Positions 1 to 64,000 of a stretch of 64,000 nucleotides of DNA are shown here, one piece after another; position 1 is the first letter of the stretch, and every line of letters begins with the position of its first letter. The translations under genes were made by a program, and so were the position numbers. Source of the DNA: Halotalea alkalilenta (GTDB lineage Bacteria > Pseudomonadota > Gammaproteobacteria > Pseudomonadales > Halomonadaceae). Location of the stretch: positions 372,001 through 436,000 of the forward strand of contig NZ_CP015243.1 in assembly GCF_001648175.1 (NCBI RefSeq). The letters are read 5' to 3'. Under the pieces are notes generated by a model. It worked only from the letters and a program-made list of their open reading frames with translations, was not told the DNA's origin and ran no database searches.

Positions 1-902
1 CCGCGTTCGCCCAGCAGGGCCCTGGCCAGCAAAAAGCCGACAGCTACCGCTTCGTGCTGGTGCCCAAGGTGGTCCATCCCTGGTTCGACAAGGTCAACCA
101 GGGCGCCCAGCAGGCAGCCGCGGCGATCGAGGCGCAGAGCGGCTCCAAGGTGGAGATCCAGTACTCGGCGCCTCAGAGCGCCAGCGTCGCCGAACAAAAC
201 GAGATCATCGAGCGGGCGATCTCGACGCGCCCGGACGGCATCATCGTCGACCTGCTCGACCCGAGCGGCAACCGCTCGGTGCTCGAGGAGGCAGCGGAAC
301 AGGGCATCCCGGTCACCCTGTTCGACTCGATCAATCCGGAGGGGATGAGCCTCACCACCGTCGGCAGCGACTTCTGCGAGCAGGCCAACATGGCCGCCAA
401 TCGGCTGGTCGAGCTGCTCGGTGGCGAGGGCAAGGTAGCGATCATGATGGGCGTGCCGACCGCGCCGAACCACGCCGAGCGCGCGCGCTGCGCCAGGGCC
501 ACGTTCGACGCCCACGAAGGCATCGAGGTGGTCGCCACCGGAGTCGACAACGACGACATCAACACCGCCCAGCAGCAGGCCTCGGCGATCATGCAGGCGC
601 ATCCCGACCTCGACGGCTGGGTCGCCGCCGACGCCGCCGGGCCGGTAGGAATCGGCCAGGCGATCAAGGAGGCCGACAAGGTAGGCGAAGTCCAGCTGGT
701 CGGCCTCGACGATCTCAACCAGATGCTGGTGCTGATCCAGGAAGGCGTCGCCGACTCCTCATCGGCCTCGCGCCCGACGATGCAGGGCTACTGGTCGGTG
801 ATCAACATGTGGCAGCAGGCCACCGGCGCGCTGCCACCGAACCATATCGACACCGGCAACGTGATGATCACCCCGGAAAATGTCGAATCCTTCATGCAGT
901 GA
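1..902 (+). CDS. Sugar ABC transporter periplasmic substrate-binding protein (5' truncated)
   Basis: Periplasmic binding protein of the ribose/galactose type (Peripla_BP_4), delivering a sugar or polyol to the importer encoded next. The reading frame is open from the first full codon at position 3, so the start lies outside the window. The first visible residues, AFA followed by QQG, look like the end of a signal peptide with its AxA cleavage site. Family features are the early PKVVHPWF segment, the RPDGIIVDLLDPSG ligand-lobe segment and a GLDDLNQM hinge near the end. The stop is 55 nt before the ATPase start, in one transcription unit. The substrate cannot be read from the sequence. Confidence 0.88.
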   Translation, partial: AFAQQGPGQQKADSYRFVLVPKVVHPWFDKVNQGAQQAAAAIEAQSGSKVEIQYSAPQSASVAEQNEIIERAISTRPDGIIVDLLDPSGNRSVLEEAAEQGIPVTLFDSINPEGMSLTTVGSDFCEQANMAANRLVELLGGEGKVAIMMGVPTAPNHAERARCARATFDAHEGIEVVATGVDNDDINTAQQQASAIMQAHPDLDGWVAADAAGPVGIGQAIKEADKVGEVQLVGLDDLNQMLVLIQEGVADSSSASRPTMQGYWSVINMWQQATGALPPNHIDTGNVMITPENVESFMQ

Positions 903-957
903 TGAGCGCCACCGCGCGGACGAGGCCGCTCGTCCGCGCCCGGGGAGGAATCGAACG

Positions 958-2457
958 ATGGCCTATCTGCGTATCGAGGGAGTGGGCAAGGAGTTTCCAG
1001 GGGTCAAGGCGCTCGACGACGTGAGCCTCGAGCTCTCGCTCGGCGAGGTGCACACCCTGGCGGGGGAGAACGGCGCGGGCAAGTCGACGCTGGTGAAGAT
1101 CCTCACCGGCACCGAGCGGCCGACCCAGGGCCGGGTGCTGATCGACGGCCGCGATCCGCAGCAGGAAGGCGCGCTGTTCAAGACCATCGCCTACGTGCCG
1201 CAGGAGATCAATCTGTTCACCAACCTGAGCGTGGCGGAGAACCTGTTCATGCCGTTCTCCCGCTCCCATGCCGGCCGCTGGCTGTTCGACCGGCGCGGAC
1301 TCGAAGCGCGCACCCGGCCCTGGCTCGAGCGCTTCAAGATCGCCGCGCAGCCGAGCGACAAGGTACGCGACATCTCGATCTCGGATCAGCAGCTGCTGCA
1401 GATCGCCCGCGCCTGCACCCAGGAGACGATGAAGGTACTGATCCTCGACGAGCCGACCTCCTCGTTGACCGACACCGAGGTGGCGAGGGTATTCGAGGTG
1501 GTGCGCGAGGTGATCGCGGCGAACTGCGCGGTGGTGTTCATCTCGCACAAGTTCGACGAAATGTTCGAGATCAGCGATGTGATCAGCGTGCTGCGCAATG
1601 GACGCAAGATCGCCACCCGACCGGCCGGCGAGCTCGATCATCGCCAATTGGTGACGCTGATGTCGGGCCAGGAGGTCGACATCACCGCGCGGATGCAGCC
1701 CGAGGGTCCGCTCGGCGACACCCTGCTGAAGGTGGAAGGGCTCTGCGGTCAGGGTTTCGAAGAGGTCTCGTTCGAGCTGCGCCGCGGTGAGATTCTCGGC
1801 TTCGCCGGTCTGGTTGGCGCCAGGCGCTCAGAAGTGATGCAGACGCTGTTCGGCTTCCTCCCCGCCCGCGCCGGACGCGCCACGCTCGCCGGGGAGCCGT
1901 GGCGGCTGGGCGACCCGCACTACTCGGTGTCCCATGGGCTTTTCTATCTCTCCGAGGAGCGCAAGTACCACGGCATCTTTCCCGGCCAGAGCGTGCGCCG
2001 CAACATCGGCATGGCACTGCTGCGCGACACCAGCCGCTGGGGCGTGATCGACGCCGGGCGCGAGCGCCGCGAGGTGGCCAAGATCATCGCCGACTACGAG
2101 ATCAAGACCCCGACGATGGCGAGGAACATCGCCTTGCTTTCCGGCGGCAACCAGCAGAAGGCGATCATCGGCCGGGCGATGGCTTGCGCGCCTCGGGTGC
2201 TGATCTTCGACGAGCCCACCAAAGGCATCGACCTGCGCACCAAGATGGAGATCTACCGGCTGATGAAGGCACTCGCCGAGCGCGGGGTGGGCGTGGTGCT
2301 GGTGTCGTCGGAAATGGAGGAGCTCAAGCGCTGCGCCAGCCGCATCGTGACCATGTACGAAGGCCGGGTCAGCGGCGAGTTCGACATCATCGACGCCAGC
2401 AGCAGCGCGCTGGTCGCCGCCATCCACGGACAACGGAGGAATGATCATGCTGCGTAG
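958..2457 (+). CDS. Sugar ABC transporter ATP-binding protein (fused double NBD, RbsA/MglA type)
   Basis: A 499-residue cytoplasmic ATPase with two tandem nucleotide-binding domains, energising the adjacent sugar permease. The first domain has Walker A GENGAGKST at residues 36-44 and Walker B LILDEPTSS. Its signature is atypical (SISDQQ in place of SxGxQQ). The second domain has the lysine-less P-loop usual for this family (GLVGARRSE), an LSGGNQQK signature and FDEPTKGID. The start is ATG 958, preceded by GGGGAGG at 942-948. An upstream in-frame start at 880 would overlap the binding-protein gene and lacks a ribosome site. The 3' end overlaps the permease start. Confidence 0.93.
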   Translation: MAYLRIEGVGKEFPGVKALDDVSLELSLGEVHTLAGENGAGKSTLVKILTGTERPTQGRVLIDGRDPQQEGALFKTIAYVPQEINLFTNLSVAENLFMPFSRSHAGRWLFDRRGLEARTRPWLERFKIAAQPSDKVRDISISDQQLLQIARACTQETMKVLILDEPTSSLTDTEVARVFEVVREVIAANCAVVFISHKFDEMFEISDVISVLRNGRKIATRPAGELDHRQLVTLMSGQEVDITARMQPEGPLGDTLLKVEGLCGQGFEEVSFELRRGEILGFAGLVGARRSEVMQTLFGFLPARAGRATLAGEPWRLGDPHYSVSHGLFYLSEERKYHGIFPGQSVRRNIGMALLRDTSRWGVIDAGRERREVAKIIADYEIKTPTMARNIALLSGGNQQKAIIGRAMACAPRVLIFDEPTKGIDLRTKMEIYRLMKALAERGVGVVLVSSEMEELKRCASRIVTMYEGRVSGEFDIIDASSSALVAAIHGQRRNDHAA

Positions 2458-3406
2458 GATGATGGGATTCATGGTGCTCAATCCGCTGAGCGGCGTGATC
2501 GCCGTGCTGGCGATCATCGTCCTGGTCGCAAGCCTGCTCTCGCCCAACTTCCTCACCAGCTACAACATGATGATCATCGCGCGCTCGTTGGCGTTCATCG
2601 GCCTGATCACCATCGCCCAGTCGATGCTGATGATCCTCGGCGAGCTCGATCTGTCACTCGGTGCCATCGGCGGCTTCTGCGGGGTGATCGGCGGCATCCT
2701 GATGGTCCAGGTCGGCCTGCCGCCCTGGCTCGCCTTCGCCCTCTGCCTACTGATCGGTGCGCTATTCGGGCTGGTCAATGGACTGCTGGTCACCGTGCTG
2801 CGGCTGCCCTCGCTGGTGCTGACGATCGGCATGGCCGGGGTCTACGGCGGCCTCAACCTGGTATTGACCCGGGGCGTGGCGATCACCGGCATCCCCTCTT
2901 CGATCGGTTTTCTCGGCACCGGGCGCTGGCTGGGCCTGCCTATACCGTTCTGGATCATGCTGGTGTTCCTCGCCATCGCCTCGTTCATCACCTTGAAGAC
3001 CCCGTTCGGCCGCTACATGTACGCGGTTGGCAGCAACGCCCCCGCCGCGCGGATGCTCGGCATCCATGTCGACCGGGTGCGGGTCGGCGTGTTCGCCTTC
3101 GCGGGCTTTCTCGCCGCGCTGGCCGGAATGCTGATGGTCGCCCGGCTCGGCTCCGCCCAGCCGTCGATCGGCGACTCCTGGGTGCTCGGCCCGATCGCAG
3201 CGGCGGTGATCGGCGGCGTGCCCACTACCGGCGGCATCGGCACCCCGCTGGGGGCGATCTTCGGCGCGGCGATCATCGGCGTGATCGAGAACATCATCGT
3301 ACTGTTCGGCATCTCACCGTACTGGCAATCGATGGTCAGCGGCGCGATCGTGGTACTGGCGATCTCGCTCGACGCGATTTCGCGGCGCTACTTCAAGCGT
3401 GAATGA
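2447..3406 (+). CDS. Sugar ABC transporter permease (RbsC type)
   Basis: Inner-membrane permease of the ribose/xylose family (BPD_transp_2), about 319 residues of almost entirely hydrophobic helices. It contains the family segment ELDLSLGAIGG early and GPIAAAVIGGVPTTGGIGT near the end. The ribosome site GGAGGA at 2435-2440 is optimally spaced from ATG 2447 (MLRRMMGF). An ATG at 2441 is also in frame but directly abuts the ribosome site. It overlaps the ATPase gene by 11 nt, which implies translational coupling, and is the last transporter gene of the unit. Confidence 0.92.
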   Translation: MLRRMMGFMVLNPLSGVIAVLAIIVLVASLLSPNFLTSYNMMIIARSLAFIGLITIAQSMLMILGELDLSLGAIGGFCGVIGGILMVQVGLPPWLAFALCLLIGALFGLVNGLLVTVLRLPSLVLTIGMAGVYGGLNLVLTRGVAITGIPSSIGFLGTGRWLGLPIPFWIMLVFLAIASFITLKTPFGRYMYAVGSNAPAARMLGIHVDRVRVGVFAFAGFLAALAGMLMVARLGSAQPSIGDSWVLGPIAAAVIGGVPTTGGIGTPLGAIFGAAIIGVIENIIVLFGISPYWQSMVSGAIVVLAISLDAISRRYFKRE

Positions 3407-3546
3407 GATGCCCGACCGAGCGAGCCGGTGCAACGCACGGCGCATCGCGTTCGCTCCGAGCTCAAGACCCGGCCCGCGGCTTTGCTACACTCAAGGCCGA
3501 CGGCCGGGCGCCCAGGCTCGGCGTGGCCCCATCGGGAGATTCGAGA

Positions 3547-4365
3547 GTGAGCGAACGCAACATCAAGTCGTGGCTGACCGACATGGACGGCGTGCTGGTC
3601 CATGAGAACAAGGCGATTCCCGGCGCTGCCGAGCTGATCCAGCAATGGCAGGAGCGTGGCACCCCTTTCCTGGTGCTGACCAACAACTCGATCTACACCC
3701 CGCGCGATTTGAGCGCCCGGCTGCGCTACAGCGGCCTCGACGTACCCGAGGATCGAATCTGGACCTCGGCACTGGCCACCGCCGCCTTCCTCAAGGACCA
3801 GACCCCCGGCGGCTCCGCGTTCGTGATCGGCGAGGCGGGGCTTACCACCGCGATCCACGAAGCCGGCTTCATCATGACCGACGCCAACCCGGACTACGTG
3901 GTGCTTGGCGAGACCCGTTCCTACTCGTTCGAGGCGATCACCAAGGCGATCCGCCTGATCAACAAAGGCGCCCGCTTCATCGCCACCAACCCCGATGCCA
4001 CCGGCCCCAGCGCCGAAGGCCCGCTGCCCGCCACCGGCGCGGTCGCCGCACTGATCACCCATGCCACCCACCGCACCCCGTACATCGTCGGCAAACCCAA
4101 CCCGATGATGTTCCGCTCCGCGCTGAACAAGCTCGGTATCCACTCCGACGGCACCGGGATGATCGGCGACCGCATGGACACCGATGTGGTCGCCGGCATC
4201 GAGGCCGGATTGCATACCGTGCTGGTGCTCAGCGGGATCGCCGACAGGGCCGAGATCGAGCGCTACCCCTTCCGGCCCAAGGAGGTGCTCGACTCAGTGG
4301 CCGACCTGCTGGACAAGGACGGCAAAGCCACCAAGGCGGAGAAGGCGCAAACGAAGAACGGGTGA
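3547..4365 (+). CDS. HAD-IIA family hydrolase (NagD-like phosphatase)
   Basis: A 272-residue sugar-phosphate or nucleotide phosphatase of the haloacid dehalogenase superfamily. The nucleophile motif DMDGV is at residues 12-16, motif II is TNNS at about 45-48, the lysine motif is VGKPNP, and the acidic motif IV is MIGDRMDTD. The insertion between motifs II and III is of the class IIA cap type. The start is GTG 3547, with GGGAG at 3534-3538 eight bases upstream. A longer frame from 3403 overlaps the permease end and has no ribosome site. It lies 140 nt after the permease, so it may dephosphorylate the imported sugar, which is inference from position only. Confidence 0.87.
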   Translation: MSERNIKSWLTDMDGVLVHENKAIPGAAELIQQWQERGTPFLVLTNNSIYTPRDLSARLRYSGLDVPEDRIWTSALATAAFLKDQTPGGSAFVIGEAGLTTAIHEAGFIMTDANPDYVVLGETRSYSFEAITKAIRLINKGARFIATNPDATGPSAEGPLPATGAVAALITHATHRTPYIVGKPNPMMFRSALNKLGIHSDGTGMIGDRMDTDVVAGIEAGLHTVLVLSGIADRAEIERYPFRPKEVLDSVADLLDKDGKATKAEKAQTKNG

Positions 4366-4427
4366 GCGGATGAACTTAGGTGTTGGGCTGGGCCCAGGCG
4401 AGGCGGGAGGCACGAAAGACGCCGCGA

Positions 4428-5048
4428 TCACCACATCGTCTTGCGCGCGCGCTCGGCCCAGCTGCGATCGTACTCCTCCCCGCCGATCTCGCCCTGGCTG
4501 AGCTCGGCGAGGATCTCGCCTGGAGTCGGCAGGGTGCTCGGGTCGGCGTGGCTTTCCAACTGCCATAGCCCGGCGCGAATCAAGGCGCGGGCGCACTGGA
4601 AATAGACCTCCTCGACCTCGATCACCATCACCGAGCGCGGCGCCTTCTCCTCCACCGCGAAGGAAGCGAGCAGCGCCGGATCGGTATCGAGCTGCGCGCG
4701 GCCGTTGACCCGGATCGCGTTACCGATCCCCGGGATCAGGAACATAAGCCCAACCCTCGGATCGCGCACCACGTTGCGCAGGCTGTCGATCCGATTGTTG
4801 CCACGCCGGTCCGGCAGCAGCAGCCGGTCGGGCGAAGCGACCCGCACGAACCCCGGCTTGTCGCCACGAGGCGAGCAGTCGAGCCCCTCGGGCCCCGCCG
4901 TCGCCAGGGCGACAAAGGGCGAGCGCTCGATGAAGCGCTGGTACTGCGGCGTGATACGGCTCGACACCTTGGCGGTGGAGGCCGCCGCCACCTCGCCGAG
5001 TGCGCCATAGATCGCCTCCAACTCGGCGATATCGCGAATGACCGCCAT
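4428..5048 (-). CDS. Pyridoxamine 5'-phosphate oxidase-like FMN-binding protein
   Basis: A 206-residue split-barrel flavoprotein resembling the PPOX-class group with the SPRGDKPGFV and PDRRGNNRIDSLRN motifs (DR_2398/MSMEG_1061 types). These motifs form the FMN phosphate-binding site. The DPRVGLMFLIPG and RVNGRA segments follow in the expected order. The reaction is unknown; relatives are low-specificity flavin reductases or oxidases. The start at 5048 (MAVIRD) is preceded by a strong GGGAGGAG site. It lies 32 nt downstream of the ATPase gene on the same strand, so the two are probably cotranscribed. Confidence 0.85.
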   Translation of the reverse strand: MAVIRDIAELEAIYGALGEVAAASTAKVSSRITPQYQRFIERSPFVALATAGPEGLDCSPRGDKPGFVRVASPDRLLLPDRRGNNRIDSLRNVVRDPRVGLMFLIPGIGNAIRVNGRAQLDTDPALLASFAVEEKAPRSVMVIEVEEVYFQCARALIRAGLWQLESHADPSTLPTPGEILAELSQGEIGGEEYDRSWAERARKTMW

Positions 5049-5080
5049 GCTCTCCTCCCGATGACTCCGTCGGCGGGACA

Positions 5081-6247
5081 TCAGCGCGCCGGCCAGCGCC
5101 AGGCCGGGCGCTCGAACTCCTCGAGGCCTTCCACCCGAGTTTCACCCAGCGTCTTCTCCAGCGCCAGCGTGTGGCACTCGCCGGTCTGCTCGAGGGCATG
5201 GATCAAGCGTCCGGCATGGGACACCACGATCAGCTGCGAGCGCTGTGCCGCCTGGCCGATCAACCGCCCGAGCGCCGGTAGCAAGTCCGGATGGAGGCTG
5301 GTTTCCGGTTCGTTCAGTACCAGCAAACTGGGTGGGCGTGGCGACAGCAGCGCGGCGATCCAGAGCAGGTAACGCAGCGTGCCGTCGGATAGCTCGCCAG
5401 AACGCAGCGGCCGCAGCAGGCCTGGCTGCTGGATCAGGATCTCGAAGCGCCCGGCTTCGACCTCGATCGACAGCCGGCTGCCGGGAAAGGCGTCGTCCAC
5501 CGCCGCATCCAACGCTTCGACATCGCCGATCTCGCGAATGGTTTGCAATGCTGCCGCCAGATCGGCGCCGTCCGCGCCGAGCACCGGGGTGTGGGTACCG
5601 ATCTGCGTTCGACGCGCGGGTGCCTCGCTGTCGCTCCTGAAATGATCGAAAAAGCGCCAGCCGCGTAAGCGCTCGCGCAGTTCAAAAAGTTCAGGCGCTC
5701 CACGAGGGTCGGCATAGACGCTCATCATGCTGTCGAAGCTCGCCACATGGCTGTCGATCACTCGCCACTCACCTGCATCATCGCGCAGCCGCAGCACCGG
5801 CCCACGGCGCTCGAGCAGGAGACTGGCCGGGCGTACCAGTGGCCCCGACCAGACGCATTCGCGCTTGATCACCGGGTCGAGCATGAAGGCGGTGGGGCCG
5901 CGAGGCTCTGGCAAACCGAGATCGATGCAGTAGCCGAAGTCCTCAGCGGCAAAGCCGAGCCGAAGATTGACCGAAGCGCGCCGCCGGACGCCCTCCACCG
6001 GTTGCTCGCCGCGTCGCATCGCCGCACTGATGCGCTCAGGTCCCGCCCACAGCGTCGAAGGCAGCCCGCCCTCGCGTGCAAGCGATGGGATCACTGCGCC
6101 TTGGGCGGTCTCGGCCAGCAGGCGCAGCGCTCGATAGAGGCTCGTCTTGCCGCTGCCATTGGCACCGGTGACCAGATTGAGTCGCCCGAGCGGCACGACC
6201 AGATCGCGCAGCGAGCGATAGTTGGAGACCGCCAGGGTGGTGAGCAT
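5081..6247 (-). CDS. AAA family ATPase (ABC/SMC-like, OLD-type)
   Basis: A 388-residue ATPase with the fold of RecF/OLD-type ABC ATPases. It starts with a short strand, then Walker A GANGSGKTS at residues 28-36. A LSDGTLRY signature-like segment and Walker B LLVLNEPETSLHPDL lie in the C-terminal half, followed by a switch histidine in VVSHAGRL. No nuclease (toprim) domain follows, so it resembles stand-alone chromosomal ATPases of unknown function. The start MLTTLAVSNYRS at 6247 was chosen because it begins at the first core strand; a GTG at 6283 is possible, and neither has a clear ribosome site. The only obvious partner is the PPOX gene. Confidence 0.8.
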   Translation of the reverse strand: MLTTLAVSNYRSLRDLVVPLGRLNLVTGANGSGKTSLYRALRLLAETAQGAVIPSLAREGGLPSTLWAGPERISAAMRRGEQPVEGVRRRASVNLRLGFAAEDFGYCIDLGLPEPRGPTAFMLDPVIKRECVWSGPLVRPASLLLERRGPVLRLRDDAGEWRVIDSHVASFDSMMSVYADPRGAPELFELRERLRGWRFFDHFRSDSEAPARRTQIGTHTPVLGADGADLAAALQTIREIGDVEALDAAVDDAFPGSRLSIEVEAGRFEILIQQPGLLRPLRSGELSDGTLRYLLWIAALLSPRPPSLLVLNEPETSLHPDLLPALGRLIGQAAQRSQLIVVSHAGRLIHALEQTGECHTLALEKTLGETRVEGLEEFERPAWRWPAR

Positions 6248-6339
6248 CGAGGGTTCGGCCAGGTAGCGAAGATCGAAGTCCACTCTAGCAGAACGTTGGA
6301 GGAAGGCGCGGCCGGCATGGGCCGCGCCTGACCCATTGA

Positions 6340-8481
6340 TCAGAAGCGGATTTCGCCCTTGAGTCGCAGGGTGCGGCCCTCGCCCCAGGACACCCGGTTC
6401 GGGTTGCCACCGGAGGAGACGAAGTATTCACGATCGGTGAGGTTGGTGACGTTCAGCTGCAGCGAGGTCTCGTTGCCCAGCAGCCGCGGCGTTTTCCACG
6501 ACACGAAGGCATCGACCGAGGTGTAGGCGGGCAGCGTGAACGAGTTGTCCAGGTTGCCGTAGCGCTTGCCGACGTAACGGGCTCCCGCGCCGATACGCAT
6601 GCGACCGTCCAGCACCTCGGCGGGCAGGTCGTAGGCGAGATAGGCGCCGGCTGCGTTTCTCGGCACGTTGAACAGCTGGTTGCCCTCGGTCTGCGGGGTG
6701 TCCTTCTCGATCTTGGCATCGGTGTAGGCGTAGTTGGCGAGCAGGCTCCAGTCCTCACTGAGCTGGCCGCTCAAGCTCCACTCGATACCGCGCGAACTCA
6801 CCTCGCCCGCGAGCCGCTGGAGGGTGTTGCCGGCATCGTCCTCACCAGCGACCTGCTGGACGTTCTCCTTGCGGATATCGAACAGCGCCAGCTGGGTGGT
6901 CCAGCCGCCGTTGTCGTACTTCGCGCCCAGCTCGTACTGGCGTCCGGTCTCCGGCTCGTAGCTGCCCTCGACCGTACTGCCCGGGGTGAACTCGTTGGGC
7001 CGGTAGGACTGGCTGTAGTTGGCGTACAGCGACAGATCGCTGCGCGCTTGGTAGACCAGCCCGATGAACGGCAGCAGCTTGGCATCGCTTTCGTCGGTGC
7101 TGACCACGAACGGCTGGTGGCCGCCGATCTTGACGTCGTAGTGCTGATAGCGAAGCCCGGGCGCAAGGATCCATCGATCGTTCAAGTGGATGTTGTCCTT
7201 GAAGTAGAACGCGTTGCCACTTATCCGCTGGTAGTTATCGCTATTGTTCGGATTGACCGGGCCTTCGGGATCGAGCCGTCCATATTCGGGATGGTCGGGG
7301 AAGAACCCGCCCACCACCGGGCCATCGATGAAATCCCCCGAGACGTCCCGGCGCAGGTCGTAATCGACCCCGACCAGCAGTTCGTGCTCCATGTCGAGCC
7401 ACTGCCGCGAGGCGATCCAGTCCAGCGCGACGTAGACGTTTTCCCGGTCGGCGCCGGTATTGCGCCGGAAACGGCGGCTCAGCTCACCGGTCTCGGTATT
7501 GTAGCCGCGCGGATCGGCCTGATAGTCGTTGTAGTGGTCCTGGTTCCAGCCGAGCGTCAGCTTCACTCGCGAATCCTGGTCGAACCGGTACTCGGTAGTC
7601 GAGGAGACCACCTGGCGTATGCCTTTCGATGCCGTCCAGGGTTCGTCCAGGCGCTTGTCGCGACTGCCGACGTAGTGGCCATCCTGGATCACCGCGCCGC
7701 GATCGAGGGTGTTGTCGTAGTCGAGATACTGATAAGCGAGCAGGAAGGAGAGATCCTCCCCTTCGTAGGAGAGCGACGGGGCGAACAGCTGCTGCTTGTT
7801 GTCGCCGAAGTTGCGCCAGTAGTCCTCGTTCTTACCCTGCCCGATGACCCGTAGCGCCCAGCCGGTCTCCTTCAGCGGACCGGTGACGTCGAAATAGGCG
7901 TCTCCCCCGCCGTGGCTGCTCAAGCTCCCACCGAGGATGCGCTGCCACTGATACAGCGGCTTCTTGGTGATCACATTGATCACCCCGCCGGGTTCCTGCA
8001 TGCCATAGAACAGCGACGCCGGCCCCTTGAGGAACTCGACCCGCTCGGTGGTGACCGCCTGGAAACTGCGCCCGACCGGCATTCGCACTCCGTCGAGCAA
8101 GGTACCGCCGTCATCGGTGTTGCCGAACCCACGCTTGAGCAGGCCATCCTGGGTACCGCCGAAGTTGTTGCCCACCGCGACCCCGGGGACGAACTTGATC
8201 AGATCCTCCATGGTCTGCGGCGCCTGGTCCTCGATCACCTGCGCGGAGACGGTATCGACGGTCCGAGACTGCTGCAGGTTGGGAACATCCATCTTGTCGC
8301 CGGTCGAGCTGTAGCCCGAGCGGTAGCTCGTGGCTCCAGTGCCACCGTAGCTCTCGCTGACGCGGAGGGTCGGCAGCTGGGCGACATCGGCGACCTCCTG
8401 GGCCACGGCTGCGGGTACCCCCAGCGCTGCGCCGAATAGGCCTGCCGAGCAGATAGCCAGGCGCTTTGAAATCGGTTCCAT
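6340..8481 (-). CDS. TonB-dependent siderophore receptor
   Basis: Outer-membrane 22-stranded gated barrel importing a ferric siderophore, 713 residues. It has a signal peptide ending AVAQ and a plug domain with the typical DQAPQTMEDLIKFVPGV, RGFG and LKGPASLFYGMQEPGGVINVITK order (shown here as separate segments). The barrel ends in a terminal aromatic residue (GEIRF). There is no N-terminal STN signalling domain, so it is a transducer-independent type resembling FhuA/FhuE/IrgA-like receptors. The start at 8481 gives a clean signal peptide; a GTG at 8526 has no ribosome site. A Fur box 237 bp upstream predicts iron repression. It is divergent from mqo. Confidence 0.93.
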   Translation of the reverse strand: MEPISKRLAICSAGLFGAALGVPAAVAQEVADVAQLPTLRVSESYGGTGATSYRSGYSSTGDKMDVPNLQQSRTVDTVSAQVIEDQAPQTMEDLIKFVPGVAVGNNFGGTQDGLLKRGFGNTDDGGTLLDGVRMPVGRSFQAVTTERVEFLKGPASLFYGMQEPGGVINVITKKPLYQWQRILGGSLSSHGGGDAYFDVTGPLKETGWALRVIGQGKNEDYWRNFGDNKQQLFAPSLSYEGEDLSFLLAYQYLDYDNTLDRGAVIQDGHYVGSRDKRLDEPWTASKGIRQVVSSTTEYRFDQDSRVKLTLGWNQDHYNDYQADPRGYNTETGELSRRFRRNTGADRENVYVALDWIASRQWLDMEHELLVGVDYDLRRDVSGDFIDGPVVGGFFPDHPEYGRLDPEGPVNPNNSDNYQRISGNAFYFKDNIHLNDRWILAPGLRYQHYDVKIGGHQPFVVSTDESDAKLLPFIGLVYQARSDLSLYANYSQSYRPNEFTPGSTVEGSYEPETGRQYELGAKYDNGGWTTQLALFDIRKENVQQVAGEDDAGNTLQRLAGEVSSRGIEWSLSGQLSEDWSLLANYAYTDAKIEKDTPQTEGNQLFNVPRNAAGAYLAYDLPAEVLDGRMRIGAGARYVGKRYGNLDNSFTLPAYTSVDAFVSWKTPRLLGNETSLQLNVTNLTDREYFVSSGGNPNRVSWGEGRTLRLKGEIRF

Positions 8482-9051
8482 CGGTTGAGAAAAATCCCCT
8501 GAATTGAATTTCCAGCTTTCGATCACGGTCGTTGGATTCGGTCATCCACGCGCAGTGGATCACTCTCCATCGAGCGTCCAAGCGAGCGGGAACCAGCGGG
8601 GCATCTCCAGAGAGGCGCAGCCAATCGATCGCTGAATTGGATTTGTTTAGATCATTCAACGCCTCGGAAACCCGAGCACCAAGCGCTTAAGCCGAGACGA
8701 AGTAGCAGCCTTCTATCGCTAATGATATTCATTGTCAACTGAATTCGATCTTAACGAACCCTCGCTTTCAGTCGAGTAGCCGTACGCCGCATTTGAAGGT
8801 GGCGATGAATGGAACGCATACCGCGCATCGACCGCCTTCGCCGAGGATTTCTTAATTCAAACTTATCAACGGCATTCAACCTTCGGATGATTCATGGCTA
8901 CAACGACATTACAATGTGGCGTTTTAGCACAGCGCTGAAAATGCGTTTCAATCTCAAGTGCAGCCCAACGCTTACACTCCGTTCCCGCCCAATATCGGAA
9001 ACTATCCGTTGATCGTGGACTGAATCAGTCACACCTGGTGTCGAGCCCCGT
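8482..9051. other. Divergent promoter region between siderophore receptor and mqo
   Basis: These 570 bases are comparatively AT-rich and hold no convincing gene. Short open frames such as 8809-9012 have no ribosome site or family resemblance. The region holds the Fur box listed separately and must carry promoters for both flanking genes. I could not pick out a trustworthy -35/-10 pair for mqo. Confidence 0.7.
8718..8736. promoter_or_regulatory. Fur box (iron-responsive operator)
   Basis: The 19 bases GCTAATGATATTCATTGTC match the classical Fur consensus GATAATGATAATCATTATC at 16 of 19 positions, including the central ATGATA/TCATT core. It lies 237 bp upstream of the siderophore receptor start and 316 bp upstream of mqo. 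The obvious target is the receptor, repressed by Fe-Fur when iron is replete. An effect on mqo is possible but not shown by position. Confidence 0.85.
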
Positions 9052-10719
9052 ATGAAAAAATGCCGCAGTCTCGTACTTTGCAGTATGGGTATCCTTCTCT
9101 CCGCACCCAGCTGGAGCGCCGATGAGCCTCCAGTGGACGTCGTCCTCATCGGCGGCGGCATCATGAGTGCCACCCTGGGCACCTACTTGAAGGAATTGGA
9201 ACCCGATTGGAACATCCACCTCTATGAGCGCCTCGATCAGGTCGCCGACGAGAGTTCCAACGCGTGGAACAATGCAGGGACGGGGCATGCTGCCTTCGCC
9301 GAGCTCAACTACACCCCCGAGCAGTCCGATGGCAGCGTCGACATTTCGAGGGCCGTCGCGGTCACCGAGCAGTTCGAGATCTCCCGCCAGTTCTGGGCGC
9401 ATCAATTGACCCAGGGTGTGCTGAGCAACCCGAGATCCTTCATCAACACTACGCCGCACATGAGCTTCGTCTGGGGCGAAGACAACGTCGACTTCCTGCG
9501 CAAACGCCATGAAGCGATGGTCCAGAACCCACTCTACGTGGGAATGGAATACTCCGAGGACTACGATCAGATCGCCGAATGGGCACCGCTTCTGATCGAG
9601 GGCCGCACCCCCGGCGAGCGCCTCGCGGCCACCCGCATGCCGATCGGTACCGATGTCAATTTCGGCGAGATCACCCGGCAAACCCTCAGCGCGCTGACCC
9701 AGCGAGAAGGTTTCTCCCTCTCCACCGGTAGCGAAGTGCGCGACCTGACCCGCAACGACGACGGCACCTGGAAAGTCACGATCGCCGATCTCAACGACGG
9801 CGGCCGTGAGACCAGCGTCGATGCACGCTTCGTCTTCATCGGCGCGGGCGGTGCCGCGCTGAAGCTGCTGCAGCGCTCGGGTATTCCCGAAAGCAAGGCC
9901 TACGCTGGATTCCCGGTCGGCGGTCAGTTCCTCTATACCACCAACCCCGAAGTCGTCGCCCGACATGATGCCAAGGCCTACGGCAAAGCCTCGGTAGGTT
10001 CGCCGCCGATGTCGGTACCCCACCTCGACCGTCGCGTGCTCGATGGCGAGCCTGCGCTGATGTTCGGGCCCTTCGCCACCTTCTCCAGCAAGTTCCTCAA
10101 GCAGGGCTCGTGGACCGACCTGTTCAGCTCGATGACCTTCAGCAACACCTGGCCGATGGTCCAGGCTGGCTGGCACAACCTCAGCCTGTCGCGTTATCTG
10201 ATCGGTCAGCTGATGATGTCGCAGGACGATCGCATCGACTCCCTCCGCGACTACTACCCTGAGGTCAATCCGGACGACTGGAAGCTGTGGACGGCTGGGC
10301 AACGCGTACAGATCATCAGGAACGACGAGGAGAAAGGCGGAGTGCTCGAGTTCGGCACCGATACCGTGATCGCCTCCGACGGCTCGCTGGCAGCGCTGAT
10401 GGGTGCATCCCCAGGTGCCTCCACCTCGCCCTCGATCATGCTTCGCCTGATCGAACGCGCCTTCCCCGAGGAAGTCGCCAGCGACGAGTGGCAGCAAAAG
10501 CTGCACGAAATCATCCCCTCCTACGGCCAGAAGCTCTCCGAGAACCCCGAGCTGCTGCGCCAGGTACGGCTCCAGACTCATGAGCTGCTGGAGCTGAGCG
10601 AGCCGATGCCGAGCGACGAGGTAGGATCGACGCCCGCACCGGAAGACGACCTACCGCCGGTCGAGCAGTCCGACGAGCAGGAAGCACAGCAGCCCGAGCT
10701 CGAAGCCCAGGAAGTTTGA
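9052..10719 (+). CDS. mqo: Malate:quinone oxidoreductase with N-terminal signal sequence
   Basis: FAD-dependent enzyme oxidising malate to oxaloacetate and passing electrons to quinone, replacing or supplementing NAD malate dehydrogenase. The 555-residue product has a dinucleotide-binding segment VVLIGGGIMSATLG near residue 30 and the family segments NAGTGHAAFAELNYTP and FGPFATFSSKFLK. Two features are unusual. A hydrophobic leader of about 23 residues ending in APSWSA precedes the FAD domain, and a strongly acidic, proline-rich tail of about 45 residues follows the normal C-terminus. Most Mqo proteins are near 500 residues without a leader. A rho-independent terminator follows immediately. 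Confidence 0.93.
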   Translation: MKKCRSLVLCSMGILLSAPSWSADEPPVDVVLIGGGIMSATLGTYLKELEPDWNIHLYERLDQVADESSNAWNNAGTGHAAFAELNYTPEQSDGSVDISRAVAVTEQFEISRQFWAHQLTQGVLSNPRSFINTTPHMSFVWGEDNVDFLRKRHEAMVQNPLYVGMEYSEDYDQIAEWAPLLIEGRTPGERLAATRMPIGTDVNFGEITRQTLSALTQREGFSLSTGSEVRDLTRNDDGTWKVTIADLNDGGRETSVDARFVFIGAGGAALKLLQRSGIPESKAYAGFPVGGQFLYTTNPEVVARHDAKAYGKASVGSPPMSVPHLDRRVLDGEPALMFGPFATFSSKFLKQGSWTDLFSSMTFSNTWPMVQAGWHNLSLSRYLIGQLMMSQDDRIDSLRDYYPEVNPDDWKLWTAGQRVQIIRNDEEKGGVLEFGTDTVIASDGSLAALMGASPGASTSPSIMLRLIERAFPEEVASDEWQQKLHEIIPSYGQKLSENPELLRQVRLQTHELLELSEPMPSDEVGSTPAPEDDLPPVEQSDEQEAQQPELEAQEV

Positions 10720-10744
10720 GCCAGGGCAGCAAGTAGAGCAGACG

Positions 10745-10772
10745 AAAGGGGAGCCGCAAGGCTCCCTTTTTT
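10745..10772 (+). terminator. Rho-independent terminator after mqo
   Basis: A GGGAGCC/GGCTCCC stem (10749-10755 with 10760-10766) and a GCAA tetraloop are followed by TTTTTT; flanking AAA/TTT extend the stem. It lies 26 nt after the mqo stop. Confidence 0.9.
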
Positions 10773-10866
10773 GGTTTTCCACGATGGTGCCAGGACATCA
10801 TCGGCCAATACCTCGCTGGGACGCATCAACCCGTGTTGGCTGGCGAACGTGTGCTTGGCGGCTCGA

Positions 10867-12048
10867 TCAGCCGTGCAGCGTAGGAGGTTCCACCGATCCG
10901 GCGCGCCCCGCGGCGAAGCGCTCGAACGAGAAGGCATCGAGCGCATGCCGGGGCGGACGCCCGAGCGCCAGGTCGGCGAGCAGCATCCCGGTCACCGGAC
11001 CGAGGCAGAAACCGTGCCCCGAGAACCCCATCCCCACCACCAGCCCGTCGATTCCCGGCGCGGTCGCGATCACCGGCAGCGCATCCGGCGTCATGTCGAT
11101 CAATCCGGCCCATAGCGCCTCGACCGGAGCCGCGGAAGCGCCGGGAAGCAGCTGCTCCAGTTTGGCGACGACCTCCCCCACGCTCTCCATCCGCGGCTGC
11201 ACCACAGGCCGAGGACCATCCGTGCCGGTGTCGATCGACATCCCGCCGTGCCAGGGGTGGATGCCGCTGGTGATCCGAAGACGACCATCGACCTGCTGAC
11301 GGCCGGCCCAGTCGCCGCCAGCGACACCGATCACAGGCTCGATCAGCGGTGCGACCGGGACGCTTCGGATCACCGTGACCATCTGGACATCCAGCGGCAC
11401 TTCAAGGCCAAGCGGATTCAGCAACTCGTTGCCGAGCACTCCCGCGGTCAGTACGACGCAGGCCGCACCGATGCGGCCATGCTCGGTGACGACGCCGGTG
11501 ACACGACCACCCTCCGTGCAGATCGAGTTCACCCGCTGACCGAGCAGGAAGGACACCCCCCTCCTGCCCGCCGCCGTAACGTAGGCGTTGACCGTGGCGT
11601 GGGGGTCGGCGTGTCCATCGCTGGGGCACCAGGAGGCGCCGGGAATCTCGGTCGAAACTCCGGGTGCCACGGCGCGGATCGCTTGATTGTCAGGCAGGAA
11701 GGTAAGCGCCAGACCCAAGCGGGACTGCTCGGCGACCATGCGCCGAACCTGGTCGTACTCATCCTCGTTGCGGGCCAGGCGCAGGTTGCCCTTGCGCGTG
11801 TAGTGCAGCGGCGCTTCGAGCTCCTCGTGGAGCGTCTCCCATATCGCCACCGCCGCTCGCGCCAGCGGCAGCTCAACCGGATCGCGGCCCGACTGGCGAA
11901 CACCCGCCAACGTCCAGCCCGAGGCCATCGCCGCGGGAGCGAAGCGATCGATCACGGCGACGGAGTGCCCCTCCTTGGCCAACGAGTAAGCGGTGGCGCT
12001 ACCGCTGATTCCGGCGCCAATGACGATGACATCGAAGTGCTGGTTCAT
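10867..12048 (-). CDS. FAD-dependent oxidoreductase (DAO family, glycine/D-amino-acid oxidase-like)
   Basis: A 393-residue flavoprotein expected to oxidise an amino acid or other secondary or primary amine. The N-terminus MNQHFDVIVIGAGISGS contains the Rossmann GxGxxG at residues 11-16. The C-terminal family segment is GMGFSGHGFCLGPVTGMLLADL. The start at 12048 is the last methionine before the Rossmann strand; the longer frame to 12204 adds unrelated arginine-rich sequence that overlaps the remnant upstream. A broken second copy of its C-terminus sits immediately upstream. Its proximity to the GntR/C45/ABC cluster suggests it oxidises the amine released there, which is inference. Confidence 0.87.
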   Translation of the reverse strand: MNQHFDVIVIGAGISGSATAYSLAKEGHSVAVIDRFAPAAMASGWTLAGVRQSGRDPVELPLARAAVAIWETLHEELEAPLHYTRKGNLRLARNEDEYDQVRRMVAEQSRLGLALTFLPDNQAIRAVAPGVSTEIPGASWCPSDGHADPHATVNAYVTAAGRRGVSFLLGQRVNSICTEGGRVTGVVTEHGRIGAACVVLTAGVLGNELLNPLGLEVPLDVQMVTVIRSVPVAPLIEPVIGVAGGDWAGRQQVDGRLRITSGIHPWHGGMSIDTGTDGPRPVVQPRMESVGEVVAKLEQLLPGASAAPVEALWAGLIDMTPDALPVIATAPGIDGLVVGMGFSGHGFCLGPVTGMLLADLALGRPPRHALDAFSFERFAAGRAGSVEPPTLHG

Positions 12049-12062
12049 TGTTGGTCTTGTAC

Positions 12063-12266
12063 TCAGCCATGAAGAGAAAGAGAGCGCTGCATATTGCCTG
12101 TCCAACCGTCGAAGCGCGCTAGCGAAAAGGCAGAAAGGTCGCGCTCCGGACGCTGCCCGACGACGAAATCGCGCATGATCCTGCCGGTGACCGGACCAAG
12201 GCATAAGTCATGCCCATATAGGGCCCATAGGGCAAGCTCGAAAGCGGTTGGGATATCCGCGCCCAT
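12063..12266 (-). pseudogene. C-terminal remnant of a second DAO-family oxidoreductase
   Basis: The translated frame carries YGHDLCLGPVTGRIMRDFVVG, SAFSLARFDG and a final SLHG stop. This parallels GHGFCLGPVTGMLLADLALG, DAFSFERF and TLHG at the end of the intact neighbour. Only about 60 residues remain, and the Rossmann domain and the rest of the enzyme are missing upstream. The two copies are clearly diverged, so this is an old tandem paralogue that was deleted from its 5' side. The intact gene begins 15 nt beyond its stop. Confidence 0.75.
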
Positions 12267-12345
12267 CGGGCCTGTCGACTAACTTCGCCGAGTGACAGAA
12301 GTCCGCGATAGGATCGAAATCTACACCTACCGCCAAGAATTGCAC

Positions 12346-12706
12346 ATGTCAAAAGAGATCGCGCTCACCTCGCTGAACACTCGCCCCGAATTCACCGATG
12401 CCTGTGCTGCATGGAGCTACTCGGAGTGGGGCGTCCACTCGCCACGCACGCTCCTGGCAACGCTTTGATGGTATCGCCGAGCAGCCTCAGGCGCCGCAAT
12501 TCCGCTGACTTTCGCCGCTCACATCGACAACCGGCCGGTGGGTATGGCCAGTCTCTTCGAACAGGACTGCTCATTGCATCCAGAACTGCGTCCTTGGCTG
12601 GCGGCAGTATTCGTACATCCGCGCTAATGGCTGGCGGGAAACGGGCACCGTGAGTTACCCGGATGGCGACCGGCTGAGTCTCATGATCAAGCAGTTGGTG
12701 CACTAA
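12346..12706 (+). pseudogene. GNAT family N-acetyltransferase, degraded
   Basis: An acetyltransferase can be read only by switching frames. ATG 12346 opens with IALTSLNTRPEFTDACAAW then SYSEWG and stops at TGA after 40 codons. A second frame gives RFDGIAEQPQAPQ. A third gives IPLTFAAHIDNRPVGMASL, then HPELRPWLAAVFVHPR and TAA. A further shift gives NGWRETGTVSYPDGDRLS and MIKQLVH before the final stop. Order and motifs match GNAT enzymes, but the acetyl-CoA loop between HPR and NGW is deleted. At least three lesions make this nonfunctional. Confidence 0.75.
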
Positions 12707-12797
12707 ATCAGGCGGGCAGTGAAAGGTGGGTAGATCCACCTGCTGTTCAATCCCTCGAGTACGAGAGCAATCGTCATCACACTCCACTGCCCCGCTG

Positions 12798-13394
12798 TCA
12801 CTTGAGAATATGCCGCCGGATCAGCTGCGCCAGGTCCTCCCCGTCGCGGCGTTCGACCGCGTCGATCATGGCGAAATGCTCCCGGCTGGAATGCTCCGCC
12901 AGCTCGCGCGTCGCCCACTGGCCGATCCTAGCGCCGGCGACCCGGCCACGCTGGGCGAAGGCCAATGCCACCAGCTCCCGGTTGGTGCACTTCGAAAGCA
13001 GCTCTCGATGAAAGGCAAGGTTGGCTTCGTACTGCTGGAGCAATGAGCCCTTGAAGATCATCTCTTCGAACTGCGTCGCCAGCGTCCTGAGCCGGTGAAT
13101 GTCCTCCACGGTGGCCTGCAGGACGATGTCTGCGGCGGCGGCGCTTTCGAGCACCGCGCGGATCTCGTCGATGTGTCGGCGTTGGACTGTATCCAGCACG
13201 CATACATGGTAACCGCGATTGGGCACGTGCTCGACCAACCGTTCGGAGACCAATTGATCCAACGCCTTGCGCACTCCTGCGCGTGAAGACTGGTAGCGCT
13301 GCTCCAGGTCCACCTGCTTGAGCCAAGTACCCGAAGTGAGCTCGCCGGTATTGATGTCATGCGCGATGCGGTCCGCGAGTTCTGCGCTATTCAC
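12798..13394 (-). CDS. GntR family transcriptional regulator (FCD/FadR subfamily)
   Basis: A 198-residue repressor-like protein. An N-terminal winged helix (roughly residues 1-65, with SRAGVRKALDQLVSERLVEHVPNRGYHV) precedes an all-helical FCD ligand-binding domain containing HRELLSKCTNRELVAL and the metal/ligand-type EHFAMIDAVERRD stretch. It starts at a GTG with a weak ribosome site. It is divergent from the hydrolase-C45-ABC operon, and a palindrome of FCD-operator type lies in the shared promoter. It probably senses the imported substrate or its breakdown product. Confidence 0.88.
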   Translation of the reverse strand: MNSAELADRIAHDINTGELTSGTWLKQVDLEQRYQSSRAGVRKALDQLVSERLVEHVPNRGYHVCVLDTVQRRHIDEIRAVLESAAAADIVLQATVEDIHRLRTLATQFEEMIFKGSLLQQYEANLAFHRELLSKCTNRELVALAFAQRGRVAGARIGQWATRELAEHSSREHFAMIDAVERRDGEDLAQLIRRHILK

Positions 13395-13507
13395 CCGATT
13401 CGTCCCATGCGTTGCCGTTTGGAAATCGCCGGCGCCTTGCGTCGGCCGGGCCTAGTGTAGGGCAGCCCAGAGGGAAAGCAAAAATCGGCTCGATTTTATA
13501 AAAACAT

Positions 13508-13519
13508 ATTGGCGCCAAT
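13508..13519. promoter_or_regulatory. Candidate operator for the GntR/FCD regulator
   Basis: ATTGGCGCCAAT is a perfect 12-bp palindrome 67 bp upstream of the hydrolase start, in the divergent intergenic region. A second TTGGCG half-site follows within four bases. FCD-type GntR proteins commonly bind short TTGGT-ACCAA style palindromes, so form and position fit. Binding is inferred. Confidence 0.55.
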
Positions 13520-13585
13520 TTTGGCGTGTGATTAACTCCTGCCTATCGGCCGATCCAACAACCCACAACTTCAAGAAGAGCCGCG

Positions 13586-14449
13586 ATGCTGACGCCAGTC
13601 GTTGACGCGCCCTCAGAGCGCTACAGACAGCTGTACCACCGGGGCAGCACTACGGTATTTGCTTGCCGACACGACCCCAGGTTCAGCTACTGCCTTTACG
13701 TCCCCCCTGAGTTGGACCAAGCACCGGAAAGCTACAGGCTGCTGATCGCCGTTCATGGCACCGGCCGCACCATGAGCGCCTATCGCGACGCCTTCGTGGA
13801 GTTCGCGCTCTATCACCGGTGCGTGGTGCTGGCGCCTTTGTTCCCCGTGGGGCCCTGCGGCGACGGAGAGCCGGACGGCTTCAAGTACATCATCGAGGAC
13901 GACATTCGTTACGACCTGGTGATGCTCGCGATTATCGACGAGGTCGCAGCAGCGCTAGGCATCGATGCCTCGAAGTTCCTCATGTTCGGCTATTCCGGCG
14001 GCGGCCACTTCACCCACCGCTTCATGTATCTGCATCCTCAGAGACTGCTGGCGGCATCGATCGGCGCCCCTGGTTCGGTCACCCTGCTCGACGACACCCG
14101 TGACTGGTGGGTGGGGATACGTGATTTCGAACGGATATTCGGCCATCCCATCGATCTGTCGGCGATGCGCGACGTCGCCATCCAGCTGGTGGTGGGTGCG
14201 GCGGATCTCGAAACCTGGGAAATCAATCACCCACCGGGATCACGTCGCTGGAGAGAAGGTATCAACGATACCGGGCCAACACGGGTCGATCGCAATACCG
14301 CCCTGCTCTCCAATCTCAAGGCCCACGGCATGCGGGTAGAGCAGTCGATCGTACCCAATGTGCCCCACGACGGCATGAAAGTGCTGCCCACCGTGAAAGC
14401 CTTCTTCAAACGCGTGCTGGATGGCCATGCCAGGGACGATGCCAAATGA
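13586..14449 (+). CDS. Alpha/beta hydrolase (putative esterase/peptidase)
   Basis: A 287-residue soluble hydrolase. It has an oxyanion HGTG at residues 57-60, a nucleophile elbow GYSGGG with Ser137, a candidate acid in GAADLET near 205-211, and a catalytic His in PHDG near 261. There is no signal peptide, so it is cytoplasmic. It is the first gene of an operon with a C45 acyltransferase/hydrolase and a dipeptide-type importer and overlaps the next gene by 4 nt. It probably cleaves an ester or amide of the imported compound; the substrate cannot be read from the sequence. Confidence 0.8.
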   Translation: MLTPVVDAPSERYRQLYHRGSTTVFACRHDPRFSYCLYVPPELDQAPESYRLLIAVHGTGRTMSAYRDAFVEFALYHRCVVLAPLFPVGPCGDGEPDGFKYIIEDDIRYDLVMLAIIDEVAAALGIDASKFLMFGYSGGGHFTHRFMYLHPQRLLAASIGAPGSVTLLDDTRDWWVGIRDFERIFGHPIDLSAMRDVAIQLVVGAADLETWEINHPPGSRRWREGINDTGPTRVDRNTALLSNLKAHGMRVEQSIVPNVPHDGMKVLPTVKAFFKRVLDGHARDDAK

Positions 14450-15582
14450 ATGCTCCGAAACCGTTTCCCTTGATCGAAATCAGCGGCCCGCCGAGGATGC
14501 GTGGCCGGCAGTACGGGGAACAAGCCGCGTCGCGAATTGGCCAAAGCGTGGCGGTGTACGGTGACCAGCTCTCTTCGCTGGGTCTGGATGATGCGAAACG
14601 TGCAGCGTTGCTCGATGAGTTCGAAGTCCAGATCGCCCGATTCGATGCCGACTATCTCGAGGAGATGCGTGGCATTGCCGAGGGCGCCTCGGTGAGCCTT
14701 GCCGACATCGTGATGATCAATGCCCGCACCGAAGTCGTTTCACGCGCGCGGATGATCGCCAAGCAGGAACCGCTGCACGACGACTCGATCGAGGATGGCT
14801 GCACGGGCGCGGTGATTCTCCCCGAACGCAGCGCCAGCGGACACTTGATCCATGGCCAGAACTGGGACTGGCGGGCGGAGTGCGTTGAAACCTCCGTGGT
14901 GCTGCGCGTGCAGCGTGAAGAGGGCCCGGAGCTCCTCACCTTCGTCGAAGCCGGAGGGCTTGCGCGCAGCGGGCTCAACGGCGCGGGCCTGGCGATAACG
15001 GCGAATTTCCTGCGCTGCGAGCGCGACTACCGCCAGATCGGCGTGCCCCTTTCCTTGATTCGACGCAAGGTTCTGGAGCAATCGCACATGGCATTGGCGA
15101 TGAAAGTAGTCGCGACGACGCCCAAGTCCTGCTCGAACAACATGATGCTCAGCAGCGCAGAGGGCTTCGCCATCGACTTCGAGTGCGCACCGGATGAAAG
15201 CTTCGCGCTGTATCCGAGCGACGACATCATCGTGCATGCCAACCACTGGATGAGCGACGTCGCGCTAGCAAAGCTCCAGGAGCGCGGCATCGAAACCTCT
15301 CCCGATAGCCTCTACCGTGCCTGGCGGGTGCGCAGAAGGCTCGAGGCGAGCGGTCAGCGCGTGGGTGTCGATGATTTGAAGGCCGCGTTCTTCGACGATT
15401 TCGCCTCTCCCTACTCCGTGTGCCGTCCTCCCCGCCCTGGCTTCCAGGGTGATCTGTCCGCCACCGTCGCCATGGTGATGATGGAGCCCGCGCTGGGCAG
15501 GCTCGAAGTGGCCCCGCTGCCGGCATTGAACCAGGAATTCGGCCAATACCATTTGCAGGAAAAGATCGCCGTTGGCGTGTGA
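14446..15582 (+). CDS. C45 family autoproteolytic acyltransferase/hydrolase
   Basis: A 378-residue Ntn-hydrolase related to the isopenicillin N acyltransferase (AAT/C45) family. Such proenzymes cut themselves between Gly and Cys, exposing the cysteine as N-terminal nucleophile. The motif DGCT is present with Cys119. The supporting segments HGQNWDWRAE, LNGAGLAITANF and NNMMLSSAEGFAIDFE occur in the expected order. Known members transfer or hydrolyse acyl groups on amino-acid or beta-lactam amines. It starts in an ATGA overlap with the hydrolase, so the two are translationally coupled. With the ABC importer this suggests deacylation of N-acyl amines or peptides. Confidence 0.87.
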   Translation: MNAPKPFPLIEISGPPRMRGRQYGEQAASRIGQSVAVYGDQLSSLGLDDAKRAALLDEFEVQIARFDADYLEEMRGIAEGASVSLADIVMINARTEVVSRARMIAKQEPLHDDSIEDGCTGAVILPERSASGHLIHGQNWDWRAECVETSVVLRVQREEGPELLTFVEAGGLARSGLNGAGLAITANFLRCERDYRQIGVPLSLIRRKVLEQSHMALAMKVVATTPKSCSNNMMLSSAEGFAIDFECAPDESFALYPSDDIIVHANHWMSDVALAKLQERGIETSPDSLYRAWRVRRRLEASGQRVGVDDLKAAFFDDFASPYSVCRPPRPGFQGDLSATVAMVMMEPALGRLEVAPLPALNQEFGQYHLQEKIAVGV

Positions 15583-15631
15583 ACGGCGAATGCGCGTGAC
15601 TGAAAGATCGAACAATTAGAAGGAATCCGTC

Positions 15632-17182
15632 ATGAAGCCCCTTGCTTGCATACCACTGCTGTTGCTGTGCGGATTGACCTCGGCCGGCGCGGCGGCCAAC
15701 GACACCATCACCGTGGCCATGAACGCGGACATTCGCAGCACCCAACCCGGCGTCAACCGCGACGGCAATACCGATGGCGTGATGATGCATGTCGTCGAGG
15801 GCCTGGTGGGTTACCGCGAGGATGGCAGCGTCGGCCCGATGTTGGCCCAAAGCTACGAAGTCTCCAACGATGGCCGCACCTACACCTTCCATCTTCGCGA
15901 GGATGTACGGTTCCACAACGGTGAGACGATGACCGCAGAGCACGTCGTGTGGAGCTGGAACCGCTGGATGGATCCAGATACGCAGTGGCGCTGCGTCAGT
16001 GATTTCGACGGCAGTTCGGACCTGCAGGTCACCGACGTGACTGCGGTGGATGACCACACCGTGACCATGACACTGGCATCTCCCAGTGCTCTGTTCCTGG
16101 CCAACATGGCACGCCCCGACTGCGGCGCGGTGGCGGTGATCCACCCCGACTCGCTGGATGAGAACGGCGCATGGCGCGAGCCGGTCGGCACCGGTCCGTA
16201 CAAGCTCGAGCAGTGGAACCACAACCGCTCCATCGTCCTGACGCGCTTTGCGGATTACGCTTCCCGCGAAGAACGGATGGACGGCTACGTAGGCGGCAAG
16301 GAACCGCGGATCGGCACCGTACGGATCCTGGTCATACCCGACCCAGCCACCGTGGTGGCGGGTCTCCAGGCGGGAAACATCGACGTAGCACCGATCAGCG
16401 CCACCGATGCCCGGGCACTGCGCAACGCATCCGGGATCAAGATCGACACCGCCGACAACGGGCTGCGTAACGGACTGCTGATCCAGACCAACGCCCCTCC
16501 GCTCGACGACCCGAGGGTCCGCAAGGCCGTAGCACTGGCGATCGATACCGAGCAGGTCGCACTCGGCAGCAGCGAGGGCATGGCCACGCCGAGCAACTCG
16601 AACGTACCGATCTCCTCGGCCTGGTACGGCGAAGTACAGCAAACCGGCTATGAATACGACCCGCAGGCCGCTCGCGAGCTGCTCGCCGAGGCCGGCTACA
16701 ACGGCGAGCCGATCGAGATCATCGCCAACCAGCGCCCCAAGGTGCCGAGCTACGACGTCGCGATCATCGCGCAGTCGATGATGCAGGCGGCCGGCATCAA
16801 TGCCCGGGTCAACACCATGGAGTGGGCGACACAGCTCGACCGCTACTCCAGCGGGCGTTACCAGATGATGTCGTTCACCTACTCGGCGCGCTTCGACCCC
16901 GCGTTGATGTTCGAGCAGATCACCGGGGACAAGGCGCAAGAGCCGAGGAAAGTGTGGGACGACCCAAGAGCGCGGGAGCTGATCCAGGCGCTTTCGCTCA
17001 CCGAGGATACCGGGCAGCGCCAAGCGCTGGTGGATGAACTGCACACCCTCATGATCGAACAAACGCCGTTGATCTTCCTCTTTCCCGGCGTCTCGATCGC
17101 TGCCTATCGCGATCGTGTCGAAGGCTTCGCCCCTTGGTTCGGCGAGTCGCCCAGGCTTTGGAACGTCAGTATCACCCAGTGA
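15632..17182 (+). CDS. Dipeptide/oligopeptide-type ABC transporter substrate-binding protein
   Basis: A 516-residue periplasmic binding protein of family 5 (SBP_bac_5). A Sec signal peptide ends near AGAAAN, and no lipobox cysteine is positioned for lipidation. The characteristic family segment GPMLAQSYEVSNDGRTYTF is followed by HLREDVRFHNGE, with GTGPYKLEQW further on. AAGGAA provides the ribosome site. Family members bind peptides, glutathione, opines or nickel complexes. The enzymatic context favours an acylated amino compound or peptide. It is the first transporter gene, 49 nt after the C45 gene. Confidence 0.92.
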   Translation: MKPLACIPLLLLCGLTSAGAAANDTITVAMNADIRSTQPGVNRDGNTDGVMMHVVEGLVGYREDGSVGPMLAQSYEVSNDGRTYTFHLREDVRFHNGETMTAEHVVWSWNRWMDPDTQWRCVSDFDGSSDLQVTDVTAVDDHTVTMTLASPSALFLANMARPDCGAVAVIHPDSLDENGAWREPVGTGPYKLEQWNHNRSIVLTRFADYASREERMDGYVGGKEPRIGTVRILVIPDPATVVAGLQAGNIDVAPISATDARALRNASGIKIDTADNGLRNGLLIQTNAPPLDDPRVRKAVALAIDTEQVALGSSEGMATPSNSNVPISSAWYGEVQQTGYEYDPQAARELLAEAGYNGEPIEIIANQRPKVPSYDVAIIAQSMMQAAGINARVNTMEWATQLDRYSSGRYQMMSFTYSARFDPALMFEQITGDKAQEPRKVWDDPRARELIQALSLTEDTGQRQALVDELHTLMIEQTPLIFLFPGVSIAAYRDRVEGFAPWFGESPRLWNVSITQ

Positions 17183-17194
17183 CCGGAGAGCACC

Positions 17195-18139
17195 ATGTTC
17201 TTGCACCTGGTTAGGCGAATCGGCTCCTCGATACCCACCCTCATCCTGGTCTCGGTGCTGATCTTCCTACTGATTCGACTGGTTCCGGGAGACCCCGCTC
17301 AACTGCTGCTTGGCGATCTCGCCACCGAGCAGAGCCTGGCCCGGGTACGCCAGCAGATGGGGCTCGATCTCTCCTATCCCCAGCAATACCTGATCTGGAT
17401 TTCACAGGTACTGCAGGGGGACTTCGGCCACTCCATCCAGACCGGCCAAGCCATTGCGCCGATGATCATCCAGCGCTTCGGCGTGACGCTGAGCATCGTG
17501 CTGGTGGCCATCGTGATTGCCTCGTTGATTGCCATCCCGATCGGCATGATCGCGGCCTGGAAGCAGAACTCCCGGCTCGACGTCGGGTTGGTGACGCTCG
17601 CCACACTGCTGCTCTCGATCCCGAGTTTCTGGATGGGGCTCTTGCTGCTGCTGCTCTTCGGCCTGCAGCTGGGCTGGCTACCCGTGGTGGGATACGTCTC
17701 GCTGCGCGAAGATTTCCACACCGGTCTGCTTTATCTGATCATGCCGATCATCACCTTGGTGCTGGTCGAAAGCGGCACCCTGGTGCGAATGATGCGCTCG
17801 AGCACGCTGGAGGTGCTGCGGCTGGACTACATCTCGCATGCACGTGCCAAAGGCGTAGGAGAGGCAATGGTGTTGGCCCGCCACGCCTTCCCCAACGCCT
17901 TCGGCCCCACGCTCACCCTGATGGGCATCATGCTCGGCAACCTGCTCAGCGGCATCGCCGTAGTCGAGACGGTCTTCACCCTCCCCGGCTTGGGCCGTCT
18001 ACTCGTCGACGGCATCTACGCCCGCGATTATCCAGTCGTGCAGGGCTGCATGCTGTTCATCGCGTCGCTCTACATCGTGGTCAACATCGGCATCGATGCG
18101 ATTCACCCGTTGTTCGACCCAAGGGTGAAGGACGCATGA
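17195..18139 (+). CDS. Dipeptide-type ABC transporter permease (DppB-like)
   Basis: A 314-residue inner-membrane subunit with the DppB layout. A short N-terminal helix is followed by LVPGDPAQLLLGDLATEQ and QMGLD, then five further helices. The BPD_transp_1 EAA segment is EVLRLDYISHARAKG, and ETVFTLPGLGRLLVDGIYARDYP is typical of the C-terminal half. GGAGAG lies five bases before the ATG. It overlaps the next permease gene by 4 nt. Confidence 0.93.
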   Translation: MFLHLVRRIGSSIPTLILVSVLIFLLIRLVPGDPAQLLLGDLATEQSLARVRQQMGLDLSYPQQYLIWISQVLQGDFGHSIQTGQAIAPMIIQRFGVTLSIVLVAIVIASLIAIPIGMIAAWKQNSRLDVGLVTLATLLLSIPSFWMGLLLLLLFGLQLGWLPVVGYVSLREDFHTGLLYLIMPIITLVLVESGTLVRMMRSSTLEVLRLDYISHARAKGVGEAMVLARHAFPNAFGPTLTLMGIMLGNLLSGIAVVETVFTLPGLGRLLVDGIYARDYPVVQGCMLFIASLYIVVNIGIDAIHPLFDPRVKDA

Positions 18140-18966
18140 CCACCAAGCCAAGATTCGCCCTCCCCGCCCTCAATGCCCTGCTCGGCTCGGCGATGATCGG
18201 CACGCTTGCGTTGGCGGCACTGGCTGGTTTGCTCTGGACGCCTTTCGATCCGCTTGCGATCGATATCCTCGGCAAGCTGCAAGCGCCCGGCACGCAGCAC
18301 TGGCTGGGAACCGACGAGTTCGGCCGCGACGTAATGAGCCGCTTGATGAATGCGGCCTTCACCACTCTTTCGATCGCCGTGCTCACCGTACTCGCCGCGA
18401 CCCTGACCGGCGTTTGCCTCGGCATCCTCAGCGGCTACCTCGGTGGAGTGGTGGACAGGGCGGTGATGATGATCACCAACACCCTGCTGGCCTTCCCAGG
18501 AATACTGCTCGCCCTGGGCTTGCTGAGCGTACTGGGCAATAGCCGCTACGGCATCGTCCTGGCGCTGGGCCTGGCCTACTGCCCCTCGGTGGTGAGGATC
18601 GTACGCAGCACCGTGCGCAGCCTGCGAGAGAGCGACTATGTAGAGGCATCGAGAGTGATGGGCCACTCGGAGGGATTCATCCTGCTGCGCCATATCCTGC
18701 CGAATTGCCTGGCGCCGCTGATCGTGCTGGCTACCTCCATGCTCGGCTGGGTGATCATCTCTGAGAGCGCGCTCTCCTTCCTCGGCCTCGGCGTGCCGCC
18801 GCCCGAGCCCACCTGGGGCAACATGCTCGCCGCCAGCCGCGACAATCTCTCCGATGCCGCTTGGCTGGCGATCTTCCCGGGGCTGTGCATCTCGTTTGCC
18901 CTGCTTGGCGTCAACCTGCTCGGCGACGCGCTGCGCGATCTCCTCGACCCGAGGATGCAACGATGA
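18136..18966 (+). CDS. Dipeptide-type ABC transporter permease (DppC-like)
   Basis: A 276-residue partner of the upstream permease. It contains the DppC hallmark HWLGTDEFGRDVMSRL just after the first helix, the EAA-type segment SDYVEASRVMGHSEGFI, and SESALSFLGLGVPPPEPTWG near the C-terminus. Both ends overlap neighbouring genes by 4 nt, so the importer subunits are tightly coupled. Confidence 0.93.
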   Translation: MTTKPRFALPALNALLGSAMIGTLALAALAGLLWTPFDPLAIDILGKLQAPGTQHWLGTDEFGRDVMSRLMNAAFTTLSIAVLTVLAATLTGVCLGILSGYLGGVVDRAVMMITNTLLAFPGILLALGLLSVLGNSRYGIVLALGLAYCPSVVRIVRSTVRSLRESDYVEASRVMGHSEGFILLRHILPNCLAPLIVLATSMLGWVIISESALSFLGLGVPPPEPTWGNMLAASRDNLSDAAWLAIFPGLCISFALLGVNLLGDALRDLLDPRMQR

Positions 18967-20627
18967 GCAGCACCGAGGATCTTCCACTGCTGGCGGTCGA
19001 AGGGATGACGATAGCCGCCAACGGCAAGGTCGTCGTGGATGACATCGGCTTCGAACTCTTTCGCGGAGAAACCATCGCCATCGTCGGCGAATCGGGCAGC
19101 GGCAAGACGCTCGCCACGCGGGCGCTGATGGGCCTGCTGCCGACCGGGGTGGAATGCGATGAGGGCCGCATGCGCTTCGACGGCAAGGAGTACCGTATCG
19201 ACGAGCTGAGAGCGCTCAAGACGCTGCGGGGCCACCGCCTGGGGATGATTTTCCAGGAGCCGATGACCTCCCTGAACCCGGCCCTGAAGATAGGACGGCA
19301 GCTGCATGAGGGGCTGAAGCTGCATACCCGGATCAGCCGAGCCGAACGCGAACAGCGCATCCTCGCGATGCTCGAGCGAGTGGGCCTTACGCGGGACGCC
19401 AATCTGCTCGAGTGCTATCCGCATGAGTTCTCCGGCGGCATGCGCCAGCGCATCATGATCGCCTCGGTGATGCTGATGTCGCCCTCGCTGGTCATCGCCG
19501 ACGAGCCGACCACCGCGCTGGACGCAGTGGTTCAGCGCGAAGTGATGGAGACGCTGCTGGCGCTGACACGCGAGCAGGGCAATGCGGCGATCCTGATCAG
19601 CCATGATCTGGCCATGGTCGCCCACTACGCCTCGCGCATACTGGTGATGCGCGAGGGTCGTCTGGTCGAGCAGGGCACCACCGAGAGGCTGCTGGCCGCG
19701 CCTCAGCACCCTTACACCCGCAAACTGCTCGACGCGCTGCCAAGGCGAATCGCCCTGCCCACCCCCGAGCACAGCGGCCCGCCGGTACTGTCCCTGAACC
19801 AAGCGGTGATCGAGTATCCGGGGCGCAAGCGTTGGTTCGGCGCAGCGATCGCCAAGCGCGCGGTCGACGATTTCAGCGTAGCGGTGGCCAAGGGCGAAAC
19901 CGTCGCGCTGGTCGGCGCCAGCGGCTCCGGCAAGACCACGGTGGGCAAAGCGATCGTCGGCCTGGTGCCACTGCGAAGCGGCGAGCTGTGCTTCTCGGGC
20001 ACACCATGGTCCGCCATGGACCAGCGCCAGCGCCGAGCCTGGCGGCTCGATTGCCAGATGATCCAGCAGGACCCCTTCTCCTCGCTGGATCCACGCATGC
20101 GCGTCCGGCAGATCATCGACGAACCGCTGCGCTTGGTCGACACCATGAATCGCGCACAGCGACAAGCGCGAATATGGGAGGTGGTAGAAGAGGTAGGGCT
20201 CGACCCAGCCTTTCTCGAGCGTTTTCCACACCAGCTCTCCGGAGGCCAGCGCCAGCGCGTGGCGATCGCCAGGGCGATCGCGCGCAAACCAAGGTTCATC
20301 GTCGCCGACGAGCCCACCTCGGCACTGGATATGACGGTGCAGAAGCAGATCCTCACCCTGCTGGGCGAGCTGCAGCGCCACTATGGCTTCGCCTGTCTGC
20401 TGATCACCCACGATCTGGGCGTGGTCGAGCAGATCGCCCACCGGGTAGTGGTGATGGAGCAGGGTCGGATCGTCGAGAGCGGTGAGCGCGACGAAGTGCT
20501 CGACGCGCCTCGTCATGCCTATACCCGACGCCTGCTCTCCTCCCTGCCACTGCTGTCGGCATGCGACAGCGGAGGCTTCCAGCTGAAGCCTCGCGCATTC
20601 ATCGACCCAGTTGAGCAAGAGAGCTAA
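18963..20627 (+). CDS. Dipeptide-type ABC transporter ATP-binding protein, DppD-DppF fusion
   Basis: A 554-residue cytoplasmic ATPase carrying both nucleotide-binding domains in one chain. Walker A motifs are GESGSGKT at residues 42-49 and GASGSGKT at 318-325. Signatures are FSGGMRQR and LSGGQRQR. Walker B segments are VIADEPTTALD and IVADEPTSALD, each followed by an oligopeptide-family C-terminal extension (HPYTRKLL and HAYTRRLL). In many bacteria these are two genes. The start is ATG 18963 within the ATGA overlap; the longer frame from 18861 lies inside the permease gene. It is the last gene of the operon. Confidence 0.93.
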   Translation: MSSTEDLPLLAVEGMTIAANGKVVVDDIGFELFRGETIAIVGESGSGKTLATRALMGLLPTGVECDEGRMRFDGKEYRIDELRALKTLRGHRLGMIFQEPMTSLNPALKIGRQLHEGLKLHTRISRAEREQRILAMLERVGLTRDANLLECYPHEFSGGMRQRIMIASVMLMSPSLVIADEPTTALDAVVQREVMETLLALTREQGNAAILISHDLAMVAHYASRILVMREGRLVEQGTTERLLAAPQHPYTRKLLDALPRRIALPTPEHSGPPVLSLNQAVIEYPGRKRWFGAAIAKRAVDDFSVAVAKGETVALVGASGSGKTTVGKAIVGLVPLRSGELCFSGTPWSAMDQRQRRAWRLDCQMIQQDPFSSLDPRMRVRQIIDEPLRLVDTMNRAQRQARIWEVVEEVGLDPAFLERFPHQLSGGQRQRVAIARAIARKPRFIVADEPTSALDMTVQKQILTLLGELQRHYGFACLLITHDLGVVEQIAHRVVVMEQGRIVESGERDEVLDAPRHAYTRRLLSSLPLLSACDSGGFQLKPRAFIDPVEQES

Positions 20628-20723
20628 AGAAGGGACAAGGCGCAAGCACGCAACGATTGCACCCTGCGCGAAGTGAAAGGCGGCGAGTGGCCGAGCGGAT
20701 GAGCAGCACCTTCCGCCCATGTA

Positions 20724-21305
20724 TCAGCTCGTCGTCCGGGCTCCCCTGAGCAGCAGATCGATCAAGCGGAGGGCACGCGGCTTCCAATCGCCGCCCGGCC
20801 GCACCGTCCCGACCCCGACGATGGCGCGCAGCAAATCGAGAGGCGCGATATCGAGCCTGAGACCCGTGGCCTCGATTCGCTCGACCAGCATGTCGATCGG
20901 CGGCGCAAGCCGGGCTGGCGTACCGCTGTAAAGCGCTTCCGAGCCGCCAATCAGCGTCTCGAGCACTGCTTTGAGATCCTGCTTGGCCTCGAGAAAATCA
21001 ACGAACAAGCGCAGCCATTCGCGCAGAGCCTCGACGGGCGCCTTCGTGGAAGCAAGCTCGGAGGCCGCCTCGACCAGCCTATCGGTCTCCTGCTGATACA
21101 CCGCCTCGATCAACAGATCGCGCGTCGGAAAGTGGCGATAGAGCGTACCAATTCCCACCCCCGCATCGCGCGCGACCTGCTCCAGACTGGCCGTGGCACC
21201 TCGATCGGCGAAGACACGCTTCGCCGCCTCGACGAGCTTGGCCCTGTTTCGCTTCGCATCGGCCCGAGGCCGACGTCCTCCATCGGAGGGGTTGTTTTGC
21301 GACAC
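20724..21305 (-). CDS. TetR family transcriptional regulator
   Basis: A 193-residue repressor. The N-terminal TetR helix-turn-helix is recognisable (RNRAKLVEAAKRVFADRGA, then SLEQVARDAGVGIGTLYRHFPTRDLLIEAVY), followed by a helical ligand domain with LREWLRLFVDF. The GTG at 21305 is the best start: it leaves about 12 residues before the DNA-binding helices and has AAGGG upstream. The longer frame to 21467 runs through the palindromic operators and the divergent gene. It is expected to repress itself and the SnoaL-like gene. Confidence 0.86.
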   Translation of the reverse strand: MSQNNPSDGGRRPRADAKRNRAKLVEAAKRVFADRGATASLEQVARDAGVGIGTLYRHFPTRDLLIEAVYQQETDRLVEAASELASTKAPVEALREWLRLFVDFLEAKQDLKAVLETLIGGSEALYSGTPARLAPPIDMLVERIEATGLRLDIAPLDLLRAIVGVGTVRPGGDWKPRALRLIDLLLRGARTTS

Positions 21306-21326
21306 CTGATTCAAGCCCTTGATAAA

Positions 21327-21373
21327 CGGAGGAAGCCTCCGTATATTCAAAAAGTGGAGGATGCCTCCACTTT
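21327..21373. promoter_or_regulatory. Two TetR-type operators sharing GGAGG-N3-CCTCC
   Basis: CGGAGG-AAG-CCTCCG (21327-21341) and AAAGTGGAGG-ATG-CCTCCACTTT (21351-21373) are perfect inverted repeats with the same GGAGG-N3-CCTCC core, centred 28 bp apart. They lie between the divergent TetR gene (start 21305) and the SnoaL-like gene (start 21433). Repeated operators of this size are typical for TetR dimers; assignment to this regulator is by position. Confidence 0.78.
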
Positions 21374-21432
21374 TTCTGACGTCTAGCGCTGCGCGCAAGC
21401 CCGCGCGCCATCCATACGCTTCAGGAGACATC

Positions 21433-21981
21433 ATGAACGCGTTCAACACAACGGCGGAACAGCTCACCCTCCTGCGCAGCCCCGGGCCAGCGGGGCTTGA
21501 AGATAAAGTGAACTACCTTCTCGACTACATCGCCATCACCGACGTGGTGCAGCGTTATGGTCAAGCCACCGACGCGCACGATTTCAGGCTGCTCAGGACC
21601 TGCTACGGCGACGAGATCGAAGTCGATCATAGCCCGACGATCGGGATGGGACGGATACGTGTCTCAGCCGACAAATGGTGCGAACTCGCCGATAAATTCC
21701 ACAGCCAGCTCAGCGGCGACGAGCACATCATGATTCCACAAAGCATCGTCATCGACGGCAACACGGCCTCTTGCCATGTGCTCATGCATGCAAGCCATTT
21801 TTATCGCGACGCGAACGGCAGTCCCTATCAAACACTCGTCGGAACGTACGATTTCAAGTTCGTAAGAGCCGACGATGGTTGGAAAATCGCCGAATCCGTT
21901 CAAGGACTGAACTGGACCGAGGGAAACTGGCAGTTCCACAACGAGATCAAAGACTCACTGGGAACCCCGGATCTCAACTGA
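21433..21981 (+). CDS. SnoaL-like/nuclear transport factor 2 family protein
   Basis: A 182-residue small cone-barrel protein. The segments DYIAITDVVQRYGQATDAHD and HASHFYRDANG, followed by GWKIAESVQGLNWTEGNW, are typical of SnoaL_4-type polyketide-cyclase/dehydratase-like proteins. Members act on small aromatic or xenobiotic molecules, but function varies widely. The start ATG 21433 has AGGAGA five bases before it; the longer frame from 21319 starts inside the operator. Control by the divergent TetR regulator suggests induction by a small ligand. Confidence 0.82.
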   Translation: MNAFNTTAEQLTLLRSPGPAGLEDKVNYLLDYIAITDVVQRYGQATDAHDFRLLRTCYGDEIEVDHSPTIGMGRIRVSADKWCELADKFHSQLSGDEHIMIPQSIVIDGNTASCHVLMHASHFYRDANGSPYQTLVGTYDFKFVRADDGWKIAESVQGLNWTEGNWQFHNEIKDSLGTPDLN

Positions 21982-22041
21982 CCCCGCACGTACTCGTCAT
22001 CGAAGCGGAACTTCCAGCAGCCTGAGCGCTTAAGTTGGTCA

Positions 22042-22063
22042 GGGCAGCGTTCGCACGCTGCCC
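22042..22063 (+). terminator. Hairpin after the SnoaL-like gene
   Basis: GGGCAGCG/CGCTGCCC form an 8-bp perfect stem with a 6-nt loop 61 nt after the stop. No U-run follows, so termination strength is uncertain. Confidence 0.45.
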
Positions 22064-22066
22064 ATC

Positions 22067-22219
22067 GGGAAATATACCCGGTTCTCTACCCATCCGGGGC
22101 TTGAAAGCCAAGCAACGCCCATAATGGAAAAGCCCCGAAAACCAGCGGATTAGCTGATTTTCGGGGCTTTTTGCCTCACGGTGACCTGCGAGGTGGGAAG
22201 ACTGGCGCGCCTGGCGAGA
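22067..22219. repeat. Left copy of the ~153-bp imperfect direct repeat bounding the island
   Basis: This stretch runs from GGGAAATATACCC through a GCCCCGAAAA/TTTTCGGGGC terminator to ACTGGCGCGCCTGGCGAGA (22201-22219). It aligns along its whole length with 34121-34276 beside the tRNA gene. The last 19 bases are identical in the two copies and include the 3' end of tRNA-Arg with CCA, so they are the recombination core. The remainder is clearly similar but diverged. Confidence 0.85.
22130..22172. terminator. Bidirectional terminator in the left repeat
   Basis: AAGCCCCGAAAA (22130-22141) pairs with TTTTCGGGGCTT (22158-22169); an inner CAGC/GCTG extends the stem, and a T-run follows. It is the counterpart of the tRNA-Arg terminator at 34183-34226. 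Confidence 0.8.
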
Positions 22220-22641
22220 CTATAACAATTCACGTAACCAATTGATTTTATTACAAATACTTTTGGAAATAAAGTTCAAATATACCCATCCATATACCTA
22301 AAGGTGGTAGGGAATGTCGAACCTGGACTGTTTCGTGGAAAGCACCTGAGGAATTGGGATCGAACCATGGCATGTTCGCCAACCTAAGACCCCTTGATTC
22401 CGCTGTGCCTAATGAGCTTGTCGAACCACACTTCACTCAGGACGAAGGCTTGAAAGAAAGAAGGTATTGAGGTTCGTGTTGCCACCTATCTTCGGCTCCT
22501 ATATTCCATTATACAAGTAAAACTTTTAATCACCTTCTCCTCATAACGGAATGATTTTAAATATTCCCTTACCTCTGTTAAATTCAGTAAAGAATAAAAT
22601 ATTAGGCATCAATACAGCCATATAAAATAATTGTTACATGT
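22220..22641. other. AT-rich left end of the element, no confident gene
   Basis: Low-GC sequence lies between the left core and the membrane-protein gene. A minus-strand open frame (22251-22436) and a plus-strand frame ending at about 22469 both read plausibly, but neither resembles a family I recognise or has a ribosome site. They may be remnants of an older cargo gene. Confidence 0.5.
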
Positions 22642-23334
22642 TTAATTAAAGACGACATCAATTAATTTATTTTGTCCTGAAGAAACTAACTTACACCATA
22701 TAAGAAGCAATACACCGAGGAGCAACAAAGCTGCAATAAAATTATTCGAACTAGTTTTAGTGCCGCTCGAATTATCTCTCGCGTTATTTTCTTGAGAAGA
22801 CAATGGAGCCACAAAACTTTGAATAATAGGCAGCCCATTTATAGCTATCATTATTAAAGTCGATCCATACATAAGGAGATCGCTTGCTAAATCTATAGAT
22901 GCCTCTGTTAATTGCCTTGGAGGAACCAAGTGCATCACAACAAGAGTCAAAAAATTTGCTAATACCGAGATTACGACTGACAATACTAATGCCGGAAATG
23001 GATATACACGAGCCAACAATTTGATAATACATGCCATTGAAAGAGATATCGCAAGGAAAAAAGACAAAATTAACAACAAATTAGCCACATTAATATCTGT
23101 TGCTTGAACCTGATGCCCTACATTATTTTGCACTATTACTTTAACACCCGTTGGTACCTTTTGGTTTTGAATATACGCTTGCAACATTCCAGCACCAGAG
23201 ATGAACATTCCCGCCACGGTTGTCGAAACCATAATAGGGGATGATTTTAATTCTCTTATAGCAGATTCTTTTAGCATAACACTCAGCCCCAAAATCCAAA
23301 TAAAATATAGAAATTTAATTACGCAATCATACAT
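22642..23334 (-). CDS. Multi-spanning membrane protein of unknown function (cargo module)
   Basis: A 230-residue protein with about five or six predicted membrane helices (around residues 4-22, 35-55, 84-110, 112-138, 153-174 and 196-216) and a hydrophilic asparagine/serine-rich linker before the last one. I do not recognise the family. Its composition is strongly AT-rich compared with the surrounding chromosome and shared only with the ATPase 30 nt upstream, so the two were acquired together and are likely cotranscribed. The start may instead be the methionine at 23277, since neither has a strong ribosome site. A role as membrane effector partner of the ATPase is inference. Confidence 0.68.
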   Translation of the reverse strand: MYDCVIKFLYFIWILGLSVMLKESAIRELKSSPIMVSTTVAGMFISGAGMLQAYIQNQKVPTGVKVIVQNNVGHQVQATDINVANLLLILSFFLAISLSMACIIKLLARVYPFPALVLSVVISVLANFLTLVVMHLVPPRQLTEASIDLASDLLMYGSTLIMIAINGLPIIQSFVAPLSSQENNARDNSSGTKTSSNNFIAALLLLGVLLLIWCKLVSSGQNKLIDVVFN

Positions 23335-23364
23335 TGAGAAATTGTAATATTAAAACCCTAAATA

Positions 23365-24807
23365 TTATCGTAAATTAAGAGCTTTCCATAATCCCCTATG
23401 CAATATTATGTTTTCGTCTTCATTAAATGAAGAATGCCTATTCCTATATTTAAATGTGTAAAAAGTGGTTCCTCCAGATCGATGTTGAATATTTCCTAAA
23501 GCACTACATTCAAATAAAGCCTCTACTATCTCTAAAATTCTCTCCGGCATCAGTGAATTCGGCGATTTTCTAGAGACATCTATTAATTCGTTTATATGAA
23601 AATCTCTTTTTCTCACCTTACCAAGACACTTTATTATCTTTGAAATTTCATCAGGACGAGCATATCCATTCAGTTCATCCTTTATCTCGGGAAGAAAATA
23701 TTTTATGGAATATTCGCGCATCCCGGATTTGATCCTTTCAATAGTTAATTTTCCCGCTGATGCAAAATTTTGGATATAATTTAATAGTTGCAAAAAGTCA
23801 CGCGGGGTATGGCGAGTCATGTCGAGTAAATATTTCCGAGAAGAAGTTCCATCAATGGTTGGAGGAAAAAAATCATCAAACAAATTTAATTCTCTTTGCA
23901 AGCTTCGAACTGCTCTAATTTGTGCAGCCTTTAAAAGGAGAGAGTTATCTGGATCATTTGGGTCATGATACCAATCCATTTCGATAGAAAAATCTTGACG
24001 TATTTTATTATTGTTAGAACCTGGAAGGCGCTCAAAAAGGTCTGTTCGGCAGAGTAAAATAATCTTCGCCGGAACTTTTTTTCGTGCGAAAGATGAATTT
24101 AATCTACTAACTTCATATATCAATGCCGATAATGATTTATACTGTACTTCTCGAGCCGTCAATATATCATCTAGCCCATCGATAATAAGATAATGATTGC
24201 TTTCGCTACGAAGATCAGATATCAACTCTTTCAAACTTTCAACGAAGTTAGGAATTTCAGAGGCAGGCTTAGTCTCCGAGCCAGCCCAGGAATATTCGGC
24301 AAGCCGTCCTGGCAAAGATAATTTAAAACTATGTCTTGCACTGGTTCGCACGATAGATGCAGGATCTGACTTTGGGGATAATCCCATTTCACGAAAGGCT
24401 TTTACTGCATCTCTAAAAATAGATGATTCGGGATAAGAAAGACCTTCATCTTTTTCAAATGATTCTAGCAGGTAAATTAATAGTATCCATGACCATGCAG
24501 AAGGATATTTTGTTTCTGGCTCAGAATCTCCGCGTATGATTTTAGCGAAAGGGGTAAATGGAAAATCCTGTAATGATACAACTCTAGCAAATGCATTATG
24601 CTTATCATGCAAATTTAACTCAATTCGTTCTGCAATTGATGACTTCCCAGATCCTTTATAACCTAAAAATAAAAATTTCGACCCAGTGGTCGCTTCAATA
24701 TCAACAGATCTAAAATCTACATGCCCTTCAGTAATAAGCCCTGGATCTCTGGCGCGCTCTGTTTCTGCACTAGAATAACCAAATACTATTTGACTAAAAT
24801 CACCCAT
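23365..24807 (-). CDS. P-loop ATPase resembling the Sll1717 family
   Basis: A 480-residue NTPase opening with an FGYSSAETERARDPGLI-type segment before the P-loop, characteristic of Sll1717-type ATPases. Walker A is GYKGSGKSS at residues 49-57, Walker B YLIIDGLDDIL near 206-216, and a sensor-like LLCRTDLFERL follows near 255. The C-terminal 200 residues are helical, with a TRHTPRDFLQLLN segment like the winged-helix end of STAND/ORC-type ATPases. AGAGGA lies six bases before ATG 24807; the upstream start at 24846 lacks this. AT-rich cargo with the membrane protein downstream. No function is established; defence is a reasonable hypothesis from context. Confidence 0.8.
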   Translation of the reverse strand: MGDFSQIVFGYSSAETERARDPGLITEGHVDFRSVDIEATTGSKFLFLGYKGSGKSSIAERIELNLHDKHNAFARVVSLQDFPFTPFAKIIRGDSEPETKYPSAWSWILLIYLLESFEKDEGLSYPESSIFRDAVKAFREMGLSPKSDPASIVRTSARHSFKLSLPGRLAEYSWAGSETKPASEIPNFVESLKELISDLRSESNHYLIIDGLDDILTAREVQYKSLSALIYEVSRLNSSFARKKVPAKIILLCRTDLFERLPGSNNNKIRQDFSIEMDWYHDPNDPDNSLLLKAAQIRAVRSLQRELNLFDDFFPPTIDGTSSRKYLLDMTRHTPRDFLQLLNYIQNFASAGKLTIERIKSGMREYSIKYFLPEIKDELNGYARPDEISKIIKCLGKVRKRDFHINELIDVSRKSPNSLMPERILEIVEALFECSALGNIQHRSGGTTFYTFKYRNRHSSFNEDENIILHRGLWKALNLR

Positions 24808-25455
24808 AAAAAATCCTCTTAACTGGAACAATTTCAAAAATAACAACCATTAGATAAATCTGAATTTTTCAGCTCTTTTAATCCCAAGCGAAAAAGAATC
24901 GAATCGCGGCCTGATGACTGCAAAAAAGCACCGCGGCCTTAACCTCTCAAAAGACGCAGGGTATTCAGGCTCGTCGAATGACATGAGCAGATTTTGAAAG
25001 AAATCTGCCTGTCCAGACTTCCAGGATCAGCGGTATAGGATGTCGGTGTTTTGAAAGCCATATCGACTAATCTCTTATGTAAAAAAGAAAACTATTCGCT
25101 GACAGAGTAAACTGAAGACTGCGGCTGCGGATCCCCCGCTCCTATGTTTCCTCTCGGGATGGAGATCCGTCAGGCTCCTATAGCCTTTCTCAAGACTACT
25201 TTTTATTTCAATTTGACACAATCTGTAGCATACCTTCCAGATCCTCGCCGCATTTTTCTCTTCCTTCTCGAAAAAACGCATAAATCCGCATAATTTTTTG
25301 CCCCCGCTCCCCTGCCCGCCGCCCCAGCACTGGCGCGGTTTTCGGCCGTCTCCAGCCTGCCGAAAAGCCCACCCATTTAGCGCGCAGGCGGGGCGGGGAG
25401 TCGACAACGCGCGGGCGGGTCGCGGCGCGGTGGCGGCGTCGGTGCACCAAAGGAC
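24808..25455. other. Non-coding stretch between cargo module and Psu-like gene
   Basis: Here the low-GC cargo gives way to GC-rich element backbone, at about 25290. It contains a GCAGATTT/AAATCTGC hairpin at 24987-25008 and two nearby direct copies of CGCGGCC. The minus-strand frame 25075-25407 has neither ribosome site nor recognisable motif. The promoter of the ATPase gene should lie in its left part. Confidence 0.5.
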
Positions 25456-25481
25456 ACAAAAAGGCCGCGCAGTGCGCGGCC
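25456..25481 (-). terminator. Rho-independent terminator of the 257-residue protein gene
   Basis: Read on the minus strand, GGCCGCGC/GCGCGGCC (25463-25470 with 25474-25481) is an 8-bp stem with a 3-nt loop followed by TTTTTG. It lies 26 nt beyond the stop at 25507. Confidence 0.88.
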
Positions 25482-25506
25482 AAGGCTGGGTGGGCGTCGT
25501 TAGCGG

Positions 25507-26280
25507 TCAGCTGCGCTGGCGCCGTCTGGCTTGCTCTCGCTCCACGCGCAGGCGATGACGATAGGCAGGAGAATGCACCTTTTGGGCGTCGCCTTCGCGA
25601 CTATCACGCTTGATCCGGCGCATCGACTCGGGCAGTGGATCCCGCTTGGATTCGCCGTGCCCATGTCGGGCAATCAGCGCTTCGAGCCACTGGCGGTAGC
25701 GGTGCGTCGTGGCCTGCCGCTCCTCGGCCTGACCGGCGAGGGTGGGCGCGTAGTTACCGAAGCTACGCCCGACGATAGGGTCTTGCGCTACCTGCTCCTC
25801 GATCAGCGCGCGGTGCGAGGCGATCGCCGCGAGCAGCGCTTGCCCCGCCTCGGTGCCGAACACCTGCGCGGCCAGGGTATCCACCCGGTAGCGGCGCCAT
25901 CCCTCCCTGGCGGCCCGGTAGTGGCCCAGGTAGGCGGTGCGACGATCGGCATTGTCGAAGCGTACCTCCTCGAGGTCGGCCTCGAGCGTGTCGGCGAGTT
26001 GCTCGTACTCGCCGGCCAGCTCGGCATGCTCGGCCGCCTTGGCCTTGAGCTGGCGAATCGGCTTGGTCAGTTCCCCGTCGGCGTCACGGAAGCGTTCACG
26101 CCATTGCCGGGTCGCTTCCTCGGCTTCGAAGCGGGCGGCGTTCGCCGCCTGGCGGTGTTTGTCGACCCGGTCGGCCATGGCCAGGGTCTTGGTGCGGCTC
26201 TCCTGATAGGCGGCCTTGGCCTGGTCGTGGGCGTCGAGTTGGTTGACGAGCGATTGGGGCAGTGTGGCGCGGTCGTTCAT
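25507..26280 (-). CDS. Helical coiled-coil protein, possibly Psu (polarity suppression)-like
   Basis: A 257-residue, highly charged protein, predicted almost entirely helical with coiled-coil heptads over about residues 15-130 and a basic C-terminus (REQARRRQRS). P4-type satellites encode Psu, a helical Rho inhibitor and capsid decoration protein. The KAAY segment near the N-terminus and overall layout are reminiscent, but this product is longer and I cannot claim homology. The start at 26280 (MNDRATLPQS) has AAGGA at good spacing; the longer frame to 26424 adds low-complexity sequence. It has its own terminator and is separate from the replication operon. Confidence 0.6.
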   Translation of the reverse strand: MNDRATLPQSLVNQLDAHDQAKAAYQESRTKTLAMADRVDKHRQAANAARFEAEEATRQWRERFRDADGELTKPIRQLKAKAAEHAELAGEYEQLADTLEADLEEVRFDNADRRTAYLGHYRAAREGWRRYRVDTLAAQVFGTEAGQALLAAIASHRALIEEQVAQDPIVGRSFGNYAPTLAGQAEERQATTHRYRQWLEALIARHGHGESKRDPLPESMRRIKRDSREGDAQKVHSPAYRHRLRVEREQARRRQRS

Positions 26281-26410
26281 GGTCGTTCCTTGGGGTGGTG
26301 TCGGTGTCGTGGTCTTTTTCGCCGGCCAGGAAGGCGGATCCGGTCGCGTTTCGGGGGTGTCGGTGGAGTGTGTCCTCCCTATAAAACGTTCCTCTCTGTA
26401 TAAAATCGGC

Positions 26411-26640
26411 TGCAACACGTGCAACGAGGCAACAACCCATCAACCATGCGGGTTACAGCGCGATTTCGATGTGCAACGGCCCCGTGCAGCAGTGCAACGG
26501 ACCTCCGTTTTCGGAATAAGAGAAAGAAATGGTCTTAATAAAAAGCTATATGTGTTGCCCCGTTGCCTCCTTCTTCTTTAGCGGTGCAACGCTTGCGCCC
26601 AGCAGTGGCGTGGGCGTTGCACCGTTGCCCGTGTTGCCCC
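26411..26640. repeat. Cluster of GTGCAACG/CGTTGCAC repeats, candidate replication origin
   Basis: Within 230 bp directly beyond the helicase gene there are about ten copies of a short element in both orientations. GTGCAACG occurs at 26419-26426, 26471-26478, 26492-26499 and 26584-26591, and its complement CGTTGCAC at 26615-26622. Variants TGCAACAC, GGCAAC, GTTGCC, CGTTGCC, CGTTGCCC and GTTGCCCC lie at 26411, 26428, 26554, 26561, 26623 and 26633. P4 replication uses iterons near the gene of its primase-helicase, so an ori/crr role is plausible. No gene overlaps the cluster. Confidence 0.65.
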
Positions 26641-26713
26641 AGCTTTTTCGGCCGGGAAACCAAAGCCTTCCCCTTCGTTGTCTCTTGGGTCGTCGCTTCG
26701 AGGTGATATTTTG

Positions 26714-28627
26714 CTAGCAGGCTAAGTTTTTGCTTCCGTGCTCGGCATCGCGATCGACCTCCCTTTCCTGGCCAGCGAATACCTCGAGGCGGGTAGGAGC
26801 GATGACGTAGAGGCGGGTCTGTCCACCGTTCTTGAGTCGGTAGTTCTTCTGCCATTTGCCGGCATCGCGTTTGGCGATGGCTTCGGCGGCGGCGAGCGCC
26901 TTGACGATACGATCGAGCCCGAACCCCGGCGCGGCCTCGGCGAGCCCGGCACGGTTGAACAGGTACAGCCGCTGGTCGTCGTGGAGCTCCCAATAACCGG
27001 CGCGCTGATTGACCACCACGAAGCTATCGATGCAGGAGAAGCGGCTATCGCCGTGGCGGTCGATGAAGTCGGCGATGCTGGCGAGGATCTGGCGATCCTC
27101 GGCGTTACCGTCGCCCACCCGGGCCAGCCACTCGGCGAATAGCTGGCGGCAGGCATTGAGCGCGTCGCCCTCCTGCCAAGGGAGCAAGGCCTGGTCGATG
27201 GCCAGCTCCCCCGCCAGTGCGATCAAAGCGAAGCGATCGGCGACCCGGCCTGCCTGAGCGTTATGGACGTCGAAGCCGTTGCGGATCTCGGCGAAGCGGG
27301 TACACAGCCGGTCGAGGTCGTCATGCTCGAGCAGCCGCTCGACGAACACCGGGCCGGCATGACCATAGCTGCCATGGGTGGCCACGGTCAGGGTGCGGTG
27401 GAATTCCTCGCCGCTCAGCCCGTGGAGGTCATCGAAGGCACGATGGCGGCGAGAGCCGGCGTTGACGTCGACCATGCGCAGCTCGGCGCCGGCATGGGCC
27501 GGGTTGCCGGAGATGGCGGCATGCTCACTCAGCGAGCGCTCGCCGCTGGAGAGCGCCAGCAGTCGCCAATAGAGCTTGGGCCGCCCTTCGCGCTCGCGGG
27601 TCATCGTGCCCTTGCCGGTACCGTTGGCGATCGCATAGGCCATCTCCTGCACCCGCTTGGGATCCGCCCGCTTGATCTCATCGAGGATCAGGATGGTGTC
27701 GTTCCGGCCGGTCGCCTCGATCTCGACCCCGCCCTTGGAGATGTCCCACGAGGCGGCGAACACGCCGGGATCACCCCAGACCGAGGCGGCGACCAGCTGG
27801 GCGAGTGATTTCCCGCTCGAGGAGTCACCAACCAGATGCACGCCGCCGCCGTGGACGCCGACCTTGTAGAGCAAGGGGCCGGCGAGCGCACAGCACAGCG
27901 ACAGGATCAGCACCGGGTTGCCGAGGCAGGGCCTGGCCACCTCCGCCTGCCAGGCGTCCAACGTGCCGGCCTGGGTGAACAGGCGCGCCCCGCGCCCGCT
28001 CTCCTGGTAGCGCACCTCGGCCTCGCCGATGATCCGACCCGGCAGCACGAAGGCGCCGGAAGCGGCGTGCCAGCCCGGTTTGGTGGTGGTGGCCAGCACC
28101 TGGTCGAGCCGGTGGTGGCTGGCGATATAGGCCGGGATCAGCTTGCGCTGGTAGTACTCGACCACCAGGCCCTGGCGCATCAGCGCGCGCAGCAGCTCCT
28201 CGCCCTTGCCAGCGAGCGACTCCATCGCCATCACCCATTCGACGGTGCGGCCGCGATAGTCGAAGCGCAGCAGCCGGCCGACGCTGCCATCCTCACTGTC
28301 GACGGTCTCGGCGACCACGAACAGCGGCGCGCAGATCCAATGATCGACCGGGATCCCCCGGTCATCGCCGGGGCTCTGCTTGAGGCCGTGGTACCAGGTG
28401 CCGGCGGCGAAGTGCTTGCCTTCGACCGTGGTCGGCTCGGTGTAGACCGCGAAGCACGGACGCGGCGGCATCAGGCGTTCGACGGGCATCGATGCACCTG
28501 CCGACGTGCCGGGCTCGGTGGTCTCCACGAGTGCGAGCGGCTCTTCGCCACGCCGGGGCGTTGCTTTGCCTTGTGCCGGGAACCGCTCGGTCGGGCGAGG
28601 CACTTTTTCATGGGAGCGGCGACTCAT
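26714..28627 (-). CDS. DUF927-type replication helicase/ATPase of the satellite
   Basis: A 637-residue protein with the DUF927 layout of plasmid and P4-like element helicases. A beta-rich N-terminal region (about 50-230) precedes an ATPase core with Walker A GDSSSGKS at 267-274 and Walker B LILDEIKRAD at 311-320. A C-terminal helical region follows. It is expected to unwind the element's origin together with the toprim primase encoded just upstream, in the manner of the P4 alpha protein split over two genes. The start overlaps the primase stop by 4 nt. The repeat cluster lies directly downstream. Confidence 0.82.
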   Translation of the reverse strand: MSRRSHEKVPRPTERFPAQGKATPRRGEEPLALVETTEPGTSAGASMPVERLMPPRPCFAVYTEPTTVEGKHFAAGTWYHGLKQSPGDDRGIPVDHWICAPLFVVAETVDSEDGSVGRLLRFDYRGRTVEWVMAMESLAGKGEELLRALMRQGLVVEYYQRKLIPAYIASHHRLDQVLATTTKPGWHAASGAFVLPGRIIGEAEVRYQESGRGARLFTQAGTLDAWQAEVARPCLGNPVLILSLCCALAGPLLYKVGVHGGGVHLVGDSSSGKSLAQLVAASVWGDPGVFAASWDISKGGVEIEATGRNDTILILDEIKRADPKRVQEMAYAIANGTGKGTMTREREGRPKLYWRLLALSSGERSLSEHAAISGNPAHAGAELRMVDVNAGSRRHRAFDDLHGLSGEEFHRTLTVATHGSYGHAGPVFVERLLEHDDLDRLCTRFAEIRNGFDVHNAQAGRVADRFALIALAGELAIDQALLPWQEGDALNACRQLFAEWLARVGDGNAEDRQILASIADFIDRHGDSRFSCIDSFVVVNQRAGYWELHDDQRLYLFNRAGLAEAAPGFGLDRIVKALAAAEAIAKRDAGKWQKNYRLKNGGQTRLYVIAPTRLEVFAGQEREVDRDAEHGSKNLAC

Positions 28628-29679
28628 GGGCGGCCCTCCTCGCCGAAAGCGTCATTCATCGCCACCTGACTGGACGGGTCAGGAAGCAGACCGAGCCGCC
28701 AGCGATAGAGGTCGTTGAAGTCGGTCAGCCCGTCCGGGCTCCCTACTGGCCAGCGAGGAAACACCACCCGTGCCCCGTGCGTCTCAGCAGCGACGATCGC
28801 CGCCTGACGCCCGGGATTGCCGTCGGTCTGGCGGTCGTCATCGCCGGTGACGATCAGCCGGGCGGCGGCGCCATAGCGTTCGCGCAGGCGGGCCACCACC
28901 GCGGCGAGGTTGCCGGCATGCATCGCGCAGGCGACCGCCCGTCCAGTGACGTGATGCAGGGTCGCGCCGGTGGCCCAGCCCTCGCAGATGAACAGTGGCG
29001 CCCCCCGGGTGACGCGGCCAAGGGTGGCATAGGCGCCGGCGACCCGGCCGCCGCGCAGGAAGCGCTTGCGGCCGTCGATGCCGATGCATTGCAGGTTCAC
29101 CAGTCGCCCGTCGCCGTAGAGCGGCACCAACAGAGTGCCGTCGCCACCCTGGCGCAGCTTGAACGGCGGCAGCGCCTTGGCCACCAGGTAGGGATGCGAG
29201 GGACTGGCCGACTGCGCCGCGTCCCACAGCCAGCGCGCACGGCGCTCGGCATCGCGATGGCGGCGGCGCTGCTCGGCCTGGGCCTGGCGCTCGCGCTGCG
29301 CACGCTCAGCGATCGCCTCGGCGGATGCGGGCGCTGCCCCGCTATCGCTTGGGGACGATGAGGAAGCGAAAGCACCGAGCCCCAGGGCACGATCGATCGC
29401 CATCGCCGCATCGACCTGGCGGCAGCCGTGCAGGTAAGCATACAGCGACACCAGGTCGCCGCCGTGGGCGGCATGTGAGGCGAAGTCGTTCCACTTGCCG
29501 CTGACCAGCGAAACGCCGAAGGAACCGGCCGCACGGTCGCCGCGGGCCGGGTTGCGAGCGACCCACTCGCTACCCTGGCGCTTACCCTCGGGCAGCCAGG
29601 TGGCGACCAACCGCTCGGCGGCCGGGAGCGCCCGCTGGGCCACGGCGCGGATCTTGGCGAAGGTGGCGTGTTCACTCAT
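28624..29679 (-). CDS. Toprim domain-containing primase-like protein
   Basis: A 351-residue protein. The N-terminal region contains GSFGVSLVSGKWNDFASHAAHGG shared by P4/plasmid primase-type proteins (quoted in part only as the KWNDF core). An arginine/glutamine-rich helix spans about 118-150. A C-terminal toprim fold has the catalytic glutamate in ICEGWATG (233-238) and the acidic GDDD (279-282). It probably synthesises primers for the element. The start at 29679 has GGGAGGA eight bases upstream and overlaps the previous small gene by 8 nt; the frame to 29724 is an upstream extension without ribosome site. Confidence 0.82.
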   Translation of the reverse strand: MSEHATFAKIRAVAQRALPAAERLVATWLPEGKRQGSEWVARNPARGDRAAGSFGVSLVSGKWNDFASHAAHGGDLVSLYAYLHGCRQVDAAMAIDRALGLGAFASSSSPSDSGAAPASAEAIAERAQRERQAQAEQRRRHRDAERRARWLWDAAQSASPSHPYLVAKALPPFKLRQGGDGTLLVPLYGDGRLVNLQCIGIDGRKRFLRGGRVAGAYATLGRVTRGAPLFICEGWATGATLHHVTGRAVACAMHAGNLAAVVARLRERYGAAARLIVTGDDDRQTDGNPGRQAAIVAAETHGARVVFPRWPVGSPDGLTDFNDLYRWRLGLLPDPSSQVAMNDAFGEEGRP

Positions 29680-30175
29680 CGCGTGGTCCTCCCTGCCCGG
29701 GGGCCTCCGCATCGTTGGCGGCAAAGCTCACCCGCCGGACGATGCGTTCAATGTTGTCGAGGAGCTGGCAGGCACGCGTGCTGGTCACGGTGATCTCGCC
29801 GGCGTGGACAAGCGCGATACAGGTACCCAGCAGCAGATGGAGGTTTTCGGTCAGTTCGGAGCCCAAAGCCACCGCCTCGCGGTAGCGCTGGGAAGTGCGT
29901 GGGCATTCGCTTGCCTCGAGCGTGGCCGGATCGGCGATGGCCACCGCGAACCGCTCCTCGATCACGGTAAGCGACTGCTCGAAGCACTGCGCCTGCGCCT
30001 CGGTCAACCAGCCAGCCGCGTGGGCGAGCTGAATCTGGCCATGGGTCATCCAGATATTGGCGACCCGCGTCGCCCGCGAGGCGGTGAACACCGCCTCGAG
30101 GCGCCGCTCGAGAAGCTGTGCGACGCTCGGCCGGGGATGCTTGCGGGTAACCAGTGTCAGAGGCGGCTTAGCCAT
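29672..30175 (-). CDS. Hypothetical protein of the satellite operon (167 aa)
   Basis: Mostly helical, basic at the N-terminus (KPPLTLVTRKHPRPSVAQ) and acidic at the C-terminus; no recognised domain. It contains a segment ELTENLHLLLGTCIALVHAG that looks like a long amphipathic helix. It overlaps both neighbours by exactly 8 nt, and its ribosome site GAGGTG is encoded in the tail of the preceding gene. Its place just before the primase suggests a replication accessory or regulatory role, without direct evidence. Confidence 0.7.
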   Translation of the reverse strand: MAKPPLTLVTRKHPRPSVAQLLERRLEAVFTASRATRVANIWMTHGQIQLAHAAGWLTEAQAQCFEQSLTVIEERFAVAIADPATLEASECPRTSQRYREAVALGSELTENLHLLLGTCIALVHAGEITVTSTRACQLLDNIERIVRRVSFAANDAEAPGQGGPRDE

Positions 30176-30461
30176 GGCACACCTCGCGGGCTTTCGATGG
30201 GCTAATGGCGTGCTTGTAGGCGTAGTCGATCAGCTCGAGCGCATCGTCCAGCAACAGATGTATCGCGTTGGCGATATGGTCGATGTCGCTTGAGTCGGCG
30301 TGCTTCGACGACATATTGGCGAGCGACCACATCAGGTCTCGCGCGCTTTGAAGGCGATACTCGCCATCTTCGTAGATCTCTTCGAGCCCTACGCTGGGAT
30401 CGATGCGGCGCCCGCGCGCTAGGACGGAGAGCTGCGGCGGAACGTAGACGTGCTCAACCAT
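30168..30461 (-). CDS. Small hypothetical protein of the satellite operon (97 aa)
   Basis: A helical acidic protein with a DLMWSLANMSSKH segment and a DDALELIDYAYKHA helix. It resembles the small helical proteins found upstream of primases in Pseudomonas-type P4-like elements, but I cannot name a family. The C-terminus REVCHG encodes the GAGGTG ribosome site and the ATG of the next gene. Both ends overlap neighbours by 8 nt. Confidence 0.65.
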   Translation of the reverse strand: MVEHVYVPPQLSVLARGRRIDPSVGLEEIYEDGEYRLQSARDLMWSLANMSSKHADSSDIDHIANAIHLLLDDALELIDYAYKHAISPSKAREVCHG

Positions 30462-30702
30462 GCCTCACCCCCTCCCCTGCGCTGGCGTGGAAGGCATGGC
30501 CGAGCAGGCACTCGGCATCGGCGGCCAGGTACTCGGCGGCCACGGTGATGGCGTGGAGGTCGGCTTGGCCGGCACCGTCGAGGTCGTGGCGATTGATACA
30601 GGCGAGCAGCTCGAGCACGGCGCACAGCCGGCGGCTGCCATCGTCGAACAGCGCGCGGGCACTGGCGTCGGGATGCACGGTAAGGGTGAAGGGATTAGCC
30701 AT
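30454..30702 (-). CDS. Small hypothetical protein of the satellite operon (82 aa)
   Basis: A predicted helical protein (LCAVLELLACINRHDL and AITVAAEYLAADAECLLGHA) with a tail EGVRHG similar to those of its neighbours. It starts ATGGCTAA inside the end of the upstream gene with an 8-nt overlap. The long frame 30465-31403 on the same strand overlaps it in another register and is less credible here. Confidence 0.6.
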   Translation of the reverse strand: MANPFTLTVHPDASARALFDDGSRRLCAVLELLACINRHDLDGAGQADLHAITVAAEYLAADAECLLGHAFHASAGEGVRHG

Positions 30703-30940
30703 GCGCCACCTCCGATGCCTGGAGCTGGTCGAGGATGGCGGAGAGAGCGTCGAATTCTGGGGTGGGGAGTGCGCCGAGGGCTTGGGCCATCGCCAACATG
30801 CCGAGCAGTTGCTCGCGCTGTGCGGGACGGCGATTGACGCGATAGACGATCAGCCGGGCACCGAGCTGGGCGACGGCGATCTGTTGAAGCGAGGGGGTAA
30901 AACGCGGACGTGCAGATGCACGTGAGGCGTGAATGGCCAT
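30695..30940 (-). CDS. Small hypothetical protein, first gene of the satellite operon (81 aa)
   Basis: A basic N-terminus (ASRASARPRFTPS) is followed by a helical body and the tail SEVAHG, in which the SD and start of the next gene are embedded. It is the first coding region after the structured leader, 10 nt beyond the complementary segment at 30951-30986. The P4 counterpart position is occupied by kil/orf88-type genes, but no sequence similarity is claimed. Confidence 0.6.
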   Translation of the reverse strand: MAIHASRASARPRFTPSLQQIAVAQLGARLIVYRVNRRPAQREQLLGMLAMAQALGALPTPEFDALSAILDQLQASEVAHG

Positions 30941-30950
30941 GGGGCGTAAC

Positions 30951-31147
30951 TCCTAGAGTAATGGAGTCGCCACCGATCCTTCTCACAAGATTGGGGGCGA
31001 CCGTACGCGGGGTGAGAAACCGGCACTCTAGGAAACCGGCCGGGCCGAAGCCCGCCCACGCACGGCCGCCATAACACATTGCAGACACAAAAAAAGCGCC
31101 AGCAATGATTGGGGCGCTACTGCGCCTAGAGTCACTCGGGTTCTCAC
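30951..31147 (-). ncRNA. P4-type immunity leader with three complementary segments (seqA, seqB, seqC-like)
   Basis: Read leftward, a leader contains three related blocks. Block 1 (31147-31125) contains GTGAGAA and ACTCTAGG. Block 2 (31033-31012) contains TCCTAGAGT and TTCTCAC, the exact complements in reverse order. Block 3 (30986-30951) repeats GTGAGAA and ACTCTAGGA. Thus block 2 can pair with either block 1 or block 3 over two stretches of 7-9 bases. In phage P4, seqB within the CI RNA pairs with seqA and seqC and triggers premature termination of the replication operon. Order, spacing and an intervening hairpin terminator agree with that scheme. The exact ends of any processed RNA are unknown. 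Confidence 0.65.
31089..31118 (-). terminator. Leader terminator between complementary blocks
   Basis: On the minus strand, AGCGCC (31118-31113) and GGCGCT (31100-31095) form a 6-bp stem with a 12-nt loop and a following run of seven T. It sits between the first and second complementary blocks, where conditional termination of the operon would be expected. Confidence 0.7.
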
Positions 31148-31178
31148 GCCCGGTCGCAGATTTTGCTGCGACGGACGC

Positions 31179-31208
31179 ATGATAGCGAGACCCGTATGGC
31201 CTCGGCAA
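31179..31208 (-). promoter_or_regulatory. Candidate promoter of the immunity leader/replication operon
   Basis: On the minus strand TTGCCG (31208-31203) and TATCAT (31184-31179) are separated by 18 bases. Transcription would start near 31172, just ahead of a CGCAG/CTGCG hairpin (31155-31170) and the first complementary block. This matches the position of PLE in P4. Confidence 0.5.
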
Positions 31209-31454
31209 GCCGGGCGAGGAATCGGTGATGCCGTTGGTCCGCTGTGCGGGAACAATATCGAGACCAACGGAAGTGTCCACGCTCGGCGTGTGCGTGATAA
31301 CCTGAATACGATGATTGGTTGGATATGCCCTGGCAGCGTTGGCCCGCTGACCAGGGTTTTTGCGTTGTTTGGGCACGAGAAGGCTCCTTCCGCCCGATGG
31401 CAAGCATCGGGCAGTGATCGAATCGAGGTGGTTTAAAGCGAACTAAGGCGGGAC

Positions 31455-31661
31455 TTAGTAATCGACTTCGATAGCGGCGGTGTCGTTGGCGGCATGGCGG
31501 TCATCCAGCATCACCACCGAGACGAGACCGCTTGCGCCATAGCGTTGGATCCGTGCGCCGGGCCGCTGGGTGGCGTCGACCAAAGCGGCCTGGATCGTGT
31601 CGATATCTTCCTCGGTGAAGCGTAGCGATTGGCCGGCGACGGTCATGGTGAAATGTTTCAT
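31455..31661 (-). CDS. Small hypothetical protein downstream of alpA (68 aa)
   Basis: A small protein with MTVAGQSLRFTEEDIDTIQAAL near its start; no recognised domain. The start at 31661 overlaps the alpA stop by 4 nt (ATGA) and has AGGTGG eight bases upstream, so it is coupled to alpA. The longer frame to 31679 would start inside alpA. The 250 nt between its stop and the leader promoter hold no convincing gene. Confidence 0.6.
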   Translation of the reverse strand: MKHFTMTVAGQSLRFTEEDIDTIQAALVDATQRPGARIQRYGASGLVSVVMLDDRHAANDTAAIEVDY

Positions 31662-31939
31662 GCGCGGGCCACCTGGCAAATCTCGAACGGTGTGTTCAGG
31701 GCTTGGTTACGGGCAGCTACCCTCTCGGCAATCCAACGATCAATCTCGACCTCGAGCCAAGCGACGCTGTTTTCGCCAATCGGCACCGGCGCGGGGAACG
31801 TGCCCTTGCGCATCTCGGCATAGATCGCCGAGCGGCTCTTGCCGGTCTTGAGCTCCACCTCCTGGCGGCGCAGCAAGCGGTTGCCGAGCTTGAGCGCATC
31901 GACGGGGGTAAAGGGGCGGTCGGATTCGATGTGCAGCAT
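31658..31939 (-). CDS. AlpA family phage transcriptional regulator
   Basis: A 93-residue DNA-binding protein of the MerR-like excisionase/AlpA class. LLRRQEVELKTGKSRSAIYAEM is the helix-turn-helix (residues 22-43), followed by the wing KGTFPAPVPIG and WLEVEIDRWIAERV. In P4-like elements AlpA/Vis activates integrase expression and acts as excisionase. It is transcribed leftward with one small gene. Confidence 0.87.
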   Translation of the reverse strand: MLHIESDRPFTPVDALKLGNRLLRRQEVELKTGKSRSAIYAEMRKGTFPAPVPIGENSVAWLEVEIDRWIAERVAARNQALNTPFEICQVARA

Positions 31940-32509
31940 AGTGTTGGCGTCTCCAGGGCCTGGGTTTTAGGGTCCAAGCAGGGGCTTCGGGGCGTGACCA
32001 GCTCGGGACAGACATAGCTTGCCGAGGACCGATGAGGACTGCGAGCACCTGGCTATGTAGCATCGTTCTCTTACACAGATATCGGGAGGAAAATCCCATG
32101 TTCCCTATTTTACTCACTTATCGAGTGAGTGGATGCTAGCCATGTAGACTGCATGGCACCGTATAGGCACACTACGGCCCGCTGAAGTAGCCATGCCCAC
32201 GCCAGCGATTCATTGGCTTGTAATAGACCTCTGACAACCGGCCAATGCCTGCGCAGAAGTGAATCAAAGTGAGCCGTTTCGAAGCGCTTCTGGCACCCTA
32301 AAATCGGGCTACAGTCTGCGCCGTTACTGGCTTCGCTGAAGATCATGGAGTGAATCAAAAAACTACCCCTGCGCAAAACGCAGGCGCGGGGGAGTCTGCG
32401 CGGCGAGGGGACAGTGGAGCAATCGCGCCAAAACTACCGATCCAGCATGCAACCACATACGCGTGCGGCCCGCACGCCTGATCCACGACAGCGAAGAGAA
32501 AGGTCGGCG
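31940..32509. other. Regulatory/non-coding region between alpA and the Ogr-like gene
   Basis: 570 bases without a convincing gene. They contain ACTCACT-TATCG-AGTGAGT (32112-32130), a perfect 7-bp inverted repeat suitable as an operator for alpA, and a CCTGCG/CGCAGG hairpin (32368-32384) upstream of the divergent zinc-finger gene. The open frames on the minus strand here lack ribosome sites and recognisable motifs. Confidence 0.55.
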
Positions 32510-32842
32510 ATGACTGAAAAGACCAGCAATCGTCCACAGGCGGCGAGTGGCTGCCGTAAACGCAATGCCCGCTGGATGTGCCCCTATTGCGACAGCCCCA
32601 CCCGTATCCGCACCAGTAGGCAGGTTGAAGAATTCGAGGTCCGAGGGCTAATCGAATGCACCGAATGCACTTGGCGGGGTCATTTCCGCGCGGAAATCTA
32701 CGAGACAGCCTCGCTGAGCGATTCACCTAGCGCAGAAGGGCGCTATGTGTCACTGCCGTATTCCCGATGGCTTCGGGATGCCCTAGACCAAGCACACCTC
32801 AGCAATGTGCCAACGATGGCCAAACGCATCCGTAACAAGTAA
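32510..32842 (+). CDS. Ogr/Delta-like zinc-finger late transcription activator
   Basis: A 110-residue protein with MCPYCDSPTRIRTSRQV followed by IECTECTWRGHF. The four cysteines (24, 27, 50, 53) and the R-T-S-R stretch are the signature of the Ogr/Delta family, which activates late promoters in P2-type phages and in P4. In a satellite it would switch on helper and satellite late genes. The start ATG 32510 follows AAAGG at good spacing; the longer frame from 32414 is unlikely. It is the only plus-strand gene of the element. Confidence 0.8.
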   Translation: MTEKTSNRPQAASGCRKRNARWMCPYCDSPTRIRTSRQVEEFEVRGLIECTECTWRGHFRAEIYETASLSDSPSAEGRYVSLPYSRWLRDALDQAHLSNVPTMAKRIRNK

Positions 32843-32878
32843 TCACTCAGATCGACCGTCGCTGAATCAGTTACGCGA

Positions 32879-34093
32879 TCAAGCGCTGTGCTTATCGACT
32901 CCCTCACGGAGATAGCCATCGAGCAGGTCCGCCCACTCCTGCATCATCCTCGGTCGCTGCTCAGGCGACATGTGCATGGCGTGGACGTAGACGCCCTCGA
33001 TCCCGGGCAGCTTGTGGGAGAGCTGAAGCTCGATCCATTCGCGTGGGAAGCCGCGTTCCTTAAGCCCGGTGGCGATGACGTGGCGGGTGCCGTGGGGCAC
33101 GTGACGGCCGGCGTAACCCATGCGCTTGAAAGCCATCCCCAAGGTCATTTCGGAGATTGGCTTGCGGGGATCGCTGCGGCCGGGAAACAGCAGCGGATAG
33201 TGCCCGGTGATCGCGCGCAGCTGCTCGAGTACGGCGAGAGCTTGGCGAGGTAGTGGTACTTGGTGGGCGCGGCCCATCTTCATCCGCTCGGCGGGCACGT
33301 GCCAGACGGCCGCCTCGAGGTCGAACTCCTTCCAGTGCGCCTGGCGCAGCTCTCCAGGGCGAGCAGCGGTGAGAAACAGCAGCTGCATGGCGTACTTGAC
33401 CATCAGGCCACCGCGATAGTCATGAATCGCGCGGTAGAGCGCGGGCACCTCCTCCTGGCTGACATGGGCGAAGCTGCGCTTGCCAGGACCGCGCTCGAGC
33501 GCGACGCCAAGATCACTCAGCGGATTGTTGGCCGCCCTGCCAGTGACGATGGCCAGGCGGTAGATATCACGGCAGAAGAAGTGCACGCGGCGCTTCTGCT
33601 CGTGCTTGCCTTGCTCTTCCAAGCGCTTGAGCACCGCGAGCCACTCCAGTGGCTTGATCTCCTCGATGGGGCGATCACCGAGGAAGGGGAAAACGTGGAG
33701 CTCGAGCACCGCCCAACTCAGCTGGGCGCGCTTGGAGGTCGCCTTCCAGCGCTTAGAGGCATTGTCATGCCACTCCTTGGCCAGCAAGCGCAGCGTATTG
33801 CGTTGGGTCTCGGCATGCTCCTGCTGGTCCTGCTTACGCTGTTCGCCGGGATCGATGCCCTGCTTGACCAGCCGCCGCGCGTCGAGCGCCTGTTCGCGCG
33901 CCTGAGCCAGACTCACCTCGGGATAGTGGCCAAAGCTCAGCATGTTGCGCTTGCCGTTGGGCCGGTAGTAGCGCCAGCGCCAGCCCTTGCGCCCGTGGGG
34001 GAAGATGACCAGCTGCAAGCCATAGCCATCGGTCAGGGTGATGGTCTTGTCGCCAGGCTTGGCGAGCTGGACCTGTCGCGCGGTGAGAGCCAT
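32879..34093 (-). CDS. int: P4-type tyrosine integrase
   Basis: A 404-residue site-specific recombinase. The N-terminal DUF4102/arm-binding domain contains DKTITLTDGYGLQL and RNMLSFGHYPEVSLAQAR. The core has a catalytic Arg in TAARPGELR (Arg245), H-x-x-R in HGTR (His334, Arg337), a second His in QLSHK (His360) and the nucleophile Tyr369 in GVYVHAMH. It is full length with no lesions, so it is potentially active. It starts 167 nt from the tRNA-Arg 3' end and reads away from it, the standard arrangement for tRNA-targeting islands. Confidence 0.93.
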   Translation of the reverse strand: MALTARQVQLAKPGDKTITLTDGYGLQLVIFPHGRKGWRWRYYRPNGKRNMLSFGHYPEVSLAQAREQALDARRLVKQGIDPGEQRKQDQQEHAETQRNTLRLLAKEWHDNASKRWKATSKRAQLSWAVLELHVFPFLGDRPIEEIKPLEWLAVLKRLEEQGKHEQKRRVHFFCRDIYRLAIVTGRAANNPLSDLGVALERGPGKRSFAHVSQEEVPALYRAIHDYRGGLMVKYAMQLLFLTAARPGELRQAHWKEFDLEAAVWHVPAERMKMGRAHQVPLPRQALAVLEQLRAITGHYPLLFPGRSDPRKPISEMTLGMAFKRMGYAGRHVPHGTRHVIATGLKERGFPREWIELQLSHKLPGIEGVYVHAMHMSPEQRPRMMQEWADLLDGYLREGVDKHSA

Positions 34094-34120
34094 AAATAGG
34101 TATACGATCTAAATCTAACT

Positions 34121-34276
34121 GGGAAATATACCCAATTCTATACCTATCGGAGGCTGGAATGCCAAGGAACGCCCAGAACGGGAAAAGCCCCGAAAACTAG
34201 CTAATTCGCTGTTTTTCGGGGCTTTTTTGGCCTCGCGAGGAACCGCGAGGAAGGTATACTGGCGCGCCTGGCGAGA
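34121..34276. repeat. Right copy of the imperfect direct repeat, including the attachment core
   Basis: Partner of 22067-22219. The identical core ACTGGCGCGCCTGGCGAGA (34258-34276) overlaps the last bases of the tRNA-Arg gene. The preceding part contains the GGGAAATATACCC segment next to the integrase start and the tRNA terminator. Confidence 0.85.
34183..34226 (-). terminator. Terminator of tRNA-Arg (bidirectional)
   Basis: AAAAGCCCCGAAAA (34183-34196) pairs with TTTTCGGGGCTTTT (34213-34226), giving a 14-bp stem with T-runs in both directions. It lies 33 nt beyond the tRNA 3' end. Confidence 0.88.
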
Positions 34277-34336
34277 TTCGAACTCACGACCCCTGCCTTC
34301 GGAGGGCAGTACTCTATCCAGCTGAGCTACAGGCGC
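34260..34336 (-). tRNA. tRNA-Arg (anticodon CCG)
   Basis: A 77-nt cloverleaf read on the minus strand. The acceptor GCGCCTG pairs with CAGGCGC, the D-arm begins GCTCAGCTGG, and the anticodon stem CTGCC/GGCAG encloses loop CTCCGAA with anticodon CCG. The T-arm is GTGAG-TTCGAAT-CTCGC, the discriminator is G, and the CCA is encoded. The gene is intact and serves as the attachment site of the element; the last bases are duplicated at 22202-22219. Confidence 0.97.
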
Positions 34337-34600
34337 ACATGCGTTTCCAACTGGAAACAGCGCGTTATCGTACGTGGTGCGGGCGCGTCTGTCTACCTCG
34401 TTGATCTCGGCGGGAGGCGCTCGATAGGGTTACCCACATCCCTTTATGCGCAGCTGAGCTTACGACTGGCTGTGGATAACTCATCCTTCCGCGCAGGCCG
34501 GGCTACGCTGAGAACGAGGGTCGATTTGGCGTCGACTCCAACTCCAAGTGTGACTCTAACCGATGACGATACCGGAGGTTCACTCCTCGAGGAGGTTGGC

Positions 34601-35026
34601 ATGGCACTGCGCTCCGCTTCCCGACCGTTACGCACTTCTCCCCATCCCCGCCGCTTCAGGGTAAGGGCTTCACCATCGATGAGGCGCCGCCAAGGCCTGT
34701 GGCGGCTCGCTTGGAGCCTGCCGTTCGCGCTGGCCGCGCTGCTGGGTTTGATCCTGGCGTTCCACCTCCAGGCGGCGCAGCCCGATGGCGAGGCGATCTT
34801 CGACGCCAACTGCGCCGGATGCCATGAAAGCGGCAGGGGCCCACAGCGCGGTGACATCGAGCGTTTGGCGCGGCTGTACGACCAGGGCGTCGAGACGCTC
34901 TACGCCAATGCGCTCAATGGCACCGGTGGGATGCCGGCGCGCGGTGGCAATGCCGCGCTCAGCGATGACGAGGTGTTCGCCGCGGTCGACTACCTGTTCA
35001 GGCCCATCACCGCGCAAAGCGATTGA
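34601..35026 (+). CDS. c5-type monohaem cytochrome c
   Basis: A small periplasmic electron carrier. The CAGCH haem-binding motif is at residues 71-75, with a probable axial methionine in NGTGGMPARGG. A hydrophobic segment (about residues 33-58, PFALAALLGLILAF) is the signal peptide or membrane anchor. ATG 34601 has GAGGAGG six bases upstream; a second start at 34676 (MRRRQGLWR) would give a more typical leader and cannot be excluded. Its position next to rep parallels cycB in Pseudomonas. It feeds electrons between bc1-type complexes and terminal oxidases, by family knowledge. Confidence 0.82.
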   Translation: MALRSASRPLRTSPHPRRFRVRASPSMRRRQGLWRLAWSLPFALAALLGLILAFHLQAAQPDGEAIFDANCAGCHESGRGPQRGDIERLARLYDQGVETLYANALNGTGGMPARGGNAALSDDEVFAAVDYLFRPITAQSD

Positions 35027-35035
35027 GCGCCCGCC

Positions 35036-37102
35036 TCAACCCAAAAGCGATCTGAGTCCGGCGATGGCGCTGGCGCCGCGCTCGTGTTTCTTCTCGGGGT
35101 CTTCCTTGTCGGCGCGGCCTTCCCATTCGAGGATTTCGTCGGGGAGTTCGTCGAGGAAGCGGCTGGGGGTGCACTGCATCATCTCGCCGAACGCCTTGCG
35201 CTGCTTGGCCAGCGTCATGGTCAGGGTGCGCCGGGCGCGGGTGATGCCTACGTAGGCGAGCCGGCGCTCTTCTTCGACGGTGCCGGATTCGATCGCGTTG
35301 CGGTGCGGCAGCAGGTCTTCCTCGAGCCCCATGATGTAGACATGGGGATATTCGAGGCCCTTGGAGGCATGCAGGGTCAAAAGCTGGACGCGGTCGGTGT
35401 CGTCCTCCTCGGCCTGCTGATCCATGATGTCGCGCAGTACCAGGCGCGAGATCGCGGCTTCGACGTCGTCGGTCTCCCCTTCCTCGCCCTCGGCATCGGT
35501 GGGAGTGACGTTGTCGCCGGGACGCATCGAGCGTTCGAGCTGGTCGATCAGCGTCCAGACGTTCTGCATCCGCTTCTCGGCGACGATCGGGGCGCTGGCG
35601 TTCTGGTGCAGCCAGGCTTCGTAGTCCATCTCCTCGAACATCTGGCGGATCGCGCTGATCGCGCTGCCCTGGTCCATCCGCCGGCGCACCCCTTCGAGGA
35701 ACTGGTTGAACCAGCCGAGCCGCTGGATCGCTTTTTCATTCAGCACCTCACCCAGCCCCAGCTCCGCGCAGGCGGCGAACAGGCTGGTCTCGCGGGAGGC
35801 GGCGTAGTTGGCGAGCTTCTCGATCGTGGTCGGGCCGATCTCCCGGCGCGGGACGTTGACGATGCGCAGGAAGGCGTTGTCGTCGGCCGGATTGATCAAG
35901 AGCCTGAGATAGGCCATCGCGTCCTTGATCTCGTTGCGCGAGAAGAACGAAGTACCACCCGAGAGCTTGTAGGGAATCTGGTAGTGCTGGAGCTTGAGCT
36001 CGAGCAGCCGGGCCTGGAAGTTGCCGCGATAGAGCACCGCGAAGTCGCGCCACTTGGCACCGAGCTTGATCCGCCGGGTGAGGATCTCGCTCGCCACCCG
36101 CTCGGTCTCGGCCTCTTCGTTCCTGCACATCACGATGCGGATCGCGTCGCCTTGGCCCATCTGTGACCAGAGGGTCTTCTCGTACACATGGGGATTGTTC
36201 GCGATCAGGGTGTTGGCCGCCTGGAGGATCAGCGCGGTGGAGCGGTAGTTCTGCTCCAGCTTGATCACCTTGAGCCTCGGGAAGTCTTCGCCGAGCTGGA
36301 CCAGGTTCTCTGGCCGCGCGCCGCGCCAGGCGTAGATCGACTGATCGTCGTCGCCGACCACGGTGAAGGTCTCGCGCTCGGCCATCAGGAGCCGCACCAG
36401 CTTGTACTGGCTTGAGTTGGTGTCCTGGTATTCGTCGACCAGCATGTAGTGGATCCGCCGGCGCCAGCGTGCGAGCGCTTCTTCGTCACGCTCGAACAGT
36501 TTGGCCGGCAGGTAGATCAGGTCGTCGAAGTCGACCGCATTGTAGGCCTTGAGGTGGCGCACGTAGGCCTCGAACACCCGAGCGGCGAAGGCCTCGTCTT
36601 CGCTGGCCGCGTGGGAAAGCGCATCCCCAGGCGTGACCAGGTCGTTCTTCCATGCCGAGATGGTGTGCTGGATGCGGTTGATCTGGTCGGCATCGACCTG
36701 GGCATCCTTCTGCATCAGATCGCGCAGCAGCGCCTTGGCATCCTCGGGATCGAACAGCGAGAAGCCCGAGCGATAGCCCAGGCTCTTGAGCTCGGCGCGG
36801 ATGATGTTGAGCCCGAGGGTGTGGAAGGTCGACACCGTCAGCCCATAACCGGTGCGCCCGGGGAGCATCTTGCTCACCCGCTCCTTCATCTCGCGCGCGG
36901 CCTTGTTGGTGAAGGTCACCGCGGCGATCTTGCGCGCGCTCATTCCGCATTCGCGAATCAGATAGGCGATCTTAGTGGTGATCACGCTGGTCTTGCCGGA
37001 GCCGGCACCGGCAAGCACCAGGCACGGGCCGTCGATGTAGCGCACCGCTTCCTGCTGGCGCGGATTGAGCCTGTTGACCTGCGACTTGATGTCATCGCTC
37101 AT
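35036..37102 (-). CDS. rep: ATP-dependent DNA helicase Rep
   Basis: A 688-residue superfamily 1A 3'-5' helicase that clears proteins ahead of replication forks. Motif I is [10 protein letters not shown] (31-40), Ia [50 protein letters not shown], and [12 protein letters not shown]. Length and motif spacing fit Rep rather than UvrD or PcrA. The start at 37102 lies in a 4-nt overlap with trmL and has AGGAG upstream; the longer frame to 37432 runs through trmL in another register. Confidence 0.93.
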
Positions 37103-37590
37103 CGATCCGCTCCTGCTGGGCTGGTCGGCACGGCGCCAGTGAAACCGAGCTGGCGCCAGGATTCGTACACCATCACCGCGCAAGCGTTGGAAAGATTCAG
37201 GCTGCGGCTGTTCTCGCGCATCGGGATACGCAGACGCTGGGCTTCGGGCAGCGACTCGATCAGCGCCCTCGGCAAGCCACGGCTCTCGGGGCCGAACAGC
37301 AGCGCATCTCCCGGCGCATAGCGCGGCGCGTCGTGGGCCAGCCGACCCTTGGTGGTGATCGCGAATATCCGCTTGGGCGCGATTTCGGCGAGAAAGGCCG
37401 GATAGTCGGCATGCACCCTGGCCTGCGCCCACTCGTGATAGTCGAGCCCGGCCCGGCGCAAACGCTTGTCATCGAGCTCGAAACCGAGCGGTTCGATCAG
37501 ATGCAGCCTGAAGCCTGTGTTGGCGCAGAGACGAATGATGTTGCCGGTATTGGGCGCGATCTCCGGCTCGAAGAGGACGATGTCGAGCAT
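37099..37590 (-). CDS. trmL: tRNA (cytidine(34)-2'-O)-methyltransferase TrmL
   Basis: A 163-residue SPOUT methyltransferase modifying the wobble ribose of tRNA-Leu. [20 protein letters not shown], then [19 protein letters not shown] and the knot segment [15 protein letters not shown] are diagnostic. It forms an operon with rep through an ATGA overlap. Confidence 0.94.
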
Positions 37591-37950
37591 GGGTGGCGTC
37601 GGCCTGGGAGCTGTTCAACCTGGAAATGGGAGCGAAGCATGCATGCGACCCGCAGCGCGGGCGAGAAAAGATGATACCGCATGGCTCGATGGGGCGCTCG
37701 TCGATGCCCGCTCGATGCTCATTCCTCTTCTGGATCGTGATCGAACAGCTGGCCGAGCTCAGCAGACCGCCTCGAGACCCACCTGTATCCTGGGTAATCA
37801 CAGCGTCTAGCGCGTAATGTAGGACGACTTCCTTGCATGGCTCGGGCGACTGCTGCGTGAAGCGAATCGGCGTTGGTCTCCGAACCGGTAGCGTCTTAAA
37901 AAGATATTAATGAGCCTACCGCATGATTTCCTAAAAGCTCGTGCTTGGGT
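37591..37950. other. Promoter region upstream of trmL-rep and the two-component system
   Basis: Divergent intergenic region with no convincing gene; frames reading leftward here are antisense to the regulator. Its notable content is the CTTAA-N6-ATTAA element at 37895-37910, listed separately. Confidence 0.6.
37895..37910 (+). promoter_or_regulatory. PmrA/QseB-type box upstream of the response regulator
   Basis: CTTAAAAAGATATTAA contains two TTAA half-sites whose starts are 11 bp apart, one helical turn, as in OmpR-family PmrA-like boxes. It lies 71 bp before the regulator's MNLLLVEDD start, suggesting autoregulation. The same phasing recurs before the efflux operon. Confidence 0.55.
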
Positions 37951-37965
37951 ATGGATCCACATGAC

Positions 37966-38631
37966 ATGAACCTTCTCCTCGTTGAAGACGACCAGATGCT
38001 GGGCGAGTCCATTTGCGACGGCGCACGCCAAAGCGGCTGGCACATTGACCATGTCGGTGATGCAATTGCGGCGCGCAGCGCGCTGATAGACCATACCTAT
38101 GCTGCCGTTCTGCTCGATATCGGTCTTCCGGGAGACTCGGGCCTGTCCGTGTTGCGTTCCATGCGTGGGCGTTACGATGCCACGCCGGTGCTGATCCTCA
38201 CCGCACGCGGCCAACTCAGCGAGCGCATCGCCGGCTTGGACGCAGGCGCTGATGACTATCTGATAAAGCCATTCCAGTTCGATGAACTCTGGGCGCGGGT
38301 GCGCTCGGTGGTCCGCCGCAGCCAGGGGCGTGTCGTTCCGGTATTTACCTACGGCGACGTGCGCATTGACCGCAGCAAACGCGTAGTCACCAAGGCCAGT
38401 GTCGAGGTCGCCCTCAGTGCCCACGAATACCGCACTTTGCTCGCCCTGGTCGAGCGGGCCGGCCATGTCGTCACACGCGACCATCTGCACAATGTCGTTT
38501 ACGGTACGTCCAGCAACGTAGAGAGCAACACCATTGCCGTGTTCATCCACCAGCTGCGCCGCAAGCTCGGGGACGACCTGGTCCGGACCGTTCACGGACT
38601 CGGGTACGTCATTGGGCAGCCAACCGCATGA
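37966..38631 (+). CDS. OmpR-family response regulator (PmrA/QseB-like)
   Basis: A 221-residue two-component regulator. The receiver has Asp8, Asp9, phosphoacceptor Asp51 in LLDIGLPG and Lys101 in LIKPF. A winged-helix output domain follows (VALSAHEYRTLLALVERAG and SNTIAVFIHQLRRKLG). The closest resemblance is to PmrA/QseB/TctD. In-frame starts at 37945 (TTG) and 37951 (ATG) would add a few residues; 37966 was chosen because MNLLLVEDD is the usual beginning. It overlaps the kinase start by 4 nt. The following RND operon is the likely target. Confidence 0.9.
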   Translation: MNLLLVEDDQMLGESICDGARQSGWHIDHVGDAIAARSALIDHTYAAVLLDIGLPGDSGLSVLRSMRGRYDATPVLILTARGQLSERIAGLDAGADDYLIKPFQFDELWARVRSVVRRSQGRVVPVFTYGDVRIDRSKRVVTKASVEVALSAHEYRTLLALVERAGHVVTRDHLHNVVYGTSSNVESNTIAVFIHQLRRKLGDDLVRTVHGLGYVIGQPTA

Positions 38632-40019
38632 AGTCGCGCTCCTTCAACGCGCAACTGATACTGGTGATCGTCGCGGTCATCGCCCTTTGCTGGGCGGTAG
38701 TGCTCGGGGTCGTGCTCACGCAGTTCTCGCTCAACCGAGCCAGCACTTGGGATGAGAAACTCGGCGCCATAGCGACCCAACTACTGGTCACGATCCCCGC
38801 CGATAGCGATTTCGACGGAGAAGGCGGCCCGGGGCTCAAGCTGCGCACGGCCCCAGGCACCGAGCACGAGCCTCTCGTGTTCCAGATCTGGGTCGATCGC
38901 AACCGGATGGTCGCCGGTACTCCAGGGGCGCCCGAGTCGCCGCTCCAGCCTGACTTCGCCGATGGCGCAGCCTCGACCCTGGTAGAAGGCCAAAAGTGGC
39001 GTGTCTACTCTGCATCCGATAGCACCGGGCGGGTAACCGTCCAAGTGGGTAATCTTCAGAGCGCCGTAGACGCAGACATGCGCCACGAGGCAGCCCACGC
39101 GCTTGTGCTGGCAACGGTGTTGCTCGTGATCGCTGGTTTCATCATGTGGCTCGTGAGCCAAGCGGCACTAAAGCCGGTTCGCGCACTAGGGGTGGCGATG
39201 CGCCATCGCCGTCGCTTCGATTTCACCCCCTTGCCGCTGGATCGCCTGCCGCGGGAACTGCATCCATTGGTCGACTCCTTCAATCACGTCCTCAGGCAAC
39301 TCGACGAGGCCATCGAAGGCGAGCGTCGCTTCATCGGCGATGCGGCCCATGAACTACGCACCCCCTTGTCCGCTTTACAGGCACAGGCCGAGATCGCACT
39401 GGGAGCCACCGATCCCCAGAACAAAGATGCCGCGCTCAGAAAGCTGCTGGTGGTCGCCAGGCGCAGCACAAGGCTGTCCGAGCAGCTGCTCGATCTGGCG
39501 AGCATCAATGCCGGCGCCAAGGCGCCCAGGCACGTACCGGCCGATCTGAGCAAACTGGTGCAGCACGTCGCCCAGGAGTTCGAGGTCTACGCCAGCCTGA
39601 ACCAACGCTCGCTCTTCCTCGATGTGCATGCCTGCACGATCTCGTGCGACATCGATGAAATCGGCATTCTGCTGCGCAACCTGATGCACAACGCCATGCG
39701 CTACACCTGCGAAGGAGGCAACGTGCTCGTGCGCTGCGGTTACCAGAAACCCTCGGGGAACGAGCCGGTGCCCATGGTCTACCTGGAAGTCGCAGATGAC
39801 GGCCCTGGCGTTCCGGCCGAGGAGCGCGAGGCCATCTTCGAGCGCTTCCACCGGGTCGCGGGCACACCCGTGCGCGGCAGCGGTATCGGCCTGTCGCTGG
39901 TGGCGGACATTGCCGAGTCGCACAATGCCACCATCCAGACCGGCACCGGACTGGAGGACCGAGGGCTCATGGTGCGCATTGTGTTTCCCGGCGTTGACGA
40001 GCCCCAGCTCCCTGAGTGA
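38628..40019 (+). CDS. Sensor histidine kinase (PmrB/QseC-like)
   Basis: A 463-residue inner-membrane kinase with two membrane helices (about 9-33 and 157-177) flanking a periplasmic sensor of about 120 residues. A HAMP-like linker follows, then HisKA with GDAAHELRTPLSAL (His241). The HATPase domain has N-box LLRNLMHNAMRYT, G1 VADDGPGVP and G2 GSGIGLSLV. It is cotranscribed with the regulator through an ATGA overlap. The periplasmic sensor fold matches the QseC/PmrB group; the stimulus is unknown. Confidence 0.91.
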   Translation: MKSRSFNAQLILVIVAVIALCWAVVLGVVLTQFSLNRASTWDEKLGAIATQLLVTIPADSDFDGEGGPGLKLRTAPGTEHEPLVFQIWVDRNRMVAGTPGAPESPLQPDFADGAASTLVEGQKWRVYSASDSTGRVTVQVGNLQSAVDADMRHEAAHALVLATVLLVIAGFIMWLVSQAALKPVRALGVAMRHRRRFDFTPLPLDRLPRELHPLVDSFNHVLRQLDEAIEGERRFIGDAAHELRTPLSALQAQAEIALGATDPQNKDAALRKLLVVARRSTRLSEQLLDLASINAGAKAPRHVPADLSKLVQHVAQEFEVYASLNQRSLFLDVHACTISCDIDEIGILLRNLMHNAMRYTCEGGNVLVRCGYQKPSGNEPVPMVYLEVADDGPGVPAEEREAIFERFHRVAGTPVRGSGIGLSLVADIAESHNATIQTGTGLEDRGLMVRIVFPGVDEPQLPE

Positions 40020-40114
40020 TCCACACGATCCGGTCGTGGTCGGCGGACCACACGGCTCTTTGAATGGCCCAAGATACATGCCGTTCACATTTCCTACTGA
40101 AGAATGGCCCGCTG

Positions 40115-40150
40115 CTTAAAAAATTCCTAACAACTCTAAAAATCCCCTAA
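40115..40150 (+). promoter_or_regulatory. Two tandem 11-bp-phased boxes upstream of the RND operon
   Basis: CTTAA (40115) and CCTAA (40126) are 11 bp apart, as are TCTAA (40135) and CCTAA (40146). Each pair has the form NNTAA-N6-NNTAA seen upstream of the response regulator. They lie 68-103 bp before the first efflux gene, the proper distance for activation by the upstream two-component system. Confidence 0.52.
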
Positions 40151-40217
40151 ATCCGCTCGAGCAGTATTCGCTCTCACAGGTGCGTCGTGTTGATGCGCCA
40201 CGAGATCGGAACGTTCA

Positions 40218-41831
40218 ATGCCGGATCGCAAGCCAAGCTCGGGCACGGCGCTCCCCCACGACTATCCCCAGTGCGCTCCGCGCCGGCAGCCGGGGAGTGC
40301 GCCTCGCGGCTACCGCCAGGACCTGGGCACTGCTGCGCCGCAGTTGCTGCACCGGCGGACAGGCCTGCCTGGTGCCAGTCCGCTGCTGCGCGTTGGGGCA
40401 TGTGGCATAGCGGTATTGCTGCTGGCCGTGCTGGCGGGTTGTGCAACCCAGGCGCCGTACCAGTCGAAGCGCCTGGAGGCGCCCGAGGCCTGGACCCTGC
40501 CCGCCGCGGAAACGACGCAGGCCACAGTCGGTGATGAGGCCTGGTGGCGCCAGCTCAACGATCCCGCGATCGATGCCTTGGTGGACGCCGCCCTCGCCGA
40601 CAGCCCCAGCATCGCTCAAGCCATCGCCAGGGTCGACGAGGCCCGCGCCTTGCTCGGCGCCACCTCGGCGCAGCGCATGCCCACCGTGGACATCGACGGC
40701 AACACCACCCGAGCCCGCAGCCTGAACACCGACAGCCCGAGCGGCGGCACGACCCTGAGCACGCAGAGCAGCCTCGGGCTGGGGCTGTCCTGGGAGATCG
40801 ACCTGTTCGGCCGGGTACGCAACTCGGTCGAAGCCGGCATGCAGCGGCTCCAGGCGCGCGACGCCGATGCCAGGGCTGCGCGGCTGGCGCTGACCTCGCA
40901 GATTGGCGACCTGGTGCTGGCGTCGCGCGCCTGCGAGCTGTCCACCGCCGTGCTGCGCGAGGAAATCGGCTCGCGCGAAAAGACCCTCAGGCTGACCCGC
41001 AGGCGGCTGGACACTGGCTTCGTCGCCCCCATCGAAGAAGCGCGGGCGCAAAGCGGCCTGGCCACTGCGCGCACGACGCTGGCCACGCGCGAGGAAGCCT
41101 GCGCACGCAACATCAACGCACTGGTGGCGGCCAGCGGCCAGCCGCGCGGCGCCGTACAAGCCATGGTCGCCATGGACACTCGGGCGCCCAGCGTGGCCGA
41201 GCGGGTGAGCGCCATCGCGCCCGCGCCCGTGGTCCAGCTGGCCCTGCCGGCCAGCGTCCTTGCGGCCCACCCGGCGGTGGTCGCGGCCGAACGCGAAGCC
41301 GCGGCGGCCTGGTCGGAGATCGCGGTCGCGCGCGCCGAGCGCCTGCCCCGGCTCGATCTGGCCGCTGCGCTGAGCGGACAGTGGCTGCGGGCCGCCGGTC
41401 AATCCCTGGGCGAGACCGTCTGGTCCCTCGGGCCGACGCTTGGTGGCCCACTCTTCGACGGTGGCCGGGGCGCGGCCAATGTCGACGCGGCCCAGGCCCG
41501 CTACCGCGCCGCCGACGAAAACCTGCGGCTGGTGGTGCGTTCGGCCGCGCAGGACGTCGAGAACGCCATGGCCGCCATCGCGTCGGCCAACGAGCGCCGG
41601 CGCAGCACGCTGGACGCCGTCACCGCCGCACAGCGCGTGCTGGACGCAACGCAGGCGCGCTGGAACGTCGGTGCCGAAAGCTTGTTCGAGGTCGAAGACG
41701 CACGTCGACAGCTCGCCAACGCCCAGGACAGCGCCATCGCCGCGGCTCACGACAGCAGCCGGGCCTGGATCGCGCTGGTGCGCGCCTCGGGCCACGCCAC
41801 CGCGGCCACCACGGGTGGTGCGCTGTCATGA
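40218..41831 (+). CDS. RND efflux outer-membrane lipoprotein (NodT/OprM family)
   Basis: An outer-membrane channel subunit of a tripartite pump, about 537 residues with the annotated start. A lipobox VLAGC (Cys75) follows a hydrophobic stretch, so the mature protein is a lipoprotein trimer with a 12-strand barrel and long helical tunnel. WWRQLNDPAIDALVDAAL and LGLGLSWEIDLFGRVRNSV are hallmark segments. The 56 residues ahead of the leader's hydrophobic core are unusually long and basic, so the true start may be an alternative codon further in. It overlaps the adaptor gene by 4 nt. Confidence 0.9.
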   Translation: MPDRKPSSGTALPHDYPQCAPRRQPGSAPRGYRQDLGTAAPQLLHRRTGLPGASPLLRVGACGIAVLLLAVLAGCATQAPYQSKRLEAPEAWTLPAAETTQATVGDEAWWRQLNDPAIDALVDAALADSPSIAQAIARVDEARALLGATSAQRMPTVDIDGNTTRARSLNTDSPSGGTTLSTQSSLGLGLSWEIDLFGRVRNSVEAGMQRLQARDADARAARLALTSQIGDLVLASRACELSTAVLREEIGSREKTLRLTRRRLDTGFVAPIEEARAQSGLATARTTLATREEACARNINALVAASGQPRGAVQAMVAMDTRAPSVAERVSAIAPAPVVQLALPASVLAAHPAVVAAEREAAAAWSEIAVARAERLPRLDLAAALSGQWLRAAGQSLGETVWSLGPTLGGPLFDGGRGAANVDAAQARYRAADENLRLVVRSAAQDVENAMAAIASANERRRSTLDAVTAAQRVLDATQARWNVGAESLFEVEDARRQLANAQDSAIAAAHDSSRAWIALVRASGHATAATTGGALS

Positions 41832-43018
41832 CCACCTCCATGCCCTCCCCGAAGCACAGGGCCCCGGCATCGTCCGCGCGGCGCCGGATCGGCCTGGTCG
41901 CGCTGGCGAGCATCGCCCTGCTGGCACTCGCTGCCACCGCCTGGGGCTACATGTCGCGCGACGTCGCGCCGGCCCCGGCGCACAGCCTGGTCTCGCTGTC
42001 GGTGACGGCCACTGCTGCGCGCGCAGTGCAATGGCCCAGGACGCTGGACGCCAGCGGTGCGGTCGTCCCCTGGCAGGAGGCCGTCATCGGCGCGCAGACC
42101 TCCGGGCTGAGCATTACCCGGCTCGATGTCGCGGTGGGTGATGTGGTGCGTCGCGGCCAGCTCCTGGCCCGCTTCGACACGGCCACGTTGCGCGCCGAGG
42201 AAGCGCAACTGGTGGCGGCACTCAGCCAGGCGCAAGGCGTGGCGGCACAGGCCGAGGCCAACCGCACCCGCGCCCTGCAGCTCAAGGGCAGCGGCGCCAT
42301 CAGCGAGCAGGAGGTACAGCGCTACGTCACCGAGGCCATCACCGCCAGGGCCCAGGTCGCCGCCGCCCGGGCCCAGTTGGAGGCCAAGCACCTGCAACTG
42401 CGCCAGGCCGACGTGCTTGCGCCTGACGACGGCGTGATCAGTTCGCTGAGCGCCACGCTGGGCGCGGTCGCCAGCAACGGCCAGGAGCTGTTCCGGCTGG
42501 TGCGTCAGGGCCGGCTCGAATGGCGCGGCGAGTTCACCGCCGCCCAGATCGCCAGCATCAGCATCGGCCAGGCCGTGACCCTGCAATTGCCCGATGGCCA
42601 ACGTGCGCAGGCCCGTGTGCGCCAGATCGCGCCGCTGCTGGACATGCGCTCGCGGCTGGGAGTGGTTTACGCGGACATCGAGCCCGGCAGCCTGGCGCGC
42701 GGCGGCATGTACGTCGATGGCCGCATCTCGCTCGCCCCCAGCCCCGCGCTGGTGGTCCCGGCAGCGAGCGTGGTGGTGCGCGACGGGCGCAGCATCGTCT
42801 TGCGCCTGGAAAGCGCGGGCGAGGAATCCAGGGTCCAGGCCCAGCCCGTGACCGTGGGCCGGCGCCAGGGCAGCGAAGTCGAGATCCTGGACGCGCTCGC
42901 CACGGGTGAGCGCATCGTTGCCCAGGGTGCCGGTCTGTTGGCCGATGGCGACACCGTGCGGATCGCCCCCGCTGCGGGTGACGCACCAGCCTCCCCTGCG
43001 ATGGAGGGGCCGCGATGA
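41828..43018 (+). CDS. RND efflux periplasmic adaptor (membrane fusion protein)
   Basis: A 396-residue HlyD/AcrA-type adaptor. An N-terminal anchor helix spans about residues 20-41. The first lipoyl half-motif contains GAVVPWQEAVIGAQTSG, followed by a helical hairpin (about 115-185), then the second lipoyl half in VLAPDDGVISSLSATLG and a beta-barrel domain. There is no lipobox. It links the channel and the pump across the periplasm. ATGA overlaps on both sides keep the three subunits in one operon. Confidence 0.92.
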   Translation: MTTSMPSPKHRAPASSARRRIGLVALASIALLALAATAWGYMSRDVAPAPAHSLVSLSVTATAARAVQWPRTLDASGAVVPWQEAVIGAQTSGLSITRLDVAVGDVVRRGQLLARFDTATLRAEEAQLVAALSQAQGVAAQAEANRTRALQLKGSGAISEQEVQRYVTEAITARAQVAAARAQLEAKHLQLRQADVLAPDDGVISSLSATLGAVASNGQELFRLVRQGRLEWRGEFTAAQIASISIGQAVTLQLPDGQRAQARVRQIAPLLDMRSRLGVVYADIEPGSLARGGMYVDGRISLAPSPALVVPAASVVVRDGRSIVLRLESAGEESRVQAQPVTVGRRQGSEVEILDALATGERIVAQGAGLLADGDTVRIAPAAGDAPASPAMEGPR

Positions 43019-46000
43019 ATTTCGCCACCTGGTCACTGCGCAACCCGATTCCGGCCGTGCTGCTCTTCGCGCTGCTGACGCTGGCGGGCCTGTATGGCTT
43101 CCGGCAGTTGCCGATACAGGCCCTGCCGGACATGGAGCTGCCCTCGGTCACGGTGACGCTGTCCCAGCCCGGCGCCGCACCGGCCCAGCTCGAAACGGAG
43201 GTTGCCCGCAAGGTCGAGGACTCGCTGGCCCTCGTCTCCGGCCTGCGCCATACCCGCACCACGATCACCGATGGCCAGGTGCAGATCCAGGCCGAGTTCG
43301 CCCTGGAGAAATCGCTGTCCGACGCGCTGATTGAGACCAAGGACGCCGTCGACCGCGTGCGCTCGGACCTGCCGACGGACCTGCTGCAGCCCGCCGTCAG
43401 CGCCCAGACGGTCAGCAGCCGCCCGATCCTGACCTACTCGATCAGCTCCCAGGACATGGACGAGGTCGCGCTGTCCTGGTTCGTCGACGACACCCTGAGC
43501 AAGAAGCTGGTCGATGTGCCGGGCGTGGGGCGGGTGCAACGCCTGGGCGGCGTGCAGCGCGAGATCCGCGTGGAGGTCGACCCGGTGCGGATGAACGCAC
43601 TGGGGGTGACCGCGGCGGACGTATCGCGCGCGCTGCGCCGTACCCAGCAGGACTCCTCGGGCGGACGCGGCCAACTGGGCGGCGAAGAGCAGTCGCTGCG
43701 CACGGTGGCCACCGTGCGGCAGGCCGACGAACTGCGGGCCATGCCGGTCATCCTGGCCACGGGAGGCAAGGTGCGGCTGGACCAGGTCGCCAGCGTGCAC
43801 GACACCGCCGCCGAGCGCACCCAGGCGGCCCTGCTGGATGGCAAGCCCGTCATCGGCTTCACCATCCAGCGCACCAAGGGCTTTGACGAGACCCGCATCG
43901 CCGCGGGCGTCACCCAGGCGCTCCAGGAGCTCCAGGCGCAGCACAGGTCCCTGCAGGTCACCCCGATATCGGGCAGCGTGGCCTACACGCTCGAACAGTT
44001 CGACGGCTCAATGGCCATGCTCTACGAGGGCGCGATCCTCGCGGTTCTGGTGGTCTGGCTGTTCCTGCGCGATTGGCGTGCGACGCTGGTGGCCGCCTCG
44101 GCGCTGCCACTGTCGATCCTGCCGGCCTTCGCCGCGATGTGGTGGCTGGGCTATTCGCTCAATACCCTGACACTGCTCGCGCTGGCGGTGATCGTCGGCA
44201 TTCTGGTCGACGACGCGATCGTCGAGATCGAGAACATCGAACGCCACCGGCGCCTGGGCAAGTCGACCATGCAGGCCACGGCCGATGCGGTCAACGAGAT
44301 CGCACTGGCGGTGATCGCCACCACGGCCACCCTGGTGGTGGTGTTCGTGCCGACCACCCTCATGGGCGGCGTGGCAGGGCTGTTCTTCAAGCAGTTCGGC
44401 TGGACCGCGGTCATCGCCGTGCTCGCCTCGCTGATGGTGGCGCGGCTGATCACGCCCGTCATGGCGGCCAAGCTGCTCAAGCCCGGAACGCACACCGCCA
44501 GCGAGCGGGATGGTCCGCTGATGCGGCGCTACCTGCGGCTGGCGAGCTGGTGCCTGCACCACCGCGGCAAGACCATGGCCGCGGCCGCCGCCTTTTTCAT
44601 CGGCTCGATGGCATTGCTGCCGTTGCTGCCCACCGGGCTGGTGCCACCCTCCGACCGGGGCTTCTCCACCGTCACGCTGGAGTTGGCGCCGGGCAGCACG
44701 CTCAACGACAGCGTGGCCATCGCGGAGCGCGTGCGCGAGGCGCTGCGCGAAGTGCCGGGAATTCAAAACATCTTCACCACGGTCGGCGCGGCCGAAAGCG
44801 GCGGCGACGCGCAGGTCGCCGAGGTGCGCAAGGGCGAGATCACCCTGGTGCTGTCCGAGCGCAAGCAGCGCGCCGGCCAGTCCGAGATCGAGCAGGCCGT
44901 GCGCGGGGCGCTGGAGAACGTCCCCGGCGCGCGTTTTACCGTCGGTGGCGGTTCGGGCGAACAACTGCAGATGATCCTCACCAGCGACAACCCCGCTGCG
45001 CTCAGGACCACGGTGGATGCCTTCACCCGGGAGTTGCGTGCCGCCGGCCTGTCCGGCGTGCGCAGCACCGCCAGCCTGGAGCGCCCCGAGATCGTCGTGC
45101 GTCCCGACCTCAATCGGGCGGCGGAGCACGGCGTGAGCAGCGCCGCCATCGGCGAGCTGATGCGCACGGCCACCAGCGGCGATTTCGACGCCCAGCTCGC
45201 CAAGCTGAACCTGGACAACCGCCAGATCGGCATCCGGGTGCGTGTCCCCGACGCCGTGCGCCAGGACATGGCGGCGCTCGCCAGCCTGCGCGTGGCCTCG
45301 CGCGACGGCCTGGTGCCCTTGTCCAGCGTGGCCACCTTCGCCGTGGAGAGCGGGCCGGCGCAGATCGACCGCTACGATCGCCAACGCTACGTCAGCGTAA
45401 CCGCCGACCTGGGCAGCCGCTCCCTGGGTGAGGCATTGGCCATCGCCCATGGCTTGCCCTCCGTGCAGAACCTGGCGCCAGGCGTCTCGCTGATCCAGAC
45501 GGGCGATGCCGAGGTCGCGGCCGAGCTGTCATCCGGCCTGACGCTCGCCATCGTCACCGGCATCCTCTGCATGTTCTGTGTGCTGGTCCTGCTGTTCAAG
45601 GACTTCTTCCAGCCCATCACCATCCTCTCGGCGATCCCGCTGTCGCTGGGCGGCGCCTTTATCGCGCTGCTGCTGATGGGCAGCCAGCTGGATGTGCCGT
45701 CGATGATCGGCCTGGTGATGCTGATGGGCATCGTCACCAAGAACTCGATCCTGCTGGTCGAGTACGCGGTGCTGGCGCGCCAGGAGCGCGGCCTGTCGGT
45801 CATCGATGCGCTGCTCGATGCCTGCCACAAGCGCGCCCGCCCGATCGTGATGACCACCGTCGCCATGATCGCCGGCATGTTGCCGATCGCCCTGGGGCTG
45901 GGCGCGGACGCCAGCTTCCGCCAGCCCATGGCGATCGCGGTGATCGGCGGCCTGCTCACGTCGACCCTGCTGAGCCTGGTGATCGTGCCGGCGGTGTTCA

Positions 46001-46122
46001 GCTACGTCCACGACTTCGAGGCCTGGCTCGCGCGGCGCTTCAAGACACCCCGCGCTGCGGACGATCCGGCAGACGGACCCGCGCCTCCCGACGCCTCCGT
46101 TCCCCGAGGAGGGCATCGATGA
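43015..46122 (+). CDS. RND efflux inner-membrane transporter (AcrB/HAE1-like)
   Basis: A 1035-residue proton-driven pump with twelve membrane helices and two large periplasmic loops. The TM4 segment contains VGILVDDAIVEIENIERH, with the proton-relay aspartate pair, and the second repeat contains GIVTKNSILLVEYA. The N-terminus IPAVLLFALLTLAGLYGFRQLPIQALPDMELP (quoted here only for the LPIQALPD core) is typical of the multidrug/acriflavin branch rather than of metal pumps. Expression is probably under the upstream two-component system. Confidence 0.93.
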   Translation: MNFATWSLRNPIPAVLLFALLTLAGLYGFRQLPIQALPDMELPSVTVTLSQPGAAPAQLETEVARKVEDSLALVSGLRHTRTTITDGQVQIQAEFALEKSLSDALIETKDAVDRVRSDLPTDLLQPAVSAQTVSSRPILTYSISSQDMDEVALSWFVDDTLSKKLVDVPGVGRVQRLGGVQREIRVEVDPVRMNALGVTAADVSRALRRTQQDSSGGRGQLGGEEQSLRTVATVRQADELRAMPVILATGGKVRLDQVASVHDTAAERTQAALLDGKPVIGFTIQRTKGFDETRIAAGVTQALQELQAQHRSLQVTPISGSVAYTLEQFDGSMAMLYEGAILAVLVVWLFLRDWRATLVAASALPLSILPAFAAMWWLGYSLNTLTLLALAVIVGILVDDAIVEIENIERHRRLGKSTMQATADAVNEIALAVIATTATLVVVFVPTTLMGGVAGLFFKQFGWTAVIAVLASLMVARLITPVMAAKLLKPGTHTASERDGPLMRRYLRLASWCLHHRGKTMAAAAAFFIGSMALLPLLPTGLVPPSDRGFSTVTLELAPGSTLNDSVAIAERVREALREVPGIQNIFTTVGAAESGGDAQVAEVRKGEITLVLSERKQRAGQSEIEQAVRGALENVPGARFTVGGGSGEQLQMILTSDNPAALRTTVDAFTRELRAAGLSGVRSTASLERPEIVVRPDLNRAAEHGVSSAAIGELMRTATSGDFDAQLAKLNLDNRQIGIRVRVPDAVRQDMAALASLRVASRDGLVPLSSVATFAVESGPAQIDRYDRQRYVSVTADLGSRSLGEALAIAHGLPSVQNLAPGVSLIQTGDAEVAAELSSGLTLAIVTGILCMFCVLVLLFKDFFQPITILSAIPLSLGGAFIALLLMGSQLDVPSMIGLVMLMGIVTKNSILLVEYAVLARQERGLSVIDALLDACHKRARPIVMTTVAMIAGMLPIALGLGADASFRQPMAIAVIGGLLTSTLLSLVIVPAVFSYVHDFEAWLARRFKTPRAADDPADGPAPPDASVPRGGHR

Positions 46123-46234
46123 ATTCGCCCCGTGCGCGCATGACCGTGAACCGGGGGCCGCCCGTTCCATGCCTGCGGCCAGGCCGCGAAGAGCAACGAG
46201 ATTTTCCCCAATGCACCACAGAAAGGATCCACCC

Positions 46235-47029
46235 ATGTCTCGACAAGCATTCTCCCGTCGCCCGCTGGCACCGTCCAGGCCGAGCCTCATCGCTGCCGTG
46301 GCGCTCTGCACCGCATGGGCCCCGGCCGCCCTCGCGCAGGAAAGCCAGACCAAGGACGGCAGCCAGTGGACCCTGGGCATCGGCGCCGTCGTACTCGACA
46401 AGCCCTACCGCGACTTCGACCGCGAAGTGCTCCCCCTTCCATTGCTCTCCTACGAAAGCGAGTGGATCAGCGCCTCCGTCCCCACGTTCGACGTCAAGCT
46501 GCACTCCACCGACTCCCTTTCGTTCCGCCTGCGCGCCCGCTGGTCCGGCGATGGCTACGAAGCCAAGGATGCTCCGGTCCTCAGCGGCATGGACGAGCGC
46601 GAGTCCAGCCTGTGGGCCGGCGGCGCGGTGACCTGGAAAACCGATTTCGCGAACCTCAGCGGTGAAGTGCTGGCCGATACCATGGGCAACAGCAAGGGCA
46701 CGCGCGCCAAGCTGCAGATCGACCGTCGATTCGCTACCGGCAAGTTCGGCTTCACCCCACGCCTGGCCGCGGAGTGGGTCGACGACGAGTACGTCGACTA
46801 CTACTACGGCGTTCGGCGCTCCGAAGCCCGGGCCGGCCGGGCCTTCTATGAGGGCAAGGCCACTACGAACATGCAGTTCGGCCTGCGCATGGACTACTCG
46901 CCGTCGCGCCACCACTCGCTGTTCGTCGACCTCGGCGCCACCCGATTCGGCGGCTCCGTCAAGGACAGCCCGCTAGTGGACAAGAGTACCGGCACTTCGC
47001 TGGCGCTCGGCTACGTCTATCGCTTCTGA
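46235..47029 (+). CDS. MipA/OmpV family outer-membrane protein
   Basis: A 264-residue outer-membrane beta-barrel with a signal peptide ending ALAQ. The family segments WTLGIGAVVLDKPYRDFD and LPLLSYESEW occur early, YYYGVRRSEA in the C-terminal half, and the chain ends in a terminal Phe (YVYRF). MipA proteins scaffold peptidoglycan enzymes or modulate permeability and are often controlled by envelope-sensing two-component systems. The start 46235 has AAAGGA seven bases upstream. It lies 112 nt after the pump gene, on the same strand. Confidence 0.9.
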   Translation: MSRQAFSRRPLAPSRPSLIAAVALCTAWAPAALAQESQTKDGSQWTLGIGAVVLDKPYRDFDREVLPLPLLSYESEWISASVPTFDVKLHSTDSLSFRLRARWSGDGYEAKDAPVLSGMDERESSLWAGGAVTWKTDFANLSGEVLADTMGNSKGTRAKLQIDRRFATGKFGFTPRLAAEWVDDEYVDYYYGVRRSEARAGRAFYEGKATTNMQFGLRMDYSPSRHHSLFVDLGATRFGGSVKDSPLVDKSTGTSLALGYVYRF

Positions 47030-47088
47030 CACGCTCATCGGCCCCATCGCCATAGGTACTTGCTACCTATGGCGCCGGAGATCTCGGA

Positions 47089-47865
47089 ATGAAAGCCATC
47101 CAAACCCTTGTGCTGGCCGCGATCGTGCTAGGTACCAGTGCCTGCACCAGCAGTGCCGTGAAGCAGCCGGCGCCGACCAGCGCCAATCCGCCCAAGACGG
47201 TCATACAAACGGAGCAGGACGCCAATGCCCTGAATGCCACGCCGGCGGTGCAAGATCCCTGGGAAGGGTTCAACCGCAAGATGCACAGCTTCAACAATGT
47301 GCTCGACCGCTTCGTACTACGGCCGGTGGCCGTCGGCTACGACACGATCACGCCAGACCCGGTACAATCAGGTGTGTCGCGCTTCTTCGGCAACCTGCGC
47401 CTGCCTGCCACCGCCGTCAACCAGGCGTTGCAGGGTCGGCCCGGCCAGGCTGGAGCGTCGCTTGGGCGATTCGTCGTCAACTCCACGGCCGGCATCGCGG
47501 GGGTGTTCGATCCGGCCGAACACATTGGCATGCCCAAGCGCGATGACGAGGACTTCGGCCAGACGCTGGCGACCTGGGGCTGGCGGGACTCGCGCTACCT
47601 GGTGATGCCGCTGCTTGGTCCTCGCACCGTACGCGACACCGTTTCCATTGCCGTCGACTCACCGATGTCGCCCATCAGCCAAATCGACAAATCCGGCGTC
47701 GCCGACAAACTGACGATCATGCAAATGGTCGATGGCCGCGCCCAGATGCTGCCGATGGATCAAGTCCGCAAGGACGCGCTCGACGACTACGTCTTCGTGC
47801 GCGATACCTGGGCGCAGCGACGCAAAGGCCAGATCGAACAGGACCTGCGTAGCAATCGTGACTGA
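47089..47865 (+). CDS. mlaA: MlaA/VacJ family lipoprotein
   Basis: A 258-residue outer-membrane lipoprotein with lipobox LGTSAC (Cys19). The family core starts at DPWEGFNRKMHSFNNVLDRF and continues with SRFFGNLRLPATAVN, FVVNSTAGIAGVFD and DFGQTLATWG. MlaA extracts mislocalised phospholipid from the outer leaflet. Here it is separated from any mlaBCDEF genes and placed behind an efflux/MipA cluster, suggesting a stress-induced paralogue for outer-membrane repair. Confidence 0.92.
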   Translation: MKAIQTLVLAAIVLGTSACTSSAVKQPAPTSANPPKTVIQTEQDANALNATPAVQDPWEGFNRKMHSFNNVLDRFVLRPVAVGYDTITPDPVQSGVSRFFGNLRLPATAVNQALQGRPGQAGASLGRFVVNSTAGIAGVFDPAEHIGMPKRDDEDFGQTLATWGWRDSRYLVMPLLGPRTVRDTVSIAVDSPMSPISQIDKSGVADKLTIMQMVDGRAQMLPMDQVRKDALDDYVFVRDTWAQRRKGQIEQDLRSNRD

Positions 47866-48055
47866 TCCACTCGCAGAGCCACTTGCATTGCCGGCTTGGG
47901 GTATCGGATGAAGCTGCGTCGAACCCAGGCGGCAGCCTCTTCGACGCAAGACATGATGGAGCGGGTCTTTCAGCAGGTCTTTCAGCGGGATCAGAGCGGG
48001 CTTGCAGCGCTCGCCTGCGTACGTGCGGTACTGGAGTCATCATGAAACAAATAAA

Positions 48056-48078
48056 GATCGGCGCCTGAGGCGCCGATC
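48056..48078 (-). terminator. Terminator of the YfaZ-like gene
   Basis: GATCGGCGCC-TGA-GGCGCCGATC is a perfect 10-bp stem with a 3-nt loop. Read on the minus strand it is followed by TTTATTTGTTT. It lies 22 nt after the stop at 48100. Confidence 0.88.
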
Positions 48079-48099
48079 GATGTGGCAAGGTAATCTCGG

Positions 48100-48654
48100 T
48101 CAGAAACCGACGCTGACGCCGAGAACCGGTCCGCTGTCGAGGGTCTGGTTGCCGCGGCCTTCGAAGTCCGTGCGGAAGTAACGGTAACCGCCGTAGACGT
48201 AAGTCTGAGAGAGCAAGTTGACCCGCGCCTGGGCGCCGTACTCGTAGCTCTTGTCGACGTCGCCGTGGCTGAGCCCCGAGGGCGTATAGAAGCCGTAGCC
48301 ACCGACCGAGGTGAGCGGGATCGGGGTGTCGACGAAGGCCGAGCCGCCGATACCGAGGCCGCCGCCGTTGCCGTAGTGGGTATCCTGGTACTGATAGCGT
48401 CCGCCGACCGCGAGATCCACACCAGGCAGATAGGGCGAGAACATCAGCGAACCGGAGTAGGCCTTGGCATTGCTGCCGCTATCGTCGGTGCTGAGGTAGC
48501 CGACCCCGGCACGCAGGCCGGGTGCGATGGACTGGCTGGCCTCGAGGCCGAAGGAATCCCTGCCGCCATTGGCAGAGACGCTGAAGGCGAGCGCCTGATG
48601 GCTGGCGAGCAAAAGCCCGCCGGAGGCGAAGACGATGCCGAGTTGCTTGATCAT
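48100..48654 (-). CDS. YfaZ family outer-membrane protein
   Basis: A 184-residue beta-barrel-like protein with a signal peptide ending ALAF. Alternating short strands follow (GLRAGVGYLS, VDLAVGGRYQYQ, YVYGGYRYFRTDF) and a terminal Phe (GVSVGF), as in YfaZ-type porin-like proteins. Function is unknown. The start at 48654 has TGGAG eight bases upstream; a start at 48669 adds five residues before the leader. Confidence 0.82.
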   Translation of the reverse strand: MIKQLGIVFASGGLLLASHQALAFSVSANGGRDSFGLEASQSIAPGLRAGVGYLSTDDSGSNAKAYSGSLMFSPYLPGVDLAVGGRYQYQDTHYGNGGGLGIGGSAFVDTPIPLTSVGGYGFYTPSGLSHGDVDKSYEYGAQARVNLLSQTYVYGGYRYFRTDFEGRGNQTLDSGPVLGVSVGF

Positions 48655-48796
48655 GAACGTACTCCACATGGCAATTGCGCGACGAGCAGATGTCTGTCGT
48701 CACGAATGGTGGCATAATGAGCGCGCTTATCAAACAGTGTTTCTTAAAAAAACATTAAAGTCGTGACCTGCATGCAGGGGCGCAGCGGCGGGGCTC

Positions 48797-49465
48797 TCAG
48801 TCTACCCGGACGCCATAGCGCTCGCGGTAAGCGCGGATGACTCCAGCATATCGTTCGAGACCGCTTTCCGAGGTTTTGGTCTCGAGATATTCGAGGATGC
48901 CGTCGAGCGTCACGATCGGAATCACCGGAATGCCGAATTCGGCTTCGACCTCCTGGATCGCACTGCGTCCATGTTCGTCGTCGCTGCCGCGTTCCTGGCG
49001 GTCCAGGGCGACGACCACCCCAGCGGGCGTCGCGCCCTGGGTCTCGATCAGCGACATGGATTCGCGAATCGCGGTTCCAGCAGTGATCACGTCGTCTATG
49101 ATCAACACACGCCCTTCGAGTTCGGCACCAACGATGCTGCCGCCCTCGCCGTGGTCCTTCGCCTCTTTACGATTGAACGCGTAGGCCACATCACGGTCGA
49201 AGCGATCGGCAAGCGCCACGCAGGTGGTAGCGGCTAGGGGTATGCCTTTGTAGGCGGGTCCGAAAAGGACATCGAAGTGCAGCCCCGAACGCTCGATTGC
49301 CTCAGCGTAGCAGCGACCCAGCGTCGCCAGGGCTCGCCCACCGCGAAAGCGGCCGGCATTGAAGAAGTACGGGCTCACTCGTCCCGATTTCAGCGTGAAC
49401 TCGCCAAAGGAAAGGACATTTTCGGCGATGGCGAACTCGATGAATTCGCGCTGGTAATCGTGCAT
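48797..49465 (-). CDS. pyrE: Orotate phosphoribosyltransferase
   Basis: A 222-residue enzyme forming orotidine 5'-phosphate from orotate and PRPP in pyrimidine synthesis. It has [17 protein letters not shown], the flexible loop [11 protein letters not shown] and the PRPP-binding motif [13 protein letters not shown] at about 120-132. Divergent from crc with 101 nt between them, the same arrangement as in Pseudomonas. Confidence 0.96.
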
Positions 49466-49508
49466 CTACGTGCCCCGCTAGGCGACCGAATCATTCTCTC
49501 GGCGCTTT

Positions 49509-49539
49509 TTGACCAAAAAGTACAAACCTCGGGTATCAT
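49509..49539 (+). promoter_or_regulatory. Candidate sigma-70 promoter of crc
   Basis: TTGACC (49509-49514) and TATCAT (49534-49539) are separated by 19 bases, slightly long, and lie 27 bases before the crc start. AAGGGA at 49555-49560 is the ribosome site. Confidence 0.45.
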
Positions 49540-49566
49540 ACACGCGCGGAAATTAAGGGACCACGT

Positions 49567-50328
49567 ATGAAGATTGCCAGCATCAACGTCAACGGTATTA
49601 AGAGCGCCGTGGATCGAGGCTTTCTCGACTGGCTGAGCGAGCAGGACGCCGATGTCGTCTGCGTGCAGAACCTCCAGGTCAAGAGCTTCGAACTCAGCGA
49701 AGAGATTCTCTATCCCGAAGGGTACGAGGGCTATTTCCTCGATGCCGAGCAGGACGGTTTCTCAGGCGTCGGGCTCTATTGCCGGCAAATTCCCAAGGCG
49801 ATCATGTATGGTCTCGGCTTCGAGCAGTGCGACCACGAAGGCCGCTTCCTGCAGGCTGACTATGACAAGTTCAGCGTCGCCTCTTTCCTGATGCCCGAGG
49901 AGCCGGAAGCCAAGCTCAAGTTCATCGCTCAGTATAGCGACTACCTCAACAAACTGCGCCGCAAGCGCCGCGAGTACATCATTTGCGGCACGTGGCACAT
50001 CGCGCACAAGACCATCGACGTGCGCCATTGGGCCGAGCACCAGACCACGCCGGGCTTTCGCGCCGAGGAGCGTGCGTTCATGGACCAGGTGTTCGGTCCG
50101 ATGGGCTTCATCGACACCTTCCGCGAGATCGACCGTGATTCGGATCAGTACACCTACTGGCCGAAGCTCGACCAGGAAGTGCCGCGCAATCGCCAGGACG
50201 GCTGGCGGCTCGACTACCAGATCGTGGGCCCGAACCTGCAGCGCTCGGTGAAGGACGCCTGGATCGACACCGAGGCCACGTTCTCCGAGTACGCGCCGCT
50301 GTTCGTCGAGTACGACCTCGAACCCTAG
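49567..50328 (+). CDS. crc: Crc-like catabolite repression control protein (ExoIII fold, catalytic residues lost)
   Basis: A 253-residue protein with the endonuclease/exonuclease/phosphatase fold. In Pseudomonas, Crc works with Hfq to block translation of catabolic mRNAs. The motif holding the metal-binding Glu in ExoIII (QExK) reads QNLQ at 34-37. The GDxN motif reads GTWH at 141-144, and the terminal SDH is replaced by SEY, so nuclease activity is not expected. Shared Crc segments are SINVNGIKSAVDRGFLDWL, RRKRREYI and WRLDYQI. Location beside pyrE is exactly that of Pseudomonas crc. Confidence 0.85.
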   Translation: MKIASINVNGIKSAVDRGFLDWLSEQDADVVCVQNLQVKSFELSEEILYPEGYEGYFLDAEQDGFSGVGLYCRQIPKAIMYGLGFEQCDHEGRFLQADYDKFSVASFLMPEEPEAKLKFIAQYSDYLNKLRRKRREYIICGTWHIAHKTIDVRHWAEHQTTPGFRAEERAFMDQVFGPMGFIDTFREIDRDSDQYTYWPKLDQEVPRNRQDGWRLDYQIVGPNLQRSVKDAWIDTEATFSEYAPLFVEYDLEP

Positions 50329-50395
50329 GGCGTATCGACGCTCATTCGCGCAATGCGTTGCTGGCTTCTCCGCTCGACGGTACCCGGTCCCCGAT

Positions 50396-50421
50396 GCCCC
50401 GCCTCCCACTGGAGGCGGGGC
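50396..50421. terminator. Hairpin between crc and hemG
   Basis: GCCCCGCCTCC (50396-50406) and GGAGGCGGGGC (50411-50421) form an 11-bp stem with a CACT loop between the convergent genes. No long U-run follows, so it may serve both directions weakly. Confidence 0.6.
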
Positions 50422-50430
50422 ATTCGCGTT

Positions 50431-50994
50431 TCAGCGCTCGAGCCGCTCATGAATGCGGCTGGCGAAGCGTGCGGCGAAGCCCTCGACCTGGGCCCAGTCG
50501 GTGTATTCGAACTCCTTGCTGGCGTCGGTCTCCCCACCGGTCATCCGCATGATCAGCTGGATCATCAGCCGGTCGACCAACCGATAGCGCGGATAGCGCA
50601 GCGCGCCCGCCACCACCTCGCAGAGCTCGGGCCGCCAAGGACTCGCGGCGAGGAACTTGCGGGTGTAGGCGTTGGTCTCGGGCGTGCGTTTTTGTGCCTT
50701 TCGCGCGGTCAGGTTGACCGCGACGAAGGCGCTGGGGCGCGCGTTGAGCGCCTCCCGGTGGCGCTCGGCGTAGCGCGCCAGGCGGGGGTCGAATTTACCG
50801 TAGCGGATCGAAGCACCGATCAGCACCGCACAATAATCATCGGGCGCCGGTACCTCCTCGGCGTGCAGGTCACGCAGCTCGCACTCGAGCCCCGCTTCGA
50901 CCAGCTGGTCGCGGATGGTCGAGACGATCAGCCGGGTCTGGCCATCACGCGAGCTGTAAAGCGCCAGCGTGCGGGTCGCATCGGTCGGGTTCAT
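50431..50994 (-). CDS. hemG: Menaquinone/ubiquinone-dependent protoporphyrinogen IX dehydrogenase HemG
   Basis: A 187-residue flavodoxin-fold enzyme of haem biosynthesis oxidising protoporphyrinogen IX with quinone as acceptor. LALYSSRDGQTRLI is the FMN phosphate loop, VLIGASIRYGKF the second flavin segment, and MTGGETDASKEFEYTDW the HemG-specific long insertion/C-terminal motif. The start 50994 gives the normal length; the upstream frame to 51045 lacks a ribosome site. Confidence 0.88.
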   Translation of the reverse strand: MNPTDATRTLALYSSRDGQTRLIVSTIRDQLVEAGLECELRDLHAEEVPAPDDYCAVLIGASIRYGKFDPRLARYAERHREALNARPSAFVAVNLTARKAQKRTPETNAYTRKFLAASPWRPELCEVVAGALRYPRYRLVDRLMIQLIMRMTGGETDASKEFEYTDWAQVEGFAARFASRIHERLER

Positions 50995-51059
50995 ACGGAC
51001 GATTCCATCTCGAAACGGCGCCGCGAACATCAAAGCGCCGATCATGGGTTAGACAGCGC

Positions 51060-51779
51060 TCAGATCAGCCCCAGCGCCTCGCGCTGGTGAGCGAACAGCT
51101 GCTGTCCGGCACGCTCGGCGAGATCGAGCATCGCATCGAGCTCGACGCGCGAGAAGGCGGCCTTCTCGGCGGTGCCCTGTACCTCGATCAGGCCGCCCTC
51201 GCCGGTCATCACCACGTTGAGGTCGGTGTCGGCGCTGGAGTCTTCGATGTAGTCGAGATCGACCACCGGCGTACCCCGGTAGACGCCCACCGAGATCGAG
51301 GCGACCAGCTGGCGGAAGGGATCGGTCTTGATCTTCTTCTTGCGCTGGAGGTAATGAATGGCGTCGATCAGCGCCACACAGCCGCCGGTGATCGCCGCGG
51401 TGCGGGTGCCGCCGTCGGCCTGGATCACGTCGCAGTCGACAGTGATGGTGTATTCACCGAGCTTCTTCAGATCGACCGCGGCACGCAACGAGCGTCCGAT
51501 CAGCCGCTGGATCTCGAGCGTACGCCCGCCCTGTTTGCCTCGCGCGGCTTCACGCGCGCCGCGAGTATGGGTGGCGCGCGGCAGCATGCCGTACTCGGCA
51601 GTGACCCAGCCCTGGCCCTTGCCGCGTAGCCAGCGCGGCACGCCCTCCTCGATGCTCGCATTGCAGAGCACCTTGGTGTCACCGAACTCGATCAGCACCG
51701 AGCCTTCGGCATGCTTGGTGTATTCACGGGTCAGGCGGATCTCGCGGGGGGCGTCGGCTTGTCTTCCACTCGGGCGCAT
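51060..51779 (-). CDS. rph: Ribonuclease PH
   Basis: A 239-residue phosphorolytic 3'-5' exoribonuclease trimming tRNA precursors. It starts [14 protein letters not shown] and contains [39 protein letters not shown] and the phosphate-site [12 protein letters not shown] (each quoted in part). Full length without lesions. Divergent from yicC, as in Pseudomonas. Confidence 0.96.
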
Positions 51780-51917
51780 ATCGACTCTTCATTGGGTGAC
51801 GGAGCGGTCGCGTCAGCGACCGTTGGCCGACCATTCTAACCCGCCACCGCGTCGCACGCCGATCGTATAGACTCGGCAATCCCAGCCAAGACCCAAAGAT
51901 CCAAGGAGATCGAACGG

Positions 51918-52778
51918 ATGCGCAGCATGACCGGCTTTTCGCGCGAGCAGACCAACGCCGACTGGGGCAGCCTTGCAATCGAGCTGCGCTCGGTGAACCA
52001 GCGCTATCTCGATTTGCACTTCCATCTCGCCGAACCGCTGCGCCAACTCGAGCCTGCGTTTCGCGAACGGCTGCGCGACAGGCTGCAGCGCGGCAAGGTG
52101 GAAATCACCCTGCGCTATCGCCCCGACACAGGCGAGCAGCCGCTCGTCCTCGACGACGAGCGGCTGGAGCGCATCGCCGCGGCACTCGCCGAGATCCGTG
52201 CACGGCTGCCCGAGGCCGCCGCGCCCACCGCGCTCGATCTGCTCGGCTGGCCCGGCGTCACCCGCGATGCAGCACCCAGCCTGGCTCCGGTCGAGCAGGC
52301 GGCGCTCGCGCTGTTCGAGCGTGCCCTCAGCGCCCTCGAGGAGGCCCGCTCGCGCGAAGGCACGCGGCTCGGCGCATCGATCGAGGCGCGTCTGGTCGGC
52401 ATCGAGGCCCAGGTGCGGGAGGTACGCACGCTGATGCCCGTGATCCTCGCTCGCCAGCGCGAACTGCTCGAGCGCCGCGCCCAGGAGCTCGAGATCGAGC
52501 TCGATGAGCAGCGCCTCGGCGCCGAACTGGCAGCCCTGGTGCAAAAAGCGGATGTCGAGGAAGAACTCGACCGGCTCGACAGCCACGTGGCAGAAGTGCG
52601 CCATCAGCTCACCGCCGATGGCCCGATCGGCCGCCGCCTCGACTTCCTGATGCAGGAGCTCAACCGCGAAGCCAACACGCTATCGTCGAAGTCGGTGGTC
52701 AAGGAAACCACGCTCTGTGCGGTGGAGCTCAAGGTGCTGATCGAGCAGATGCGCGAGCAGGTGCAGAACCTGGAGTGA
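51918..52778 (+). CDS. yicC: YicC family endoribonuclease
   Basis: A 286-residue RNase of the YicC/YloC family, shown in E. coli to cleave certain small RNAs. The N-terminal MRSMTGFSREQ, SVNQRYLDLHF and RGKVEITLRY and the C-terminal GRRLDFLMQELNREANTLSSK are diagnostic. The start is preceded by AAGGAGATCG. It lies upstream of the gmk block in the conserved order, although separated here by inserted genes. Confidence 0.94.
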   Translation: MRSMTGFSREQTNADWGSLAIELRSVNQRYLDLHFHLAEPLRQLEPAFRERLRDRLQRGKVEITLRYRPDTGEQPLVLDDERLERIAAALAEIRARLPEAAAPTALDLLGWPGVTRDAAPSLAPVEQAALALFERALSALEEARSREGTRLGASIEARLVGIEAQVREVRTLMPVILARQRELLERRAQELEIELDEQRLGAELAALVQKADVEEELDRLDSHVAEVRHQLTADGPIGRRLDFLMQELNREANTLSSKSVVKETTLCAVELKVLIEQMREQVQNLE

Positions 52779-52839
52779 GCGACGCTCGACATACGCCTCC
52801 AATCGAGCACCGATGCCGCCGGCGCGAGATCCCGGGCAC

Positions 52840-53814
52840 CTAGCGATCGCCGTCGCACGGCGATCGCTGGGCCAGCGGCTTCGCTGTGGCCCCGGCCGGT
52901 GCCTCCCGCATCATTGGCCGGGTACGGCCGCCCAGGGTCACCAGCAGGACGCCGGTGACGATCACCAGCATCGCCACCAGTTCCAAACCGCTGATCCGCT
53001 CGCCGGCGAAGCCGATGCCCAGAGCCACCGCGACCAGCGGATTGACGTAGGCATAGCTGGTCGCCGCTGCCGGTCGAACGTTGGCGAGCAGGTAGACGTA
53101 GGCGCTGAATGCGACCAGCGAGCCGAACACCACCAGGTAGCCGAGCGCCAGCCATCCGGCCAGGCCGGGCATGGCGGTGACCCGCTCACCACTCGCCAGC
53201 CCCACCGCCAGCAGCGCCGCACCACCGCATAGCATCTCGGCCGCGCTCGCCATCATGCCCTGCGGCAGCGAAAGCCGTTTGCTCAGCACCGAACCGAATG
53301 CCCAGGCCGCCGCGGCCACCAGCAGCAGCGCCGAGCCCTGGGGATTGTCAGCAAGATTGGCCCCCAGGTTGAGCAGCGCCATGCCGATGATGCCAAAGCC
53401 GATCCCCAGCCACTCCCCAAGCCGTGCGCGCAGGCCGAAGCCCGCGGCGAACAGCAGGGCGAAGAGCGGTACCGTCGCGACCGACAGCGCGGCAACCCCG
53501 GATGCCACACCGCGATGCTCGGCGATGCATACCCCACCGTTGCCGATCCCGAGCAGCAGCAGGCCGATCACCGCGGCGCCGCGCCATTCACGGGCGCTGG
53601 GCGCCGGATGCCCGCGCAGCCTCAACCAGGCGTAGAGCAAGGCACCGGCGATTAGAAAGCGCACCCCAGCGAACAGCAGCGGCGGCCAGTGGGAAACGCC
53701 GACGCCGATGAACAGATAGGTCGAGCCCCAGATCAAGTAGAGGGCCAGGAAAGCGCCCGCCAGCAGCAGCGGGCTGCCGCTGGCTTCACCGGCGCTCGCG
53801 GAGGAATCGTTCAT
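52840..53814 (-). CDS. EamA/DMT family exporter (YedA-like)
   Basis: A 324-residue drug/metabolite transporter with ten predicted membrane helices in two EamA repeats. LYLIWGSTYLFIGVGV and RFLIAGALLYAWL mark the first repeat, AYVYLLANVRPAAATSYAYV followed by NPLVAVALGIGF the second. Substrates are usually amino acids or small metabolites. It is divergent from an Lrp/AsnC regulator across 178 nt, a common pairing for amino-acid exporters. Together they interrupt the yicC-gmk order. Confidence 0.88.
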   Translation of the reverse strand: MNDSSASAGEASGSPLLLAGAFLALYLIWGSTYLFIGVGVSHWPPLLFAGVRFLIAGALLYAWLRLRGHPAPSAREWRGAAVIGLLLLGIGNGGVCIAEHRGVASGVAALSVATVPLFALLFAAGFGLRARLGEWLGIGFGIIGMALLNLGANLADNPQGSALLLVAAAAWAFGSVLSKRLSLPQGMMASAAEMLCGGAALLAVGLASGERVTAMPGLAGWLALGYLVVFGSLVAFSAYVYLLANVRPAAATSYAYVNPLVAVALGIGFAGERISGLELVAMLVIVTGVLLVTLGGRTRPMMREAPAGATAKPLAQRSPCDGDR

Positions 53815-53992
53815 TGGGAGTCTCGACAGTGATCGACAAGAGCCTCAGCATAGGCTTGGTCAGCGGCTCGCTTAATCGCCGTTCGAAGGAAATACCGCCC
53901 CGCGGCTTTCGATTCATCGGTATACCCAGCGGTTCAGCACCGATTTAACGCGTGACCTTCATTTTCTTTTTTTGCCTGCCTGCGAAGACCGA

Positions 53993-54448
53993 ATGGACCG
54001 CTACGACCGTCGACTGCTCAAGACCCTGCAAGCCAACGCGCGCACCTCCTACGCCGAGCTCGGCCGTATCGTCGGACTCTCAGCGCCCGCGGTGGCGGAG
54101 CGCGTCGCCCGCCTCGAGGAGCGTGGCGTGATCAAGGGCTACCGGGCCGAGATCGACCCCGCCCGCATCGGCGCGCCGATCGAGTGCGTGATCCTGCTCA
54201 CCCTGCCCCATCGCGACAACGAGCGGATCATCGCCCAGCTCGCAAAATGGCCGGAAATCACCCGCTGCCGGCGCATCACCGGCGAGGCCTGTACGCTGGT
54301 CGAAGCCCGGCTGGCCGACGCTGGCGAACTCGAAGCGCTGATCGACCGGCTAGGTCGATATGGTGAAACCCGGACCTCCGTGGTGCTCTCGACGCCGATC
54401 GACCGGGAACTGGACCTGGATCACCTCGCCCCCGACGAACGACCGTGA
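53993..54448 (+). CDS. Lrp/AsnC family transcriptional regulator
   Basis: A 151-residue regulator. The N-terminal helix-turn-helix contains MDRYDRRLLKTLQANARTSY and LSAPAVAERVARLEERGVIKGY (quoted in part). The RAM ligand domain follows. The start at 53993 begins at the usual MDxxDRxLL; seven more residues are possible from 53972. Its divergent neighbour is the DMT exporter, its likely target. Confidence 0.9.
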   Translation: MDRYDRRLLKTLQANARTSYAELGRIVGLSAPAVAERVARLEERGVIKGYRAEIDPARIGAPIECVILLTLPHRDNERIIAQLAKWPEITRCRRITGEACTLVEARLADAGELEALIDRLGRYGETRTSVVLSTPIDRELDLDHLAPDERP

Positions 54449-54453
54449 TGAAG

Positions 54454-54514
54454 ATGAGCGACTATTTGCTCATTTAATTTCTGTTTCGCTAAAAATGAGC
54501 ATTGTTTTGCTCAT
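54454..54514. promoter_or_regulatory. Two HipB-type operators, ATGAGC-N8-GCTCAT
   Basis: Two inverted repeats with identical arms and identical 8-base spacers: 54454-54473 and 54495-54514, centred 41 bp apart (about four helical turns). They lie 57-117 bp before hipA. The E. coli HipB operator has the same architecture (TATCC-N8-GGATA), so these are probably the autoregulatory sites of the HipB protein encoded downstream. The region is AT-rich relative to its surroundings. Confidence 0.8.
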
Positions 54515-54570
54515 TCAACTGCCCTAGCCTAGGTTTTAGAGCAAATATTTGCCCAACCGGGGATCAACGC

Positions 54571-55890
54571 ATGGCGCTCACCATCCAAGCCCATCACCAC
54601 GGTAGGTGGCATGACGCCGCGCAGCTCATGGTTGATGATCCATCACGCGGTCGAGCCGGGCCGGCAAGGCTCGAGTATGACCCGCTCTACGCTTGTGACT
54701 GGCTGGGCCATGACGACCTGCCCGCATGCAGCCTGCGTCTGCCCGTGGAGCTGATTTTGGTGCATCGTTCGCCGCACTGGTTCGGCTTCCTCGATGACAT
54801 CATGCCAAGCGGCGCCGGACGCAGGTTCTGGATCGCCTACCTCGGCCTGACCAACCTGGAGCCTCACCAGCAGGACTATGAGCTGCTCAGCCGCGGGACC
54901 ATCGCCCCGGTAGGCAATCTGCGCATCGCACAAGCCGTTCCCGAACAGGCCTCGACCCAGCGCTTCGGACTCAACGAGGTGGTCGAGCGCGATACCGACT
55001 TTCTCGAATACGCCCAGATGCACGGTGCTGCCAGCGGGGGTGCCACCGGCGCGGGAGGCGAAGCGCCAAAGCTTTTGCTGCGGCGCGACGACCACGAGCG
55101 CATATGGATCGATGCACGCCAGGATGACGACATCTGTCTCGATCGCCACTACTTGGTCAAGTTCCCCCGCGGCGCTCGCGGCACCATCGATGCCGACATC
55201 CTGCGTACCGAGTACCACTACTACCAGGAGCTGAACTCGCTCGGCATCGAAACCATCGCGACCGAGGGGATGGAGCTGCGGGAGGGAACGCGCTACCCCT
55301 CGCTATGGCTGCCACGCTTCGACGTCGGCGAACGCGAAGGGCGATTGGAGCGCTACGGGTTGGAGTCGATCTACTCGCTGCTCGATAGGGGGCCGGGGGA
55401 GTATCTCAACCAGTTCACGGTGATCCGCACGCTGGCCCGGCTCCTTGCCCAGCGTGAGCACGACCAGGGCTTCGACCAAGCCGGATTCACCATCGAATGG
55501 GTGAAGCGAGACTTGCTGAACATCGCCTTCGGCAACGCCGACAACCATGGCCGCAACAGTGCGCTGATCAAGCGTCCCGAGGGCGTCACCCTGGCACCGG
55601 TCTACGACTTCGCCCCCATGCGCGCCGATCCCGAAGGCATCGTCCGAACGACCACCTGGGGACAACCGTTCGAGAGTGGCGGGCGCTTCGACTGGCACGC
55701 CATCGCCGCCGAGCTCGTCGACCTGGTCGAACCGGAGCGCCTGCTGGACGCACTGGGGCGCCTTGCGCGACAGCTGGTCGGCCTGCGCGATCGCCTGGAG
55801 ACGCGAGGGGTGCCATCTTCGATCCTCGACATGCCGAACGTTGGCCTGGGCAATCTCGACCAGCGGATCAACACCTGGAGGTTGCCGTGA
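54571..55890 (+). CDS. hipA: HipA-family serine/threonine kinase toxin
   Basis: A 439-residue kinase of the HipA family, whose members phosphorylate aminoacyl-tRNA synthetases or other targets and induce dormancy. An N-terminal subdomain (about 1-150) precedes the kinase core. The ATP-site lysine is in YLVKF (Lys197), the catalytic loop GNADNHGRNSAL spans 321-332 (Asp324, Asn329), and the metal-binding Asp is in VYDFAPM (Asp346). ATG 54571 has GGGGAT upstream; the longer frame from 54502 starts in the operator. Unusually the toxin precedes the antitoxin. Close to the HipA subgroup with a long insert around 180-192. Confidence 0.83.
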   Translation: MALTIQAHHHGRWHDAAQLMVDDPSRGRAGPARLEYDPLYACDWLGHDDLPACSLRLPVELILVHRSPHWFGFLDDIMPSGAGRRFWIAYLGLTNLEPHQQDYELLSRGTIAPVGNLRIAQAVPEQASTQRFGLNEVVERDTDFLEYAQMHGAASGGATGAGGEAPKLLLRRDDHERIWIDARQDDDICLDRHYLVKFPRGARGTIDADILRTEYHYYQELNSLGIETIATEGMELREGTRYPSLWLPRFDVGEREGRLERYGLESIYSLLDRGPGEYLNQFTVIRTLARLLAQREHDQGFDQAGFTIEWVKRDLLNIAFGNADNHGRNSALIKRPEGVTLAPVYDFAPMRADPEGIVRTTTWGQPFESGGRFDWHAIAAELVDLVEPERLLDALGRLARQLVGLRDRLETRGVPSSILDMPNVGLGNLDQRINTWRLP

Positions 55891-56201
55891 GCGAGATCGA
55901 ACCGAGTCCGCGCGAGGCGCTGCTGCTCGAACTGGTCAGGCAGCTGCTGGCGGGCGACATCAGCCAAGGGGCGCTGCTTCAAAGGCTACGCAAGGAAGCC
56001 CTGGGGCTGAGCCAGGAGCAGTACGCCAAGCTGGTAGGCGTCAGCCGCCGTACGCTTTCAGCGATCGAGAACGGCAGCGCCCAGCCCACCCAGACCGTGC
56101 TCGATGCGGTATTCCGCCCGCTCGGACTGCGCAGCGCGCTGCTGCCGCGCAGTCCCGAACTGCTCTCGCTGCTGCTCGCCTCGAGCGCGCCCGAGGTTTA
56201 G
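55887..56201 (+). CDS. hipB: HipB-like XRE antitoxin/regulator
   Basis: A 104-residue DNA-binding protein. The XRE helix-turn-helix is at about residues 35-75 (LGLSQEQYAKLVGVSRRTLSAIE is its core, quoted in part). An N-terminal helix and a leucine-rich C-terminal tail flank it. It starts with GTG in a GTGA overlap with hipA and has GGAGG five bases upstream, which ties its translation to the toxin. It should repress the operon through the two upstream operators and neutralise HipA. Confidence 0.82.
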   Translation: MSEIEPSPREALLLELVRQLLAGDISQGALLQRLRKEALGLSQEQYAKLVGVSRRTLSAIENGSAQPTQTVLDAVFRPLGLRSALLPRSPELLSLLLASSAPEV

Positions 56202-56311
56202 CTCGGTCCCTTGTGCACCCACATCGCGCCCCCATATCGATCGATTCCTTGGCATGAAGCCTTCGCGCGATGCCCCAGGGCTGCGCTCCACCATGAAAGA
56301 CGAGGACCCCG

Positions 56312-57741
<1,430 letters not shown>

Positions 57742-57868
57742 ACTCGCCCTCTTTTGAATCGCCCGTGGGATCGCCTAAAGTGGAAGGCAAGTGCGGCCAG
57801 CCGCCGCGCGCTGCCCGTGGCTTCGATCCCACGTTTTTCCGTAAAACGCTCACAGCAGGTGATATGCC

Positions 57869-58126
57869 ATGGCGCGAGTGACCGTCGAAGATTGTCTCGA
57901 GAACGTCGAAAACCGCTTCCAACTGGTGATGATCGCCAGCCGGCGCGCCCGCCAGCTCGCTCGCGGATCGCGCACCCCGGAGCTACCTTGGGAAAACGAC
58001 AAGCCCACCGTAATGGCGCTGCGCGAGATCGCCGCTGGCCAGGTCACGGTTGCCGTACTCGACGAGCCGATCGAGGCTCCGCCGCCCCGTATCCGACCAG
58101 AGCCGCAGCCCGAGTTCGACCTCTAA
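57869..58126 (+). CDS. rpoZ: RNA polymerase omega subunit
   Basis: An 85-residue omega chain that assists beta' folding and forms part of the ppGpp site. [20 protein letters not shown], then [11 protein letters not shown] and [15 protein letters not shown] are diagnostic. It lies between gmk and spoT in the canonical order. Confidence 0.96.
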
Positions 58127-58192
58127 AGGCCCCATGCGCGCTCCGGGGCCTCTCGCCTCGGGCGTGCATCGTGCCACGCTCCCCCGCGCGCC

Positions 58193-60322
58193 ATGTTCAC
58201 CATCGATGATCTCGCCGATAGACTGGAAGGCTATCTCTCAGAAGAAGAGATCCGCCAGGTAAAGCGTGCCTTCTACTATGCCGAGCAGGCCCACGACGGC
58301 CAGCGCCGGCGCTCGGGCGAGCCTTACGTCACCCATCCCCTCGCAGTCGCCAACATCCTCGCCAACATGCACATGGACCATCAGAGCCTGATGGCCGCGA
58401 TGCTGCACGACGTGATCGAGGACACCGGGGTGACCCGCGAGGCGCTGGAGGAGCAGTTCGGCGAGGAGGTCGGCAATCTGGTCGACGGAGTATCGAAGCT
58501 CGCCAAGATCGCCTACGAAGACAAGGCGGTCGCCCAGGCCGACAACCTGCAGAAGATGGTGCTGGCGATGTCCCGCGATATCCGGGTGATCATCGTCAAG
58601 CTCGCCGACCGGCTGCACAACATGCGCACCCTCGGCTCGCTGCGTCCGGATAAGAAACGCCGGATCGCCCGCGAAACGCTCGATATCTATGCCCGCATCG
58701 CCGACCGCCTCGGGATCAACACCATCCGCGTCGAGCTCGAGGACCTCTCCTTCCAGGCGATTCACCCGATGCGCGCCGAACGCATCCGCCGCGCGGTGGT
58801 GCGCGCCCGGGGCAACCGCCGCTCGCTGGTGCGCCAGGTGCAAAGTACGCTCCAGCAGTGCCTCGACGACGAACAGCTGCCGGGCACGGTGGTCGGCCGC
58901 CAGAAGCACCTGCTGTCGATCTATCGCAAGATGCGTGACCAGCACAAATCCTTCACCGACCTGATGGATGTGTTCGGCTTCCGTATCATCACCGACAGCG
59001 TCGATGCCTGCTATCGCATCCTCGGCGCGGTGCACAACCTCTACAAGCCGGTGCCGGGGCGGTTCAAGGACTACATCGCCATCCCCAAGGCCAACGGCTA
59101 CCAGAGCCTGCATACCACGTTGTTCGGGATCAACGGCTATCCAATCGAGGTGCAGATCCGCACCCGCGACATGGAGGCGATGGCCAACAATGGGATCGCC
59201 GCGCACTGGCTCTACAAGGCCGGCCAGACCGCCCAGCCCATCGCCTCGGGCAGCCACGCCCGGGCCCGCGAATGGGTGCGGGGCCTGCTCGAGATGCAGC
59301 GCCACGCAGGCAACTCGCTGGAGTTCATCGAACACGTCAAGAACGACCTGTTCCCCGATGACATCTACGTGTTCACCCCCAAGGGCGAGATCATGGAGCT
59401 GCCGCGCGGCGCCACCGCGGTGGACTTCGCCTACATGGTCCACACCGACGTCGGCAACGCCTGTATCGCCTGCCGGGTGAACCGCCACCTCGCCTCGCTG
59501 TCGATGCCGCTCGCCAGTGGCCAGACCGTCGAGATCATCACCGCGCCCGGGGCCAAGCCGAACCAGAACTGGCTCGGTTTCGTGGTCACCGCCAAGGCGC
59601 GCTCGGCGATCCGCCACTTCCTCAAGCACCAGCAGCGCAGCGACTCGATCCTGCTCGGCCGGCGGCTGCTCAACAAATCGCTGGCCGCCTTCGATTTGAG
59701 CATCGACCAGCTGCCGCCGGGGATCATGGAGGCACTGCTCCACGAGGAGAACCTCGAGGACGCCGACGAGCTCTACCACACCATCGGCCTCGGCGGCCGG
59801 GTCACCTACAGCATCGCCCGCCGTCTGGCCCAGGCCGAAATCGGCGGCGACCTGGCACCGCTGCCGGAGATGCAGCCGCTGGCGATCGAGGTCGGTGACC
59901 ACAACAGCGCGATCACCTTCGCACGCTGCTGCTACCCGCTGCCGGGGGACGACGTGGTCGGCCATCTGTCGAGCGGCAAGGGCGTCGTGATCCATCGACG
60001 CGAGTGCGGCAACCTGGTCGGACTGCTCGCCGATCCGGAGAAGAGCGTCGAGGTCGACTGGCCAGGCGGGCTCGACCAGGAGCTGCCCTCGGCACTGCGC
60101 CTTGAGATCGAAACCCGCCGGGGCCTGGTCGCCGAGCTGGCGGCGCTGGTCGACGACGCCGACGCCAACATCGAGCGGATCGATACCGAGGAGCACGACG
60201 CTCGCCTGACGGTGATCCATATCGTGCTGATGGTACGCGACCGCGTGCACCTGGCGCGGATCATCAAGCGCATGCGCAACCTGACCCACATCGAGCGCGT
60301 CACCCGGGTGATCCAGCGCTGA
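58193..60322 (+). CDS. spoT: Bifunctional (p)ppGpp synthetase/hydrolase SpoT
   Basis: A 709-residue stringent-response enzyme. The hydrolase HD motif LHDVIEDTGV has His72-Asp73, and the substrate-binding THPLAVA is just before it. The synthetase domain contains RFKDYIAIPKANGYQSLHTT (quoted in part) and EVQIRTRDMEAMA. The TGS domain contains DDIYVFTPKGEIMELPRGAT, and a C-terminal ACT domain ends the chain. All catalytic segments are present, so both activities are expected. Confidence 0.96.
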   Translation: MFTIDDLADRLEGYLSEEEIRQVKRAFYYAEQAHDGQRRRSGEPYVTHPLAVANILANMHMDHQSLMAAMLHDVIEDTGVTREALEEQFGEEVGNLVDGVSKLAKIAYEDKAVAQADNLQKMVLAMSRDIRVIIVKLADRLHNMRTLGSLRPDKKRRIARETLDIYARIADRLGINTIRVELEDLSFQAIHPMRAERIRRAVVRARGNRRSLVRQVQSTLQQCLDDEQLPGTVVGRQKHLLSIYRKMRDQHKSFTDLMDVFGFRIITDSVDACYRILGAVHNLYKPVPGRFKDYIAIPKANGYQSLHTTLFGINGYPIEVQIRTRDMEAMANNGIAAHWLYKAGQTAQPIASGSHARAREWVRGLLEMQRHAGNSLEFIEHVKNDLFPDDIYVFTPKGEIMELPRGATAVDFAYMVHTDVGNACIACRVNRHLASLSMPLASGQTVEIITAPGAKPNQNWLGFVVTAKARSAIRHFLKHQQRSDSILLGRRLLNKSLAAFDLSIDQLPPGIMEALLHEENLEDADELYHTIGLGGRVTYSIARRLAQAEIGGDLAPLPEMQPLAIEVGDHNSAITFARCCYPLPGDDVVGHLSSGKGVVIHRRECGNLVGLLADPEKSVEVDWPGGLDQELPSALRLEIETRRGLVAELAALVDDADANIERIDTEEHDARLTVIHIVLMVRDRVHLARIIKRMRNLTHIERVTRVIQR

Positions 60323-60443
60323 GCGCTTAAGGAGCGCTCTCAAGGGCTACTGCGCGCCGCCGCATTGTGATGAAATCGACCTTTCGACGCCTCATTTTCC
60401 AGGGCGTTTTCTTGTTTCCGCCGCTGCAATTCCAGGAGAGACC

Positions 60444-60833
60444 ATGAGTAACCGCGCTGCGATCCAATCCGACAACGCTCCCGCCGCCATCGGCCCCTAT
60501 TCCCAGGCGGTCAAGGCCGGCAACACCGTCTATCTCTCGGGCCAGATCCCGCTCGACCCCAAGACCATGGAGCTGGTCGGTGGCGAGATCGAGGTCCAGG
60601 CGCGCCAGGTATTCACCAACCTCGCCGAAGTGTGCAAGGCCGCCGGCGGCTCGCTGGGTGAGATCGTCAAGCTGAACCTCTACCTAACCGACCTCGACAA
60701 CTTCGGCAAGGTCAACCAGATCATGGAAGAGTTCTTCACCCAGCCCTTCCCCGCCCGCGCAGCGGTCGGCGTCAAGGCGCTGCCCAAGGGCAGCCAGTTC
60801 GAGGCGGAAGCGGTGATGGTGATCGGCGACTGA
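60444..60833 (+). CDS. ridA: RidA family 2-iminobutanoate/2-iminopropanoate deaminase
   Basis: A 129-residue trimeric enzyme that hydrolyses reactive imines from amino-acid metabolism. SDNAPAAIGPYSQAVKAGNTVYLSGQIPLDP is the start of the domain (core GPYSQAV), and the catalytic Arg is in FPARAAVGVKALPKG. GGAGAG precedes the ATG. It follows spoT as in Pseudomonas. Confidence 0.95.
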   Translation: MSNRAAIQSDNAPAAIGPYSQAVKAGNTVYLSGQIPLDPKTMELVGGEIEVQARQVFTNLAEVCKAAGGSLGEIVKLNLYLTDLDNFGKVNQIMEEFFTQPFPARAAVGVKALPKGSQFEAEAVMVIGD

Positions 60834-60939
60834 CCGCGTCGCCATCGCAGCGGGCGCTACCCAGCCTTCAGCGGAGTCCGGGCATCGCTGAAGGCCGGCG
60901 CGGAGAGCATCGAGGACTTGCCCGCCGCGCGCTGATCGA

Positions 60940-61809
60940 TCAGCGCACGGTGGCGCCCAAGCCAGCTTCCTTGATCACCTGCTCATAACCGTCACGAAAG
61001 CTAGGGTAGGTGAAGCGATAGCCGAGTTCGACCAGCCGCGCGTTGGAACAGCGCTTGCTCGCCCGCCGGCGCAGCGGCGACTGGATCACGCTGCTCGGCT
61101 CGACCTTGAGCCGCTTGGCCAGCCAGCCCATCACTTCGCTGATCGGAGTGGGCTCGCAGTCGCTACCGAGATAGACATCATCGAGCGGCTGTCCGCTCAG
61201 CGCCCGTGCGATCAGCCAATCGAGCACGCCGACGCAGTCGTCGCGGTGGATGCGGTTGGAGTACATCACCGGCGCCGAGGGCGCCACTCGGCCCTCGAGC
61301 ACCTGTTGGATCAGCCGCTCGCGACCAGGCCCGTAAATGCCGGAGAAACGCACCACGCTGCCCGGCAAGGGGCTCTCGATCAGCCGGCGTTCGGCCTCGA
61401 CCATCAATTGACCGGAGAAGCCGCTGGGTTCGGTAGGGCTTCGCTCGTCGACGGTCTCACCCTGCTGCTGCGCGTAGACCGAGGTGGAGGAGACGAACAG
61501 CACTCGCTTCGGCTTGTGCTCGCGGTTCTCGAAAACCTTCAATACCGCGTCGAGACCGTCTCGATAAGCGCTGCGATAGGCACTCTCTTCGAATCTATCA
61601 GCACTGATAGCGTATACTAGGATATCCGCATCGGGCAGCGACTCGAGCGGCTCGTTTGCACCGACATCCAGCGCCAGAGGTTCGATGCCGGCGGGCAGCA
61701 TGGCCACGTTGCGACGTGCACCGATCACCCGATGCCCCGCGTCGAGCAGGCGCTTTCCCAGCGCACCGCCGACGTCACCACAGCCAAGAATCAGAATCGT
61801 ACTGTTCAC
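60940..61809 (-). CDS. NAD-dependent epimerase/dehydratase-like SDR (YeeZ type)
   Basis: A 289-residue extended short-chain dehydrogenase-like protein. The Rossmann motif GCGDVGGALGKRLLDAGH follows the first strand, the active-site-like segment VSSTSVYAQQQGE lies mid-protein, and RFSGIYGPGRERL and IHRDDCVGVL follow. Function is unassigned. The GTG start at 61809 has AAGGAG upstream and begins just before the first strand; the frame to 61956 extends into unrelated sequence. Confidence 0.86.
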   Translation of the reverse strand: MNSTILILGCGDVGGALGKRLLDAGHRVIGARRNVAMLPAGIEPLALDVGANEPLESLPDADILVYAISADRFEESAYRSAYRDGLDAVLKVFENREHKPKRVLFVSSTSVYAQQQGETVDERSPTEPSGFSGQLMVEAERRLIESPLPGSVVRFSGIYGPGRERLIQQVLEGRVAPSAPVMYSNRIHRDDCVGVLDWLIARALSGQPLDDVYLGSDCEPTPISEVMGWLAKRLKVEPSSVIQSPLRRRASKRCSNARLVELGYRFTYPSFRDGYEQVIKEAGLGATVR

Positions 61810-61998
61810 CTTTATACCGCTCCTTGGTAAAAACGAGGTGGATGCGATGCTAAGACGCTTCATCGCGACGACCGCCGTACGCCATGATGAACGTCTCACC
61901 AGGCCGACCTGGAGTGCCAACCACGCTTGTGAGTCGCACCCTAGTCGGGTAGCCATCGCTCACTGGCGTCGACGGCAGCGCCCGACTGGAAGGGATTC

Positions 61999-62955
61999 AT
62001 GACTCTAACAGAACTTCGCTACATCGTGACGCTTTCCCAGGAGCGCCACTTCGGCCGCGCCGCGGAGCGCTGCTTCGTCTCCCAGCCGACGCTTTCGGTC
62101 GCGGTGAAGAAGCTCGAGGAAGAACTCGGCATCGCGCTCTTCGAGCGCAGCAAGTCGACCGTCCAGGTGACACCGATGGGCGAACGGATCGTCGCCCAGG
62201 CCACTCGCGTGCTCGAGCAGGCCAACGTGATCAAGGAACTCGCCAGCGAAGGCAAGGACCAGCTCGGCAGCCCCCTGCGCATCGGCGCGATCTACACCAT
62301 CGGACCTTATCTCTTCCCCCACCTGGTGCCGATGCTCTCCGAGCTCGCGCCTCAGATGCCGCTCTACATCGAGGAGAACCTCACCGGCGAGCTGAGACGC
62401 AAGCTGCGCGCGGGCGATCTCGACGTGATCGTGGTGGCGCTGCCGTTCACCGAGCCGGACGTGCTGACCAAGACCCTCTACGAGGAGCCCTTCGAGGTAC
62501 TGCTGCCGAAGGGCCACCCCTGGCTCGCCTTCGATGAGATCGACAAGGAGATGCTGCTCGAGGAGCGCCTGCTGCTGCTCGGGGAAGGGCACTGCTTCCG
62601 TGACCAGATCATCGAGGCCTGTCCTGCGCTCAACGCGCGGATCAACAGCCCGAGCAATACCCTGATCGCCGAGGGCGGCTCGCTGGAGACGATTCGCCAC
62701 ATGGTCGCCTCCGGCCTCGGCATCACCGTGCTGCCACGCTCGGCCACTGGGCTGCGCTTCTACGAGGATGGGCTGCTCGAAACCCGGCCGTTCAAGGCTC
62801 CCGCGCCTTCGCGCTCGGTGGCGATCGCCTGGCGCACCAGTTTTCCGCGACCCAAGGCGATCGATGCGCTGACCACCGCGATCGAACGCTGCAGGCCGCG
62901 TCTCGACGCGGTCAGCGAGCCGACCCGGGCAACCACGCGCAAGGCCCTTGCATGA
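61999..62955 (+). CDS. oxyR: Hydrogen peroxide-sensing regulator OxyR
   Basis: A 318-residue LysR-type activator of antioxidant genes. The winged helix is MTLTELRYIVTLSQERHFGRAAE (quoted for the TELRYIV core) and the motif GHCFRDQIIEAC holds the redox pair Cys199 and Cys208, the same numbering as in E. coli. All sensor residues are present. It overlaps recG by 4 nt, as in Pseudomonas. Confidence 0.95.
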   Translation: MTLTELRYIVTLSQERHFGRAAERCFVSQPTLSVAVKKLEEELGIALFERSKSTVQVTPMGERIVAQATRVLEQANVIKELASEGKDQLGSPLRIGAIYTIGPYLFPHLVPMLSELAPQMPLYIEENLTGELRRKLRAGDLDVIVVALPFTEPDVLTKTLYEEPFEVLLPKGHPWLAFDEIDKEMLLEERLLLLGEGHCFRDQIIEACPALNARINSPSNTLIAEGGSLETIRHMVASGLGITVLPRSATGLRFYEDGLLETRPFKAPAPSRSVAIAWRTSFPRPKAIDALTTAIERCRPRLDAVSEPTRATTRKALA

Positions 62956-64000
62956 GCACGGCGCGTGAGCGCGCTCGTATGGACCCCGAGACGAGTACGC
63001 ACCAAAGCGAGCTCGACCAGCCGGTCACCGAGCTGGCCGGTGTGGGTGACGCGATGGCGGCAAAGCTGGCCCGGCTGGGCCTCGACTCGATCGCCGACCT
63101 GCTTTTCCACCTACCACTGCGCTACCAGGACCGCACCCGACTGACCCCGATCGGCCAGCTGCGCGCGGGCCAGGAGGCGGTGGTCGAAGGTGAAGTCACC
63201 GCCTGCGATGTGATCCAGGGCCGGCGCCGCAGCCTGCTGGTGCGACTCAAGGATGCCACCGGCATTCTTTCGCTGCGCTTTTACCATTTCGCCCCCGCCC
63301 AGGCCCAGCAGTTCGCCCGCGGCAGCCGTGTACGGCTGTTCGGCGAGGCGCGCGCCGGCAGCACCGGGCTCGAGGTCTACCACCCCGAATACCAACTGCT
63401 CTCCGCTACCGTAGAGCGCAGCGCCGATGGCGAGATCGAGGAGAGCCTGACCCCGATCTACCCGACCACCGAAGGGTTGACTCAGATGCGCCTGCGGGGC
63501 TTGATCGCGCAGGCGTTCAAACGCTACGAAGCGCACCCCGGCTCGCTCCCGGAGCTGCTGCCCGAACCGCTGCGCGAGCGCTTCAGCCTGCTCGCGCTGA
63601 ACGACGCGATCCGATATCTGCACCATCCGCCCCCCGACGCTTCGCTCGATCAGCTCGCGGCCGGTACCCACCCCGCCCAGCGCCGGCTCGCTTTCGAGGA
63701 ACTGCTCGCCCACCAGCTCAGCCTGCGTCAGGTGCGCAGCCGTATCCAGCGCGACACCGCCCCTTTGATCAAGGGGGGCGACGGGCTCAAGGCGCGCTTT
63801 CTCGCCGCGCTGCCGTTTTCGCTCACTGGCGCCCAGCGCCGGGTGCTGGCCGAGATCGACCGCGATCTCGAACGCGAGATCCCGATGCTGCGGCTGGTCC
63901 AGGGCGATGTCGGCTCGGGCAAGACCGTGGTCGCGGCGGTGGCCGCGCTGAGCGCCGCCGCCCACGGCTACCAAGCCGCGGTGATGGCGCCCACCGAGCT
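62952..64000 (+). CDS. recG: ATP-dependent DNA helicase RecG (3' truncated by window end)
   Basis: N-terminal 349 residues of the branch-migration helicase RecG. The wedge domain begins after an extended N-terminus (LDQPVTELAGVGDAMAAKL), with LFHLPLRYQDRT and the OB-fold KDATGILSLRFYHFAPAQ. The helicase core follows with the Q-motif LPFSLTGAQRRVLAEI and Walker A GDVGSGKTVVA, and the window ends just after MAPTEL (motif Ia). The start ATG 62952 is in an ATGA overlap with oxyR. Confidence 0.94.
   Translation, partial: MSTARERARMDPETSTHQSELDQPVTELAGVGDAMAAKLARLGLDSIADLLFHLPLRYQDRTRLTPIGQLRAGQEAVVEGEVTACDVIQGRRRSLLVRLKDATGILSLRFYHFAPAQAQQFARGSRVRLFGEARAGSTGLEVYHPEYQLLSATVERSADGEIEESLTPIYPTTEGLTQMRLRGLIAQAFKRYEAHPGSLPELLPEPLRERFSLLALNDAIRYLHHPPPDASLDQLAAGTHPAQRRLAFEELLAHQLSLRQVRSRIQRDTAPLIKGGDGLKARFLAALPFSLTGAQRRVLAEIDRDLEREIPMLRLVQGDVGSGKTVVAAVAALSAAAHGYQAAVMAPTE

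Follow-up and report, generated by a model that had tools for sequence, protein, structure and literature searches.

A 64,000-nt stretch of Halotalea alkalilenta DNA (contig NZ_CP015243.1; 'the window' in what follows) holds what is very probably the C4/CI immunity region of a P4-like satellite provirus; we put this reading as a whole, with the attenuation step discussed below kept apart, at about 0.9. The region occupies the 268 nt ahead of an 81-aa gene on the minus strand (30940-30695). There, a single leader transcript would carry an upstream target, seqA (boxes a1 and b1), then a terminator, the C4 antisense RNA, a downstream target, seqC (boxes a2 and b2), and finally the first gene of the operon. 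The leader is a fresh member of an already described family, the C4 (P4 CI) antisense-RNA system, and rows for the c4 antisense RNA and for c4-a1b1 appear in a table of PMC2864571. The P4 CI/C4 immunity RNA and all three of its pairing partners are hereby placed in satellites of the Halomonadaceae; our literature search found no paper on P4-like satellites in Halomonas.

Table 1. Positions in the window of the leader elements and of the main features of the satellite.
Feature	Position	Strand	Basis or remark
Promoter-like site TTGCCG-18-TATCAT	31179..31208	-	9/12 matches
c4-a1b1 match (RF03163), upstream C4 target region (P4 seqA)	31133..31185	-	54.6 bits (cut-off 46.7)
a1 box GTGAGAA, complement of C4 linker	31141..31147	-	identical to P4
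b1 box ACTCTAGG, complement of C4 P3 loop	31125..31132	-	pairing
Block 1 GGCGC, proposed 5' arm of anti-terminator; its GG is the end of b1	31122..31126	-	
Block 2 GCGCC, arm common to the proposed anti-terminator (with block 1) and the terminator (with block 3)	31113..31117	-	
Intrinsic terminator (as sequence) AGCGCC/GGCGCT + T7	31089..31118	-	3' end of isrK match
C4 antisense RNA (RF01695), P4 CI RNA family	30990..31076	-	78.9 bits (cut-off 45), full length (positions 1-87 of 87)
P3 loop UUUCCUAGAGUG, specificity loop, pairs with b1 and b2	31024..31035	-	
C4 linker UUCUCAC (DNA TTCTCAC), pairs with a1 and a2	31012..31018	-	
a2 box GTGAGAA of downstream target (P4 seqC)	30980..30986	-	
b2 box ACTCTAGGA	30951..30959	-	overlaps Shine-Dalgarno AGGAG (30954-30950)
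Target hairpin GACTCC-9-GGAGTT	30948..30968	-	b2 in loop and 3' arm, Shine-Dalgarno in 3' arm
Attachment repeat, 19 nt, at tRNA-Arg end	34258..34276	.	
Second copy of attachment repeat	22201..22219	.	element ~12.06 kb
Integrase, P4 Int homologue	32879..34093	-	37% to P4 Int, E 1e-78
AlpA-type excisionase/regulator, P4 ORF88 homologue	31658..31939	-	42% to P4 ORF88, E 2e-16
First operon gene, 81 aa, uncharacterised	30695..30940	-	phrog_6684; position of P4 kil
Toprim primase, like N-terminal part of P4 alpha	28624..29724	-	PF13362; 39%, E 5e-21
DUF927 replication protein (primase/helicase)	26714..28627	-	PF06048, E 1e-65; phrog_1139
Sid/Psu-like protein	25507..26424	-	phrog_6165 Psu-like, E 2e-14

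We analysed the leader with Rfam models, with phage P4 (X51522) run as a control. As can be seen from Table 1, the C4 and c4-a1b1 models match the leader above their cut-offs; a match to the isrK model (RF01394; 31172-31089) is barely above its own (51.4 bits against 50). P4 is likewise matched by all three, in identical order and on the same strand, scoring 74.9 bits for C4, 60.8 for isrK and 44.1, just below the cut-off of 46.7, for c4-a1b1. Within 61 genomes of the family, the last of these models found 23 matches at E 0.001, with 12 of them above the cut-off; in the window, the b1 box as defined by pairing falls just beyond the 3' end of its match. The use of the C4 and isrK models for detecting relatives of CI and seqA is described in a satellite survey (PMC10111431). 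The initial annotation of this DNA, made from the letters alone, had proposed the P4-type order of seqA, CI (seqB) and seqC, which proved right. It had also supposed that the control had diverged completely in sequence and kept its geometry. This we reject, because the window and P4 share, besides the three Rfam models, a 35-nt stretch of 88.6% identity and an a box, GTGAGAA, that is the same letter for letter. The upstream target of P4 consists of GTGAGAA and TTCACAGG, and its downstream target of GTGAGAA and TTCACAGGA, followed by a start codon.

The two GTGAGAA-containing flanks and the complement between them were found on the minus strand where the initial annotation had located them, and the middle block is indeed complementary to both flanks, its linker matching a1 and a2 and its P3 loop matching b1 and b2; the loop-side block CCTAGAGT (31032-31025) lies within the span of the P3 loop. 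Inverted repeats I1, I5 and I10 and direct repeat D11 of the leader are these same blocks. The three-block complementarity is real and beyond chance: when the 268-nt leader was dinucleotide-shuffled 4000 times, 3 shuffles contained an 8-mer with its complement between two copies, 86 a 7-mer triple of this kind, and 1 an 8-mer triple together with a separate 7-mer one, as in the leader. The C4 RNA itself folds at -51.0 kcal/mol (z -4.27).

The promoter-like site that had been pointed out just upstream is also there, and a scan of 30900-31700 gave 2 promoter sites against 0.3 expected; transcription would start near 31172, where the isrK match begins. Likewise, the hairpin with seven T between the first and second blocks, that is, between seqA and the CI RNA, is present as sequence. 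Its arms, AGCGCC (31118-31113) and GGCGCT (31100-31095), enclose a loop of 12 nt and are followed by the T run (31095-31089). The hairpin was missed by a generic terminator scan, which allows loops of up to 8 nt and gave one unrelated plus-strand site; the isrK model, unlike the scan, takes the hairpin in. When the whole leader is folded, the 3' arm of the terminator enters another hairpin, CATTGC...GCAATG (31106-31074), which spans the T run, suggesting that the terminator may stay unformed in read-through RNA.

The leader belongs to a 12-kb element that, from its gene content, we took as a P4-like satellite provirus in tRNA-Arg: a P4-type integrase, an AlpA/ORF88 protein, a primase and a tRNA attachment site are all present. 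The order along the minus strand is integrase, AlpA-type gene, leader, four small genes, Toprim gene, DUF927 gene, Psu/Sid-like gene and two accessory genes. BLAST of the P4 proteins (beta left out) against the window gave matches with E <0.001 only for Int, ORF88, alpha (Toprim part) and Sid. The likeness of the primase to P4 alpha is confined to the Toprim part, and BLAST gave no significant match between the DUF927 protein and alpha (E 0.09). For the protein at 25507-26424 the sources differ: PHROGs calls it Psu-like, while BLAST to P4 (Sid, E 8e-5) and the PDB sequence search (Sid of entry 7jw1, E 7e-4) point to Sid. A hairpin beside tRNA-Arg (AAAAGCCCCGAAAA/TTTTCGGGGCTTTTT, 34183-34227) recurs at 22128-22172 near the second attachment repeat, indicating that the duplicated stretch exceeds the 19-nt core.

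C4 is common among relatives of the host. It was found at 111 places in 86 of 201 genomes of Halomonadaceae, in 7 of 185 genomes sampled from the class (the genome under study being included in both counts) and in none of 14 control genomes. From the family hits that are 87 nt long we picked 53 (of 111 in all) to build a model, which detected C4 in 73 of 80 loci, mostly of Pseudomonas, with a gene for a protein related to the DUF927 one; one of these matches is weak (L044, 39.6 bits). The seven loci without a match are L016, L017, L042, L049, L052, L068 and L079; L079 begins within the DUF927 gene, and L042 630 nt ahead of it.

We asked how far the pairing is kept in these relatives. Over the 53 sequences, 97.1% of the cells of the C4 helices are paired (0/500 shuffles as high) and two-sided changes occur in 15 of 27 pairs (3/500 shuffles as high), although helix 3 varies too little for a co-variation test. 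For the pairing with the targets, 110 of the 111 hits could be parsed; L191, below the Rfam cut-off, is absent from all these counts. A complement of the linker of at least 6 nt is present on both sides in 109/110 leaders (110 upstream, 109 downstream), against 4.4% of 10326 non-cognate pairs. A complement of the loop of at least 7 nt is present on both sides in 78/110 (85 upstream, 96 downstream) and is short on one side or more in 32, against 441 of 11762 non-cognate pairs. In a second, primase-linked set, where 6 of the 76 model hits were unparsed and some genomes are common to the family set, the linker is kept on both sides in 70/70 and the loop in 51/70 (non-cognate loops, 88/4620). The loop is also kept on both sides in 38 of 54 loci that by title lie outside the Halomonadaceae (Pseudomonas and others; primase-linked loci from L016 up, without L022 and L034). 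The initial annotation would have been refuted by related elements that had lost the three-way complementarity; most relatives keep it.

The pairing is preserved while its letters change. The 110 family hits contain 68 different P3 loops, rising to 95 when the primase-linked set is added. Of the 87 positions of C4, 8 differ between the window and a sister strain (L157, same contig as L002); 7 of these lie in the loop, and the two targets of the strain are swapped to match. At two further loci (L149 and L163) the linker and the a box have traded places with their complements, GTGAGA being in C4 and TCTCAC in the upstream target, which is a coordinated change. The prediction that elements residing in one genome should differ in loop found no support in a test of low power: the loop is shared by 4 of 36 co-resident pairs, against 110 of 5959 pairs between genomes. 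Three of the four sharing pairs lie within a single genome (G022), which has six C4 places (L105, L114, L115, L173, L175 and L189), three of which share loop and linker; no downstream loop target was located at L115.

At the downstream target, the linker and P3 loop of C4 would pair with seqC and so cover the Shine-Dalgarno of the first gene. A start codon lies 7-14 nt past the paired stretch in 100/110 leaders, and C4 probably covers this site, an effect inferred from the anatomy. The Shine-Dalgarno stands in the 3' arm of a hairpin. Of 180 sites, 154 were located, and 113 of them have 6/6 pairs, whereas 3.1% of shuffled sites do; the sites are related to one another, so that the counts are not independent. 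The arms vary in their letters (GACTCC/GGAGTC, AGCTCC/GGAGCT, GGTTCC/GGAGCC). With b2 in the loop and 3' arm of this hairpin, the contact is probably one of loop with loop, part of the C4 target being in the hairpin loop.

The linker and P3 loop would pair with seqA as well, and it is here that we propose, as a model, an anti-terminator. After b1 the leader reads GGCGC (block 1), GCGCC (block 2), GGCGCT (block 3) and the T run, and the pairings 1:2 and 2:3 are mutually exclusive. By default, block 1 would pair with block 2. Pairing of the C4 loop with the first two letters of block 1, GG, would free block 2 for block 3, and transcription would stop at the T run. Whether the whole leader or its first 100 nt is folded, the minimum-energy structure has the 1:2 hairpin and lacks the terminator, and in the ensemble of the free window leader 1:2 has a probability of 0.98 and 2:3 of 0.02. 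Holding the 8-nt loop target unpaired brought the terminator to 1.00 (control, 0.10).

The same calculation was made on 112 leaders (the 110 family hits, P4 and U10), of which 101 were used. The mean probability of the terminator rose from 0.44 to 0.94, compared with 0.46 when the mask was shifted off the GG; 89 leaders rose by >0.1, and none fell by that much. The 11 leaders left out are L137, L155, L156, L174, L181, L183, L184, L186, L187, L188 and L190. L181, L186 and L187 were excluded for want of a T run, which follows the G+C arm in the other 109 of the 112; in these three the upstream terminator seems lost or replaced. A second set, drawn partly from the same genomes and with 3 of 8 class-level loci and 3 of 75 leaders unparsed, gave 0.40 to 0.93 over 72 leaders (control, 0.46; 65 rising), and its 56 leaders from outside the Halomonadaceae gave 0.38 to 0.96 (control, 0.47; 52 rising). 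The shifted control also rose by >0.1 in 31/101 and 25/72 leaders, respectively. An earlier, looser measure, which counted any partner of the terminator 3' arm and left 12 of 112 leaders unparsed, had given a mean of 0.62 to 0.80 over 100 leaders, with 51 rising by >0.1; the stricter one replaced it. In P4 the calculation found no anti-terminator, the terminator standing at 0.97 both free and bound, and for P4 the step is therefore not claimed.

These figures are a matter of consistency rather than proof, because block 1 was located by a pattern (GG[CT]G adjoining b1) and masking its GG removes 1:2 by construction. Blocks 1-3 are nearly invariant, so that there is almost no co-variation among them; L179 and L189 have a different letter set in which both folds are still possible. 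The terminator part folded alone is mildly better than its shuffles (z -2.30; 3/200 as good). At seqA the GG is followed by CGC in 84/89 and 65/67 leaders of the two sets, although the C4 loop has no complement to these letters; at seqC it is followed by AGC or AGT in 80/100 and 50/59. This pattern suggests one loop CC with two uses: the same CC would block the anti-terminator at seqA and the ribosome-binding site at seqC. CI-dependent premature termination at the leader is a thermodynamic prediction, and for the anti-terminator switch, taken as a single step, we see the odds as about even. The same balanced judgement applies to the wider proposal that, in the Halomonadaceae/Pseudomonas branch of C4, seqA is a true three-block attenuator in which the antisense RNA takes the GG of the anti-terminator, the same CC takes the Shine-Dalgarno GG in the conserved seqC hairpin, and the loop serves as a free specificity code, its type changed at three sites around a fixed switch core. 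The attenuator detail is possibly new to science. The outcome of C4 action at the two targets would be that the replication genes are silent in the lysogen and that the cell is immune to satellites of the same loop type.

It is possible, but doubtful, that the system is of the P1 type only, with C4 repressing translation of the first gene at seqC, transcription ending later through the loss of translation (Rho), and the upstream site titrating C4 or being a relic. The precedent of P1 (as described in PMC5320573), the overlap of b2 with the Shine-Dalgarno at a regular distance from the start codon, and the hairpin around it would all suit such an arrangement. It fits less well with the upkeep of seqA, whose linker and loop complements are about as frequent as those of seqC, and with the near-constant T run behind the G+C arm. 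We also consider it unlikely that the short terminated leader (31172-31089) acts as IsrK does, as a trans-acting RNA that competes for the C4 segment and thereby switches on the gene downstream. The paper on IsrK of Gifsy-1, which is trans-acting, names P4 SeqA as a structural homologue, but it describes P4 as an immunity system that stops transcription (PMC4825925); the isrK match that suggests the likeness only just passes its cut-off in the window and is better in P4. A trans role of this kind and the immunity role could coexist.

A coding cause for the conservation, with an Eta/Ash/Icd-like frame running through the leader and the RNA pairing incidental, is very improbable. In 54 of the 97 relatives looked at, the first gene's frame runs on through the leader without a stop, and the P4 frame there matches Ash (Pfam) and an Icd-like family (NCBIfam). 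In the window, however, this frame is closed by a TAG within b2, and the frame that remains open matched nothing in Pfam or NCBIfam; the two-sided helix changes and the three-site swaps are signatures of RNA. We disfavour this explanation.

The P4 CI RNA offers the closest comparison. In P4, too, seqB is complementary to seqA and seqC, b2 overlaps a Shine-Dalgarno ahead of a start codon, and the replication gene alpha lies downstream. The t1 terminator of P4 requires CI RNA for efficient termination. The two differ in loop type and in the gap from isrK to C4, which is 12 nt in the window and 107 in P4. They also differ in that P4 has nested, in-frame eta and kil genes (described in PMC10111431), whereas the first gene of the window is out of frame with the leader frame. 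The C4 RNAs of P1 and P7 belong to the same family (RF01695), and for these an account is given of the C4 loops, of a' and b' pairing with targets that include the ribosome-binding site, and of processing by RNase P (PMC5320573). By analogy with P1 and P4, C4 would presumably be excised from the leader transcript and act in trans. P1 C4 controls an antirepressor, in contrast to the P4-like operon of the window, the first gene of which gave no antirepressor match. With the IsrK/anrP system of Gifsy-1 the window shares a leader that matches the isrK model up to the terminator; its first gene, lacking an antirepressor match, sets it apart, as does the marginal isrK score.

The Pseudomonas records vB_Pae_U10 and phiAH14b encode related DUF927 proteins (63.8% and 60.7%, respectively). 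The vB_Pae_U10 leader is 74.9% identical over 87% of that of the window and has the same blocks and a matched loop, although the loop, like the host, is a different one. In plasmids such as pT181 and pIP501, too, an antisense RNA makes a leader give up its anti-terminator fold for that of the terminator. Those RNAs are unrelated to C4 and come from the opposite strand, whereas C4 would be cut from the same leader and would additionally cover a ribosome-binding site. If the attenuator is true, it explains how this antisense RNA could make a simple terminator stop RNA polymerase with neither Rho nor ribosomes taking part. The two parsed leader sets (110 and 70, partly from shared genomes, with 95 loops) make both the specificity code and the termination step testable.

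The far end of the satellite (22642-24846) carries the two accessory genes, a possible defence cargo. One encodes a 493-aa AAA-type ATPase below the Pfam cut-offs, with a weak match to mad8 (E 2e-4), and the other a 230-aa protein that by eye looks membrane-bound; the defence library gave a single weak match in all. At two other loci of the same family (L165 and L180), C4 lies ahead of antirepressor genes (with a P22_AR N-terminal domain and AntA, respectively), so that in this family its control may extend to prophage-type operons as well as those of satellites.
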